A stretch of DNA of 64,000 bases from the NCBI GenBank assembly GCA_033297075.1, contig MU858101.1, positions 1-64,000 on the forward strand. Direction: 5' to 3'. Position numbers and translations under genes: made by a program. The notes beneath the pieces are model-generated. The model saw nothing but the letters and a program-made list of their open reading frames with translations. It had not been told where the DNA came from and did not search any database. Origin of the DNA: Rhypophila decipiens (Eukaryota; Ascomycota; Sordariomycetes; Sordariales; Naviculisporaceae). How positions within the stretch are numbered: position 1 is the first letter of the stretch; each line of letters starts with the position of its first letter. Shown here piece by piece: positions 1 to 64,000 of the stretch.

Positions 1-199
1 CATACCTGTCCGGAGTTGTGCAAGTATACAAGCCTCTTTTCGCTTCAGCTTGTCGTACAGGTCGTACGTGTGTCTGCCCGGGAGCGCCACATCAACGTGA
101 GTACCATCCGTATTATAGCATCTTACCCGTTTGGTTTGGTTCAAAAACGTCCATTTTTGGCACCACAACCCACCGAATTTGGCGTCCTTTGAACCATTG

Positions 200-1963
200 A
201 CACATGGTTTATGCAGGAGCTTCCTGCGCCTTCGCACCTCGTTTTCTTCGATCACGAGTGGGGGCGCATTGGCACACGGGAGGAGTTGGCCCATGTGATC
301 CAAGTGGCGACTGAGGTCCATCCCATGCACCTGACAGGGTTCCGCACTTGCAGCATTGCCGTGAAACTCTCCTGGGCCTCGTTTCGAGAAACCACTCGTG
401 TGGAGGACCGGGCCTATAGCATGCTAGGGCTGCTAGCCTAGGCATCAACATGCCGCTGTTGTATGGGAAGGAGAGAAGGCCGTCGTTCGCCTGCAGCAGG
501 AGCTGATCCGCAACTACAACGATGAGACAATCCTGGCTTGGGGCTGGCAGGAAGCACGTAGGTACAATCACGATATTAGCAGCTATAATTGACTGTCGTG
601 TCGACTGCGCCTTTATCTGAACGGCTTTTGTCTTGCTGACTTTGTTGCCCGTCATGGTTAGCTCGAGTAGAATCTAGCATTTTGGCTCCAGCTTCGGACG
701 AGTTCTAGAGGTGTGGAAACCTAGAAACTACTGTCTTTGACCAAGAACGGCGTGGATTTACCCTCTCCAATATGGGGATTTTCCTAAACGCAGAAATATT
801 CGAAGCCGGTGGACAGGACCCTCCGATATTCTCCATTTAGCTAAACTGCACTTCCTCATCGAACGGGGATAGCCAGAGGGTCCCAGTTCGCCTGATTCTT
901 ACAAGGCCCGGAGTGGGGAATGTCTACCGTAGGGTCCAAATTGCAAACAATGAGCTAGATGAGCTTAGAGATCGGGTTGGTAGCTCGAAGCAGGTAATCT
1001 GGTGCCCTACCGGGAGACCCGACATCATCATCGACACCCAGCTCCCAGAAGACCCATCAGGTTGGAACACCCACCATGCTATCAAAGTCGACCTGATGCC
1101 GGAGTTAGACCTTCCAGGACTCCATACCGGCTCGACCAAAGGACGCCAGTACGAGGAGTATGCCCTCGCGAGGGAAACTGGGGACTGGTGCCACCTCCCC
1201 GGGGAATGGAGACAGAGATCAGAAGTACCCATTATTTATCACCATTGCAACCGAAGCGTGCTCATGGAACCTGGTTCTGGATTTATAATTGATTTTTGGA
1301 TTCGCTCAGAACACTCCTCCCGAGAAGCCCCTCACGGACCGCTCATCATCACCCCAGAAGCACCAGCGGACCAACCAGCGGAGAGATTCGCTCTTTTCGT
1401 GAAGACAAACGTCGAATTTTCCCATATTTGCGATCTGCCAGATAGAAGCCAACACAGATATTCGGAGTCTTAACTCTTCTTTCTTCAGCGAACACCCACC
1501 CTTCGTACAGTCAGTTCGAACAGCAGGTGGCTCGGAGGTCCAAGCTCATTGCGAGCCGATACCGTCGCTGCCATCCAGAACTCTACGCGGGGACCTGGGT
1601 GTAGTAAAGCTCTTTAGCAACTCTGACTTAAGCAAGTGGATGGGCATTAAAATCGACAACCGGCATTTGAAGGTATCGATCACCAAGTCGTATCGCCTGT
1701 TAATTCGCCGGGGCGTCGATATTCAACTTGGATCCCAGCATTTGCTACCACGGTGGCTATGGGCTGAGATTAAGGGAATACTTTTGAGCAGGCTCACAGG
1801 ATCAGACTCAGACTCTCTTTCATCTGAGAGTGATGAGGACCAGCGGCTGGAGAAGGTGCGTGATATTATCGAGTCAAGGTTCAGGGCCGTAGCTGAGGCC
1901 GAATCAGACCGCTCAAACCACAACAACGCTTCCGGGAGCGATGAAATTCCGGCTGTCGATTAG
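200..1963 (+). pseudogene. Decayed HET-domain (heterokaryon incompatibility) gene
   Basis: HET proteins trigger incompatibility cell death when unlike hyphae fuse. Positions 205-440 read as the conserved HET core: a QELPAPSHLVFFDHEWGRIG block, then ELAHVI, then SWASFRETTRVEDRAYSMLG. The next block (INMPLLYG, then EKAVVRLQQELIRNYNDETI, 441-553) needs two frame changes: a frame break with TAG at 439, and one missing base near 470. The 5' edge also looks shortened, because the usual RGWT segment before LQEL is absent. A C-terminal part (781-1473) is one frame interrupted by TAG at 838-840, reading SNMGIFLNAEIF before it and LILTRPGVGNVYRRV after it, as in HET C-terminal regions. An open stretch at 1640-1963 may be the tail. 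Several independent lesions make a pseudogene much likelier than missed introns. The gene may begin left of the window. Confidence 0.8.
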
Positions 1964-2521
1964 GACGAAAAATGGGGTGGGAGGAAGACGGCAGAGGGGG
2001 AGTAAGGTTTCCAAAGGCCCTCAACACCCCTTGGGATCCCGTTGCGGCTTGAGTGCTGCCTGCAAATACTGACAACCCCTTGGGCTGACACCCTGCCCTA
2101 GCTGAATGTCAATCCAGAAACAGGGAGAGTTGATGACGCAAAAACGGCTGGAAATTTTTAAAAGTGGGATTGCCCATTTACTCCGCATACCAAGGTCAGC
2201 TAGGATCCTGGTAAACGCCGCCGAGCAAGGCCACAAACGCGTTTGGTTGGCTAGGTAGAAAATTCGCAACGCGTTGGTGAAACCAATGATACACCGTCAT
2301 GTAGAACCACACCATATAGCTGGGAAACGGAGTTGGGAAACGGAATCGTACCGTGGGGGCTAATGGAAAGTGGACTAATAGGTACATAAACACGTTCTCG
2401 CCCTCTCAACACTAACGACAGCTTCTGGTCTTCGTTGCTGTTCAGAAGGTGCGGTTTTCTATCTTCATGACTACTAGTTCTGGACCTATTGAGCAGATAG
2501 GGAGCTTTTAGGGGCAAAACG
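1964..2521. other. Intergenic, no gene seen
   Basis: This stretch lies between the HET remnant and the membrane-protein gene. Only short incoherent open frames are present. It probably holds the promoter and possibly a 5' exon of the downstream gene; a CTAAC-type branch motif lies near 2410. Confidence 0.5.
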
Positions 2522-3565
2522 CCAGCGCTCTGCGACAGAAACTCAGATTTCTACCAGGCCGAAAATGAATGCTCGGACTGTCTCGCTTCCGACTTTAGCC
2601 TCGGTCTTTCAAACCATGGGATGACCAACGCGCTCAACGTCATGTTCGGCCAGTACGTCGACTATTGCCATGCCTGGAGGAAGGAGCAGGAAGCATCGGG
2701 CCTCACCACCGTGTCCACGCCGTCCTGGTTCCTCAGTTTGCTCTCGACCATGTCGACTATATACGTCGACACCCGTACCTTGCCGACTTTGACGCAACCC
2801 ATCACGCCCAGTTTGCCGACGGCGGGTGTGTTTACCAAGACCTTGTGGACGACGACTACGCTGGGAGATGGGCAGCAGCTGGTTTCGACGCCGGTGGAGA
2901 CTGTTACGCTTACGGGACTGGACCCGGGGGTTTTTGCCAAGACTAGTTATATCTCCAGAATGGCCGATCTGCCACCAGGTGTGACGGCACCGCCATCACC
3001 AAGCTCCAATAGCACCAATCCCGGCTCCTCCGAAAGCGATTCATCCGGACCCTCTACGGCGGTGATAGTTGGCGCATCGGTGGGCGGCGCAATCGGCCTG
3101 GTTATCATCCTCCTGGTCTTGCTCTGCTTCGTCATCCGCCGCCGCCGGCGTAGTAACCAGAAGGGAGATGGAAAGGATGATATGGACGATCAGCAGGGAG
3201 AACGTTCCGCGGCCTTGGCAGCTAACAACACTGCGCCGATAGTTCCAGTAGTACCTTTGACCAAACCGCCACTGGGCTCGGAGCTACATGGGACCTCGAA
3301 ATCGGTACATGAGTTGGGGACGCAGTCGAATGTACCTGAACTTGCTGCGGCGGGAGGTGTTGTGCCCACGGATGATAGGAACAGAGGCGGGCTTGTGGGT
3401 ATTACCGGGAAACAGGCAACGGTGGTGGCTGGGACGGAATTACAGCCTGCTGAGCTGTATGGTAGTGAGCCTCTTTCAGTGGAACGGGATCGAGTGTCGC
3501 CGCTGACTCCTGGGTCTGCGAGTATCGGACATTCCCCTCCTCCTACTCGCGCTGTTTCGCCTTAA
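2522..3565 (+). CDS. Single-pass membrane glycoprotein-like protein, 5' end uncertain
   Basis: The safest start is the ATG at 2621 (314 aa), but the same frame is open from about 2501 and encodes a Cys-rich lead (PALCDRNSDFYQAENECSDC) that fits the N-terminal Cys domain of fungal surface proteins. A TAG at 2498-2500 closes that frame, so a 5' exon and intron, or a lost start, is likely. From the 2621 start: a Ser/Thr/Pro-rich extracellular-like region, a Gly-rich membrane helix at about residues 146-172 (AVIVGASVGGAIGLVIILLV), a basic RRRRR stop-transfer, and a low-complexity cytoplasmic tail. The architecture resembles Mid2/WSC-type wall sensors, but no WSC domain is visible and no function is assigned. 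No convincing signal peptide is seen with the present start. Confidence 0.65.
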   Translation, partial: PALCDRNSDFYQAENECSDCLASDFSLGLSNHGMTNALNVMFGQYVDYCHAWRKEQEASGLTTVSTPSWFLSLLSTMSTIYVDTRTLPTLTQPITPSLPTAGVFTKTLWTTTTLGDGQQLVSTPVETVTLTGLDPGVFAKTSYISRMADLPPGVTAPPSPSSNSTNPGSSESDSSGPSTAVIVGASVGGAIGLVIILLVLLCFVIRRRRRSNQKGDGKDDMDDQQGERSAALAANNTAPIVPVVPLTKPPLGSELHGTSKSVHELGTQSNVPELAAAGGVVPTDDRNRGGLVGITGKQATVVAGTELQPAELYGSEPLSVERDRVSPLTPGSASIGHSPPPTRAVSP

Positions 3566-4304
3566 GCCTAGGAGGAAACATTAAGACAGGGCGGGATGGT
3601 TGGGGAGAGGCGAGTGGTTGTGTGTATGTTGTATGTCTTATGACAGTATGAGATGTAGATGATACTTACATGTAATTGCCCGTGTTGTGAGCCTTGAAAT
3701 GAAGCTAGTGAGGATCTGAACTCATATCTACGTTGTCACGTGGATAGCTCCTTCTCTTTGGTTTATCTTGGACGGGATCAGTGTTGCTAGAGGACCAGGC
3801 TGGTTAGATTTGTTTCATTCGCAAGTTTCCGGGTCGATGTCCAAGATGGAGGGTGGGACGAAATGAACCAAACGGCCGTCAATTGGGTCGCAAAATAATT
3901 TACACTTGCATCTTTCCTCCTTTCAAGCGGACAAAGACTTGTGTCCTGCTCCTTTTCTCGGCACGGCCCGTGGATTCGGTGAACCGCCGAGTGCCGGCGT
4001 CCGCCTTTCCTCCGGTCTTCGTACCTGCCTATTCAGGAGTTGGCTGCGGTACACAGCCCCCCAGTTTCCCCACACTTTGGTCATAAATGAGAAGGGACGA
4101 CCCTGAAGGCGGGTCGTCAAGAATTGCAAGTTTTAGATTCTGCACCGACAGTCAAGCGCATTCACGCCATCCCCTCGACGGCTCAATGGAGACCGCCAAC
4201 CTGCTTCCAGTTCTGATGGACAAGAGACAGATGCAGCGATATTTGAAAAGCCAGCTCCGTCGACATGAATAGTCTACAAAACGACCTCCTGCCATCTTCC
4301 CAAA
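3566..4304. other. Convergent intergenic region
   Basis: The region separates the 3' ends of the membrane-protein gene (+) and the giant minus-strand gene. No gene, RNA or repeat recognised. It presumably contains both 3' UTRs. Confidence 0.5.
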
Positions 4305-7300
4305 TCAGCTCTCGGGCATGGGCTCCATGTCCTTCAACAGACACGGCCCTTTGTTCATGTTATTCTCCCACTCGGCCGTCTCGTCGACGCTCACATTGAT
4401 AACCATGAAAATGGATACATGCAAAGCAATCCGTACCTGGGCATACACATATATGGTGTCCTCCTTGTTTGGATGGCCATCATGGATCTCCCCGCGGCAC
4501 GGCCCGCCGATGAGACCCAGGCGAGCCTCGAGCATCAAGTCGGCGGTGGCGACTACCAGGCTGACATGCACCTTGAGCACACAAGTGGCGGCCACGCCGT
4601 AAAGCTCCTTGGAGATGATGATGCTCTGGCTCTGGGTGTAATACGCCGAGGCACCAAACGGGCCAACTTGGAAGGCGACCCCTATCCCAGCGCCTATGGT
4701 CATTCTCACCACGTTGCCGTCAGTGCCTGCCCGTACCAAAAACCCACCTGTCCCGAGGACAAACGGACCAAGACCAGTGGGGATCTTGATGGTCACGTCT
4801 ATCGATAGGGTAAAATTGGCACTGGTGGGCGTGGTGCGGGCCTTGAGCGCAAAGTTGAGAGCCTGGACGATCTCCTTGATGGCTTGGGCACCGGGACCCA
4901 ATTTCTTGAGGAAGTCGTCCAGTCCCATGCTGGTACTGACTTCCATGGCCCACTCGTTGGTGATTGATACCTTCAGGGGCGGGAGGACCTTCAGCTTGTT
5001 GAGAAAGTTGACTACCTTTTGGACCTGGCCGAGGAGCTCCCCGAATATGTGCTCGGCGTCTTTGAAGACGGGGAGGTCCTTGGCCGAGGAGAGGACAGAG
5101 CCGACGACTTTGTTGAGTTCTTTACCGGCTGCGCCCTGGGTGATCATGCTGAGGTTGGTCAGGGAAAGGTCTTTTGTGCCCTTGATGGTGCTGATGGCCA
5201 TGTCGAGGTAGGCGTTGGTCGTCCCGTCGGGCAGCAGGTTACCTGCTGTGCTGACTACCGAGGCAAAGTTCCCATCCTGCTTGAGGAACCGTTTGGCCTC
5301 TTCAAGTGCGAGCTTCTTTCCTTCCTCCAACACGGCCTTGTACTCGTAATGCCCGCCAGCAATAACATCCAGCACCCTGTTGGCATCCTTCAGGGGAATG
5401 CACTTTTCCAGCTCAGGGAAGATGCCTCCGGTCGTGGAAGCAGCCAGGGCAAAGCTATCCGCCAGAATCGGCTCGACGGCACTGGTCAGCCCCTTGACAA
5501 GCTCCCCAGGTGTGGCCCCTGGAATCAGAGCGGGCGAGGGAAACATGACACGATACGAGTCCCCGGAATGAATGAGATTATACCCCGATACCTCCTCGAA
5601 CAAAGACGCTGCCCCAGAGACTTTGATCGCACTGACGACACTCGAGCCGACGTCCAGCCCCTGTCTCACCAGCGGAACACCCCATGAATCAACCGCCTCC
5701 TGGACACCTACTTGCGGGTCCCTTGTTGATCTTGCGACCTTGGTAAATGCCCATTGTCCTCCACTTGCTGGGACAATAGGTGTGCCCCACAGCTCCATGG
5801 GAAACTCTGTGGTGCTTGCGGCAGCTGTATCGTTGGTACAGTTGCCCGCAAGCACTCTCGAGACCCGGACTTTCTGCTCAGAGTTTCTCAGCCGGACGAT
5901 GACATCCACCGGACCACCTAGTCGATTCTTGCTCAACAAATCGACATATTCAGCGGGACTAAGGGGTTTAGGCGGGGCATTCGTCCCCGGCGTCCTAGTA
6001 ACGATATATCCAATCTGCCCTTGAACCGGTACCCACGATGTCTCCGTTGCAGCCCCGTCAACGCCTTCAATCTCCATGAGACAATCATAGCTAACCAGAT
6101 TCTCATTACCACCCTTTTTGTCAACCAACCTGATATTTCGAACGTCTTTGACTCCCCGAACCAATCCGAAATGTACATTGGCTCTTTCCTGTCCGGCAGG
6201 GAGATCCCCAAAGTCATATACGCCATCCGAACAGGCCACCCAGCCAGAATCCGATCCCACGACAACACCGTTATTCTGTCTTAGGATGGTAACAGTGCGA
6301 ATAACACGCACACCGAACGGGTACATGAGACTAATCATCTGCACGACCTGGCGATTTGCCCTCCCCAGCAGGACGTCCATTTCTACCTTGGAGATCCCTA
6401 CATTTGGAAGAGGGAGAGGGGACCAGTTCGAGAAGATTGAGGCGCCATAGCCGGATAAACTGAATCTAGTGAGGGGAGAATGTGTGACAAAGCCGGCGTT
6501 GAACTGGCTGGTTATTACGCCTGGATAGGGCGATTGAGACTGCGGGGTATTGGGTAGCAAGGCTAGGCCGGCGAAGCCTGCGTGCATTTCGGCGACGGTA
6601 CGGGATTGGAATGAGATGTTGGGAGAGGATGTCAGGGTTGCTTTTCCTGTGGAGGAGGGAGCTTGAAAGGCTGGCGGAACTTCTCTCTCAAAGGAGGGCT
6701 GAACGAGTCTCAGGGATTTTCGGGACGGGTTTGTGGCAGTTGCCTGCGTGAGCATGCCGAATGGTAGCATGAAGTTTGCCGTCACCGGGAGAGGTCGGAC
6801 AAGGCCTGGCAGGAGTGGGTTGTACGCTGATACTGCCTTTTGAAGAAGAGCGCTCGGATTCAGAGGCACGAGACTCGCAGACCGCGTGGATATCTTGGTC
6901 GGATAGCCTGCTGCAGATGGGTAGCTGATGTCGCTCCCTGATCCGGGGCTGGCCTCGTCTTCGATGTAGACGGCTTCCCATTGCACTGAGGGAAGACCAA
7001 AGACCTTGAGATTGTTTGCTGGGGCCGAGAAGGTCGTGTTGGCTACTGTGAGGGGAATGGATCCAGTACCCGAAGCCGAGGAAAAGGAGATTCCGAGGTG
7101 GGAGCTGTTGGATGATATGTCCAGCAAGGTGGGATCATTTGCCAGGAACGGGATCAACGGACTGTAGCTTTCCCACTGCTCGAGCTGTTTCGCTTCGATC
7201 TTTTGGGCAAGATCCGAGGCTGGGAGTTTGAACTGGTCTGTCGACGGGTTGAACGGGGACTTGTCCAACGCCACGATCCGGCCCAACGCAAATTCGGAGA

Positions 7301-9080
7301 GTTGGAGGCTGGCGAGGGGGTCGCGGATTCCGTCAAAGAAGAACTGGAATCGCATGCTGAGCTCGTAATCGGCCGGAAGTCGGACAATGTTGGAGACGTA
7401 CGGATCCGGCAGGACCGGCGTGGCTTCGAGTAGTGTTGCCGGGAGATTCAGCGAGCCGGTGACTATGGCCCTATCGTCGGGAGAGTACTCGCCGTAGGTG
7501 AAGAGGTACCGTGGTAGGTCGACTACGAGGAGCATGTTCTCGGCTAGGTACGAGGCTCGCTTCACGGTTTGTTCGTTGGCATATGGAGTACTACGAGCCT
7601 CGATGCTGACATACGGGAGGAGGCCCGGACTTTTGCGAGTGAAGAGAACAACGGCGAGGCCGACGAAGGGCATCCTAGCGCCGTCAATGGATACCGGGGC
7701 GCTGAAGGATCCTGAGAGACCCGTGCTGTAGGTCCATGATTCTTGGCCACTGGACTGGATGAAGTACTTGAATGGGAAGCCTCGCTTGAGCACGTTGGCG
7801 CTGATGGATCTGCTAGTCTGGGCCACGGTGCTCCTCTTGGTCCTGGCGGAGAAACCTTGTGAGGCCGGGTTTCCGTGGAGCCAGAGGTTAAGGCTGCGAG
7901 TTGCGCTGGTCCAGGCCGTCAGACCGGAGATGGTAGCGGCTGTTTCGTCAACGGCTATCTCTATCTCTCCGTAGGTCCAGATGTCCTTGTCGCTGGCGAA
8001 TCGGGATCTTAGGCCGGGGGTCACACGTACTAGAAGGGAGCCGTTGGTTGATACTGGAGCGAATTGAGGCCGAGTGGTGAAGGGTACGACAGGGAGGGCC
8101 CAGTAGGCTCTCGTCACCTCTGCTCTCCCAGAGAAGTGCACCAGGTCGGCATCATTCTCGGCGATGGTGATGGAGCTAGTTCCTGGTACCAAGGGGAACA
8201 GGATCCGGCCGGTCGCTACGTCGTACTCGGCGTTTCCATTTGAGGGCTGATAGTGAAAGTCCAACGAGTGCCCGAACAAGACGCAGGAAGCAGAGAAACT
8301 GGACAAGCTTGGCCGGCCGGGGCTGGGCAGTCCGCTATACCCGATGTTCAATGAAGTGGGAAGCGTCCTCGAGAATCGTGGTCCGAGAGGAGCAGGCCAT
8401 GCAGCCTGAGGCTCGAGCTGGAGCTGGACATAGGACCCCGGGACAGGAGGGGCATAAGAAGAGCCTCCTTTCAAACGCAGTCCGAAATAGCCATTTTCTG
8501 GGGCCGAAGCGACGAAGCCTTTTGCAGGGACCCACATGGTACAGGCACCAAATGTGTAGTTGTACTGGGCATTTGGCACCGGGATGAGGTTGGTGTTGAT
8601 ATACAGGCCATCTCGCACCGCCGCGAAGGTGCTCAGCCTGAAGACTACAAGCTCCAGTCGACGGCCTTGCAGATCAACAAGAGGCCCAGAGGTCGAGAAG
8701 GGGACGAGGTGGACTGCATTGCCATTGCGGACAAACATCTGACTGGATGCATGGGTGTCCACCGGACGAAGACGAACCAGTTGGTTGACGACGAGACTGG
8801 CATCCGGAGGGCGGAGCGAGTCGACCAGACGGTAATCTGCATCTTGCACCGTGATTCCTTCTTGACGGAATGCTCTTTGGTCTGACGAGTCATTCGGTTC
8901 GCCAGGAACGAAAGACAGGGGATCAATGGTCTCTGCGGCCTGTCCGGACAGCACGGCGTACACGATGGCTTGTTGGACGCTTGCGAGCTCTTGTTGTGAC
9001 TGTGATGGCTGCAGGCCCTTGAGAAGATATCCAAGTGCCTCTCGGGCCCTGCTCCAGACAGTATCGGGGATTGGTGCCAT
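4305..9080 (-). CDS. Giant intronless protein of unknown function (1,591 aa)
   Basis: One uninterrupted 4.8-kb reading frame from ATG at 9078-9080 to TGA at 4305. There is no signal peptide and no clear transmembrane helix. The protein seems mainly beta-rich (alternating hydrophobic residues, many Gly/Pro/Ser) to about residue 1200, then alternates helical segments (about 1230-1410) with a final beta-rich domain from about 1424 (DVTIKIPTGLGPFVLGTGGF, then GIGVAFQVGPFGASAYY). Residues 115-128 read MFVRNGNAVHLVPF, and the divergent partner has a similar LVRNGAFVFLVPQ at 208-220. I recognise no characterised domain. A 1,591-codon gene without introns is unusual beside neighbours that have them, which suggests retroposition or transfer from bacteria (inference). 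It is head to head with the 9730-13500 gene and probably co-regulated with it. Coding status is very likely; function is unknown. Confidence 0.88.
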   Translation of the reverse strand: MAPIPDTVWSRAREALGYLLKGLQPSQSQQELASVQQAIVYAVLSGQAAETIDPLSFVPGEPNDSSDQRAFRQEGITVQDADYRLVDSLRPPDASLVVNQLVRLRPVDTHASSQMFVRNGNAVHLVPFSTSGPLVDLQGRRLELVVFRLSTFAAVRDGLYINTNLIPVPNAQYNYTFGACTMWVPAKGFVASAPENGYFGLRLKGGSSYAPPVPGSYVQLQLEPQAAWPAPLGPRFSRTLPTSLNIGYSGLPSPGRPSLSSFSASCVLFGHSLDFHYQPSNGNAEYDVATGRILFPLVPGTSSITIAENDADLVHFSGRAEVTRAYWALPVVPFTTRPQFAPVSTNGSLLVRVTPGLRSRFASDKDIWTYGEIEIAVDETAATISGLTAWTSATRSLNLWLHGNPASQGFSARTKRSTVAQTSRSISANVLKRGFPFKYFIQSSGQESWTYSTGLSGSFSAPVSIDGARMPFVGLAVVLFTRKSPGLLPYVSIEARSTPYANEQTVKRASYLAENMLLVVDLPRYLFTYGEYSPDDRAIVTGSLNLPATLLEATPVLPDPYVSNIVRLPADYELSMRFQFFFDGIRDPLASLQLSEFALGRIVALDKSPFNPSTDQFKLPASDLAQKIEAKQLEQWESYSPLIPFLANDPTLLDISSNSSHLGISFSSASGTGSIPLTVANTTFSAPANNLKVFGLPSVQWEAVYIEDEASPGSGSDISYPSAAGYPTKISTRSASLVPLNPSALLQKAVSAYNPLLPGLVRPLPVTANFMLPFGMLTQATATNPSRKSLRLVQPSFEREVPPAFQAPSSTGKATLTSSPNISFQSRTVAEMHAGFAGLALLPNTPQSQSPYPGVITSQFNAGFVTHSPLTRFSLSGYGASIFSNWSPLPLPNVGISKVEMDVLLGRANRQVVQMISLMYPFGVRVIRTVTILRQNNGVVVGSDSGWVACSDGVYDFGDLPAGQERANVHFGLVRGVKDVRNIRLVDKKGGNENLVSYDCLMEIEGVDGAATETSWVPVQGQIGYIVTRTPGTNAPPKPLSPAEYVDLLSKNRLGGPVDVIVRLRNSEQKVRVSRVLAGNCTNDTAAASTTEFPMELWGTPIVPASGGQWAFTKVARSTRDPQVGVQEAVDSWGVPLVRQGLDVGSSVVSAIKVSGAASLFEEVSGYNLIHSGDSYRVMFPSPALIPGATPGELVKGLTSAVEPILADSFALAASTTGGIFPELEKCIPLKDANRVLDVIAGGHYEYKAVLEEGKKLALEEAKRFLKQDGNFASVVSTAGNLLPDGTTNAYLDMAISTIKGTKDLSLTNLSMITQGAAGKELNKVVGSVLSSAKDLPVFKDAEHIFGELLGQVQKVVNFLNKLKVLPPLKVSITNEWAMEVSTSMGLDDFLKKLGPGAQAIKEIVQALNFALKARTTPTSANFTLSIDVTIKIPTGLGPFVLGTGGFLVRAGTDGNVVRMTIGAGIGVAFQVGPFGASAYYTQSQSIIISKELYGVAATCVLKVHVSLVVATADLMLEARLGLIGGPCRGEIHDGHPNKEDTIYVYAQVRIALHVSIFMVINVSVDETAEWENNMNKGPCLLKDMEPMPES

Positions 9081-9729
9081 CGGGTAGACTGGTGAAGAAC
9101 TTGTGAAGAAGACAGTGATGATCTCAAGATGGATGACCTCTGCAGACCGCGGGTCATGCCTTCTTCACGGGGGTTGCCAAGTATTGGGGAAATCATATCC
9201 TCACTTGCACAAACATCTTGATCCCACTGGGCTCGATGGAGGTCTTGGCGCTCCCCCTTTATCGATCCTATAGGACCAAGCAAACAACCTCGTCACATTC
9301 GGCCTACCACATGTAGCTCTAGACCGACCAACCCCGCTTCAGCCCTATGAGACCCGGCATGGAAAGCAGGATATGCACTCGGTCGGGAGCGTATGCAATG
9401 TTTCGGGATGCGACGACATTGGTTGTCTTGGACGAGGGGTAGCAGACATCATCAATAGCAGCCTGGTGGCTTGCAGAAGCTGAATGTCAAAAGTCTGGGC
9501 ACCAGTTATGGGCATTCCCTGGGCTTAACCGAGCAGAATATGAATGCAAAGGAACTTGAACTTGACCCGGCTCCCCGAGAGACCAAAGTCGTCCTGTGTA
9601 CAGTCTTGTCGAGGTTCTCTTGGCCCCCGGGAATTGATCTCCCATCCAGCTTTCAGTCCCCAACTCTTTCATGGACTTGGGCCCCAATAGCATCCTCCTT
9701 GTTTCCCTGTTCCGTACCTGAACACCATC
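9081..9729. promoter_or_regulatory. Shared divergent promoter region of the giant gene pair
   Basis: 649 bp separate the two divergent ATGs, and no other gene fits here. No clear TATA box stands out. The geometry implies a bidirectional promoter controlling both giant genes; that is inference from layout only. Confidence 0.55.
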
Positions 9730-12700
9730 ATGGCTCCAGCAGACCGTCTGGCCGTGCTGCCCTTTCTCCAGACCTGGAGCGGATCCCAGCTCCAACTGCG
9801 CGTCCTCTTGATCCCACGAGACAGCTTCATTGAGCCCCATGTCCGCATATATCCTCAGTCGGCCGACTTCTTCCCTTCGGCCACCCTCAAGTTCGACGTC
9901 TTGATCCAGCCGGGTCTCGATGCTGTCCCTCTTCGAAACAACGGTGATAACGTCCGTGTCAAAGAGGTGACATTTACCCCTATGGACACGGCCAGGCAGA
10001 TATTTGCCCAGCTGTTGGCTCAGGAGGACCCCATGGCCACCCCTGCCGCTCGACCTTCAAATGGCAGCATGAACAATCTTGGCGTGTTCAAGCATCTGCC
10101 TGCTTCGTATAGAACAGCTGTCGGATACTCGCCAGGGACAGGCGCCAAAGACGGACTCTTCTCGACTGGCAGCCAGTATTCGTGCTCCCTCAAAGAGATG
10201 GCCAGGCCCATCACCTACGAGCCTGTCACTCGACCGACCAGAAAGTCATGGGGTCAGATGATTTCAGGTCTTGTTCGCAACTCCAAGTTTGCCGAGCTGG
10301 CCGGTCTGGTTCGGGCCGTCACAGTCGACATCTCGGCGGCTCAGATGAACTTGGTCCGCAACGGAGCATTCGTCTTCTTGGTGCCCCAAGCTTCTGGTGG
10401 GAGTCCCGCTCTGGCATGCGAGCTCTACTCGGCTCGCATCCCGATCCTTGCAGAGTCTCCCAGGGAACTGTTTACCCCTGTGTTGTTTCCCGTTGTGGAA
10501 GCCTTGCCTGGGTCGGAATACGACGACATCTTTCCTGAAGCAGAGGACTACAGCGATGGCTGGGCGAAGGTGGTGCACTGTCGACAGCCTCAGAGAGCAG
10601 CGGTTGTCAAGGAGGAAGATGACGACGAGAACCCTGGTCAAGCTGAAGAGGCGGCCGGAACCAGACCAGTCAAGGAGATCGGCATCCAGATTGGCTGGGA
10701 CGACCAGCAAGTCACCATCTGGATGGACCGTCAGCTGGACTCGTCCACTGATTCTTTGCAGACTGGGCTCGGGATCCGCGGCTACTGCGTCGATGCGAGG
10801 TTCGCAGGCGAGGGCGATGACAAGTGGCGGTCTCTTGTTCACGCCAAGGGCTCATATGGCGTGGGGACCTTTCGACGAGACGACTTTGATCAAGACTCGG
10901 CCGTTGAAGTACATCCAGCTGCGTCCATTGACAAGGACCAACCGCCCAAGTTCTGGATGCCCATGTACTTTAGCACCTGGACTGGTCCGTCCTTGGTTGG
11001 TCTTGACAACGACCGCATGATTGTGGCAGGTCGTAAGCCGGATGCTGATGCCGGCATGCCCAAGTTGGAGGGAATCGCTCCTCCTGATCTGCCCCTGCTG
11101 TATGGCAGAGACTACGAATTCCGGGTCAGACTGCTGGACCAGACCGGCTGGGGTCCTGGACTCAAGTCTGCCCCAACCAACCCTGCGGTGAATCCAGTCT
11201 TTAACCATCCGTTCCGGAGATGGATCAAGCCGATGACTCCAGTTTTGGTGGGTAGCACGCCCGAAATTTATGGTGACCAGGACGACCGGGACCCCGGGAT
11301 GCTCAGGTTCTTGAGGCCAGGTCTTCAGATGCCAGCTGTCCAGTGCACAAACTACTATCCGGACGCGACAGAGAGACTGAAGGCCATGATTGAGGAGGAT
11401 GACGGCCAGGAACCGTCGCTTCCGGACCCGGATGTTGATAGGCTGGAGATGACTGTCCTGGTCGAAACATTGACCCAGGATACTCTCGTGGTCGACGGCA
11501 ACTTTCGCACTCTTTACAAGACCACTCGCACCTTTTCGTCAGACATCTCTGCCGCTCTTGATCTCGAATTTGACTGGGTGGACTGCTTTGATGTCGACCA
11601 CCCGGACCTGGACGATCCCAATAATACAGATCCGTGGAAGAGCCTGATTCTCACAGGACCGCTCAAGCTGCCCAAGTCTCGAACTGTGCGTCTCTGTGTG
11701 AGATCGCTCTGCAAAGAAGACTCGGCATTGGCATACTTTGGTGCCGATGATGTCCGTCGCAGTCCAGATGTCAAGTTGACTTTGCGCAAAAACGCAGCAA
11801 CAGAGAAGGATCTGTTTACCGCCACCAGTGCCAATGACCGGTTCAATGCGTGCTTCCTGCAGCCTCCAATCGAGGGTGTCAATCCAGCCACGACGGGAAC
11901 TGCTGCTGCCGTGCCCACCCCAGTGTCTCGTCTGGCCACCGAGATTGGGCTGCGCAACGATGGCAACATCCTCCGCTCTGCCCCTGGTCGACGTGTGGTA
12001 TTTGGATGCTCGGCCGGACTTGGGCATGCTATTGGACCTGACGGAAGCAGTCTCAACTTGGCGGGCAATGTCGCGCAACTTTGGATTGCCGTCATCAAAC
12101 TCACCATCAACCGAGACTGGACTTGGGATGGCCTAGTGCACAACAGCATTGTGGTGAGACGAACTATTGGAGACGACACGTCGACTACCATCGAATGCGT
12201 GCGGGTGAGCCCAACCAAGAACGTGAATCACGACGCCCTGTCTGGGCCCGAGATTATCCGCTCTGGCACTGATTTAGTGCTCATCGACGCCTTTGACCCG
12301 CTCCAGATCCCGTCTGCATCTGGCTTTCCCGACGAGATCAACGCCAGATATACAGTAAACTGGGACGTAATCAGGCACAGCGCCAACACTGTCACTCCAC
12401 AAGATGACCCTCTTGTCTTTTCCGTCCGTCTCCCTGTGACCACGGCTCCAACACAGCAACCCATGATCGTCTCGGCCGGCATCGCCCTGTCGCCATATAT
12501 GCCCTCCCCGCGCTACTCTAGCACGGCACCACGAACCCGGATGCTCTGGATCGAGCTCGCCGAGCCACCTCTGGATCCCCAAGACCGCTACTTTGCCCGT
12601 GTTCTCGCCCATGGGCCGGACCCGTTGCTCCTCTACCCGTCTACCAGCTTCAACAAGACTCCCATCCGGCCGGAAGCTCCTCTCCCTCTCGATCCCGAAC

Positions 12701-13500
12701 CCCTGCGACGAATCACGCTCTCTTCTTCTGATGACCGCGCAGGTCTGGACGCAATGCAGCCACTTGTACCCAGCACTTTACCGCCCAATTCACCACCTAA
12801 CACGGCAATCCTCCACTGGGGCCTGCCTCTCCCGCCAGGAACATCAGAAGATTCGCCGGACCTATTCGGCTTTTATACCTACGAAATCGGAGTAGGGCAC
12901 TACACATCCACCAATCCATCTTCTTCGGATCCTGAAAAGGCAAGATGGTGTACCGCGCAATCCCGATTCGGACCGCCCCTCCGCCTAACCGGCGTGCAAC
13001 ATCCCGCCCCGAACTTGGCCTGCGCAGCGTACCGGCCTGCCCCTGTCTCTCCGGATCTCGATATCCCCGATATAGCCGTTGAAGCAACCGCGCCATTAGC
13101 AAAGATATCTTACAAGATAGTCCCGACATCCATATGGTTCATGTTATATGCCCAGGCCCCGCTGTTGACTAATAACCCCAACCCCAACCCAGATGGCGGA
13201 ACTGGAAGCACCCGCCAGAACATCCTCCTGCTGAGACAACACGCTAATGCTTATAAAGAAATCTCGTTATCAGCGGGTGGGTATGCCATTGCGCAGTTTA
13301 AACGAAAGGATGTCCAGCAGGCGCTGCGGCGTGTGGGGTTTAGGACCACGGGCGTTGGACAGGCGCCGTTGAGTGTGCTTGCTGTTGAGATGGTGCAGAG
13401 GCCTGCGGATGCTGCGGCGACGGACCCGCTGGGGTATGGGTTGGGTACGGTCAGGATTTTGAGGGCTAGTTCGTTGGTTGAGGTTCGGGCGAGGTGTTGA
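9730..13500 (+). CDS. Giant intronless protein of unknown function (1,256 aa), divergent partner
   Basis: An uninterrupted 3.8-kb frame with ATG at 9730-9732. No signal peptide or membrane helix is seen. Notable stretches are LVRNGAFVFLVPQ (208-220, compare the partner gene), an acidic linker at about 292-316, GWDDQQVTIWMDRQ (322-335) and LLYGRDYEFRVRLLDQTGWG (456-475), the last resembling a fibronectin-like or other beta-sandwich strand pattern. The rest is beta-prone and Pro-rich. From memory only, phrases like these occur in very large uncharacterised bacterial proteins; I could not check this. Absence of introns and the head-to-head partner suggest the two genes moved or were maintained as a unit. 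Function unknown. Confidence 0.88.
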   Translation: MAPADRLAVLPFLQTWSGSQLQLRVLLIPRDSFIEPHVRIYPQSADFFPSATLKFDVLIQPGLDAVPLRNNGDNVRVKEVTFTPMDTARQIFAQLLAQEDPMATPAARPSNGSMNNLGVFKHLPASYRTAVGYSPGTGAKDGLFSTGSQYSCSLKEMARPITYEPVTRPTRKSWGQMISGLVRNSKFAELAGLVRAVTVDISAAQMNLVRNGAFVFLVPQASGGSPALACELYSARIPILAESPRELFTPVLFPVVEALPGSEYDDIFPEAEDYSDGWAKVVHCRQPQRAAVVKEEDDDENPGQAEEAAGTRPVKEIGIQIGWDDQQVTIWMDRQLDSSTDSLQTGLGIRGYCVDARFAGEGDDKWRSLVHAKGSYGVGTFRRDDFDQDSAVEVHPAASIDKDQPPKFWMPMYFSTWTGPSLVGLDNDRMIVAGRKPDADAGMPKLEGIAPPDLPLLYGRDYEFRVRLLDQTGWGPGLKSAPTNPAVNPVFNHPFRRWIKPMTPVLVGSTPEIYGDQDDRDPGMLRFLRPGLQMPAVQCTNYYPDATERLKAMIEEDDGQEPSLPDPDVDRLEMTVLVETLTQDTLVVDGNFRTLYKTTRTFSSDISAALDLEFDWVDCFDVDHPDLDDPNNTDPWKSLILTGPLKLPKSRTVRLCVRSLCKEDSALAYFGADDVRRSPDVKLTLRKNAATEKDLFTATSANDRFNACFLQPPIEGVNPATTGTAAAVPTPVSRLATEIGLRNDGNILRSAPGRRVVFGCSAGLGHAIGPDGSSLNLAGNVAQLWIAVIKLTINRDWTWDGLVHNSIVVRRTIGDDTSTTIECVRVSPTKNVNHDALSGPEIIRSGTDLVLIDAFDPLQIPSASGFPDEINARYTVNWDVIRHSANTVTPQDDPLVFSVRLPVTTAPTQQPMIVSAGIALSPYMPSPRYSSTAPRTRMLWIELAEPPLDPQDRYFARVLAHGPDPLLLYPSTSFNKTPIRPEAPLPLDPEPLRRITLSSSDDRAGLDAMQPLVPSTLPPNSPPNTAILHWGLPLPPGTSEDSPDLFGFYTYEIGVGHYTSTNPSSSDPEKARWCTAQSRFGPPLRLTGVQHPAPNLACAAYRPAPVSPDLDIPDIAVEATAPLAKISYKIVPTSIWFMLYAQAPLLTNNPNPNPDGGTGSTRQNILLLRQHANAYKEISLSAGGYAIAQFKRKDVQQALRRVGFRTTGVGQAPLSVLAVEMVQRPADAAATDPLGYGLGTVRILRASSLVEVRARC

Positions 13501-16007
13501 TTTTGTTGAATGGTAAATGGTGAAGATGTTCTAAAGAAACTCCGAATTCCCGTCGGGCGAGTACCTGACGTCCAAAAAGAGACTTGTTTTGTTTGTCAAT
13601 TTAATCCCATATTTAAGTGGTACTTGTCATCCGTACCGATATCTTGCTGTTGAATACCAGATAGCGTTCATACATCTTGTACCATTATGGTACTACGTAC
13701 AGATACTACTGTTCATAAAGGTAACGTTAGATAGAAATGATGATTAACTCTGTTTACATCTTTTATTCTCGCCCCTGATTTTGGCAAAACAGCAAACCAG
13801 ACTGATTACACACTAAAAGTATATCAGTGTTTAAAGCTCAAGAACTCCTTCATTATCGAACATCGGCACTCATAATCAGCATGGGAAATGATAGTTTATC
13901 TTAACTACTTATCTATCTTGGCCTCTGATTCTACAGGCCGCGCATATCTCATACATACACCAGGAATACGGGTTACCATGCACGTCTAGTGTGGCTTTGA
14001 GCTATATAACTGCCGTTAAAGCCCCTTCTGGGATTAGTACAACGGCTACATCACAGCTGAATTATGTAAGTGACTTGACTGATAGGAACGATATTCTAGA
14101 AACGGATTAGCACTGAGGCGCTGCATGTTTCAAAAGACCTTATTCCATCTTGCTTGGACACCGTTGGTCACCCCACCGTCCGTGATCCATTTCTGTGCAG
14201 GTGCAGCGCGAACCAGAAGCAAGAACACGCAGCCAAGATATTTATACTTTTGTTCCAGCAAACCTTCAAACTACCCGACCCTCCATCTTGGCCCTCCCGT
14301 TCAGTGGTTCACCAAGCTCATGATCTGACCCAGATGATAGATCCTCACCCCAGCTGTCTTTTAAGTCATGGATTTGACTAAGCGCACCTATCAAGCTGGC
14401 AGTTTTCCAATATTCTGCACTTCAACAGCTTGGGCTTGTAGATCTTGAAACAAAACAGAATAGACTATTGATTCTCGACGTTGGCTAAGCTGACGATAGG
14501 TCACATGCAGTCTTGTGTGGGTGACCTTTCCCAACGGTGTTCTTGAGCCAAGTGCCCAGCTTGCTGCTTCCTTGCGGTAAGGACAAGCCCAGACTACAGT
14601 TGACCTGCAGGAACACGAGACCGTCTTTTGTCCTGCCTGTTTTCGACTCATCAAATTTCATTCCCGACCAGCATGTTTGATGGTTTGTGTTGTCGTACAA
14701 GTTCTACATATCAAGATGACCTCGGACCGCAGAGCCGACTCACCGAGCACAAGTCAAAGTCGGTGAGTTCCAACTGGGTGAAAGATCACATCAGACAATT
14801 TACCATCAGGCACAGTACAGCAGAACCTTGCGTGATGCTCTGACCGTTCCGCTAAGCCAGCGGACGATCCCGCGAACGGCATGCATGCCTCGCAGACGCG
14901 GGAGGCGGGATGGCCATGTCAACGGCATGCCCATTACAGTGTAGCGTAGCCAATATACCACATAGTAGGTGCCCATAGTGCCACATGCTAAGATCAAAAG
15001 TCTCCTAGCGTCCATTCGTCAAGCCCTAGGGAGAAATAAATAGCCTCTATACTACCTGCAGGTTGCACCAAGATGACCCGAATGTGCACCGGTGAGGTGA
15101 CGAGGTGAGTAGCTCGCTAGACGAATGAAATCACCTTCCCCTTTTCATGGTTTCTTTGATAAGCATGGAAAAAGTCCCCCCCACCCTTCCCACGCCCTCG
15201 CATGTGCAGCTGCGAGGCAAAGCACCGGTCAACTGGGACTAATATGTGCAAGCCCAGCGATTTGAGGTGTGAACATGCCACAGACCGGGTTAATACGGCG
15301 TAAGCAAGGCAAGCCAGCGACGGGATTGGACGCCTGTCTGTAGAGTTCCTGGTGAACCACAGTAAGTGGAATTTAGGTTCGACATCCATCAAGATAATAT
15401 TACAGGTCAAAAGATCTGACCACCACCCATGGTAGCACAATACCGGGTTCAAGAAGCCTGTCACAGATTGGGCAACGACATTCGTAGACGATACGAGAGA
15501 GACGAGTCGAGATCCTTAATCATCCCTCTGCAGGTGTTGAATAGATTGTAGAAAGTGTTATGTAACAAGCCCTGGCTCACCTCCCTACCTCGCCTCTTTG
15601 GGGATACAGTATACATTACGGGTTCATTAATCGAGCAGACACACCGATGCCCATAGCCACCACCATCAAGCGCATCCTGGTGATCGAAATGCCTGACCGA
15701 GGACAGACTCTTGGCTCTCTCTCATCATGGGAAGATGCCCGAGATGCCCGCGCGTGTGAAAAGGCGCATCGACCTGCATGCCAAAGACTATTGAGATGAG
15801 CTAAGGCATGTTTTCAAGTTGATATTGCAAAGGTGAGGATGGAAGACCGCCGCGTGACTGACAGAGCCGTCTATAAAGACTCGATCATCTCTCCTGTTCA
15901 TCAGCTCAGTCTTGTTCTCCTCCATCCCTCAGATCATCATACTCATTCAGAACCCCAAAATTATTTATTTGAGATATCCAATCAACAAACATTTAATTCT
16001 TTACAAT
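13501..16007. other. Long gene-free stretch, AT-rich in its first 600 bp
   Basis: About 2.5 kb without a supportable gene. The part at roughly 13600-14110 is visibly AT-rich and stop-dense, while 14100-15830 is of mixed composition with only short incoherent frames. It may be degraded repeat or transposon DNA, but no terminal repeats or coding remnants were recognised. Confidence 0.45.
15872..15877 (+). promoter_or_regulatory. TATA box of the small secreted protein gene
   Basis: TATAAA lies 136 bp upstream of the ATG at 16008, leaving a leader of about 100 nt that is A/C-rich just before the start, as is common for fungal genes. Confidence 0.5.
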
Positions 16008-16410
16008 ATGGTCAGAATCACCAAGCTCGCTCTCGCCCTCGCGGCTACTGCCATCACAGGCGTCAGCGCCATCAAGAAGCCATGCCGTTACCCCTATGAC
16101 AACTGCGGCTGGGTCCTGGCCAGTGCCGAGTACGGTAGGTTGACAGCTTTCTTACTCGCCTCGTCATACTTCTTGGTCAACCATGACATACATCACACCT
16201 TGACCTACCTCTTACCATCATGCTAACAAGACAACAGGCTACACATACGCGCAGCTCCAGGCAGCGGCCAATACCACCGTCGGCCATCTGATCTACGATG
16301 CCGTGTACAGCTGCATGGACTTGGCCGGAACCATCGAGTACGCATATGCCTGCAGTGGGCCGGGTCAGTGCCAAACTGGCGTCGTGCCCAACGACAACTG
16401 CCTGACATGA
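16008..16410 (+). CDS. Small secreted cysteine-rich protein (99 aa, one intron)
   Basis: Exons are 16008-16134 and 16238-16410. The intron 16135-16237 has donor GTAGGT, branch GCTAAC at 16222 and acceptor CAG. The product begins with a signal peptide (MVRITKLALALAATAITGVS, then A) and leaves a mature part of about 78 residues with six cysteines (KPCRYPYDNCGW, YSCMD, YACSG, GQCQ, DNCLT), which could form three disulfides. There are Tyr/Gly-rich stretches (YGYTYAQLQAA). Size, secretion signal and even Cys count fit a fungal effector-like or hydrophobin-unrelated small secreted protein. I know no defined domain. It lies 277 bp from the 3' end of the esterase gene, which is convergent. Confidence 0.8.
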
Positions 16411-16686
16411 GGACATGTATTGCATGGCAAGGACTCGGACTTCGTTGTACCAGTCCTGTCCGGGTACCGAAGTCTTGTAAATGGTCAGGAGCACAAATGA
16501 ACCTCTTCTTAGTCTATCAGTCCAAAGTTCAAAGGTATCATGATGGATCATCATGTAACTTTTTCTTGAGTAAATTTCAGCTTCATATTTACTAGCATCC
16601 ATAGTCAAGTCTTACAAGCACCTCAATCTCATCCAAACAAGAGAAATCAAACAACAATTCCAACCTTGTATCCACTGACCTGCTCC

Positions 16687-18327
16687 CTAAGAACGGGGCC
16701 TATCCGGATCATACGCATCATCAAAGACAGGACAGCGCCCATCAACAACAACCGGATCAACCAACGTAATCCCATCCCTCCCTCCCTCCCCACCAATATT
16801 CGCCAACGACTCTTTCACACTCCCATACGGCACCCATCCCGGCCCAGAAGCAGGGTCCCGTGCAAAAGCCCCCCAAGCAGCCATCATCTTCCTACTAAGC
16901 TCCTGATTCGCCTTGCTTGCTGCTTGAGAAGACGGCCCAAACACAAAAGCAACATCGCTCCCATGGCCCGCTAACCTGCCTCCAGGAAGCGAAGCATTAA
17001 ACACATACCTCCATATCGGATTCGTCCCCAGCGCCGCAATCAAGTTGGCGTCGTACGTCGTCGTGCATGCAAAGTGGAAATCGGAATGGAGCATGTGTTT
17101 GGCGTCTGCTTCTGTCTGGATCTGCCAGCTCGTCCCCGGGGCATACGCCCTCTTGACAGCTTCCCGGTTGGTGGTGTCGTTGCTGCCCGGGTAGATAACG
17201 TCGACCCACTGATCAAAACCCTTGGATGCAATTCCTGCTGTTGGGAAGATATTCCCTTCGTCAAAGGTACTCCCCACCAGCACCGGGACGTCGACAGTCC
17301 GCCCGGCTCGTCGTGCAGAATCTGAATCCCCGACACTAGAAAGACCGTCGTCGTCCACGGGTGGAAACAAAAGGTTGACCCTGGAGACAGCGCTCTTGAC
17401 CTCGTCGAACGTCTTGGCCTGGACACAAGGCAGCACCTTCTCCCCTTCAAGCTCACAATTCAGCGCCCGAGCCAGCGTAAAGAAGGGCATCTCGTCCTCT
17501 CTATTCCCCGTCCCTAAACCAGTCACATCCCGCCCAATCCCCAGGGCTACCCTCGTAAAAGTATGTAATCCCCCAGATTGCATTATTGCCCCCTGAAACA
17601 AGGACTTCTCCTTCTCAAACGGCTGGCTGAGTAATTTAGCATCAACCGACACCGCCCCTGCACTCTCCCCAAAGATCGTAACCCTGTCAGGATCCCCTCC
17701 AAACAAGTTGATATTGTCCTTAACCCACTCCAAAACAAGCTTCTGATCTCCAAACCCCGCGTTCAGCTCGGTGGGCGGGATACCGGGGACTTTTCCTGGA
17801 AAGCCAAAGACTCCGAGGCGGTATTGCGCCGCTATGACGATGACATTTTCATTTGCTGCCAGGATCGAGCCGTCGGTTCCAGAGATCGAGCCGGATTGGA
17901 GAGCCCCGCCGTGCCACCAGATCATTACTGGTACCGGCTTTTTTTCATCCTTCTTCTTGGTGGAGGAATTGTTGGGAGCAGGGGCAGGGGCGAAGAGATT
18001 GAGAAAGAGACAATCTTCCCTTTCTGTGCAGGAAAATGGCTGGGTGGTAGCTCTGATGAAACTTGTGCTGTCGTTGCGTGGGGAGGGACTGGGAAGTCGA
18101 GCGGCGAGGAAGCGCTTGGGGGGCGGCGAGCCGAATCGGATTCCGAGGAATTTGTTCACTGTTACGGCGGTTGCGGCTCCGGTTGAGGATGGGGAGATGG
18201 TTATTTTTGTGGTTGTCCCTTCGTAGGCTGCATCTTTGAGTTTGACTGTTGGGTTTCTTGGTGTTACTGTTGCTTGGGATGATGCTAAGCTGAGGCAGCT
18301 TGAGAGGAGGAGGGTTTGGAACTTCAT
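16687..18327 (-). CDS. Secreted type-B carboxylesterase/lipase (alpha/beta hydrolase)
   Basis: 546 aa, intronless. A signal peptide (MKFQTLLLSSCLSLASSQA) directs export. The carboxylesterase type-B signatures are present: EDCLFLNLFAP (about 104-114), oxyanion-loop WHGGALQSG (138-146), nucleophile GESAG with Ser222, an acidic residue near 356-357 in VGSTFDEGNIF, and His455 in GHGSDVAFVFG. Family members cleave carboxylic esters such as lipids, cholinesters or plant-wall esters; substrate cannot be read from sequence. Length matches the family (about 530-570 aa). Catalytic triad looks complete, so it should be active. Confidence 0.93.
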   Translation of the reverse strand: MKFQTLLLSSCLSLASSQATVTPRNPTVKLKDAAYEGTTTKITISPSSTGAATAVTVNKFLGIRFGSPPPKRFLAARLPSPSPRNDSTSFIRATTQPFSCTEREDCLFLNLFAPAPAPNNSSTKKKDEKKPVPVMIWWHGGALQSGSISGTDGSILAANENVIVIAAQYRLGVFGFPGKVPGIPPTELNAGFGDQKLVLEWVKDNINLFGGDPDRVTIFGESAGAVSVDAKLLSQPFEKEKSLFQGAIMQSGGLHTFTRVALGIGRDVTGLGTGNREDEMPFFTLARALNCELEGEKVLPCVQAKTFDEVKSAVSRVNLLFPPVDDDGLSSVGDSDSARRAGRTVDVPVLVGSTFDEGNIFPTAGIASKGFDQWVDVIYPGSNDTTNREAVKRAYAPGTSWQIQTEADAKHMLHSDFHFACTTTYDANLIAALGTNPIWRYVFNASLPGGRLAGHGSDVAFVFGPSSQAASKANQELSRKMMAAWGAFARDPASGPGWVPYGSVKESLANIGGEGGRDGITLVDPVVVDGRCPVFDDAYDPDRPRS

Positions 18328-19120
18328 CGTCGTGCCGTTTGGTAATTAACTTTGGAGGTCATTGAACTTGACCTTTTGAGTATATATGGGATGAAGATTG
18401 AAGCTGTGTGGGGGGGATCAAGGGCTCAAGGGGTGAGACTTCTTCGCCTGCGAGGAAAGTAGAGGATAATTATAAGCGACGGACCCAAGAGGGATCTCGG
18501 CAGCGTAGACATGACCTCCCTACTTGATCGCTAGATCCCGTCTCTATAGTAATGGTTTGCGCGTCTCTGGCGTAGCCTTTTGACGCACGAATCCCAGGGC
18601 CGGGCGATATTAGCCAAGTGGTTTCATCCGCCATCTACACGTAACCGAGATCGAATAGATTAGGCCGTCCTCACGATCCGGGGACCGCCTGCTTTATACC
18701 CTTTGGAAAATGCCGACCCAAATACCGGTGTCTTGGTACTATAGATCTGTTCGGAGCAGGACATGGCCGTGCTCATGTCAACATTATAACTGTTTAGCGA
18801 TTGGCGCGATTGGTGACGCGATATGCATTGTGCAAGTAGAGTTGCGAACACTGTCCAAACTAGAGCTTTTGTCTTGGTCGCTCTCGTTATCTTGAGATTA
18901 TTACTTTGTGGATATGAAGCATTCTGACTCGGTTACCTTGTAAAAACGTGATTTCACAGGAATTTCCATTTCCCAACTTGACGATGAAAAGACCTCCGGC
19001 TTCTTCGACGATTCTCCTTCTGAAATCTCAATTCTCAAATAAACGCTCTCATATAGGGGCTCGCAGATTCAGCTTCATTTCTCTTCTCATTCCTTCCTAT
19101 CACTCATGGTCCATATCAAA
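18328..19120. other. Intergenic, no gene seen
   Basis: Esterase promoter side followed by sequence without a supportable frame. The duplicated tRNA-flank segment starts at about 19121. Confidence 0.5.
18381..18387 (-). promoter_or_regulatory. TATA-like box of the esterase gene
   Basis: A TATATA run lies on the minus strand about 55 bp upstream of the esterase ATG (18327). Spacing is plausible for a core promoter with a short leader. Confidence 0.35.
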
Positions 19121-19434
19121 TGAACCCGGCCTGGATGGCAGCCTGTTGATATACCAAACAATGTCACTAGAGACATACTTACCAGGTGTCAAAAAATCTC
19201 TCATGAGAATCAGGTTGCTGACAGCCGCATGATGCTGCGATGCATTACCGGAAGTCTATCCAAGCAAGATTTGAGGCGCCGCCACGCAGAGACAAAGTCC
19301 CATTCTCGGAGTTCCGGCGTTCATGAGCACAATCAAGACCTCGGCCTAATATCAGTCATCAAGCGTCAGTGGTTTAGTGGTAAAATCCATCGTTGCCATC
19401 GATGGGCCCCGTGTTCGATTCACGGCTGACGCAG
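19121..19434 (+). repeat. Duplicated tRNA-Gly locus, copy A
   Basis: This segment begins tgaaccc and ends with the intact tRNA-Gly. It aligns by eye with 19928-20215 plus 20471-20482: shared landmarks are tgttgatatac, a ctctcatg...aga block, gcgatcaag/gcacaatcaag and cagtcatcaagcgtca. Divergence is considerable, so the duplication is old. Confidence 0.65.
19363..19433 (+). tRNA. tRNA-Gly (anticodon GCC)
   Basis: 71 nt cloverleaf. The acceptor stem GCGTCAG pairs perfectly with CTGACGC, followed by discriminator A. D arm is GTGGTTTAGTGGTAAAAT-like, the anticodon stem CATCG/CGATG encloses loop TTGCCAT with GCC in the middle, and the T arm CCGTG-TTCGATT-CACGG is perfectly paired. There is no intron. 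It should charge glycine and decode GGC/GGU. A T-run that could stop Pol III appears only at about 19555, leaving a long trailer. Confidence 0.95.
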
Positions 19435-19927
19435 GGGACGCGGCTGGCATGACTTCTGCTCGACAAGCGCCAGGAGCCCATGGAAACGTTCGCTCGTATC
19501 ATGGGCTCTTGACGCTTGGTGAGCACAAGTCGTTCCAGGCGCCGTCCTGCTTCCCTTTTTTTTTTAAAAAGTTTTTTTTATAGATCTATAAGAATGTTTT
19601 CTTACTGTTTTCTTCGTGCTTTTGTAGAATAAAAATCATACATATCGCCTTCTTCAGTTTTGCATTTTTTATTCCAGTAAGGGTTCCCTTTTACTTGAAC
19701 TTATATACGATACGTAGGTGTAAGCAAACCTCTACGAGTGTCTCACCGCCTGTACTAGTAGTGACAACTGGTATGTCGTGTCATTACAAGACGGACGACA
19801 CTTCAAGAATTTCTTCCGTCTTTCTAACCCGGTCATGGATTACTTAGCTGCCTTGCGAGTTACCCTGTGCGTTGTCACGATAGTAACACTGATGAGGCGC
19901 AACCGACGGACGGACGGAGATAGCGGG
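19435..19927. other. Intergenic, T-rich run, no gene seen
   Basis: A run of T residues at about 19555-19580 is the first strong Pol III terminator-like signal after the tRNA. The remainder shows no gene. Confidence 0.4.
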
Positions 19928-20172
19928 TGAACCCAAGGTGGGCTGGATGTCAAGTTGTTGATATACTGAAAATGCTCCTAGTAGTACCCTCCGGGTCTCA
20001 AAACAGCTCTCATGGAGAAATAAAGTTGGCCAACAGCAGCCACAGCCGAGGGTATGATATCATATTCATGACCAGCTTTGAGCTGCTTCCCAATCGGCAA
20101 AGTCTCGGGATGCAAGCATTCTCATGTAAGCGCGATCAAGAACGCTGCCCAACATCAATGATCAGTCATCAA

Positions 20173-20482
20173 GCGTCAATGGTTCAGTGGTTCATCGTTG
20201 CCATCGATAGGCCTTGGTAATAGTTCATCATCAGTTCGATTCTGATAGTGGGCACCAGATGTTAAGGGTCTGCGGGACCTTAGTGTTTTGAGCTTGGCTC
20301 AAAGATTGAATTCAACGTCAACGAACGTGTACGATCTTGTTACCGTAGCCGTGGCGGCAGACAGTAACTGGCGATCCCGGTGTTCGTTGACGTTGAATTC
20401 AATCTTTGAACCAAGCCAACACTAAGGTCCCGCAAACCGCTCGTAACAAGTGGTGCCCACAATCAGAACCGCGGCTGACGCA
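20173..20482 (+). pseudogene. tRNA-Gly pseudogene disrupted by insertion
   Basis: Acceptor, D-arm and anticodon region (TTGCCAT loop retained) correspond to the intact tRNA at 19363, with point changes and a shortened D region. The T arm is interrupted by the 20215-20470 insertion; the 3' acceptor strand CTGACGC plus A is retained at 20475-20482. It cannot fold as a tRNA. Confidence 0.7.
20260..20448. mobile_element. Palindromic LTR-like fragment pair (189 bp, TGTTA...TAACA)
   Basis: The element starts TGTTA and ends TAACA. Arms 20234-20326 and 20382-20470 are long inverted repeats around a 55-nt loop; the core shared by both arms includes GTTGACGTTGAATTCAATCT and ACTAAGGTCCCGCA. Just outside each TAACA end, reading outward, is TGGTGCCCACnATCAGAA, which looks like a retroelement primer-binding site complementary to a tRNA 3' end with CCA. 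The structure therefore looks like two LTR 3' ends with PBS joined head to head. No coding sequence remains. Confidence 0.65.
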
Positions 20483-20721
20483 AGAACGCGAGATGGATAT
20501 CTTTTTACCGGAGGAACCCGATAAGAATAATATTATGCTTAACAGAGCTTTCTTTTTTACCTCGTTGTGAGGTAGTCTACTAGTCTTGTACAAATATAAA
20601 CGTGCACACCACCACAGATCTCATAATCTCGGATTCCTTCCCGTCTCACCAACGAACAAAATTTCCCATGTTCGGAATCATAAACCAGGTCGTGTTGGTT
20701 GTTGTTCATCCCAACCAAATA

Positions 20722-21321
20722 TCATGCAGCAGCATGAGCAGCCTGAAAGAAAGCAGGCCAATTCTCACCCAACTTTTCAAACTCGGCATCAGCATTAACC
20801 CATTCCCACCCACCAACGCCATCCAATGATCCGCCCGTAGTAGGTGTAGGTCGATTCGGCTGCACCAACCGGAATCCATACACGAGCGTAAACGTCCACG
20901 GGTTCTTTTTTGGCGTCTTGTCTTCATTCCCTCCATTCCCTCTATTCTCACAGTTTTCACTCTCGTCGTGATCCCCCTCCGAGCCCGGCGGCGGGAAAAT
21001 CTTCCAACTAATCCAGCAAATCGAGCTCTGGCTCGACAAGACCTCCACACGGGACGACTCCAGTCGGATATCAGTCCCCAATCCAGAGCGAGTATATTGC
21101 ATCAGCAGATTCTCGATCTGGGACGCTGCGAATTTTGTGTCGGGAAAGGTTGTTGTTGAGCCGAGCGTGAAAATTGTTACGTTGGGGAGGAAGTGGGATG
21201 CCATGCCTAGGGCAACTTCCGAGACGCTGCCGGGGGTTGTAGATAGGTCGGCGGCTAGGGATATAGACGTCGCGTAGGCTTTTATTGCTGTTTTGGAGGC
21301 GGTGAGGATGTCTACTTCCAT
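20722..21321 (-). CDS. NTF2/SnoaL-like fold protein, function unknown
   Basis: I place the start at the ATG at 21319-21321 (199 aa, beginning MEVDILTASKTAIKAYATSI). The frame is open to an upstream ATG at 21507 (261 aa), but that extension is a Lys/Gln/Ser-rich low-complexity stretch unlikely to be protein. The body (HFLPNVTIFTLGSTTTFP, then SSICWISWKIFPPPG, then PWTFTLVYGFRLVQ and GGWEWVNADAEFEKL) has the helix-helix-curved-sheet pattern and terminal WEWVNAD of fungal SnoaL-like/NTF2-like proteins. A hydrophilic insert (about residues 112-136) separates two core strands. These folds serve as small-molecule isomerases, hydrolases or binding modules. No specific role can be assigned. Confidence 0.75.
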   Translation of the reverse strand: MEVDILTASKTAIKAYATSISLAADLSTTPGSVSEVALGMASHFLPNVTIFTLGSTTTFPDTKFAASQIENLLMQYTRSGLGTDIRLESSRVEVLSSQSSICWISWKIFPPPGSEGDHDESENCENRGNGGNEDKTPKKNPWTFTLVYGFRLVQPNRPTPTTGGSLDGVGGWEWVNADAEFEKLGENWPAFFQAAHAAA

Positions 21322-22112
21322 CTTGTTCTTGGTTTTCGGGTGGGTCTGGTTTTCTTTTTGACTGGATGGTTCCTTGCTTGCTGGTTTGGTCCTTTGGGAT
21401 GGATGCTCCTTGTGAGAGACTGTTCTCTTCTTGTTTTGGTCGTTTGGTTGTTGCTTTGGCTGTCTGTCTTGTTGCTTCCAGATAGATGCCGGGAATATCG
21501 TCGTCATTCGACAACGTACGATGGATGGGGTTTGTTATTGAGATTTGTGTGTTGGCAGTACAGCGGACTGAATCCAGGCGGATGGAAATAATTATCGAGC
21601 TACTTATTATATACCAGAGAATCTCCAAGTACGTTCAACAGGGGGGAGGGCCAATTTTAGCTATCCCGTCCCGGGATATAAAGCACAAACGGGACGGAAG
21701 GCTGACGTTACATGGGGTTGCCGAGTCCGCACAATATTACCAGCGGAAGCTCAGATATCCGATGGAACCGGATCTTGGAAGCTGACAACCGACAAGGATG
21801 ACCCAAAATACGAGGGTGAGATATCCCCGGATTGGTGTTAGATGATACAACCAGATAGAGTACCAATGTACCATCATCTCAGCATGACGAGAGCAGCAGA
21901 TGGGAGACAATCCTTGGCGGAATGACAAGACGTTTTTGGATTTGTCACGGTGCATCTATACATTACATGTAGCCACCACTCATCAGTAAGAGGGTCAACC
22001 CAGAGACCAGATCAAGCCCACACACACACATTCATTAAACCATTAAACACAATTTTACTCCCAGGTTGACAAGGCAAGACTTTTCTACTTGTCAACTTGT
22101 CAACTTGTCAAC
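21322..22112. other. Intergenic, no gene seen
   Basis: Leader and promoter of the NTF2-like gene, then the 3' flank of the carboxypeptidase gene. A short CA run occurs at about 22020-22030 and a CTTGTCAA direct repeat (3 copies) at about 22088-22110. Confidence 0.5.
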
Positions 22113-23513
22113 TCAAAGCCTCCCAGCAGCCCCCAAAAGCTCCATCAGCCCAACCCCAACCTCAATCATATTCAACCTGTGCATTCCCGCCGTCGGATAA
22201 AACATACATTCCGCCTCCCCATTCGCAACCCCAAACTCAACAGCAAGCCCGTTAATACTCCGTTTACTCTTTGCCGCAATTTTCCTCCACTTCCCATGAT
22301 CCACGCTGTTTCCGCTGGTAGGATACAAACTCGTCGCCTGAATCGCTACATACGTCCTCCCCGTCGAGTCCGTCATTCTGGAAGCGACATGGCCTGCTGC
22401 GAGGATAGAAGCGTCCCACTCTGCTTGGGGGATGTATTCTTTGTACCCCCAAGATGGGGAGATGAGCTGGTCCGGGATTATTCCGCGTTTGTGGTCGTAG
22501 ATGGGATTGAGGAGGTTCATTTGCGGATCGGTGACTTGGTTGGAGTCGTGGCCCCAGCCGTAGAGGACGAGAGTTGCCATGCTGTGGAGGTCGAGGAACC
22601 AGGTTAGATCGGGAAAGGAAGCCATGGCCCAGTCGATATTCTTGGTTTCTGGTTCCGAGAGGGGGGCGGTTCCGGCAAAGGTCTCGGAGGATGGGTCGAA
22701 ACTTGCGGGGGGTAAGTCGAGGGGGGCGAGGTCGTTTGTAAAGTTCCATACGGGGGCAAAGTTGCGGTTTAGGTCGATGCCGATGCTATATGGCTCGCTT
22801 GGGGTTGATGAGAGGGGATTGCGGTTTTTGCGCCAGCAGGAGTTTGTCGAATGGTCGTAGGATACTCCGTCGGGATTGACCAAGGGAATGATGACGATGC
22901 CGAGGGAGAGGGCGGTGCGGACTTGGGAGAGCGGGTAGGAGACGCCGCCGTAGGTTATGTTGGGCAAAGAGTGTTTATCTGCGTAGAGGAGGTCGGACAC
23001 AAAGTTTATGGTGTAATCTGGGCCGCCGCGCTCGCGGGCGTGGATGGCGGCTTCGAGGAGGACGCGGTACCCTTTGTTCGACGACTGTTGACCCTTGGGG
23101 ATCTTGGAGCGAACTTTGGCACCAAACATGGTTGCGTTCTGGTAGGTCTTGTGGGGAAGCTCAAAGTAGATTACTTGGGAGGAGTACTCGCGTTGCAGCC
23201 CGAGCAGGGCCGATTTGATCTCGGCAACGTTATAAACTGTCTCGAGCTGGGTGATGCCGGTTAGGTTTTGGCCTTGGGTCTGGGCGTATGGACGGCTGCC
23301 GATTCCTCGCGGGAAGAGGGTTCCGTTGTTGAAGCGGTCACCTGTGCCAATGGGGACGGTGTTGTCGTTCGAGAGCGGTGGCGAGTCTTGTCGCTTGTGC
23401 AGAGAGGTGAGGATATGTCCTCCATGACGCTCTATCTCGGTGAGGCATGCTGGGGCGAGGTTGGGCCCCGCGGTGACAGCTAGGAAGAACGGGAGAAGGG
23501 ATGTCGTCTTCAT
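22113..23513 (-). CDS. Secreted zinc carboxypeptidase, family M14
   Basis: I choose ATG 23511-23513 (466 aa) over an in-frame ATG at 23558, because it puts a signal peptide first (MKTTSLLPFFLAVTAGPNLA). M14 landmarks follow in order: zinc ligands His158 and Glu161 in AAIHARERGG, LVNPDG (211-216), CWRKNRN (226-232), GIDLNRNF (245-252, substrate-carboxylate Asn/Arg), the third zinc ligand His310 in FLDLHS, SLYPTSGNSVDHG (395-407), and the catalytic Glu426 in LAVEFG. The enzyme removes C-terminal amino acids from extracellular peptides. A propeptide-like region of about 90 residues precedes the catalytic domain. All key residues are present. Confidence 0.93.
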   Translation of the reverse strand: MKTTSLLPFFLAVTAGPNLAPACLTEIERHGGHILTSLHKRQDSPPLSNDNTVPIGTGDRFNNGTLFPRGIGSRPYAQTQGQNLTGITQLETVYNVAEIKSALLGLQREYSSQVIYFELPHKTYQNATMFGAKVRSKIPKGQQSSNKGYRVLLEAAIHARERGGPDYTINFVSDLLYADKHSLPNITYGGVSYPLSQVRTALSLGIVIIPLVNPDGVSYDHSTNSCWRKNRNPLSSTPSEPYSIGIDLNRNFAPVWNFTNDLAPLDLPPASFDPSSETFAGTAPLSEPETKNIDWAMASFPDLTWFLDLHSMATLVLYGWGHDSNQVTDPQMNLLNPIYDHKRGIIPDQLISPSWGYKEYIPQAEWDASILAAGHVASRMTDSTGRTYVAIQATSLYPTSGNSVDHGKWRKIAAKSKRSINGLAVEFGVANGEAECMFYPTAGMHRLNMIEVGVGLMELLGAAGRL

Positions 23514-23629
23514 GTTGGCGGAGGAGACTTGACAGAGGGAGGTGAGATGGCGAGACAAGACAAAAGTGAATGACTGCTAGCTCGGCCGGCAAGAAGACGA
23601 TGGTATTCGGCTCATGAAAAGGCCCTGAA

Positions 23630-23638
23630 CTTTATATG
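23630..23638 (-). promoter_or_regulatory. TATA box of the M14 carboxypeptidase gene
   Basis: The minus strand reads CATATAAAG about 117 bp upstream of the chosen ATG, supporting the 23513 start. Confidence 0.5.
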
Positions 23639-24980
23639 CCCGATTTCCGAGAGACCCCACCCGCGGGGCCACGGCTCGTCCGGACCATGGTTCACACCGA
23701 ACATCGACATACGACCGTTGGTGGTTTCCGTGCCCCTGGGATACTTGCCGTACCTACATGGACCAATTTACAGTATTTACTCGAGAACACCTTGTCTCGG
23801 CAGCCATTTACCCCAGTATTCCACACAATATGAAAGTATGCCAGCCGATACGCAATGATTGTACCACCGAGAGCCGAGACTAGTTATCATCTGCATCAGT
23901 GCGTATGTAATAATAGCTGTTCAAGACACTGATCAGAGTGTGGTTCCAGAAGGATTGCCCAGATGGCCAGCCGCGCTGACATCAGACTGGGCGACCAATG
24001 AAAGACGGTAACTGGTTCAGAGGGACGATTATTTTCCCATTTCATGGTACTGCAGGGTAGGCATATGGCAAGGTAGATCTCGCTTATATCAAAGTCTGAG
24101 ACTCTGAGTTGGTGGCTTGCTTGCTTGCTATTGTTCTTGTTGCCAAAGTCGGGTCGTATTTCCCCGCCATTCTGTCATGTCTCACAAAACTGTAAGGTTC
24201 TCTTCAATCTTTTCTACCACTATGATTGTTCTCGGAGCGCTCTCCTGCCGAACTACCGGCTGCCTTCCGACGCTTCCGTGGCTTGCATGTTAAAATATGG
24301 TCAGCTTCAAGGGTACTTTTCTTAGCATTGTTCTTTCATCATGAAATATGACAGCGCATCATGCGTTTCCAGTAAACAAGAGTAGAGATGACGAACTTCC
24401 TTGTCAGTTGAAGTCACGAGAAAGACGTAATTACCAGCTCGTGTTGTGAAACATTGTCGACATTATGGTTGGATTCCGGAGGGATAAGTTGGGGTCCTTT
24501 TGTTTGTTGATACTACCCTAGATGTCGTGCCTCTTCCTGATGACACTGCTCGGTGGTAGCACAAGATGCTGAGGTTGATAAACCGGGCAGGCAATGGAGC
24601 AACCGATACCACTATGGGAAGCAGTCCAGCTGTCTAAGCAGTCTCATTTCATGAAATGACAGCCCGAGATGAACTCCCGCTGAGCCACAACCCGACGTCA
24701 AACCAGCCCCCAGGACAATTGTCACCTTCCCTGAACCTCAGTGATTCCATACGAGCTAATCATCATACTGGGCAGTGGGCACTCGGACAAGCCTTTCCTT
24801 GTGTTACATATGCAGTCATTTGGGTTTTCCTGCCTCTTGATTTAAAACACCAACCAAGTTCCCAGCTTCTCATCAACAGGCCAAACTGTAGATATTTTGT
24901 AGCCTCCTATCCATACTACTCACCTGCACCCTCATCACAACTTCAACATCTGATAAAAAAAGAAAAAGAAAAAACAAGTC
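23639..24980. other. Intergenic, no gene seen
   Basis: About 1.3 kb between the carboxypeptidase promoter and the 3' end of the GH43 gene, with only short frames. Confidence 0.5.
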
Positions 24981-26624
24981 CTAAACCAACTGCATCCCAA
25001 AACTCTTAACCGTCACCTCACCCCCCTTAGCCTTAGTCGCAAAATTAAACACCCCAAACCGATACCCCGTAAAGTACCTCCACGAATTACTCATCCCAAA
25101 CGCAGGTCCCAGATTCGCGTACGTCCTGCCTCCATCGATACTATACGCAAAGCTCGTCGTGCGCTCGGTATTAGTCCCAAACGCGGGCGTGATATCGGCC
25201 GTGATTCTGAACCACACCTCCCCTGTCCCAGCTCCTACATTCGGACCTCTCGCCGCCACGTTTCCTCTCCCCGTAGTCGACCAATTATCCTCGCTCAGAG
25301 TGAGACCGTTGACCATTACTATAGTAGAAGTCTCGCCGTCCTTGTGGATACCGATATATGCCGCTCTGTCGCGGAACAAGACCGCGCCGGCACGGTCGCC
25401 GTCTTTCATCTTGGAGATGTCTAGTCGGAAGGTGCCGCTTGATTTGGGGCCCATGATCCTGTGCGTCAAGGTATTTCGTGCGGCGAAGAGGTCATTCGTC
25501 ACGTCGGCTGTTTGGAGGACGAGACCGCCGTCTGCGCCCCCTAATAAGCGGAATTTCGTCTTGTCCGGGTTATGGTTCCACTCCCACTCGTGGCTCAGCG
25601 AGGTCCCCTTGAACTCGTCTGTTCCCAGCGGGGAGGCAACTGTCTTGGTGGTTTGTACCGGCATGGGGTAGGACTTGCCCCAGCTTCCGTTGTCGGTGAC
25701 CAGTTGCGGCCAGCCGTCCGAGGTCCAGGTTATGGGTGCCAGGACCGGGATCCTGCCGCCGGGGTAGGCGTCGAGGAAGGCGGCGTAGTACCACTTGTTA
25801 TCCGCGGTGCCCACGATGCCGCCCTGGTGGGCTACTCCGGCGCTGGACAGCGGACCTTTGATGTTGGAGAGGATGGTCTTCATCGTGTACGGACCCCAGA
25901 CGCTCTTGGAGCGGAGCACGTATTCGGCCGACGCCGGGCGGGTGACGAAGATGTAGTAGTACCCGTTGATCTTGTACATTCTCGAGCCTTCGATCGTCTC
26001 GCCGCTGTGTTTGTAGACAGACTGGGATTTGACTTGCTTCAGACCGTCTGCCGACAGCTGGGCGACCGAGATGTCCGTGTTGCCGTAGACGACGTACATT
26101 GTGTCGTCGTCGTCGACGAGAATCCCGCAGTCGTAGTAGCAGCTGTTGATGGGCGGGTTGCTGGTCCAGTTCCAGTTTGAGACTTCCCCTTTGTTCTTGG
26201 CCGCGCCGTTGCCGGGGGAGGTCCAGATGTGGGTTTTGCCCTCGACGCAGCCCATCCAGTAGAACTTGTCGTTGGAGGCGCGGTATCGCAGACTGCTCGC
26301 CCAGATGCCTTTTACGTAGGCGGATCCGGTGCCGTTGAGGTTGTACTTGGAGCCAAAGTTGAGTTCGGGGACGCTGTGGGAGACGGGCTCCCAGTTGACG
26401 AGGTCGTAGGATTTGAGAACAGGAGCGCCGGGGGAGTAGGCGAATGTCGAGGAGGAGTAGTAGAATACGTCGCCTACGCGGAAAACGTCCAGGTCTGGGT
26501 GGTCTTGCCAGAGGACGGGGTTGTTGAAGGTTGTTGCTCTGGGGGTGAGTGGGTTTGTGTTTGGGACTGAAAGCACCAGAGGACTGGCAGCTAGTGCTGC
26601 TGCTACTTGGTAAAGGCCCTTCAT
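24981..26624 (-). CDS. Secreted glycoside hydrolase family 43 (xylosidase/arabinofuranosidase type)
   Basis: I choose ATG 26622-26624 (547 aa) because a signal peptide follows (MKGLYQVAAALAASPLVLSV). The five-bladed beta-propeller signatures are VLWQDHPDLDVFRVGDVFYY (about 38-56, with the base Asp near 44), YDCGILVDDDDTMYVVYG (about 164-181) and SGETIEGSRMYKINGYYYIF (about 207-226), whose Glu212 is the likely general acid. A C-terminal beta-sandwich of about 200 residues (from FKGTSLSHEWEWNHNPD) fits the GH43 accessory domain. GH43 enzymes release xylose or arabinose from hemicellulose. An ATG 36 nt upstream gives a 559-aa form whose extra residues would bury the signal peptide. Confidence 0.92.
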   Translation of the reverse strand: MKGLYQVAAALAASPLVLSVPNTNPLTPRATTFNNPVLWQDHPDLDVFRVGDVFYYSSSTFAYSPGAPVLKSYDLVNWEPVSHSVPELNFGSKYNLNGTGSAYVKGIWASSLRYRASNDKFYWMGCVEGKTHIWTSPGNGAAKNKGEVSNWNWTSNPPINSCYYDCGILVDDDDTMYVVYGNTDISVAQLSADGLKQVKSQSVYKHSGETIEGSRMYKINGYYYIFVTRPASAEYVLRSKSVWGPYTMKTILSNIKGPLSSAGVAHQGGIVGTADNKWYYAAFLDAYPGGRIPVLAPITWTSDGWPQLVTDNGSWGKSYPMPVQTTKTVASPLGTDEFKGTSLSHEWEWNHNPDKTKFRLLGGADGGLVLQTADVTNDLFAARNTLTHRIMGPKSSGTFRLDISKMKDGDRAGAVLFRDRAAYIGIHKDGETSTIVMVNGLTLSEDNWSTTGRGNVAARGPNVGAGTGEVWFRITADITPAFGTNTERTTSFAYSIDGGRTYANLGPAFGMSNSWRYFTGYRFGVFNFATKAKGGEVTVKSFGMQLV

Positions 26625-26698
26625 CTTGTTGATCGTGCCAGGCCTGGTTGTCTTGGTCAAGAGATGCTGAGTTGAGAGATGGATGAAATAGTCTGGAT

Positions 26699-26706
26699 CT
26701 TATATC
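26699..26706 (-). promoter_or_regulatory. TATA-like box of the GH43 gene
   Basis: The minus strand reads GATATAAG about 75 bp upstream of the chosen start, supporting the ATG at 26624. Confidence 0.4.
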
Positions 26707-27575
26707 AACAGTTTTTGCCGAGGTGTCGATGTTTCACTGAAGCCAGCAAAAAAAATGCTAAACTGGTACCCTGCCCTCGCCTCATCATCCATGGTACTAT
26801 CCAGGCCTCGGAGGCGAACTCATCATGGTCGTCGACTTAAACGAGCAACTCCGCATACACTCGCTTATCGACAATTGGTGGATTCAATCTCGGGCGATAT
26901 CTCCGGGTCCATGTAAAGATCAGCAATAGCCGGTGTGCATTTCCCGGTGTTGTATTTCTCCACAGTCGCTTTTGTCATGTATAAAGAAGCGCGCCAATAA
27001 CGGCTATATACACGGTAGCAAGTAATCAGCAGCATTCCAGCGACTCGGGAGTATAGCCAGGTCCAGGCAGCGTCGGCGCGGATGCCCCTGACACATGCCC
27101 GAATCCGGAAGGGTGTTGTTTTGGTTAGATTTTCCGGTGCGGCAGCGGTTACTGCGCCTATGAGCAGGCTTGCTCTTTCTACTCATTCATTTGACTATTG
27201 AGAAGGCAAACAACGTCTTCGTGGCACCTGATGTTCGTCTGTATATGCTTGTCGCGCCAATAGCTGTGTCCAAGTATCGTGCATGACAGTGAGTATGTAA
27301 GCACAGCTATGTATTGGAAACTTGGGGGCCAAGCTCTATTTGAGGACATACACACCCACCAGGTCAGACTGCCAAGGCCCGTAGGATCATCAGTCCGGGT
27401 CAAAGCCGAGCGCCTAAAGTGAAGCTGAATCTGCTGAGCCACAGGAGTGCTGGTGATCTTTCAAGGGCCACGTTTAAAGACGTTGGAAAAAGGTCGACCG
27501 ATCCAGCGTTAACAAAGTGGAAAAGATCCTCGAGAACAACATGAGAATTTCGACGGAAAACCGCTCATTGTCCGG
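26707..27575. other. Intergenic, no gene seen
   Basis: Divergent region between the GH43 gene and the DUF6536 gene. No coding sequence recognised. Confidence 0.5.
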
Positions 27576-29961
27576 ATGGATCAGCAGCAGCCCATGATGT
27601 CGAGTCCATACCAGGAGCGGCATCCCAACACGGAGCTGCAACCACTGGAAAGCAAGCATGAACGACAGGCCGTTACCGTGACTGAACTCGATGAACCCAC
27701 CTCGAGACGGCGATGGTATTCTTTCAACATATTGCCTGCCAGACTCCAAGGATGGCAAGGCGCGCTAAAGATGCTCTGCGTGCTGTCGTGACTTCTGGTC
27801 ATTCCGAATCTCGTCATCAGCAGTGTGTTATCAGCCCGTGGAGGACTCGAAGAATGGGTCCCGACGACGGTGATGATCAAGCAAGGCAACTGCGACGATA
27901 TTGGCCGAGACGACTTGTGGATCCATTTGGCCATGAATATCGTGACGACGGGTGTTGATGGCAGCTACTGTAGGAATTGACTTCAAGTTTACTTGGCAGT
28001 GAATCTGACTGACCTGTCCAGAACTTTGCCATGCAAGCGTGGACGTCGCCTACCCGTGCAGACGTCGATCGCATCCATGCCCAAGGAAAGACGGTCGACA
28101 TTGGCGTCCTTTCTCTGCGCAACATTCTCAGCGGCCGGATCCGACCGAAGCGTCTTCTTGTGGGCTGCTTTATGCTGATTGTCGCTCTTCCTTTGCACCT
28201 GGTCTTCAACTCGGCTGTCTACAGGACCGTTCTGTTGAACGGTTATTCCACCTTCGCCGTCACCCCCGAGTTCGAAAAGTCGTCCTTTATTCCCCTCGAC
28301 GCTGACTTCTCCGGCCGGAGCCTGTACAACTTGTCTTTCCTCTTACCAACCGAAGCCAAACTCCCGTACTCCGTGTATGAACAAAGCAGAAAATGGGAGA
28401 AACTCCCCATCGTCGACCTCATCAACAGATACAGAAGCAACATCCCCCAAAGGTTTCGCCATGTCGTCCTCGTCGCCAACCACCCCAAGCATGACAAATT
28501 CTGGGAAAACAACAAGATGGAGGCCGATGGAGTGTACTTCTACTCCAGCCCGTACGGAATGACGCCTTCTCACTACCGTAACTTTTGGCTCTGCCGATTT
28601 CTGTGGAGAGATGACGACCCCTTGGACCCCATGTCCTGTTTTATGGATAACTTCTCTACCGACCGCCCCATCACTGAAGAGCCTATCGGGTATTTTGACG
28701 AGAGGACAAGCGGCAACTCTGTGATGGACATTCTCCCCATGGCGTATAGCGAGGTGCTTGAGCCCGACTGCCGGCTGGCGGCCAATACTCTGTACTGGTG
28801 GATTACCACGGCGTCAAATGCCCTCATCGCCTGCTGCCTGACGGGCATGCTCTTTGTGCATCGTTCGCCTCCCTTGGTCACTATTGGTGATGCCATCGAT
28901 TCGTTTCTGTCCGAGCCATCGAGTGCGATTTCCAAGTCTGCTTGCGGGTACAGCCGTGTATCGTTTCGAGACCGATTCGTTCCTCCCTTGGCACCGGCGA
29001 AGAGTGTGTATGGTGCATGTAAAGAGCGATGGTGGACAGCAGTCAGTCTCATGCGCTGGAGTCTCACAACACTATGGTGCTTCCTGCTTGTTGTTGTTCT
29101 TTTCGTCGTCGTTGCGGTGAATCTTTCCACCAACGGTCAGGCAAACGGGTACGATTTCGGAGAGGCGATGCGGAAAATGTATGTCGTGCTTTTCCTCCCA
29201 AATATTGACCTTGTATACTGACTGGCTCAACTAAACTCAGGTTCGACAAGGGAATCCGCCCAGTTGACCTCGACAATTTTCTCTATCAGGAACTCAGAAC
29301 CACCGAGGTGCTAGAGAGACAGCTCCAGCTCGTCGTCATTGCCAACATTCCCCAGGTCTTCATCTCCATCTCGTACTTGATCTACAACACACTGTTGACG
29401 ACGATGCTAGTCGAGCGAGAATGGCACTATATCGGCGCGAGAAAGGCGAGTGACAGGAAACTGCGCGTCTCGCAGCCGAGGGGCAAACAGCGGAGCACCT
29501 TCTTCCTCAGTGTCCCCTACCGATATGCTCTCCCGCTGCTCGTCCTTTCAACGGCAGAGAAGTGGTTGGCCAGTCAGACCATATTCTTCACGGCCGTTGA
29601 TGAATATGGTGGGGACGGGAATCGTCGTTCTGGCAACCTCAGCACTTCGACGCTGTTGTTCTCGAACTTGGCCATGTTCTGTCTGCTCATTGTATTGTTC
29701 TTATCGTGGGTGGGCTTGTTTGTGCTGGGTGTTGTGAGGTCATTTCCCGCTGGCAAGCCGATGCTCGGTGCCTGCTCACGCGTTATTGCTGCGTCTTGTC
29801 ATTTGCCTGTTGAGGTGGGGGCAGATAGTGATGTAGCTGCCGGGGCGATATCCTGGGGAGCTATCAGATCTGTGGATCGGACTGGGCGAGAAGAGAAATG
29901 GCTTGGTTACGCGCCATGTGACAGGGTTGAGAAGCCGGTCGAGTTAGCAGTGTATGGGTAG
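27576..29961 (+). pseudogene. DUF6536-type multi-pass membrane protein gene with in-frame stop
   Basis: Reading starts at ATG 27576 (MDQQQPMMSSPYQERH). At 27789-27791 a TGA interrupts the first membrane helix (GALKMLCVLS, stop, LLVIPNLVISSV). The same frame continues with family-like sequence (IKQGNCDDIG, IHLAMNIVTTG) to 27968. A good intron lies at 27970-28021 (GTAGGA, CTGAC, CAG). The next exon (28022-29178) continues with NFAMQAWTSPTRADVDRIHA and DIGVLSLRNI, but joining needs a different phase. A second intron, 29179-29240 (GTATGT, AACTAAAC, CAG), is clean and links MRKM to FDKGIRPVDLDNF; the last exon runs to 29961. Several membrane helices follow the family pattern. Two lesions in one gene suggest recent loss, readthrough, or sequence error. 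Function of the family is unknown. Confidence 0.75.
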
Positions 29962-32510
29962 CTGAGCAGCCCATACATGATACAATGAATGGCGTGCGGA
30001 CCTGACGTTCGTCCTTGGAATAAGTCTGTCGATGGAAAGGAAAGACGAGGTGGCGTCTTGAATGCCAACGGAAAGGTTCGGTGATGGAATCAAGTACAAT
30101 GGCTGACGTACAAATAAGCAGTTGTCGTCAAGCCGGTCCTTGACCGTTTGTCTCCACCAAGAAGCCGGCAAAGCTTGGCGGTCGGTGAGAAAGGTCAAGT
30201 GGATACCGGGCTCAAGGTGGGAATAACCTCACTTTTTCCCGCCCCACAAGCAAGAAACAAAAGTTGACCAGTCTAGTCAGCCATGCACTGAGCCACTTGA
30301 CTTGCACATTATGGTGTTGCACAATATGGTGCTAGTCCCAGCTGGAATGATAAAGGTCTGCCATCGGGCTGTTTGATCCGCAGCTGGACCAAGGTGTTCA
30401 CTTTGATGAACCTGCCGTGGGTTCATGAGCACTGGGCCCTGAGCTGCCGTGCAACTTTGTCACCGAGCACCTGGTATCCGTATCTGCTGCATCTCCTGCG
30501 TCTTCCAGTGGAACCCACCTGTGAGACATGTGAAGATCGCGGTAGCGCACGTGTAGTGGACGAACTATTGGTCCTCGCCGTGGTCTAGACCGCTGTAGGG
30601 TGAATATTTAGCCCTCGCGGTTCACTCGAACACTGGCCAATGGGCACTCGTCCCAAACCAATTCTATCATCTGCAGAAGGATCAAGAAACTGGCCCTTGG
30701 GTTCTTGGTTGTCTGAGGGATATACTGCCAACACACGAGTTACAAGTGCATGACATGAGCACTGTAGCTTGATGTGAGGTTATCGCGACTCTCCAGACGA
30801 CCGTTATCGAACCAATCGACCACATGAGTGGCTGGCAGCCACCGTCCGCCATCCTCTCAAAGCGGCTGATTGTCGATGTCAGCGGCTTGATCGCCCACAG
30901 AAAACGGCACTGGCTTGCCGAGAGTGCTCTGTGCCATTCGTGGCGTTCACCGTTCCTGGGGCGGCCAAGGCAAGACCTCACGTGGGCAAGCTTGACAGAC
31001 AGAAAAAAAGAAGGGAAATATTAAAGAGCAGTGAGTGACTGGGCGAAAACATGCAGGACCGCGGCCATCCCGTATTGGCGCATCAAGTCGGCCCGGTCTA
31101 GATACCGTATCGCAGCTGGCTGTCAAGAAGAATTCACAGAATCGATTTCTTGTTGACGATATGAGATCGAGTAATGAATGCCCTCCCAAGACTTCCGGTG
31201 TGCGGGGTATATCCCCGGTACCTTATCTTAGCCTCACTCGCTGTGCTGCAGGCGCCACTGCCTTGCATGCCACCAAGATAGCGCTGTGAGCGACCCCACT
31301 GGTCTATCAGATGGGAGCCTTTGTTTCTCTCAACTGCGAACCCAAAATATTGTGTGATTATTGTCAACAAGCTTCAAGTTCCCAGCGCCGTCACGAAAAG
31401 CCTTGATGAATCAATTGGCAACTGTTGGCAAGCCAAGGCCTCAAGGAACAAAAATCGCCGATTTCGCAGAGCTGGGCAGCTTGGAAGACCTTGGCGGTTG
31501 AGCTTGTCACTGCTCAAGCAACAGCCACAGTTTTTTAGCACCCCACCTTTTCCCCCCACCCTAGTCTTTTTCGAACCAGCATCAGAATCCTCTCCCAACC
31601 TCACGGCCTGGCCGAACCTGTGATGTGCGGTTTTGATATGCACGAAAGATCTCAAAACTGCGGGTTGTGTCGATAATATGGAGTCTTGGCAGCAGCAAAC
31701 GACGCAACAGCTTTCTACCCATCCTGGGGAAACGCTCTTTTTGCCCCATCACGGCAGTCGGTCGGCTCTGCGTGGGGGGACAAACTACCCTCTCACGCCT
31801 CTCTCCCACCCAGTCCCTGGCCTGTCACTGTCAGCTGTCGGGACCCTGCTGGATGATGCAGAAGGTAACATCCAGAGATGGTCCAAAGATATGGAAATGG
31901 ATGAGGGGCTCGCGGTGGTCTCACAGATTATTGGTTTGTGTACCAGTCGGTGACGATATGGGGTTGACTGATCGACATGATAATAAATAACCCTACCGTG
32001 CTCCCAGAAAAATAGGGTGCAGATGAACTGGTCTTGTGTTCTTCTCCACCAGCCTCGACATTCCCATTCGAATGGATAGAGTTTGACACGGGCAATCACA
32101 AAAAAAAAAGGCATTATCGAGTCGGTTGCCACTCGATAGGGTTGTCTACACGCTCCCCCATTCGCTGTGTCTGGCTTGTCAACTCCACCTTATCCATCGA
32201 ACCGTCAGGGAAGGAGGGTGTTTCTCTTTATCTTTATATTCAACACTTCGTCCCGCCCGTTGTCAAAAACTTTTTTTTGATCCTGTTCTGCCTCACGTTT
32301 CAAACGTTGAGCGCAGCGCAGCCAGCATCTCCACCTACTCTCCTCCTCTCGTCTCGAGTTTCTTTGTGACTCTCTGACGTAGGAGGCAGCGGGACGGCTC
32401 AACTTTGCGACCAAGGAGCGGGTTATTGTTTATTGTATCTACGGATACTGCTTACCTGCTTTGCGCCAACCATTCTGTCACGGGTCGAATCACAGAACAA
32501 ATTCACCACC
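29962..32510. other. Intergenic, 2.5 kb, no gene seen
   Basis: Only incoherent short frames on both strands. The last few hundred bases before 32511 are pyrimidine-rich and probably form the promoter and leader of the permease gene. Confidence 0.5.
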
Positions 32511-34422
32511 ATGGCGGATTTGACAGATGAGAAGCCTACAGCTGGCATGAGGTTGAGAAAGTTCGCCGACAAGATAGCTGTCGAGGCAGAGCCAGGCTTG
32601 ACGGCCGCGCAGTTGATGGTATGAAGTCTTTTTACCACCTGAAGGATTCTACCTCACGCACCCTGCAGGGGCCCTCCTTGCAACAACTCATACACAGGCA
32701 ACAGCAAGACTAACATCTCCCCCTTCATTCAGTTGACAAACCACGATCTCAAGCCCGTCGAGCCCGCTCGTCGCCAATGGGGTCCCTGGAACTTTGTCGG
32801 CTTCTGGGTCGCCGACTCGTTCAACATCAACACCTGGATGATCTCCAGTAGTATGATTGTGAATGGCTTGTCCTGGTGGCAGTCGTGGCTCTGTGTCTGG
32901 ATTGGGTATGCCATTGCCGCCTGCTTCATCTGCGCAACAGGTCGGATTGGCGCCATGTATCACATTGGTTTCCCGGTCGTGAGCAGGTCTTCGTTTGGTA
33001 TCTGGGGCTCGCTGTGGCCTGTGTTTAATCGTGCTGCTATGGGTACGTAACCTCCCTCATGACTTTGGAGGAAGAATGGCTAACGTAGACGTTCGATAGC
33101 TTGCGTGTGGTACGGTGTCCAGGCTTATATCGGAGGTCACTGCGTTTATATCATGATTCGGTCCATCTGGACTTCCTGGGTATGTCTCATTGCCTCCTCA
33201 AGTTCAAGACCATACTTTAACACGTCCACAGGATCGAGAGACAATCCCGAACACCTTCCCCGAGGATTCAGGAACCACTACAGCAGACTTTGCCTCCTTC
33301 TTTATCTTCTGGCTCTGCTCTCTACCAGCAATCTGGTTCCCAGTCCATCAAATCCGTCACCTCTTTACCGTCAAAGCCTATTTTGTCCCAGCAGCGGGTA
33401 TAGCCTTTTTGATCTGGGCAGTCGTCCGCGCCGGTGGTGTGGGCCCAATCGTGCGTCAACCCTCCAGGCTCGAGGGCAGCGAACTCGCGTGGGAGTTTGT
33501 CAAGGGCGTCATGTCTTCTATTGCCAACTTCGCCACGCTTATCGTCAACGATCCCGATTTCTCGCGTTTCGCCGCTAAACCCAAGGATGCTTTCTGGAGT
33601 CAGCTGTTCACCATTCCAATCGGATTCGCAGTTACATCCTTTATTGGCATTATCGTCTCTTCCTCGTCGACCATCATTTATGGAGGAGACCCCATCTGGG
33701 ATCCATTGAGCCTTCTCGAGAGGTTCATCGACGATGGCGGATCTGCCCAACGATTTGGTGTATTCGTCATTGCCACTGCTTTCAGTCTTGCGCAGTTGGG
33801 CACCAACATTGCTGCCAACTCTGTCTCTGCCGGCACAGACATGACGGCCTTGTTGCCGCGGTATATCAACATCCGAAGGGGTGGGTATATCTGCGCCGCA
33901 ATTGGTCTGGCCATGTGCCCGTATAACCTCCTCACGACCAACAACAAGTTTACGACTTACCTCTCGGCCTACAGCGTATTCCTGTCCAGTATCGCGGGAG
34001 TCATGTGCAGTGATTACTACCTCGTCCGGAAGGGCTACCTCGAAGTCAAGGAACTGTACGACGGAAGAAAATCGGGCCCTTACTATTTCACCATGGGGTT
34101 CAACTGGCGAGCGTATGCTGCGTACATTGGAGGAATCATTATCAACGTCGTTGGATTCGCCCATGCTGTGGGAACGCCAGGGATCCCGATTGGAGCGGTG
34201 TATGTGTATAACCTCAACTTCTTTGGAGGCTTCATCGTCAGCTCGGTCATGTACTGGGGACTGTCCAAGTTATTCCCTGTTCCGGCGGTTAGCGAGACGT
34301 GGATGGAGGTTGGTGACGAGATTGAGGATTTGAGGGTTGCTTATAATGCCTCTGGGGATAGTCAGGAGGAGGGAGACGGGCTTGGATACAACGAGAAGGG
34401 TGATGACCGGAAGATGGTCTAA
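32511..34422 (+). CDS. NCS1-family uracil/allantoin-type permease
   Basis: Four exons: 32511-32618, 32733-33042, 33100-33179, 33232-34422, giving 562 aa. Introns have GTATGA/GTACGT/GTATGT donors, CTAAC branch points in the first two, and AG acceptors; all phases join cleanly. ATG 32511 has a strong context (CACCATGG). The product carries the NCS1 signatures: [19 protein letters not shown], then [16 protein letters not shown] (helix 1, substrate region), [27 protein letters not shown], and about 12 membrane helices. The Fur/FUR4 branch moves uracil, allantoin or related bases with protons at the plasma membrane; which base cannot be told. The tail is acidic and Lys-containing, as in permeases controlled by ubiquitination. 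Confidence 0.92.
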
Positions 34423-36405
34423 TCTCCACGGGGGGATAGATAGTTGGATATGGAGGAATTTGTTATGGATGATAACCTGGGAAACACAAGGGGGTACATA
34501 CTCTTCCAGTGATGAAGGTCTCTCGTGGCCCATATATGATGGATGGTTGGATGGTTTTGCTTTTAATGAATGATATCCATGTTTTGACGGTTTGAGATGA
34601 ATACCTTATTCACATCAGGTTTATGACGACCAGGCCTTTTACTTCTGTCACCTACTCGTTTGATGAGCTTTACCTAGATACCACTGTAGTATTTCAAGAT
34701 GTCATTATGTGGTATGCTCAACATATCGCGACTTGTTCACAGCACCTATCAGCAGTGTTATACCAAGTCGTGGTGATAGCCGCAGAAAACCGACATTAGC
34801 AACGAGAGAAGCCAGCCAACGAGCCCCTCACCTCTCTGAGCAGAGCTTCAGCTGCAGTGTCACGCTCCAACGGATATAGAGTGCCGGGGAGTCGGAGTCG
34901 GGGAACGTGCAGATGGTTAAAATGGTCGAAAAACTTGATTCATACATGTTCCCAAGCTCTTGGGTTCCCAAGTATTTGACTGATTTACATAAAATGGGTA
35001 AACAATAGGTTAGCTCTTGAAGCTTCCTTGTGTGAAATGGTCTTTGTTTGTTTCTGGGTATGTCAACTTCTTTGACTTTCATGGTGGTCTTCCTTTGAGC
35101 CGTTGACAGCTTTCCCCTTCCAGTCATGATTCATGAACTCTTGCATGACAATGCGGAGATATCAGGCATTTCAACGGCATGGCATGATGATTACTGAGAC
35201 TTGCAGAGGGCTAGATGCTGAACCAGCCCCAGCTCCCGGCCGGTAGGCCTACGGAATAGGAGAAGGGGATCCATCCATCAATCCGGGGAAGGAGATCGAG
35301 ATGTGTCATGGCCCAGCAGCGTCGGATGGACGCACTGACTCCTCCCCCGCAAAAGCATGATGTCTTGGAGGGGCTTGGAGGGGGACCCAGAGAAAAGGCC
35401 TCCCGGGCAGCTGGAAAAGCGGGGCAGGTCAGCCGATCAAGCCAATCACCGGCCAGAACTTTGTTCCGGGAATGGCCGAGTTCTTTCCCCAAGTCCGGCA
35501 GGGGCTTGACGCACATGCCGTCAATGCCAGCGCGGGACAAACACATGCGCCTACTGCACCATCCGCCGTTTTCCAGCGACCGTAGACGTCAAGATGCGCC
35601 TGCATTATCCTCCTTCTTAGCAAACCAAAGAAGCAGCAGGCCTGTGAAATCTCTTTCTCGATCCCGCACCGCTGGACGATATCACGCCAAAGTCGTCGTT
35701 ATCCCGCATCCATTCTCGTCTACCATTTCTCATCCCACCCATAACCAACGACAACCATCACCATCGCTTCTCGAGGGATTAACAGAATACGCTTGCTTTG
35801 ACGATCGATTTTTTCTCGACTTTACCCCATCGACCTTTGTTTCACCGGGCGAAAAAGTCGGATCAGCGAGCCAGACGGTCGACAAGCCGCAGGACATCCC
35901 CCAACCCAGTGGCGGAACCTTGATTCAATCTTGCGAAACGATCCTCAGCCGAAGTCCACGAGCACCAACCGCCTGCGAGCCCAAAGAGCTGGCCTTGTGG
36001 TCGATACGGTTTCGGGAAATCATTTACGTGCCCTACCCAGGAGTACATCTGTTGTCCTTCTGTCCGACCTCGAATCAAGACTGTCCATCTACTTGACGCA
36101 AAGATCAAACGACGACATCACCTGGACAAACGAGGACACATCGACTGTCGCGAACGAACGAACGAGCGATTTTCCCTAGTCGGTAGAAACCCGACAGCGA
36201 CAAACAAGCAGCTAGGCAAATAGACTACAGTCTAGACTAATAGCTCCGGCTCCAGCACGAGCAACTGTCACCTTCGGGGTCTGAAACAGGCTACGGACCT
36301 GCGCTGTCGACTTTTCCCCCATTTGGCTCCCTACCTATCAACCTTACTACCTCCCGAGTAGAACTTGGCAGGAAGCAAATACAACGCAACTCAAGCACGA
36401 CCAAA
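34423..36405. other. Intergenic and probable long leader of the next gene
   Basis: About 2 kb. 34423-35300 has nothing recognisable. 35300-36405 is C/A-rich and open in one frame (262 codons), but the translation is low-complexity without any family pattern; I read it as promoter and long 5' leader with upstream ORFs for the gene at 36406. Confidence 0.45.
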
Positions 36406-36948
36406 ATGTCGTCCCAACGACCCTTTTTCCTGTCCACCTTCTTCGCCGCCTTCAGGCAACAACCGACAGCGTTAGGCTCGGCATCCCAAGCACAGCCGCC
36501 GAATAAACACAGTTCCCAAGCAACAGCCGGCGGGCCGTCGTCATACAGTACATCCTCGACGGTAGCAAGAGCCGTATCTTCGGCAGCCGCCGCAGCTTCT
36601 GGCGGAGCATCTCCCAGCGGCGGCGCACAATCACCGGGCGCCGTCGGTCCGTCATCTCCTCCCTCGACGCAAACCCGCCCCACAGGCGGCATGTACTCCC
36701 AGTTTCCCTACCATCATACCTCCCGGGCGGCGATGCCTATTCCTAGTGCGCATCAGTCGGCGCGGCCACGGGCTGGGAGACGGCGAGGGAGCGATAGTAG
36801 TAGTGAGGGGTTCCGAGAGGTCAACGGGGCGGAGAAGCTGTATATTGGTGGGAGAACGGCGACGGGCGAGGAGAAGTTTTTCAAGCTGGGGGTTGTGAAG
36901 AGGGTGCGGAGTGGAGATCGGTTAAGTCTTGATCGGCTGAGTTTATGA
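36406..36948 (+). CDS. Conserved small fungal protein, function unknown (180 aa)
   Basis: The N-terminal two thirds are Ser/Ala/Pro/Gly-rich and probably disordered. The C-terminal 55 residues (RRRGSDSSSEGFREV, then AEKLYIGGRTATGEEKFFKL, then GVVKRVRSGDRLSLDRLSL) form a compact basic module that I remember as conserved across Pezizomycotina in an uncharacterised family. SDSSSE looks like an acidic/phosphorylatable patch. No catalytic motif. ATG 36406 (AAAATGTC) follows a long leader. Function not known. Confidence 0.8.
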   Translation: MSSQRPFFLSTFFAAFRQQPTALGSASQAQPPNKHSSQATAGGPSSYSTSSTVARAVSSAAAAASGGASPSGGAQSPGAVGPSSPPSTQTRPTGGMYSQFPYHHTSRAAMPIPSAHQSARPRAGRRRGSDSSSEGFREVNGAEKLYIGGRTATGEEKFFKLGVVKRVRSGDRLSLDRLSL

Positions 36949-37149
36949 TAATAACGAAATGACGATTTATGTTTTTGGAAGGAGGATCAAACAGCACTGG
37001 TGGTAAGATGAGTGGGAGGAAACCGGCATGTCGCGTCAAGGGAATCTGGCGGACTGGGGGTGCATCAACATGACATGTATGGGCGGTAACAGTTTTACAT
37101 ACTGAGTATATACAGATGGGTATAGGGTTCATGGTTAGGGACATGGCTC

Positions 37150-37210
37150 TGGTATGGGTATGGGTATGGGTATTTATGGTTATGGTTATGGTTATGGATA
37201 TGGGATAGGG
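37150..37210 (+). repeat. ATGGGT/ATGGTT short tandem repeat
   Basis: Four hexamers of the type ATGGGT followed by four of the type ATGGTT, then degenerate units. G-rich on the plus strand. Preceded by a telomere-like tagggttcatggttaggg stretch at about 37122. Confidence 0.8.
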
Positions 37211-37702
37211 ATGGTTGGTAGGCCAAGAATGGCCGGCGTTAGGTTTAGGGAACACACATCATATTTATTGGAGAATATATTTTTGTGTTTTCAACTCTTA
37301 GTGGAAATACAGTACATGGACTACCCCAGCCAGCGCCTGATTACAATTTGTGTCTTTTGTCCCGTCGAGGATTGAAATACAGGCTTGTTTAACCGCTATA
37401 CTTGGTCATTAGCAGCCATGAATACGCCCATAAGATAAAAATTGCTTACGTCTGGCTGTATCAGTTCTTAATTAGTCCCAAGGTGATTGGGCCATTGCAA
37501 TTTTAAGCACAATTCCAGTATTGCATGATGATTCTTTCAAGAAATTTTAGATAAAAAGTCGGATGAAGCTAGCTAGTTGGATGGATGGTTCCCTGAGGCC
37601 ATGTCTCAACTTGGCTGTTTTTCATACAGTAGGTATACCATTTCTTTCTTCGCTGGATGATTGGGTTCATATATATATACGGCCTTGGCTTGCCTTTGAC
37701 AG

Positions 37703-37807
<105 letters not shown>

Positions 37808-37868
37808 ATTCCTGAACCAGTAGTGCTCCAAGATAATTAAAACTGCTATTAGGTTAAATGAAATAAAT

Positions 37869-40185
37869 CTACCACATGAACCGTTGAACCCGCCCACCGT
37901 CTAACAACTCCCCACTAACAGGAACTCGCCGGTAAAAGGGCTTGTACAAGAACATGTACATGGTCCCGAGGTTGATGGCTATGAACCAGGCCGTCTCTAG
38001 CAAGAGGGAGAGGTCTACCTGTACCTTTTTGGCTAGGTCCTCCGCCAGCTTGATGAGGATTTTGCTGGGTTCTTTTTCTCGCCTCTTTCTTTCTTCTTGT
38101 CCATTTCGAGAGGACCTTGCTGCTGCTGCTGCTGCTTCTCGTGGCGGCTCAGTCTGGGACGATGGTGACCAGTCAAGCCGCCAAGCAGGAACCAACAAGC
38201 GGTAAAATACCCACGGCAGAATGAAATACCGGGGTTCGACCAGCGGGGCGGTGATCAGGGAGAGTGAAGTGGTCAAAAGCCAGAACAAGACGGTGGATGT
38301 TAAAGGCGGTGTGGTAGAATATGAGTTCTCATCATCAAGAGTGCCGAGTGTCTTGTTGTTCTCTTCTTCCTTGACCAAAGTATCATCACTTGTCCGGCCT
38401 TTTGATGAACCTTCAACCAAGATGTAGGTGTTGATTGGGGGAGAAGAAGCTCTGTCGTTGTTGTATCCCGCTAACCGCCCCCAGACGAGCCATCGCGAAA
38501 GAGTGTACGCTCCGACGAGGAGATAGCGGACTTTGAGGGACCGGCGAATGGTGTACCGGAAGACGTAGAACATGTAATGCCTATTGTCGGCTAGCGTGAA
38601 GGGGTGGATTATCGTGTTGAACTTGACGACTGCCAGGGAGAGGAGTATTGTGGCGACGAGGTAGAGCGGGTGGTAAACTTTGCGAACTGAGACGAGTGTT
38701 GTTACTTTCAGGGCGGGGGATGATTTGTTTGACCGCCGTGAGCTTTGGGTAGGACCGGAAGCAGCTCTGTGGTGTTTCCCACAAACGAGGGTGTAAAGTG
38801 TCTTGAATGGGGAGAGGAGAAAGCCGACGATGGTGGGAAGAAAAAGAGGGGCCGAGAAAAAGGCAAAGAAGGGCCAGATGTAGAGCATCTGGGCGAGGTG
38901 GATTGTGGCTATGTGGTTGGATTTGTCCCCCAGGACGACGCCCCCGTTCCAGGCTACGAAGCCGCCGAAGAGGGCGAGGATGGTGATATGAGGCCAGACT
39001 TGTCTGAGGACCTTGACTGGGTTGCATAGTGCCGCGACGGCGATGCTGAGGAGACATGTGAGCCAATCTGTCAAGGTTAGTTAGTAACCTTGTAAATGTT
39101 CCGGTGCAGGGAGTGACTGATAGTCTTACCATCAGGCCAAGCAAGATCTACCCGCGGATCTTCAATATCACCGACAGAACATCTAGAGAGAAAAAACCGA
39201 ACATGTTCCTCCAACGTGGTAAAGGGCGGCCGTTCTTCAGGTTCAGGCTTTAAACACCGAATGGCGTGGACAGCTTCCACGCCGCCCATGTACACAACTA
39301 CCCAAAAGACGTTGGTCTGTCTCATGAAAAGCGTCGCCACACCGAAAACCACCGTCAAGAAGTCGCTGATTAGATCCGGGCTCTCCTTTCCCAGTCTACC
39401 GAGATGGTTCTTGTACGCCAAGAGGACCAACAGGGTGGAAGCCACATCCGTGTAGTATAGCCCCGAGAAGAAGAATAAGACGGGAAATAAGGCAATGTTG
39501 AGGGCTGTATGGCACGTGTACAGAGAGAAAAACTGCCGTTTCTTTGGACTTTGGGTTGGACGGCTGTCTTGTTGCTGCTCGGCGGTGCGTGCTTCAATGT
39601 CGTCCCGGCAGAGAGCGGCCAGGAGGGCGATCAGTAGAATATCGAGCACGTTGTTGTTCCGCAGACTGAACGAAGTACATTCTGCGAGTCTCCAGAGTTT
39701 GTGGTTTGCTACTGAGAGTAAGTACCTGTGAGCTGGTCAATAACTGTACATGAGAAATGCATCAGTGAATGGTGATGAGCGAGCTTACAGGCCAGGTGGT
39801 GTCGTGATTTTGTCGTCCCAGTCCCAGAAGCGGCCTTGACAGTAGGTCTGTGCCTGCGGTATATGAAACACCTCGTCCTGCAGAGAGTTTTAGTGAACAA
39901 TTCCGGATTGTTGGTCTTGGGCAGTTGTAGAGGCGAGACGCATACCAGATACGGCTCAGGGACATAGTGATCGACCAGGCCCAGCCATGATCGCGCAAAT
40001 ATGAACAAGAGGAAGAAACCAGAGATCTTGATGATTTCGGTGAATTTGTTTAGCCTCCATGTCGGAATTAACGTCTTGTCTGCTGAGCGGGACGATAGGA
40101 AACGGGAGAAGACGACGGCGATGGTGAGGCCCCTGAGCAGCTCACTCGCCGTCAAGCTTGCACCCACGACTCGGAGTGTCTCCAT
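37869..40185 (-). CDS. ALG10: Dol-P-Glc alpha-1,2-glucosyltransferase (ALG10/DIE2)
   Basis: Four exons on the minus strand: 40185-39946, 39877-39789, 39725-39130, 39067-37869, giving 707 aa. Introns are 62-68 nt with clean GTATGC/GTAAGC/GTAAGA donors and CAG acceptors, and all phases match. ALG10 adds the third, terminal glucose to the lipid-linked oligosaccharide in the ER lumen. Diagnostic sequence spans the first junctions: [21 protein letters not shown], then KITTPPGLY; later [14 protein letters not shown], then [13 protein letters not shown] and EAVHA. About 12 membrane helices. Start ATG 40185 ([20 protein letters not shown]) is preferred; an in-frame ATG lies 17 codons upstream. An acidic/Lys-rich loop (about 570-650) is variable in fungi. 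Confidence 0.92.
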
Positions 40186-40629
40186 GCCGATGAATACTAA
40201 AAACGAAAAGAGATGTATATTATAAACCCATGGCAAGATTTACTGGAGATTAATGGGAGTAGCGAAGAAGAAAAGCTCAGATGGTAAACCCGCTGAATGC
40301 CTCGCTGAAGTTGTCAAGTTTTGATGATGCAGAACCGAAGCTATTAATTACAGGTGTCGTCAGGAGAGAGGCTCCCCACGAATATAACAAATGGCCCGTG
40401 CACGGTAGCTAAAATGACCACGAACGTGAAAGCTCGACTCCAGGCCATGTAATCACAAAGAACTACATGTACATCACACAAACGGAATTGTTTTTGAACG
40501 GTCTAAAGGTATTGTCTTTTTTTTACACGCCAGCTACGTTCATAACGAAGGCTTTCAGGTAGCTGCCCTCTACCACCTCGGCACAAGATTAACCCATAAC
40601 ATGCTCGCCCCGATACGGAAATGGTAGAA
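40186..40629. other. Intergenic, no gene seen
   Basis: Tandem genes on the minus strand flank this stretch: ALG10 downstream and QCR10 upstream. It holds the QCR10 3' UTR and ALG10 promoter. Confidence 0.5.
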
Positions 40630-41486
40630 TTAGAACGGCTGAGATGAATGTTAGTATTTGAAATCCGTCAATAACCGTTCAGGGGTACTCACATTGTCAG
40701 AGGCAGGGATAGAGCGGTCATAGTATCTGTCGAGACCGGGGAACTTCTATAGGACCAGTTAGTGGCCGAACCAATGTGACTTGACGATCTGCGGTATCGT
40801 ACCTTTAGGATATCATCCTGAATTCTGGGGATGCCCGAGGCAAAGAAAATGACGGTGAAAAGAGCGACACTTCCGAAACCGACAGCAGTAGGAGCACTAT
40901 GAGGATAGTCAGCAACCAACGATTCGACCCCTACACGTGGCATTTGTAGACAGCCCAGTCTCGCAAACAGATATTTCCTCCTCTTGACTGTCCGAAGCCC
41001 AATCCTCAATTGCCGTTTCTTTCCAGCTCCGAGCTCCTTTGAGCCGTCCCACCATCGGCTCGTCCCAACAGCCCAAAATCCTCCCGAGAAGAACGGAACA
41101 GCCACCTACAATCGCACGAGCTTGGTCGAAGTGATGCCGCCAAAGTGAGGCTGGTAGTGGTACCTGGGGGCTTGCGTTAGCACTGATCGCCGTCGGCCGA
41201 GTCCATTGCATCCATTCGTCGACAACGGCGGAGCGGCACTCGTTCGCTCGAGTTCGTCGGTCGAAGGGTATCGGAATTTCGGGTGCGCTTACTTTGGTCC
41301 GTACTTGCTCTTGTAGACGGGCCAGTTGACCGAGCCAGAGGTCCAGGGAACCTGGGAGTTTTTCTGCTCATGTCAATGTCAGCTCCGTTCGTGACGGTAA
41401 TTCAGTCCCTCTCGGCTCCAGTGTTGCATGCTTGGAGCTAGAAAAAGCAAAGCCGTAGCTGTATTGGGACCTACTTGGAAAGACAT
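40630..41486 (-). CDS. QCR10: Ubiquinol-cytochrome c reductase subunit 10, with microexons
   Basis: Six exons on the minus strand: 41486-41475 (12 nt), 41363-41293, 41163-41110, 40896-40803, 40746-40693, 40638-40630 (9 nt). They encode 97 aa: MSFQ, then KNSQVPWTSGSVNWPVYKSK, YGPKYHYQPHFGGITSTK, LVRFAPTAVGFGSVALFTVI, FFASGIPRIQDDILK, KFPGLDRYYDRSIPASDN, PF and stop. All phases agree, donors are GTAGGT, GTAAGC, GTAGGT, GTACGA and GTGAGT. One membrane helix (about 50-66), then the GIPR..DDIL and SDNPF ending of the fungal subunit. It is a small supernumerary subunit at the periphery of complex III in the inner mitochondrial membrane. No long reading frame exists, so gene finders could easily miss or truncate it. 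Confidence 0.88.
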
Positions 41487-41865
41487 GGTTGCTACCGGGT
41501 CGAAAAACAGCGAGCTGGCGCTTCAATGGCAACGAAGGAGAATGACGAGGTGTGGTGATGCGTTCTGTTGTTGCGACCCATGCGCGAGATTGTCGATTCT
41601 GCCGGGCAAAGCCGGATTTCAGTGGTTGACGTCCTGAGGCAGCAATTCTAGTGACCTGATCCACGGGCCCAAGTCAAACAGGGCCGCTGCGGGTCCCTTG
41701 CAGCTCCGGAAGCCCCACCTTTCAGCGCCTTCAGCTTGGAGCTTCCCTGAACACTTCTGACGAAAGCATTCAACTCCAAACAGCGATATCACAACCTCGC
41801 CAACTGCCCAACGACGAGCGGACCCCAACCAAACCAACCCCTCAATAATACACCCACCCAAAAAG
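41487..41865. promoter_or_regulatory. Divergent promoter between QCR10 and MED4
   Basis: 379 bp separate the two start codons. No TATA box is clear, as expected for housekeeping promoters. No other gene fits. Confidence 0.5.
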
Positions 41866-42909
41866 ATGGACAAATACCTAGACGCCCGCTTCGAGCGGGT
41901 AGAAAAGGCCCTCGCCGTGCTAATCGACTCAATAACGAAATACAATCCCTCCGAGAAGCTCGCAGACGACCTGGCCGTCGCAGACCGCGAGCTCGCCCAA
42001 GGACTGAAAGACCTCGAGCGACACCAAAACAACTACGCGCGGATCCAGCAGCTGCGCAACGAGAGCGCGGCTCTGGACTCCCAAATCAAAGATACCATGG
42101 GCGCCCTCTGGAGCGTGCGCAAAGAAGTCAAAAACACCCAGACAACCAACTACCCTCCCACCGGGCCAAGGTACAATTTCACCACGGTCGAGTTGTTAGA
42201 TTACGCAAGGCGGATCAGCCAGAATACCTTGCCTCCCCCCGGCGTGACTAACGGCGTGGACTTGTCGTCGTCTGCTGCTGCTACCCCCGCCGCCGCAGAC
42301 AACCCCGAAGCTACTACTACCGCGGGGCAAACCCCCTCCGCAAGCTTCAACGGCGGCACAACCACTACCGTCGGAACCCCCGCCGCCCCAACCCCGGGCC
42401 CAACAGACCAGTCAATATCCCAACCGGGCCAACCCCAACAATCCCAATCCCAACCCGGAGCAACCTCCCTCCCCGAGAACCTAAAACCCTACATAGACCG
42501 CCTCCACGGAGCAGTATTCTACCCCTGGCCAACAGAGGAAACAATCCGCCGCGGCGCCCTAGCAGGGATCCAACAGCTCGTAGACGAGGGGATCAACCCC
42601 CTAGGCTACGACCCCGAGGAAGAAATCCGCAAGCGCGAACAAGAAGAACAGGCCAGAAAGGAAGCCGACGAGCTTGCTCGGAGGGAGCGCGAGGAGGCTG
42701 AGCGCATGATGCGAGAAGAGCGTGAGCGCATGGCTAGGGATCGTGAGCGGGCGAGGCAGGAGGCTGAACGACGGGGGAGTGTCATTGGGGGTGGTGTGGG
42801 GATTATGCCTGGTGCTGGTGGGAGTACAAGTCCGGCGGTGGAGAGGGGCGCGAAAAAGCAGTTTTTGTTTTTGGGCGGGGATGATGAGGATGATGATGAT
42901 GATGAGTGA
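41866..42909 (+). CDS. MED4: Mediator complex subunit 4
   Basis: 347 aa, intronless. MED4 is a core middle-module subunit linking activators to RNA polymerase II in the nucleus. The N-terminal coiled coil (about 1-90, DKYLDARFERVEKALAVLID onward) is followed by the diagnostic block YNFTTVELLDYARRISQNTL plus PPPGVTNG (about 105-132). A Pro/Thr/Gln-rich spacer leads to a second conserved piece PYIDRLHGAVFYPWPTEETI (about 207-226), then a highly charged Glu/Arg coiled coil and a C-terminal acidic run DDEDDDDDE. Length and order fit filamentous-fungal MED4. Confidence 0.93.
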   Translation: MDKYLDARFERVEKALAVLIDSITKYNPSEKLADDLAVADRELAQGLKDLERHQNNYARIQQLRNESAALDSQIKDTMGALWSVRKEVKNTQTTNYPPTGPRYNFTTVELLDYARRISQNTLPPPGVTNGVDLSSSAAATPAAADNPEATTTAGQTPSASFNGGTTTTVGTPAAPTPGPTDQSISQPGQPQQSQSQPGATSLPENLKPYIDRLHGAVFYPWPTEETIRRGALAGIQQLVDEGINPLGYDPEEEIRKREQEEQARKEADELARREREEAERMMREERERMARDRERARQEAERRGSVIGGGVGIMPGAGGSTSPAVERGAKKQFLFLGGDDEDDDDDE

Positions 42910-43460
42910 ACAGGTTTTGAGTGGGAGATGTGAAAGGCGCGGGAGATATGTACGGGTACGTTGTGTGGATGTAATATGTTGAGCTCTGGACTGGATATAT
43001 CATACAGGTCAAGTGTCAGAAGAAAAAATCAAGAGGAACGAACGAGATATGAATTAGGAATTGGTTTCATCTTACACAGCTCATCTTGCCGCCAGCCTTG
43101 CCATCCTCGTATCTACTACTTTACATGGGATGGAGAAAGAAAAGGAAAAGAAGACCTGCTAAGAGATGCCGTTTGCCTAGAAATCCGATATGGCAAGCCC
43201 AAGTTTAGCAAACCTTGCCGTCCATCCCGCTGCACCTTACAATGATGAGATAGCTATGAAAATTATAACGTAGATATGTCAAGATAGAAAACACCAACGC
43301 CTCGGGACTCGGATGTCCCGCTTAGCCGTTTTATGTCTTTTCCTTTCTGCTGTGTTTTCTCTAGACCCCAGCCCGGACTCCTTCCTGTTCTTCTTGCAAA
43401 TCCTGGTGGCGAATGCTGTGCTCATCTCTACTGAGGCCCCTCGGGCGCTAGATGACGCCT
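42910..43460. other. Convergent intergenic region
   Basis: 3' UTRs of MED4 (+) and the EMP70 gene (-). No gene recognised. Confidence 0.5.
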
Positions 43461-45459
43461 CTAATCAATCTTGATAGACTTGTAAATCTTTCGCACAAAC
43501 CACCAACTTGAAAAGAACCCGATAGAACCTGTCATCAAAGTTAGCAAAGCAACACCCTCTACCAAAAAGAAAATTTGAATGAGAGAGAAAAAACTCACCA
43601 GTCAAAACAAAAAACAAGAAAGAAATCAACAAGCTGTACCCGATATACAGCACGCTCCCCGAAAACCCGCTCAGACTGAGCTTGCTAACCCAGTAAACAA
43701 GACAGTTCAAAAAGATGTACAGCGCGCTCGTCCCCGCCGCCAGAAACGCCCGCCAGTGCCAGTTGTAATTCTCGGCGCAGAGCAAGAAATACACCAGCAA
43801 AACCGTCGCCGCGGCGCACGTCATGATCATCAAGCCGTAGCACAGGAACAAGAACCCAAACATGTAGTAGATCTTGCTGAACCAGATGGAGCTCATGATA
43901 AAGTAGAGCTCGACAAAGATTGCGCCGAAGGGGAGGATTCCGACCAGCAACATGCTGGGGATGGGCTTGAGATATGTCGTTGCCGGTGGGATCTGCCGGG
44001 GGATTTGGTTCGTCCGGACGGGGGCTTCGATCATCGGGGCGCGGAAGCCGAGCCAGGAACCGGCGAAGGAGAGGGGCACCGAGATGATGAACCAGATCAG
44101 GATGATGACTAGCATTGTCGTGAAAGGGACTGCTTCCGAGGACTGCTTGGCCCAGAGGATCAGGTCTAGGACGAAAAAGGTCGCAAAGACGATGCCCGGG
44201 ACTAGCAAGGGGGTGAGGATGATGTTGAGCTTCCACTTCTCGCCTTGCATCGACTTGTAGATGCGCGCCGACACATAACCGCCAACGAAGCCGAGGACGG
44301 TAAAGAGGAAGAGGATGATGTTTCCTAGCGAGCCACGGCTGGAAGGCGACAGGAAGCCGAGCAGGGCAAGGGCGATGGTGAAACCGGTAATGACAAAGAG
44401 CTGCGCGCCGCTGCCGAGGAAGACGGAGAGCAAGAGAGGATTCGAAGGCGTGCGGAACACATCGCCGTGGACCAGCTTCCAGCCAGAATCCTCCTGCACG
44501 CCGTCTTCCAGAGCAGATGTGCCGTTCATATCCTCCAGCTCAATCTGGTCCAGCCTGTTGTACCTGGCGATATCCTTCTTGAGGGCGCGGATGAGAACAG
44601 ACATGACGGTCAGGACCAAGAAGACGACAATGACGGACGAGTTGATGAGCGAGAACCAGTGGATCTTGGGGTCGATGACATGAAGATACTTGTCCCACCT
44701 CGTCGCCCACGCCGTAGTTGAGTGGATCCAGTAGACGCTGTAGGTGAAGGTGACGGCTGTGTCGACCGACTCGCTCAGCCTGACCGGTTCTTGATTTCCC
44801 AGACAAGTATCCTCCTTGATCTTCTCGCCCTTGTAGTCCCTCGACTCGGGGCGCACGTTTACGCCCACGACGCGGTGTTGTTCGGTCGATCCTGCGGCGG
44901 CCCCCGTGACGGTATGGTATTCGATAAAGATGTCGTAGTGGTTGTTAAAGAGTACCTCGCCGTTGATTTCGGCGCCGAGCAAGAAGCCAGGGCTGCCCGT
45001 GTTGTAGACCTGCGCGGCCGGGAACCCGTCCACCAGCCAGTTGATGCTGATGCCATCTCGAATCTGCTGGTTCAGCCAAAAGGCGGCGGCTTTGTGGTAC
45101 GTCCTCGGACATAACGTTTTGCACGTCTCGTTTTTCTTCATCATAAGCTTGTAGGGCGACGTCTTTATCCGGTCGCCGAAAAGGATACTGCCCAGGCTCT
45201 CGCTGACATCCTTGGGACCGCCCTCGGGTGGGCAAAACTGGAAGAAGGGATGATAGTAGTCGTACGAGACGAGCGAGTGTACAAAGGCATCGTGGACGGC
45301 TACCGGTCGTATCGCGTTTACGTTTAGCGGCACTAATTCGCCTTCAGTGTAGGATCTCGGCGCGACGCCAGGGAGGTAAAAGGCTGATGCGATTTGGGGC
45401 GCTGTGCTCAGCAAGGTGGCTAATAGCGCCCCTTTGGGCATGTGTTTTCGAAGCTGCAT
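43461..45459 (-). CDS. Transmembrane 9 superfamily protein (EMP70 type)
   Basis: Two exons: 45459-43599 and 43528-43461, 642 aa. The intron 43598-43529 (GTGAGT...GACAG) restores the family C-terminus TGSIGFFSSWWFVRKIYKSI, then KID; without it the reading frame ends in unrelated sequence. Start is ATG 45457-45459; a frame extension to 45477 begins with TTG. A signal peptide (residues 1-26, ending ASA) precedes FYLPGVAPRSY and a luminal domain with paired Cys residues (FQFCPP, NETCKTLCPRTY), then nine membrane helices. TM9 proteins sit in endosomes and Golgi and help sort membrane proteins; the C-terminal KxD-type tail is a known Golgi-retention feature of the family. Confidence 0.93.
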
Positions 45460-46055
45460 CGCGAATGGTGCCGGCAATGCCTACGAAAGGTATTTGTTGC
45501 TGCTGTTTGTAAGTCTCAGGAGTCGGGAATAGGCATCTCTTATGGAGATAAACAAATTTGGCGCAGGATCCTCCGTACCTGGTCGTCGTCAGCTTTTGTC
45601 CTCCGTCCAGCTCCTGCTGCCACTTTCAGGGGTTGATGGTGGAGCTCGCTGCAAAGTCGTCGTTTGGGATCGGGAAATGAGAATGACACGAAACGAAGGT
45701 CGCGAAGGGAAGATGGTGTTGAGGGAGATATTACAAAGGTATAATAGACTGCAAGTTGTAATGTCGAGCCAGATTTCCTGCGGCGAGGACAATGATTGTT
45801 TGTGCTATTCAAAGTTCATGAACAGCTGTCCAAGAAACGCGATGGCTTGGCGCTGGGAATCCACCGAGGCGGCCGCCCCAATCAATTTTTGGCCCCCGGC
45901 TGCTTAGTCACTAAGTAAACGGGTCTAGCAGATGCAGCCAAGACAACGGGCCCATTAAAAAGTTCAGTGGGGCAGTCAAAAGAATTTATTTTTACAGAAT
46001 CCCATCCTCTCCCAAGTCGGCAACGAATTTCACAACAGCAAGCAAGACAGAAGCA
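45460..46055. promoter_or_regulatory. Divergent promoter between EMP70-type gene and LCP5
   Basis: 596 bp separate the start codons. No coding sequence supported. An A/T-rich stretch immediately precedes the LCP5 ATG. Confidence 0.5.
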
Positions 46056-47183
46056 ATGGACGGCCCAGCGACATTACCAGCACTGCTGGACACTCTTACC
46101 AATTCTTTGTCATCGACTCTCGAAGCTGCGCCCAAAATCGCCGGCATTGAAAACGTCCAAAATGGCATTTCCCTCCTCGATGTCAAGAACGACCTGCTGC
46201 TCTCGTACCTGCAGAATCTCGTCTTTCTGATTATCCTCAAGCTCCGCGAATCCAAAACCGGCGCGCCGACCACCAGCGATGGAGATATTTCAAGTCTAGA
46301 CGATCTCGTCGTGAGGAAGCTGATCGAGTTGCGGGTCTACCTGGAAAAGGGTGTGCGCCCGCTGGAAGACAAACTCCGGTACACGATCGACAAGGTCCTC
46401 CGCGCGGCAGATGATGCAGAACGCGATGCCAAAGCCGCCGAGGCCGCAGCCAAGGGCGAGGAATCATCAGACTCGGAGAGCGATGGCGAATCAGGAAGCG
46501 ACGCAGAAGAGGCGCGGTTGACCATGGATGCGCCCCAAATCGTGGACCGCCATTCGCGACCGAATATCGCGGCCATTGCCAGGCCAGAAAAGGTTGAGCG
46601 CGTGGGCAAGACAACAGACGCCTCGGGGGTCTACAAGCCGCCCAGGATCGCACCGACAGTCATGCCGACTACCGAACGACGGGAGAAGAAAGAGCGGGCA
46701 AATCTCAAATCAGCTACTTTGGACGAGTTCATTGCCGACGAGATGTCGGTTGCGCCTGTCGCTGTGCCAAGTATCGGTACGACTATTGTGAATGGTGGTC
46801 GCAGGACCAAGACGGTCTCGGAGCGTCGCGAGGAGGAAGAGCGCAGGGATTATGAAGAGCGCAACTTTGTTCGTCTCCCGGTGCAGAGCAAAAAGGACAA
46901 GGCGAAGAAGGCCAAGGCTGAGGGCGGTCGGAAGCGCATGGACTTTGGTGGTGAGGAGTGGAGAGATCTCGGCCAGGGTGTTGATCGGATTAATAGATTG
47001 ACGGCGGGCAAGCGCGGTGGGAAGAGCACTACGGCGCTTTTGGAGAAGAGCCGTAAGAGAGAGCGGGATACGACTGATGGGCCGCGTGGGGAAGGTGGGA
47101 GTGCCATGGGTGAGAGGTTCCAGAAGAGGCTCAAGGTTTTGGAGTCTGGTCGCAGGTCGAGGGGAAGTGGCAAGAGGAAGTGA
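46056..47183 (+). CDS. LCP5: U3 snoRNP-associated protein Lcp5 (neuroguidin; Sas10/Utp3/C1D family)
   Basis: 375 aa, intronless. The Sas10/C1D domain occupies about residues 5-125 (LPALLDTLTNSLSSTLEAAP, GISLLDVKNDLLLSYLQNLV, LVVRKLIELRVYLEKGVRPL EDKL). A Glu/Ser acidic patch follows (ESSDSESDGESGSDAEE), then YKPPRIAPTVMP, typical of Lcp5/neuroguidin, then ERREKKERANLKSATLDEFI and a basic tail (GKRK). The protein acts in the SSU processome for 18S rRNA maturation in the nucleolus, the same pathway as DBP4 at 54958. Length and order match the family. Confidence 0.92.
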   Translation: MDGPATLPALLDTLTNSLSSTLEAAPKIAGIENVQNGISLLDVKNDLLLSYLQNLVFLIILKLRESKTGAPTTSDGDISSLDDLVVRKLIELRVYLEKGVRPLEDKLRYTIDKVLRAADDAERDAKAAEAAAKGEESSDSESDGESGSDAEEARLTMDAPQIVDRHSRPNIAAIARPEKVERVGKTTDASGVYKPPRIAPTVMPTTERREKKERANLKSATLDEFIADEMSVAPVAVPSIGTTIVNGGRRTKTVSERREEEERRDYEERNFVRLPVQSKKDKAKKAKAEGGRKRMDFGGEEWRDLGQGVDRINRLTAGKRGGKSTTALLEKSRKRERDTTDGPRGEGGSAMGERFQKRLKVLESGRRSRGSGKRK

Positions 47184-47502
47184 AGTGTCTCTTGTCTGTC
47201 TATCATGTCTATCATGTCTATCATGTCTATTGGGTCATCAATCATACTGTACATATGGGTTTTTGGTTTTCTGCGCACAAATGAATCTCATCCGGATACC
47301 CGCCAAACTCGCATAACCTTTTGCTGAATCCTGAAAACAATCTTGCAGGTCTCATCTGCCCGTTTTATTTTCAGTCCTTTTTTTTTTATAAAAAAAAAAG
47401 AAGAAAAGAAAAAGAAGAAAAAGAAAAAAAAGAGAGAGAGAGAGAAGCGAGAACCATTTCATCCTGACCTATTCCCAACCTGGGACTAGTTCTAACAAAA
47501 AG
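47184..47502. terminator. Convergent 3' region with T/A palindrome and purine tract
   Basis: Between LCP5 (+) and the monooxygenase (-). It holds three to four copies of a 9-bp unit (TATCATGTC, 47197-47230), a run of T, then TATA, then a run of A at about 47378-47399 which is a near-perfect palindrome, and an A/G tract to about 47450. The palindrome gives a U-rich signal on each strand and may serve as a bidirectional 3'-end element; that is inference. Confidence 0.4.
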
Positions 47503-49129
47503 TTAGAACCCAATCCCAACGTCAGGCCTTTCCTCGCTCAATCCCAGACCATTCCTCAGTGGCTCCTCCGCCTTGACCACCTGCTCAGGCAAGACAAACC
47601 CAAGCCCGAAAAACACAAACAAAGCCCATTTCCATCGGAACGGATTAAACGCCACGCAAAAAACAAACCACCAGACCAGTTCCAAATAAGTAAAGAACTC
47701 GAACGGTCCGACCGGGGAAGTCCATTTCAGCAATCTAGTCATGTCGATCCAGCGCTTCATCCAAAACGGGCTCGGTCTCGTGAGCGGATCAACCAGGAAC
47801 ATGAGCAATATCCTCGTGTAAATGCCGATATGCCAGTTCCCCACGGTCCCAATGGCATTCACAAAGTTGCTGTTTATACAGCTTATCGACGGATGGTTGG
47901 GCGGAAAAGTCTGGAGGTACCAATTCGGCGGGACATACGGGTCTTCATAGCAGCTCTCTGGGAGGAATTTCGACAATTCAGGACGTTCAAAGCCGGTAGC
48001 CATAACCACGATATCCCCCTTGATGACTTCTTCACGACCAGGTCCCTCGGGAGCAACGCCTCTTTCTCGGCGGTTGATCCGGATTCCTTGGGCGGTAAAT
48101 TTCTCAATATCGCACCGGATCCATTCTGCCTTGTGGGAGCGGAGCTGGTCCATCACCGACGAGTTCACCATGGGCGTATCGGTAAAAAGCCCCTTCTTCT
48201 GCGCACCAGTCGATGGAGGCGCGATATCTTGCAGGTCACGGTAAAACAGCTTGCGCAACAAGAATTCCGGGATCCAGGAGAAGATGGTTTCTTGCCCAAA
48301 GATGTTGAATGACAAGAGCACGTTGATGATGGGATTGCGCGGGATGATCCACTTGTCTGAGCGAGAGAGGATATATATCTTTGCGGCCTCTTCGGACGCG
48401 GCAAACTCGAGCGCTTCGACGGCTGATGCCCCGCCTCCGATTACGATTATTGTCTTGTCTTTGGCGGAGGAGCCGATCTCTGAGGAGAGCTGCGAGGAGT
48501 GTGTGACTTTGCCGGGGAACGAGTCAAGTCCGGGAAAGGCATGTGGGATCTTGGGGTCCCCGCATGTGCCGATTGCTGCGATTACACCGTCAAAGTGGCC
48601 GTTGGAGGTGTTGTTTATGATCCAACGGCCGCGGTCGTCTTGGTAGACCTTGGTGACCTTTGTGTTGAATTTGGTGCGCGTGTCGAGGCCGTAGCGCTTC
48701 CAGAGCTGGCGGACTTGGCTGATTATTTGCTGCCGGTCGGGGTAGCCTCCTTCCCATTGGACTGAGGGGTGGAAGCGGTACATGAGGGAGTGGATTTGGA
48801 GGGAGGAGGTGTTGTTTACTTTCTGGTTTGGAGTCAATGTTTAGAAATTTGAGACTGAGAAAGGGGCGACCTACACTCCAGATTCCACCAACGTTTTCCT
48901 CGCTTCCGGCTTCAAATATCTCCACGTCGAATCCATGGCCGATGCAGTGAGCCGCGCTCGTAACGCCGGTTATACCGGCTCCAATGACGGCGATTTTGGG
49001 ACGGCCGAGTCTGGTGCTTGGTGACGGAGGAGTGGGTGAGAGGATCTTGTCGGTAAGCCATTGCATCAGCTGGAACAGGAAGAGCAGTGGGTGGAATATC
49101 GGGTTGTGTATCCTCGACTGGGAGGCCAT
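47503..49129 (-). CDS. Flavin-containing monooxygenase, membrane-associated
   Basis: Two exons: 49129-48875 and 48822-47503; the 52-nt intron has donor GTAGGT and acceptor CAG, phase 0, giving 524 aa. An FAD Rossmann motif IAVIGAGITGV lies at about 46-56, followed by GGIWS at the junction and an NADPH site IIVIGGGASAVEAL at about 206-219. Between them FPGLDSFPGKVTHSSQL matches the FMO signature (FxGxxxHxxx). ATGFERP is the second conserved ATG motif. The last 100 residues are hydrophobic (FFTYLELVWWFVFCVAF and ALFVFFGLGFVLP) and probably anchor it to a membrane. Such enzymes oxygenate soft nucleophiles or ketones; substrate unknown. The N-terminus also has a short hydrophobic stretch. Confidence 0.9.
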
Positions 49130-51403
49130 CTTGATCTACGGTAGATTGGCCAATCTTCAACCTGTTGTTCTGTGTGGTCCAGGCAGTTCTTGGTTGTGTC
49201 ATCCAGCGAGTGTACCTTTCTTTCTAATAAAAGACGGAGGACAGAAGGAGGATGAGGAATCAAGGCCTTTCAAGTGGTTGTTTCCATTCTAATTCTGGAC
49301 ATGTCAGCATATAGCCCATTGAAAGTTGCCGGGCATTCCTAAACATCCGTCGAACAATGACTTGGTCGTATGGCGCACTTGTCCCCTGTTCCCCTTGACG
49401 TCATTCATTTAGCGGAGTCGTTGTGCAAACAAAATCGCATGTGAAAGCAAATCCAACAATGTGATTGGTCAATTGACCACATCAACCCCCTTTTCCAAAA
49501 CAACTTGACCAAAAACTTATGAATTGAATTTCTCTCGTTAAGAGCAATTCCGTGGGCCGAAGACGACCTTTCAGTGAAACGCTACAGCCGGGTTATGCAG
49601 TCGTGCGCTGGTTAATGTTGTTGGAACTTAATTCAGGTTTTCAAGCCTCCCTGTTGTCCGATAATGACCACCGTCTGAAATATGGTTGCAGTCAAACTGC
49701 ACATAATATACACTAATGTTTGTTGTGCCCGTATCACAGCAATCTTGTGATATTTTACCAAATGTGAGTTCTCGGTTTTGCTCCTCAGACAGTCATGTCA
49801 GAGGTCAGTTCTACTAGGAGACAAGGAGGACCTTCTTGGCCCAAGAACGTCGAGCAGATCGCCGTGTGATCCTTTCACTGCTAAGTCTTTCAAGTCTATT
49901 ATGGTAGATATCGTTTATTGTCTCCTTACGTATTAAGCTTTGCCGGTTTCTGGCTGTAGTTTTGTAAGCTTGAGTGGTAACTAGCACCGCGGGCTCAAAA
50001 GCCTCACCCTCCCTAATGGGTCATCATAAGAAAAAGACAATCGGCATATCGGGCAGAAATAACTACCAGATACCCAGATGTTTCTACTGTTGTTTTGCAT
50101 CGTCCCATGACCTCCGTTGAAATCCAGGCCATTGTTCAAAAGTCCCGTCGTGACTCGCCAGGAATACCTCATTGTTTGACCCTCTTTCCTAGGTCTTCGT
50201 TGGCTGCCTTGATGTATGGTTTTGTGGATCTTTGCTTATATGATTATCATGAGAATGAGGGCAAAAATTCTATGACTAAAATCATGGCGTGTCACAGCAA
50301 AAGGATGGTCCAGATACTTCTCGGTTCAATATAGGCCATGTGCGCAGAGACCCATCAACTAGACCCTAGACCCTATGACTGGGTTCCTGATGTTGATGGT
50401 AGCAGATGGTCGATGGCGAATTGCTTCCACTGTTATCCGTACTGTTAGGTTCGATATCAATACCTTGGATATCGCCTTCGGATATAAGCTAGGAAGGGAT
50501 CCTTGTTCGTATCATTTTCAGCCTTTGAGGGCATGCATGATTGGGGCTTCAACTTAAAAGATGGGTTGCCATAGTGTATGTTATGAGATTTACCGTGTCA
50601 AAACGCAGTCACCGGAGGCCACTTTTTACCACATGATGGAATGCTGTCAATGACAACATCTAATAAAAAGAACCCTATACGGGAGCCCCTTGTTGAATGA
50701 AGGATGTCAGAGAGCTACATCTCCGAAATCAGCCTGGCGGTGAGGGAGGTCGCCGAGGTGAAGGTATCAGGATTCGGGAAGATGAGAGGTGGAAGCTAGC
50801 TGCCCGAGCACATAGGGGTTACCGGTGAGACGGGGTACGCTTGTCTAAAGCGTGTTACACGCGTACTAGGTCAGCCACAGGTTCGACAAGAGGAGACAGA
50901 AGCTTAAACGGAGACTCGACGTTGAAATATACATTGCTCGCAGCACTTATGCATGCTTATCGTCAACAGCTGGGCCTCCAGTCCGTTACGGATATTTCCC
51001 CAGCCGATTGGATTCCATGTTAGGGTACTGTACCTGATGGTTTCGTTCGCTAGCATATAGGAGGAGCGCGGTTCAAGGAACGCGGCTCATTCTTCTTGTA
51101 TGCCGCAAATTGAATCCATCCCTCCCATCTGGATCTACGCATTCTTCCCAGAAAATCGAAAGATACACGGCGGTACCAGTCCGCCGAGTAAATTCTGACG
51201 TGTGCTGATATGCTACGTATCCCACCTCCAACACATACAAACAATGGACATCAAGCACCACACAGACCTCTCCACGAGGCGTCGACGCAAAAAAGGGCGC
51301 GAAAAAGGGCTCCCAAGAATATGGATCATCATCCTTACGGATCCAGGAGCGAACGCGACATTGGAAAGGTGCTCGGACGAACCTGATTCGGTCACGGTAA
51401 CAG
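49130..51403. other. Intergenic, 2.3 kb, no gene seen
   Basis: No supportable frame or RNA. It lies between the monooxygenase start and an inverted-repeat relic, and may be decayed repeat DNA. Confidence 0.45.
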
Positions 51404-51960
51404 CCGCCACCGACCCAGCTAAAGCTACTGTGTCCCCCGCTAGGACTACTGTGTCTAGCTGTTTTCGGATATGGGCCCCGGTGGCCACACCACCAAAATA
51501 TCCGCTGGCGGTTCCCTGTATTACCATCTAACAAACAGTCAATTATCAACGTAAATACAGTAAATAGATGAATCTATTCTATTCTCAAGGCTCTGAATCG
51601 CTCAAAAACGCTGTTTTCTCGATTGAACGCAAGTACTGACTAACATACAAAACCGGAGGGGCACGGCATACTGGCTCGCCGGCACAGACTGGCCGGGGCA
51701 TACTGACTGGCCGGGGCATACACTACTGACTGGCCGGAGGAGCTTGTAAAGCCGCAACGGTGTTCACGAACTCCCTCTTACGGCTGAGCTGAGCCTGACT
51801 TGCAGCGCTGACTTGTTGTTTGGTTCGATGGTTATATAAGGAACCCCCTGCGGATTTTTTGGTGGTGTAGCCCCCCAAGCCCCCCTAGCCCAGATCCGAA
51901 AACGGTTAGACCCAGTAGTCCTAGCGGGGGACACAGTGGCTCTAGCTGGGTCGGCCGCCA
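51404..51960. repeat. Inverted-repeat relic (arms 51404-51541 and 51809-51960)
   Basis: The two arms are diverged inverted copies. Landmarks are GACCCAGCTAAAGCTACTGT against the complementary form at about 51930-51950, GTGTCCCCCGCTAGGACTACT in both, TTTTCGGAT, CACACCACCAAAA, and CCAT..AACAA..AGTCA at the outer ends. Read in the corresponding frame, both arms give DPAxATVSPARTT, then FRIWA, TPPK and VPxITI, with length differences of whole codons. The 267-bp spacer contains tandem units of CTGACTGGCCGGGGCATAC (51690-51740). It looks like a foldback arrangement of a duplicated gene fragment or transposon piece. Confidence 0.65.
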
Positions 51961-52838
51961 CCAACAATTTTTGCTCACCGGTGCGGGTACCGACCAACGC
52001 TATTGCTGGCCGGTCCGTGGGACGGGACTTCGGTGTCGGGGCCGGGCGCCTCAAGGCGGCTTCTTCCATGTCTTTCAAAACTGATGATTGGGAAACAACG
52101 GCTGAACAACGGCTGACGCCAGTTGTGAACCGTGCTCCTGGATTTTCAAGCCCCTCAATTTCTCAATGGTCATCTTCAAGGAAAAAGAAACATCAGAAAT
52201 CTCATCACCAAGCCAAAAACGCCAAGAATCCAAACTAGCCTGTCGCATCGTGTCAAGCGATTTAGCGTGCTGCTAGGTAATCTTACCCGATCCCGCGACC
52301 ACTGACCTTCAGGGATTCGATCACGCACTAAACTCCTTCTGTCATAAACAGCACTGCCGGGCCCATGGTTCGGGGACCGCACACTGTGCACTCGGTGCCG
52401 TTCGCTGCACCGTACGCACAAATGGAGGGCGACAAAAGTCGATCACACCACGATTCTGGGGAACCTGGCACGCCTGGCTGGAACTGGGCTTGGAGGGTGG
52501 TAATTAAGATTGAGTGAATGGTTGTGAGCGAGCGGTTTTAATAACACTCTGCAGGTCTTCGGGACTTTTGAGTCTTGACAGCAGTTTATTGACCCATGCA
52601 CTGCCATGACAGGTTCTCCTTGGTTTTTCACACGGAATGTTCGTTTAAAGATTTCAGGAACCCACTCACAGAGAAACGAGCTTCTTTGCGCTCTTAGTGC
52701 CATCCACGTCAGTCTTGGTCTCCCGAGGACCCAAACCACTGGGACGACATTGAAAACGGGGCGGTTGGAACCCAAACATCAAGGCCCTCAAAAAGACACC
52801 AAGGCCATGCCGCCGACCGGGCTCGCACTTGCTCCCAG
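51961..52838. other. Intergenic, no gene seen
   Basis: Flank of the inverted repeat and promoter of the receptor gene. No RNA or coding sequence supported. Confidence 0.45.
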
Positions 52839-54232
52839 ATGACATTCCCAAGTGGTCCCTTACCCAAAGGGACTGGGAACGACGACGACGACCTCCGGCC
52901 CAACGTCATTGCTTGTGCGGTGGTTTGTTTCGCCATCTCCGCCGCTGCCGTCGCTGCTCGTTTTTACACCCGCAAATTCCTCGTTCGCACCATCGCCGCC
53001 GAAGACTGGTTCGCCCTTGCTGCCTTGGTACGACTACGAGGTTGTGACTCGAAGTCCGAGACTGCTGCTAACTGATATTGTCGATTAGGTACTAGCAATT
53101 GGAAGCACAGGCGGAACGATATGGCGTCAGTAACTCCAGGACATCCCCATCTTCCAGCAGACAGAGAAACCGCTGACATCCTTCCAGAAGCTGTGGCTGG
53201 AAAAGGCCGTCATAGTTGGGTACTGGGACCTGAATCGTTCATCGACCAGCCCAAGGTCAGTGGTTCATGGCTACCGGCGTCAATCACCTCCCAGCAACTG
53301 ACATAGAGAAAACAGGCATCATGGTTCACCACCATCTTCTATCAGAACAGTCTAGGCTGCTGCAAGGTCTCGATTCTCTTGTTGTACATTCGCATCCTGA
53401 CCTACTCGTACGCGCGGATCGCAGCGTACATTTTACTCGCCGTCGTTGTGATATACCACATCTTCGGCTTCATCTCGACCTTCACGCTCTGTATTCCGCT
53501 GGCCAAGTTCTGGAATCCTGCTCTTGATGGCCATTGCCGCCTCGATCCTAGGGAAATGTACGCGTTGATCGGGTTGCATATCAGCACCGACTTTCTAATT
53601 TTCTTGATACCCTTACCGGTGGTCATTCGCATGACGACATCGCTGAGCAACAAGGTCATGCTTCTCGGCGTATTTTTGCTTGGTTTCTTGTAAGTGATCA
53701 ACTCTCCTGCTGATTTCAGTCCTTCAGTCCAAATGGGAAGAAGCTCACCTATCTCGACATCAGTGTCTGTCTCATATCGATCCTCCGCGTCATCTGGATA
53801 CACGAATTATTCGATTCCGCGGATATGTCATGGGATTATGTATCGATTACGAACTGGACCACCATTGAGCTCTGCACCTCCATCGTGTGCACATGTCTCA
53901 TTGTCATGAAGCCCTTGGCGGTGAAGACTCAGCGAGCGATACGGTCGAGATATAGGAGGAGCCGTGGTTCTGGTGGTTCCGATCCTGAGGCAACGTCCTC
54001 GTCCGACAGCAGCAGTCGCGTAGAGCGACCACCCACGATCGGGACTCGACCTTCAGGATTTGCCCAGTTCCGAAACATGCAGATGGGCGGCCATACAATG
54101 GACACGAGAGAAAAGGACAGCGCCGGGATACAGGGAGCGCACGATGATGACGACTACGCTGCTGCTGTGAGAGAAGTGGCGATGCCGTCGGCGGGCATGG
54201 TCAAAACAAAAGAATCCATGTCTGATTGTTAG
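52839..54232 (+). CDS. PTH11-like fungal rhodopsin-fold integral membrane protein
   Basis: Five exons: 52839-53027, 53089-53125, 53188-53255, 53316-53689, 53728-54232, giving 390 aa. Introns 1-3 are 60-62 nt with good signals. Intron 4 as read is only 38 nt (GTAAGT to TTCAG), the only acceptor that keeps frame. The sequence follows the fungal SAT4/rhodopsin-domain family: VIACAVVCFAISAAAVAARF, AAEDWFAL, IGSTGGTIW, GKGRHSWVLGPESF, WFTTIFYQNSLGCCKVSILL, LYIRI, FWNPALDGHC, LHISTDFLIFLIPLPVV, and a final helix WTTIELCTSIVCTCLIVMKP. Seven helices and a long hydrophilic C-terminal tail rich in Ser. Members resemble the PTH11 receptor of Magnaporthe; ligands are mostly unknown. Confidence 0.82.
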
Positions 54233-54957
54233 GCGTTTTTTTTTGTATAAGGGACTAATGGGGCGTTTCGGCGTTTAGGGAGGAAATGGAATGAGAAATG
54301 GGAACTGGGTAATGTATTGGATCACTGGATCTGTACTTCTATACCACTTGGATAGGTCTTGGAGGATTTTTGGCTGTCCACATTGTGACAGGGACCGTAT
54401 AACTTAATATCAAAATATGAGATACCCACGATTGATACCTATCATGCTTTTCAGGTACCCCGTCAAGTTGCGCGGGGGGAAATACAACATAGGCCTTGCA
54501 CAAAGTTACCAAAGGCTTTATTAAGAATTAATAGACGGCTCCCAGCTCAATTTTTTATGCTCTACGAGTTCTCTCTTATTCGTACTTTGAATGCCATACC
54601 CCGTAGAGGCATGTCTGCGTCTGCTGGAATAACGCCTTGTGATTCAGTTCAGCCTTCGAGATACCTGTCACCGTACCCCGTACTGGCGTACCTTGTTCCA
54701 CGCCACTCAATGATTGGCTGGCTGCAGCAATCAGCCCCGTAAAAAAGCTCAGTGGATGGTGGGGCAGCTGCAACGGCAGAATTCCTCTCCGCCAAAAATT
54801 TCCAGCATCGTGAAGCTCAAAGGCATTTTGTCGTCTAAATCGCAGTACACACTCACATACAATAGGAATTGCACATACCGACGATTGCAATCAGTTACGA
54901 CCACGGTAACAAACATTCAAGCCTGCGACTGCGGATAGAAGCGGCAAAATCACAACA
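54233..54957. other. Intergenic, no gene seen
   Basis: 3' flank of the receptor gene and promoter of DBP4. No gene recognised. Confidence 0.5.
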
Positions 54958-57384
54958 ATGACAGCCAACGCGGGCGCCAAGCCTGTGCGTAAGGGCAAGC
55001 CGCAAAAGAGCCAGAATGCGTCTCGGACATTGAAGAGGAAGCGAGAACAAGAGGATCTTTCCAAGCTCAAAGAAGCCATTGCGAATCTAGACCCCAAAGA
55101 CCCGAAAATAGCAAACTTCACCGACCTACCACTCTGTCAAGCAACTGCTAGCGGCCTGCGCGCCTCCCATTTCGAAGTCCTGACCGACGTGCAACGCACA
55201 GCGATCCCACTGGCCATCAAAGGCAACGATATCCTCGGCGCAGCAAAAACCGGTAGCGGAAAGACCCTCGCCTTCCTCGTGCCCGTGCTCGAGAAGCTCT
55301 ACCGCGAGCGGTGGACCGAATACGATGGCCTCGGGGCCTTGATCATCAGCCCCACTCGCGAACTCGCGATGCAAATATTCGAGGTCTTGCGCAAGATTGG
55401 TCGCAACCATGTCTTTTCCGCTGGTTTGGTGATTGGAGGGAAGAGCCTCAAAGAAGAAGCCGAGCGGATAGGACGTATGAACATTCTAGTCTGCACACCT
55501 GGCCGTATGCTGCAACATCTCGACCAAACGGCTGGCTTCGACGTCGACAACCTCCAGATCCTCGTTCTCGACGAAGCGGACCGAATAATGGACATGGGCT
55601 TCCAGTCCGCCGTCGATGCGCTCGTCGAGCATCTGCCCAAGACTCGACAAACCCTCCTCTTCAGCGCAACACAAAGCAAACGAGTATCCGACCTCGCCCG
55701 CCTGAGCCTCAAAGACCCCGAATTCGTCTCCGTCCACGAGAAAGAATCCGCCGCGACACCAACAAACCTCGACCAAATCTACACCGTCACTCCCCTCGCG
55801 CAAAAACTCGACACACTATGGGGCTTCCTCCGAAGTAACCTCAAGTCCAAGATGGTAGTCTTTCTCTCCTCAGGCAAACAAGTACGCTTCATCTACGAGT
55901 CTTTCCGGCGCATGCAACCGGGTATCCCCCTCCTGCACCTCCACGGTAGACAGAAACAAATCGCCCGCACAGAAATAACCCGCCGCTTCAAATCGGCCCC
56001 AACCGCCTGTCTCTTTGCCACCGACGTGGTAGCCCGCGGCGTGGACTTTCCCGCAGTAGACTGGGTTATCCAAGTCGATTGCCCGGAAGACGCAGAGACG
56101 TACATCCACCGGGTAGGTCGAACCGCTCGATACGACCGCAAAGGACGGGCGGTGTTATTCCTCGATCCTAGCGAAGAAGAAGGATTCGTCAAGCGCCTTG
56201 AACATAAAAAAGTGCCCATCAAACGGGTTAATGTAAAAGAGGACAAGAAACAGAGCATTGCGAATGAGTTGCAGAATCTGTGCTTTCAGAACCCAGATGT
56301 CAAGTACTTGGCGCAAAAGGCATTTGTTTCGTATACGAAATCTATCCACCTGCAAAAGGATAAAGAGGTTTTTAGGTTTCAAGAGCTGGATCTTGACGCG
56401 TTTGCTGCGAGTATGGGATTACCCGGTGCACCGCAGATCAAGATGACCAAGGGGGAGGATGTCAAGAGGTTGAAGAATATGCCTAGGCAGGGGATGAGTA
56501 GCGGATCCGAAGAGGAGGGGGAGGGTGACGAAGAGGGGGTGGTTGTGATAAAGGCCAAGAAGGGCGAGGTCAGGACCAAGTATCAGAAGATGGCTGAACG
56601 GCAGAACCAGGATGTGCTGTCTAGTCATTATCGCAAGCTGGTCGGGGGCGATGATGATGAGGATGAGGATGATGAGGAAGATTTCTTGTCTGTCAAGAGG
56701 GTTCTGGACGACGAGGATCTTGAGGGGGCTGGTGGTGGTGCACAGGCTGAGCCAAAGGTGGTCAAGATTGGCAAGTCGGAATTGGTGATTGATTCCAAGA
56801 GGCGGGAGAAGCTGCTCAAGAGCAAGAAGAAGATGCTCAAGTATATGGATGGGCCTACGAAGCTTGTCTTTGACGACGAGGGGAATGCGCACCAGTTGTA
56901 CGAGTTGCAGGGCGAGGAGGAGTTCAGGGCTGAGGGTCCTGCCGAGAAACTGAGGGAGAAGTTTGTCGAGACCGAGGCTGGCAAGGTCAAGGAGGCGGAT
57001 GTGGAGGATAAGGAGGCTGCCAAGCTACGGAGGCGGGAGAAGAGAGAGAGGGCCAAGCAACGCGAGCGGGAGGAGATGGAGGCGCTTACGAGGGATGCTG
57101 CTGGGGCGAAGTTGGATGTTAATGATGAGGAGGAGGATCCATTGGCGCTGTTGAAGAGTCTGCCTATTGCTGGTGGTGGTAGTGGTAGTAGTGATGGGGA
57201 GGATGAGCCGCCCAAGAAGAAGGCCAAGAAGTGGTTCCAGGATGACTCTGAGGATGAGAGAGAGGCCGAGAGGCAGAGGAAGAAGGAAAAGAAGGAAAAG
57301 AAGGGCAAAGTTATCGAGATGGACCATGAGCCGGATACTTTGCAGGATTATGAGGCTCTTGCGGCGGGCTTGTTGGAGGATTAG
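54958..57384 (+). CDS. DBP4: ATP-dependent RNA helicase Dbp4 (Hca4)
   Basis: 808 aa, intronless. DEAD-box motifs in order: Q-motif [20 protein letters not shown] (54-73), motif [10 protein letters not shown] (95-103), PTREL (132-136), GG, TPGR (180-183), DEAD (205-208), SAT (236-238), then in the second RecA domain [23 protein letters not shown] and HRVGRTAR. Dbp4-specific features are the [13 protein letters not shown] lead, the [20 protein letters not shown] region and a long charged C-terminal extension with [14 protein letters not shown]. It unwinds pre-rRNA/snoRNA duplexes in 18S rRNA processing in the nucleolus. The tail is repeatedly acidic ([11 protein letters not shown]) and Lys-rich. 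Confidence 0.95.
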
Positions 57385-58510
57385 AATAGTCTTTGGGAGG
57401 GCGTTGTTTGTTTGACATGGAAGGCAGGCTTCAGCTGCTGTTATCACTAGAGGCGTTGGATACATGTAGAATAAATCTGGCTGTTTTAATGTGATTTGGT
57501 GTGTGTGGCCTCAACTTCTGTTGACATTCGAGGTGTTGACGATTGCTATCAGATGTCTCTTTCATTTATATGCAGCAGCTAGGCTGTGATTGAGATGGTG
57601 ATACGACCTCACGACCTCAAATGTGGCTATTAGCGGCATTGATTATGTTCGTTATAGATGCCAGGTCATGTTGGGGGGCGGGTTAGTTAGCTGGATCGTG
57701 ATTTGGTGGGTGTGGCCTCATGGTACTTCACGTCTTTGACCCTGTCTCTTGGATGCGATGAGAGGCGCGAAAGGACGGATGCCTAAATAGAGATCAAAAA
57801 GCAATGAGCTCGGATGATATTGACAAGGTGTGGTTGTCTCTTTTTATGCATCTTTACTGCAAATTCACACCTCTTTGGCCCGGTCGAGGTTCACAATTGT
57901 CTTTTTGAAGCTTGGATATTGAGTTCATACCACCTTGGAAAACGTGGTAAAAGAAAGTAAGAAACGAAAAAGCCGGTAAAAGATCTCATCCTTTTTACCT
58001 CATGTATACGAAAAGGAAACTCCTTTACTTTGAAAGGGTATCCGAAGATTGAGAACAAGTTAAAAAATCGAAAAGAAAAAGGCAAAACAAGCTGAGTTAG
58101 GTATCTATCGTAGCACCATTATAGAAGTAAAGGTCCCCCCCTCCCCCCTTTCCATTACGCCATTTGCTCCGTTTGCCTGTCTGTTTGTGTTTGATACGAC
58201 TCTTTGCTCTGCAAGATTTATAAAGACACACCGATGAGATAAGGAGAAAAAAAAAAGCAGAGCAGCAAACCCAGAAAGCAAACAAGAGAAAGAAGAATGA
58301 ATGCATGCTCTACTCTCATGCTTGTATATAAAGCCAAGGAGCTCATCTTCCCCATCACACTCTTTCTTGCCATCAATTCACCGCAGCAAAGGAAATAACC
58401 CAGAACCGAGCTCATATCGAAAAAAAAGAAAAACGCAATGCAATCCCCATTCCCATTAATCAATTCAAACTCTGAACCCACTCCCACCAATCCCTCCTCA
58501 AAGTGCGTAC
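57385..58510. other. Convergent intergenic region
   Basis: 3' flanks of DBP4 (+) and the SUN gene (-). It includes an A-rich tract at about 58240-58260 and no gene. Confidence 0.5.
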
Positions 58511-61500
58511 TCACCACCCCCTACTCTCCCTCTCCCCAGCTTCCAACGCCACAACCTCGCCATACAACCGAATCCTATAAAAGCAAGTATGATCCCCAGC
58601 CCCATGGTTACTCGCCGCCCGAACCAAAACATGATCCGTCGCAGCCTTGAGCCCAACCAACTCTCTGCTCAACCGCTCAACTTTGACCCCCCGATCCGAA
58701 GCGCGATGCTCGTATCTAAACCGTCCAATCTGCAAGAATCCCCGCCCCACAAGATCACGGTTCCTTTTGGCTCTATACGCATCGGGAAAGGTAACCTCCA
58801 TGAAGTCTCGTACTTTTTCCTTCCGATGATACTCGTCGAACTGCGCCCAGATCTCGATGTCCTTGGGCATAGCGCCCGGGTCTAGGGTCGCAGCGGGGTT
58901 GATATGTTCGAGCACTACATGCTGCGGGATGACGAAATTCGACAGGTGCACAAATAGATCGGCCGGTCGGGAGTGGGTTGCATTTATTTGGGTGCCGGCG
59001 CACCAGCAATGTCCTGCTTCGTCCCAGGCCGACAACGCAGCTGAGCGCTCGACTAGGAATCGTGGTGTGCTAGGTAGAGTCTTGAGCCATTCGCGGGATC
59101 CGAGAGGCGGCTTGACGACCTCCCATGTTGGCGAGGAAAAGGTCTCGTCGACCATGGCGCCGTTGCCGATGCCGAAATGGTTCAGTTGTTTCTGGAGTTC
59201 AGCGTCGAAGCGCGAGATCTCGCTGCTTGCTGCTGCCTCGAGCTTCGCTGATTTGATGGCTTTGTTGACGATTTCTTTTATTCTGGATTCGTTGATGGTG
59301 GACATGTCACCAGTCGAGCGGGATTTCTCGAGGGACTTGTTGACTAGCTTCTCAAGTTCCTTAATCTTGGCGCTTGTCAATTTGTTCTCGTCTAGAATTG
59401 GCTGAAGACGTCTGGTGAATTCTTCCTTGGTGATGGCGATATCTTGGATGTCACCACCGCCGTGCTTTCCTGGCTTGCCCTGGGGGAGATGTTTGCCGAT
59501 CATGTCGGCCACCTTTCTTTCGTTGCTCCGCAGCCACTTTTCCCAGGATTTGGTAAGTGTGCGTTCAGCTGTGTCTTCTATATCGCCAGAGTTCTTGAGC
59601 CGCTTTTGAATGGCCCTCCATTGTCTGTCTGAGATGTCGGATTTACCATCCAGAGTGAGTATTGAGTCGTCGCTGTGCATTTGGTCCTTCAGCGCGCGCC
59701 AGAACTCGTCGTCGATGATGAGCTTGTTGGTTCGCCGGTCTTTCTTGACGTGCACCATCCTGGGCAGGATAGACTGCAGGCTCTTGACGGCTTCCTCTGT
59801 CGACGAGGACTCATTGTGGATATACTCCTTGAGGTTGTCGTACTGCTTGTCTGTCAAGACCCCCAGAGGATGCAACAGCGGCGAAGGGAAGAACTGGCCG
59901 GCATTGGCTTTCCACTTGTTCCAACCGTACCAGCGAAGACTGGTGATTGGGCTCTCAAACAAGTCTGGCCGAGCCATGCTGTATATGAAGCGGTAGGCAT
60001 AGAGAATTAAAAGGGAGGCCAGGAAAACCTTCCACAGCGACCACGGATTGAGCGAGGATTTGAGCCTCTCTGCAACGTGCACATGCGGCTTTGGAGTCTT
60101 GTTTTTGGGTCGATTGTGCTCCTGGACTTCGTCTTCTTCTTGAGCCAGCTCATCAGTGTTGTCATCATGTCTAGGAGGAGACTTTTCCGGCGCCTTTTCC
60201 GGCGCCTTTTCAGGTTGGCTGGGGGGCCGAGGAGGTGGTTTCCTGACGGGAGCGGGAGGCTCAATTTCTTCAGATGTGAGGGGGTCCGAGCTGGACCGTG
60301 ACTCTGGCTGCGGCCGAGTAACGGGTTTCGGAACAACACGATGCACAGGCTTTTTACCTGGCGTGGGAGGCCTGGGTCTGGGTGTCGCAATCTGGGCGTC
60401 AACGAATAAGTCGGATTCCTCGACGAAACTCCTGACCGACTCCGGTACACGAGGGGGTTTGGGGACAACAGGCGTCGTAACCGGTGGCAGTGAAGCTCCT
60501 CGCCCCCCTGGAGGAACCTGAGGCGCTGATGGAGGCGGCATAGATTGATGTCGCTTGGCCGCCTCAAGAGCACGAGCTCGGGCAGCCTCTTCCGCCTTCG
60601 CCTTCGCTGCCGCCTCAGCAACTTTCAATGCCTGCCGTCGTTGCTGTTCTAAGCTGGTCTTAACAGCTTCCTCCAGCGCCCGACGGTTTGCTTGAGAGTT
60701 CCTTCTGGCCGCCTCCTCCTGAGCTAGACGGTCTGCCTCGGAAGCCCGCCGTGCTCGTCGTTCTTGCTCCGCTTGCTCTCTCGCGGCTTCCTCCTCGCCA
60801 CGCCGCTCCTGTTCAGCCCTTCTCGCGGCCTCTTCCTGGGCAAGTCGCTCCTGCTCAGCTTTTTTTCTTGCCTCTCGGGCACGGCGCTGTTCTGCCAGTC
60901 TTGCAGCTTTCTCCCGTCGTGCGAGCTCCTCGGCCTCTTGCCGTGCACGTGCCGCTTCTTCCTCCTCCTCTTGACGGGCACGCTCAGCTCTTTCTGCCTC
61001 CTGCGCGGCCCTTAATCTGGCACGCTGTTCCGCAGCCTCTTTCCGTACCCGCTGAGCTCTTTGTTCCTCCTCTTGTCGGACCCGCTCAGCTCTTTCTGCC
61101 TCCTCCGCGGCCCTCTGTCTAGCGCGTTGCTCCTCAGCCTTACGACGGGCTTCTTCCTCCTCCGCGGCTCTCAGTCTGGCGCGTTGCTCCTCAGCCTTAC
61201 GTCGGGCTTCTTCCTCCTCCGCGGCTCTCAGTCTGGCGCGTTGCTCCTCAGCCATACGGCGGGCTTCTTCAGAGCGTTCCCGTTGCAGGCGAGCTTCCCG
61301 TTCTACCCGTTCTTGCTCGGCCTGTCTCTGGGCAGCCTCGGCCTCCTCGCGCTGCCGTTTGCCGAGCTTGTTTGCCGTCTCTGTTTTCTTGGGTCTTCCG
61401 GGGGGACGTTTAACCGGCTCTGGCTCCACTGACTCGCCTCCTTCCTCCCATTCTGGACTTAATTCAACGGACCGCTGAATCTCATCCTCGGACTCCTCTT

Positions 61501-61888
61501 CGGTGGCCGCAGTGATCGAGGGTTTTGTTGGCGCAGGAGCTGGTGTAGCTGACTTTCTGCCGTCTGAGACGGTCTGTCTTCGCTCTTCGGCTTTCCGCCG
61601 GGCCTCGACAGCAGCTCTCTGGTCTTCTCTCACTGTCTTGAAAACATCCGAGGCTGCTTCTGCCAGACTAGCTCCTCCGTGAATTACTGCTTTGTTAGGT
61701 AGCTGGGACATGGGGGATCCATATGACGTGCTGTACTTTGTAGGCATTGCCGTTCTGCCGGCAGCAGCTTTTCCCGAGTCAGCGATTCGCCCCTGGATAA
61801 GTCGTCCCGGAGTGGCATTTGGCCCCGGAGACGGCCTCGGGGCGGGGGAAGGAGTGGCGGCAGCTCGAGCTGCCCGTTTCGGTGCCAT
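58511..61888 (-). CDS. SUN-domain (Sad1-like) nuclear envelope protein with long coiled coil
   Basis: I take ATG 61886-61888 (1,125 aa, MAPKRAARAAATPSPAPRPS), which has a strong context and the basic Pro-rich start seen in fungal Sad1 proteins. In-frame ATGs at 62005 and 62473 exist, but the intervening sequence is not family-like. Order of parts: basic low-complexity N-terminus; Glu/Arg/Ala coiled coil about 163-450 with tandem 19-residue repeats; Pro-rich stretch; one membrane helix about 612-632 (FLASLLILYAYRFIYSM); luminal coiled coils; SUN domain about 910-1115 with CWCAG, FVIPQHVVLEHI and GAMPKDIEIWAQFDE. SUN proteins span the inner nuclear membrane, bind KASH partners and anchor the spindle pole body. 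A conserved Cys-containing luminal end supports this call. Confidence 0.9.
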   Translation of the reverse strand: MAPKRAARAAATPSPAPRPSPGPNATPGRLIQGRIADSGKAAAGRTAMPTKYSTSYGSPMSQLPNKAVIHGGASLAEAASDVFKTVREDQRAAVEARRKAEERRQTVSDGRKSATPAPAPTKPSITAATEEESEDEIQRSVELSPEWEEGGESVEPEPVKRPPGRPKKTETANKLGKRQREEAEAAQRQAEQERVEREARLQRERSEEARRMAEEQRARLRAAEEEEARRKAEEQRARLRAAEEEEARRKAEEQRARQRAAEEAERAERVRQEEEQRAQRVRKEAAEQRARLRAAQEAERAERARQEEEEEAARARQEAEELARREKAARLAEQRRAREARKKAEQERLAQEEAARRAEQERRGEEEAAREQAEQERRARRASEADRLAQEEAARRNSQANRRALEEAVKTSLEQQRRQALKVAEAAAKAKAEEAARARALEAAKRHQSMPPPSAPQVPPGGRGASLPPVTTPVVPKPPRVPESVRSFVEESDLFVDAQIATPRPRPPTPGKKPVHRVVPKPVTRPQPESRSSSDPLTSEEIEPPAPVRKPPPRPPSQPEKAPEKAPEKSPPRHDDNTDELAQEEDEVQEHNRPKNKTPKPHVHVAERLKSSLNPWSLWKVFLASLLILYAYRFIYSMARPDLFESPITSLRWYGWNKWKANAGQFFPSPLLHPLGVLTDKQYDNLKEYIHNESSSTEEAVKSLQSILPRMVHVKKDRRTNKLIIDDEFWRALKDQMHSDDSILTLDGKSDISDRQWRAIQKRLKNSGDIEDTAERTLTKSWEKWLRSNERKVADMIGKHLPQGKPGKHGGGDIQDIAITKEEFTRRLQPILDENKLTSAKIKELEKLVNKSLEKSRSTGDMSTINESRIKEIVNKAIKSAKLEAAASSEISRFDAELQKQLNHFGIGNGAMVDETFSSPTWEVVKPPLGSREWLKTLPSTPRFLVERSAALSAWDEAGHCWCAGTQINATHSRPADLFVHLSNFVIPQHVVLEHINPAATLDPGAMPKDIEIWAQFDEYHRKEKVRDFMEVTFPDAYRAKRNRDLVGRGFLQIGRFRYEHRASDRGVKVERLSRELVGLKAATDHVLVRAASNHGAGDHTCFYRIRLYGEVVALEAGERESRGW
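61122..61292 (-). repeat. 57-bp in-frame tandem repeat in the SUN protein coiled coil
   Basis: Three copies start at 61122, 61179 and 61236, each 57 bp and nearly identical, encoding a 19-residue unit RLRAAEEEEARRKAEEQRA. The length is not a multiple of the 7-residue heptad (19 is close to 18 = 5 helical turns). Copy number probably varies between strains. Confidence 0.85.
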
Positions 61889-63890
61889 GGCGATGAACTT
61901 TGGGCTGACGAGATATCTGTATTTTGAGTCCCGAACAGCCAAGTCGAGGTAGAGCAGATCGGCAGTGACTGCGGCAAGGGAACTGCGAAGTGGACTGTCA
62001 GTCATGATGGGAATTGGAACAGTATAAAACAGTACGAACAAGACATGATCAAAAATGAGAGTCACTGAACTAGGAAATGGAATACCTACGAGCTGACTTG
62101 TAGTAAATGGTCGTCGTCTTTTCAATTTAGATTCTTCAGGCCGCAATACCTTCAAGTGCGTGCCAGTTGTCGAGATTGTGAGTTTGGAGATGATGCGCAG
62201 CTTCAACACGTGGCGCCAGCAACTAGTGGACACTTCGAGGGTGACGATGGCGGTCCAACGAAGCCCAAAGAAAATGACGGTGAATTGGAAGAGATTTGTG
62301 AGGCTTTGGCTGATGCAGTGAGAATTGGCTGTGTCCTGGAATTCTACTCTGTCACCTGATTCACAAAAGAACTCATAAAAAATGAGAAAGTGGTGAGGGA
62401 GTCGAGGATGAAATTCGAGAGAGAAGTTGTGGTTGATGAGGAGCATGCGCCAGATCGGTGACATGCATCGCAAATGGAAAGAATAATGACCCTTGTTTAC
62501 CCCGAACCCGTAACCGGAGATCGAAAACGGCCTTTCTTTCTTTGAGCTTCTCGTTCTTGTTGGAGCTGAGCTTTCATGACGAAGCTTTGGACCTCATGCT
62601 TTGTTGCCTTTGTTCATTGATGCCGTTGGTGATCTTTTGTTCTCCTGGGCGCCGCATTGGAACGCAGCCCTCGATGCGGCGCGTTTTTCCACTGCTGTCA
62701 AGCTGGGGGTAGCTCTCCAGTCCGCTAATAAGGCCTGTGCTTGCGGCAAGCTCTTAGCACTGTGCAGGCCAGTATTCCACAAAATTGGTCTGTGCTCGGC
62801 TTGACCCACGAGGTTGGGATGGAAAAGCCGGTGGCGGGGTTAGGCGCTTGACGCGCGTGAGAGGCTTACCTCAGCGCACATCAACCATGGTCCATCATCA
62901 CTTTATTGAGTATGCATGTATCGGGTGTATGACTTGAAGCTCAATTATAATATGATTGCACAGCACAATCCTTTGGTAGCACCATCCACAATCCTGCCCA
63001 AATGGTGCCGAATATCAATACAACATGAGCATCATTTTCTCACCGAACATCGACGATCCATGGATACGGAGATTCGGACCGAGGGGAAAAGAAACATTGT
63101 TGCCTAGGTGTGGATTTCCACCTCTGGCCCCGAGGAAAAGTTCAATGGAAGGCACACCGAGATACGGGTTTTCGTTCCATCTGGCTCAGACAGTTTGTGA
63201 TGGCTGACGTACCACCAACAGCAAATTTTGCTGTCTCATTCGTATGACGCACGCCCTAACTTTAGGGCACATTCGAAAAATCCTTCTGAAACCTCGTTCT
63301 AGGCCAGCCATCCGGTCGAGAGCGAGCCACCGCAAACACTTTGCAAGTTGCTTCTTCCAACAGAGGTTCTTGCTACTTCGTTGGCTCGTGATATATATAA
63401 CTTCGGACCTCTCTGACCTCAGTCAAAATAAGCCTTGTCAGAGCACTGCTGTTCCTGAGCTTCCAGGTTGTCATGTTTTGAAACAGAGCTCCGCTAACAC
63501 GCTGCAAGTAAGCTCCCGGTCCCACGTGGGGTCAAGCAGGGAAGTCAACTGGGGGATGGAGTTACAGTGGGTACCTGCCCCTGGGCGCCCGGGATTAGGT
63601 GGGATGGCGGGGCGCCTTCGAGGGCTGTTTCAGTTTTCTGCCCCGCGGAGCCCTGCAACCTAGCGAGATTCGATCGCAACAATCGTCATTTATTTTGATT
63701 TAAACACGACCATGCGCCATGCGCCTGTCCTTCGTTTTGCGAAATAAATTGCTGCCGTCTTGTTTACCCTCCTGAAATCTCTCTCCTTTGACATATCGAC
63801 GACTTATTGCTGCGACCTTCTCGTTCAATCCATTATTTCTTCCCCACAGCAAAGCGCTTGCCATCTCCAATCGTTCAACGGGCAGACACA
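61889..63890. other. Intergenic, 2 kb, no gene seen
   Basis: Divergent region between the SUN gene and the gene starting at 63891. The frame of the SUN gene stays open to 62473, but its translation there looks random. The last few hundred bases before 63891 probably form promoter and leader. Confidence 0.5.
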
Positions 63891-64000
63891 ATGGCTGTTG
63901 GAACCGTTCTCGTCGCTGGGTGAGTCTGGAAGTGGAAGGGCCAAAACGCCCAGTCGCCCAATCCGTACCCCCTACCCATGCCGGGTTTCCGAGAGCCTCG
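63891..64000 (+). CDS. First exon of a probable UDP-glucose 4-epimerase (partial)
   Basis: The exon 63891-63919 reads MAVGTVLVAG and ends at a clean donor GTGAGT; the window stops inside the intron. The opening matches the start of fungal GAL10-type UDP-glucose 4-epimerases (MAVGTVLVTGG...), whose next residues form the NAD-binding Gly-rich loop. These enzymes interconvert UDP-glucose and UDP-galactose. Only ten residues are available, so another Rossmann-fold enzyme cannot be excluded. Confidence 0.5.

Follow-up and report, generated by a model that had tools for sequence, protein, structure and literature searches.

Operon capture by fungi has a precedent: yeasts have reportedly acquired a bacterial siderophore operon (Kominek et al. 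2019, Cell), a co-transcribed gene set that was kept together in its new host. Among bacteria, very large beta-rich proteins encoded in one operon are known from the Tc/Rhs toxin complexes, which occur patchily in environmental species. The locus described here, found in Rhypophila decipiens, shares features with both systems. Its two genes, designated A and B, have likewise been kept together in a fungus, and they code for two very large beta-rich proteins that are patchily distributed and form one operon in bacteria. Unlike the yeast siderophore genes, however, A and B are two giant, non-metabolic genes, they reside in filamentous fungi, and they are divergent in the analyzed DNA. The Tc/Rhs complexes differ in that the C-terminus of B is conserved, with a cysteine within the last 12 residues in 176 of 182 proteins (as the final residue in 121 of 182), and lacks a variable effector; no Pfam match of the Rhs/YD-repeat or TcB/SpvB type was found in 28 A and 32 B proteins. 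Taken as a whole, the most likely explanation is that a bacterial A–B operon was captured by Pezizomycotina and, in R. decipiens, rearranged into two divergent genes.

The gene pair in Rhypophila decipiens

The window, i.e., the whole analyzed stretch of 64,000 nucleotides (contig MU858101.1, positions 1–64,000), contains the pair as follows:

4305–9080, minus strand: gene A, 1591 amino acids, without introns; homologous to the first operon gene of bacteria
9730–13500, plus strand: gene B, 1256 amino acids, without introns; homologous to the second operon gene of bacteria
9081–9729: intergenic region, 649 bp between the start codons, GC 0.527; presumed shared divergent promoter

Genes A and B lie head to head, and each is one intact open frame from ATG to stop. 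Since homologues exist for both, they were regarded as genes and not as chance frames; moreover, no intron is required in either, because both can be aligned over their whole length with bacterial proteins that have no interruption. The initial annotation had described two giant intronless divergent frames about 650 bp apart, and its coordinates, lengths, and gap were all reproduced. A single copy of each gene was found in the genome of 45.7 Mb.

The contig carrying the pair is fungal. A Pfam scan of ten other frames of the window revealed, among others, ALG10, EMP70, carboxylesterase, and GH43 families, as well as a DEAD-box helicase with the SPB4 extension. Along the window, GC falls from about 0.57 to 0.48 beyond 13 kb; the stretch 13500–16500, with a GC of approximately 0.48, is without large frames and lies between gene B and the carboxylesterase gene (16687–18327). 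The accessory setting that had been proposed for the flanks, or a mobile one, gained no support, and no DUF3435 match was detected on the contig.

The bacterial operon and its neighborhood

One genome per prokaryote species was scanned (84,980 species), which confirmed 199 stretches encoding relatives of B, and the best 80 were kept. In 76 of these best 80 of 199 loci, the tblastn search detected a homologue of A that immediately precedes B and shares its strand. In the remaining four (L003, L027, L039, and L052), the sequence ahead of the B match is only 462, 118, 754, and 10 bases long, respectively: L039 gave no A match in its 0.75 kb, and the other three are too short to show A. When a frame picker was applied to 75 loci, both genes were recovered in 71, and in every one of these A precedes B in the same orientation. 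The A–B gap, the length of which depends on the start codons picked, had a median of 21 bp and was within 100 bp in 66 of the 71 loci and 114–764 bp in the others. The bacterial homologues of both proteins are full-length, and the fungal and bacterial A profiles matched with a probability of 100% (E 5e-194, 1419 columns). The initial annotation had suggested looking for bacterial genomes in which the homologues are adjacent; A indeed adjoins B in all 76 loci where A was detectable. However, the genes form a same-strand operon there, and the divergent arrangement was seen in none of the bacterial loci.

According to the record names, these loci belong to Pseudomonadota, Actinomycetota, Bacteroidota, Acidobacteriota, Cyanobacteriota, Myxococcota, Planctomycetota, an Ignavibacteriae MAG, and Chloroflexota. 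A–B is thus an operon of two genes that spans at least nine bacterial phyla, and the pair is without a model in four family libraries (Pfam, NCBIfam, PHROGs, and PADLOC). Window A and window B had no Pfam match at E ≤ 10, in line with the earlier statement that neither protein has a recognizable domain, and no match in a PDB sequence search at E ≤ 1. In larger sets, Pfam returned single-member rows only, with a best E of 0.048 for 28 A proteins and 0.077 for 32 B proteins. For six proteins (bacterial members and window A), NCBIfam gave no family, and Pfam and PHROGs each returned a single weak row (E 0.28 and 0.36, respectively). No PADLOC family was matched at E ≤ 1 by five bacterial A and B proteins.

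The distribution of the operon is patchy: in a single-protein search, 6 of 299 genomes of the Rhodopila family matched the Rhodopila B, the query genome included. A–B is present on complete plasmids of Chlorohelix and Microvirga terrae, and a plasmid location was found in four records. On the Microvirga terrae plasmid (L101, 7172–15636), transposase genes flank the pair on both sides, and the end of A and the start of B have one base in common (11986), which suggests translational coupling. In the Tistrella mobilis plasmid pTM1 (L012, 5486–9978; also L102), the A homologue shifts frame at approximately 8491–8521 and the annotation covers its first part only; the copy is either broken or mis-sequenced. 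In Parapedobacter (L069, 9986–13960), B is split into two frames, and a plasmid of Microvirga sp. VF16 that bears recombinases and transposases has a piece matching only 32% of B (L103, 12001–13161). The last two loci show that the pair decays in some bacteria.

No third conserved gene was found, as no Pfam family occurred in more than two of 50 same-strand neighbors; the commonest, DUF1501 and Metallophos, were present in two of 50 each. Single neighbors had PLD-like, patatin, M48, and metallophosphatase domains, and single neighbors matched the PtuA, PtuB, and ZorB models, each in one of 50 (among the first 25 of 55 families); these single matches were treated as noise. In Mycobacterium sp. 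OTB74 (L059, 13628–17266), B is followed by a gene for a 1213-aa protein with TIG, peptidoglycan-binding, and PLD-like domains, part of which resembles a stretch beside B in Edaphobacter, a member of another phylum (L019, 14388–15221; 28% over 309 aa).

Origin of the pair in fungi

The search with B returned 114 rows including its own, 106 of which cover at least 90% of the protein. They comprise the named fungi Apodospora, Glutinoglossum, Ilyonectria, Xylographa, Neophaeococcomyces, Tricladium, Trichoglossum, Ophiobolus, and Cenococcum, and, among named bacteria, a Terriglobales MAG, Nocardia, Mycobacterium, and Bradyrhizobium. For A, five homologues were found besides itself, namely Apodospora P0116, three proteins at 52–55% identity, and the distant P0120 at 24%; a profile search gave five of the same six rows and nothing new. 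A fungal A partner was thus seen only near the Apodospora group, in searches that both require shared exact words and can miss A in other fungi. The nearest relatives of both window proteins are those of Apodospora (60–71% identical), in which the two genes have consecutive locus tags. P0004 and P0117 are encoded on contigs of identical length (28,586), which are probably one and the same. The B protein from a lichen assembly of Xylographa carneopallida (P0010) has 1164 aa, as in the Rhodopila type, and does not belong to the main fungal clade; its gene may come from bacteria living in the lichen.

In a quick IQ-TREE analysis of 41 B rows, the window protein, seven named fungi, and three further rows formed a clade (SH-aLRT 99). 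This clade sits in a set of 24 rows (support 100) together with the Rhodopila MAG (L002), Xylographa, and Cenococcum; both of these fungi fall outside the main fungal clade, and the Cenococcum protein groups apart with two other rows. Against named bacteria alone, nine fungi including Cenococcum were on one side of a branch with support 94. A FastTree of 109 rows had the same outline. Thus, in the B trees, which are quick or FastTree and midpoint-rooted, fungal B nests within bacterial diversity, and the direction of transfer rests on this nesting. The Rhodopila locus is also the best of the 80 loci for both window proteins, with 434 bits for A (next 248; 74 of 80 loci match) and 765 bits for B (next 532); therefore, A and B point to one lineage. 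Since L002 is the only named bacterium of the 24-row set and its other non-fungal rows are metagenome proteins, the donor and the number of transfers are uncertain; one transfer is the simplest assumption, and a few are possible. The identities of A and B are correlated (0.948, 66 pairs of genes), as is expected of co-inherited genes; shared descent accounts for the correlation, and contact between the proteins is not implied by it.

The initial annotation had considered the genes imported or retained as a unit and akin to large bacterial proteins, which the homologues of both genes and the position of fungal B uphold; neither vertical spread through fungi nor a lack of adjacency was found. 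However, the pair is not foreign by composition. GC is 0.566 in A and 0.572 in B versus 0.69 in the Rhodopila operon, and GC3 (0.65 and 0.63) falls within the range of 15 other window frames of at least 200 codons (0.55–0.75). Because GC resembles that of the host, the transfer looks old. Codon use hardly discriminates the origin: A and B correlate with the host frames at 0.80 and 0.77 and with Rhodopila at 0.67 and 0.69, respectively, while host and Rhodopila correlate at 0.80 and A with B only at 0.68.

Altogether, the bacterial origin of A–B is well supported. Two other explanations of its presence in R. decipiens were considered. Bacterial contamination or misassembly would account for the bacterial homologues and the lack of introns; it can practically be dismissed, given the fungal core genes within the same window, the host-like GC and GC3 next to the far higher GC of the nearest bacterial operon, the closest relatives in another fungus, and a divergent arrangement that none of the bacterial loci has. 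Old vertical descent within fungi combined with wide loss, the bacteria having obtained the pair elsewhere or by common ancestry, would agree with its occurrence in several classes of Pezizomycotina and its old composition. We consider this very improbable, since the bacterial diversity is much deeper than the fungal one and, in trees that are unrooted, fungal B lies on one side branch with Rhodopila. Under the capture of a bacterial operon, the source would be the operon with the order A then B that is scattered across many phyla, and Pezizomycotina would have received it in one transfer or a few, the donor being a lineage close to that of the Rhodopila MAG. In R. decipiens, the operon would have become a divergent pair, most simply by inversion of one gene after the transfer, with each gene having its own transcript from the putative common promoter at 9081–9729.

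Predicted structure and possible role

The structure models bore out the earlier view that both proteins are beta-rich. The model of A consists of beta-meanders and ends in a C-terminal sheet that is amphipathic and porin-like, and that of B is rich in beta-sandwiches. The following parts were distinguished:

4332–5009, minus strand: A residues 1358–1583, predicted C-terminal sheet like part of a porin-type barrel
4410–4820, minus strand: A residues 1421–1557, seven long amphipathic strands in succession
10693–10734, plus strand: B motif GWDDQQVTIWMDRQ, within the most conserved stretch of the family
11101–11154, plus strand: B stretch YGRDYEFRVRLLDQTGWG, conserved, with likeness to an FN3 strand pair
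12448–13497, plus strand: B residues 907–1256, probable FN3-like pair of C-terminal beta-sandwiches, by analogy with the modelled Rhodopila homologue
13495–13497, plus strand: C-terminal cysteine of B

In the motif GWDDQQVTIWMDRQ of B, residues W323, D324, D325, Q327, and W331 are invariant in 32 sequences. The C-terminal half of the B model matched FN3/Ig-like beta-sandwich arrays such as those of cytokine receptors, tissue factor, and complement C3. This is a likeness of fold only: no FN3 family model of Pfam matched window B or the 32 B proteins, and the profile match of YGRDYEFRVRLLDQTGWG to FN3con reached only E 1.1. The predicted amphipathic meander and porin-like sheet of A recall Gram-negative outer-membrane beta-barrels of the CymA or OprD type; the match comes from a model of middling confidence, and an ordinary curved sheet is possible. 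The fungal A rows have weak alternation (0.9) in one of the seven strands. Unlike these barrels, A has no signal peptide, its sheet, seen as a part-barrel in the model only, is joined to a giant protein, and it occurs in Actinomycetota and fungi. An ordinary porin is therefore disfavored by the missing signal peptide and by the occurrence in Actinomycetota and fungi.

A hydrophobic N-terminal segment was absent from 69 of 69 A and 181 of 182 B proteins in a crude Kyte–Doolittle scan, which is not a dedicated predictor; the initial annotation had likewise noted no signal peptide. Its further claim that neither protein has a membrane helix was in keeping with window B, in which the hydropathy of 19-residue stretches peaks at 1.37, but was less clear for window A, which reaches 1.80 at residue 1493, within the predicted amphipathic strands. 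By this rough test, a stretch above 1.6 is present in 67 of 69 A and 36 of 182 B proteins.

Since A and B were not found apart and no third gene is common to the loci, the two proteins are likely to act as one complex. The initial annotation had likewise suggested a two-component complex, whose genes would be transcribed together. The complex probably stays in the cytosol or exits the cell by a route that needs no classical signal peptide. Its biochemical role can be inferred only weakly. The best reading is a two-subunit complex, possibly engaging membranes or lipids; more specifically, we tentatively suggest, with the balance tilted against it, that A may meet lipid or membrane via the C-terminal amphipathic sheet and that B may serve as a beta-sandwich scaffold or binding arm. 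Somewhat more doubtful is the broader picture of a self-sufficient two-protein machine of a new kind, in which a signal-less giant with a membrane-inserting or lipid-holding sheet and its obligate beta-sandwich partner would be portable across at least nine bacterial phyla and into fungal cytoplasm, where the pair would have been rebuilt on a bidirectional promoter. A service in conflict with other organisms is a guess drawn from the patchy and mobile spread of the pair, and we regard it as rather unlikely.

Such a conflict role could take the form of a secreted or released toxin-like complex that acts on the membranes of others, in the style of two-part insecticidal complexes. Two giant partners in one patchy and at times plasmid-borne operon, the possibly porin-like sheet of A, and the domains of the single neighbors would fit this reading; however, A and B match no known toxin family, the conserved end of B has no variable C-terminal part, the domain-bearing neighbors are single cases, and a signal peptide is absent, so that it is at best a minor candidate. 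Slightly less probable still is an intracellular complex for lipid or granule handling, in which the amphipathic sheets of A would hold lipid. The amphipathic strands and the absence of a signal peptide agree with it, and ApoB100 was the top Foldseek row of A (E 4.4e-5), although at a TM of about 0.1 and a probability of 0.35; in addition, lipid genes do not recur nearby. An anti-phage defence pair is brought to mind by the single neighbors resembling PtuA, PtuB, and ZorB, and by the type I-D CRISPR genes that start approximately 10 kb downstream of A–B on the Chlorohelix plasmid. It appears improbable, as each of those neighbor matches occurs once in 50, the bacterial proteins gave no PADLOC match, no enzymatic domain was recognized, and the pair has been retained in fungi. 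The two-subunit complex with a possible affinity for membranes or lipids is the reading that we retain.

A statement in PMC11952965 calls the activation of bacterial operons after transfer to a eukaryote largely unknown. A–B offers a natural case for this question: here, activation may have come about by inversion into two divergent genes that share one promoter region. In addition, the fungal locus brings to light a gene pair that is conserved in at least nine bacterial phyla, had no match in the four family libraries, and can be tested for its role in culturable organisms.
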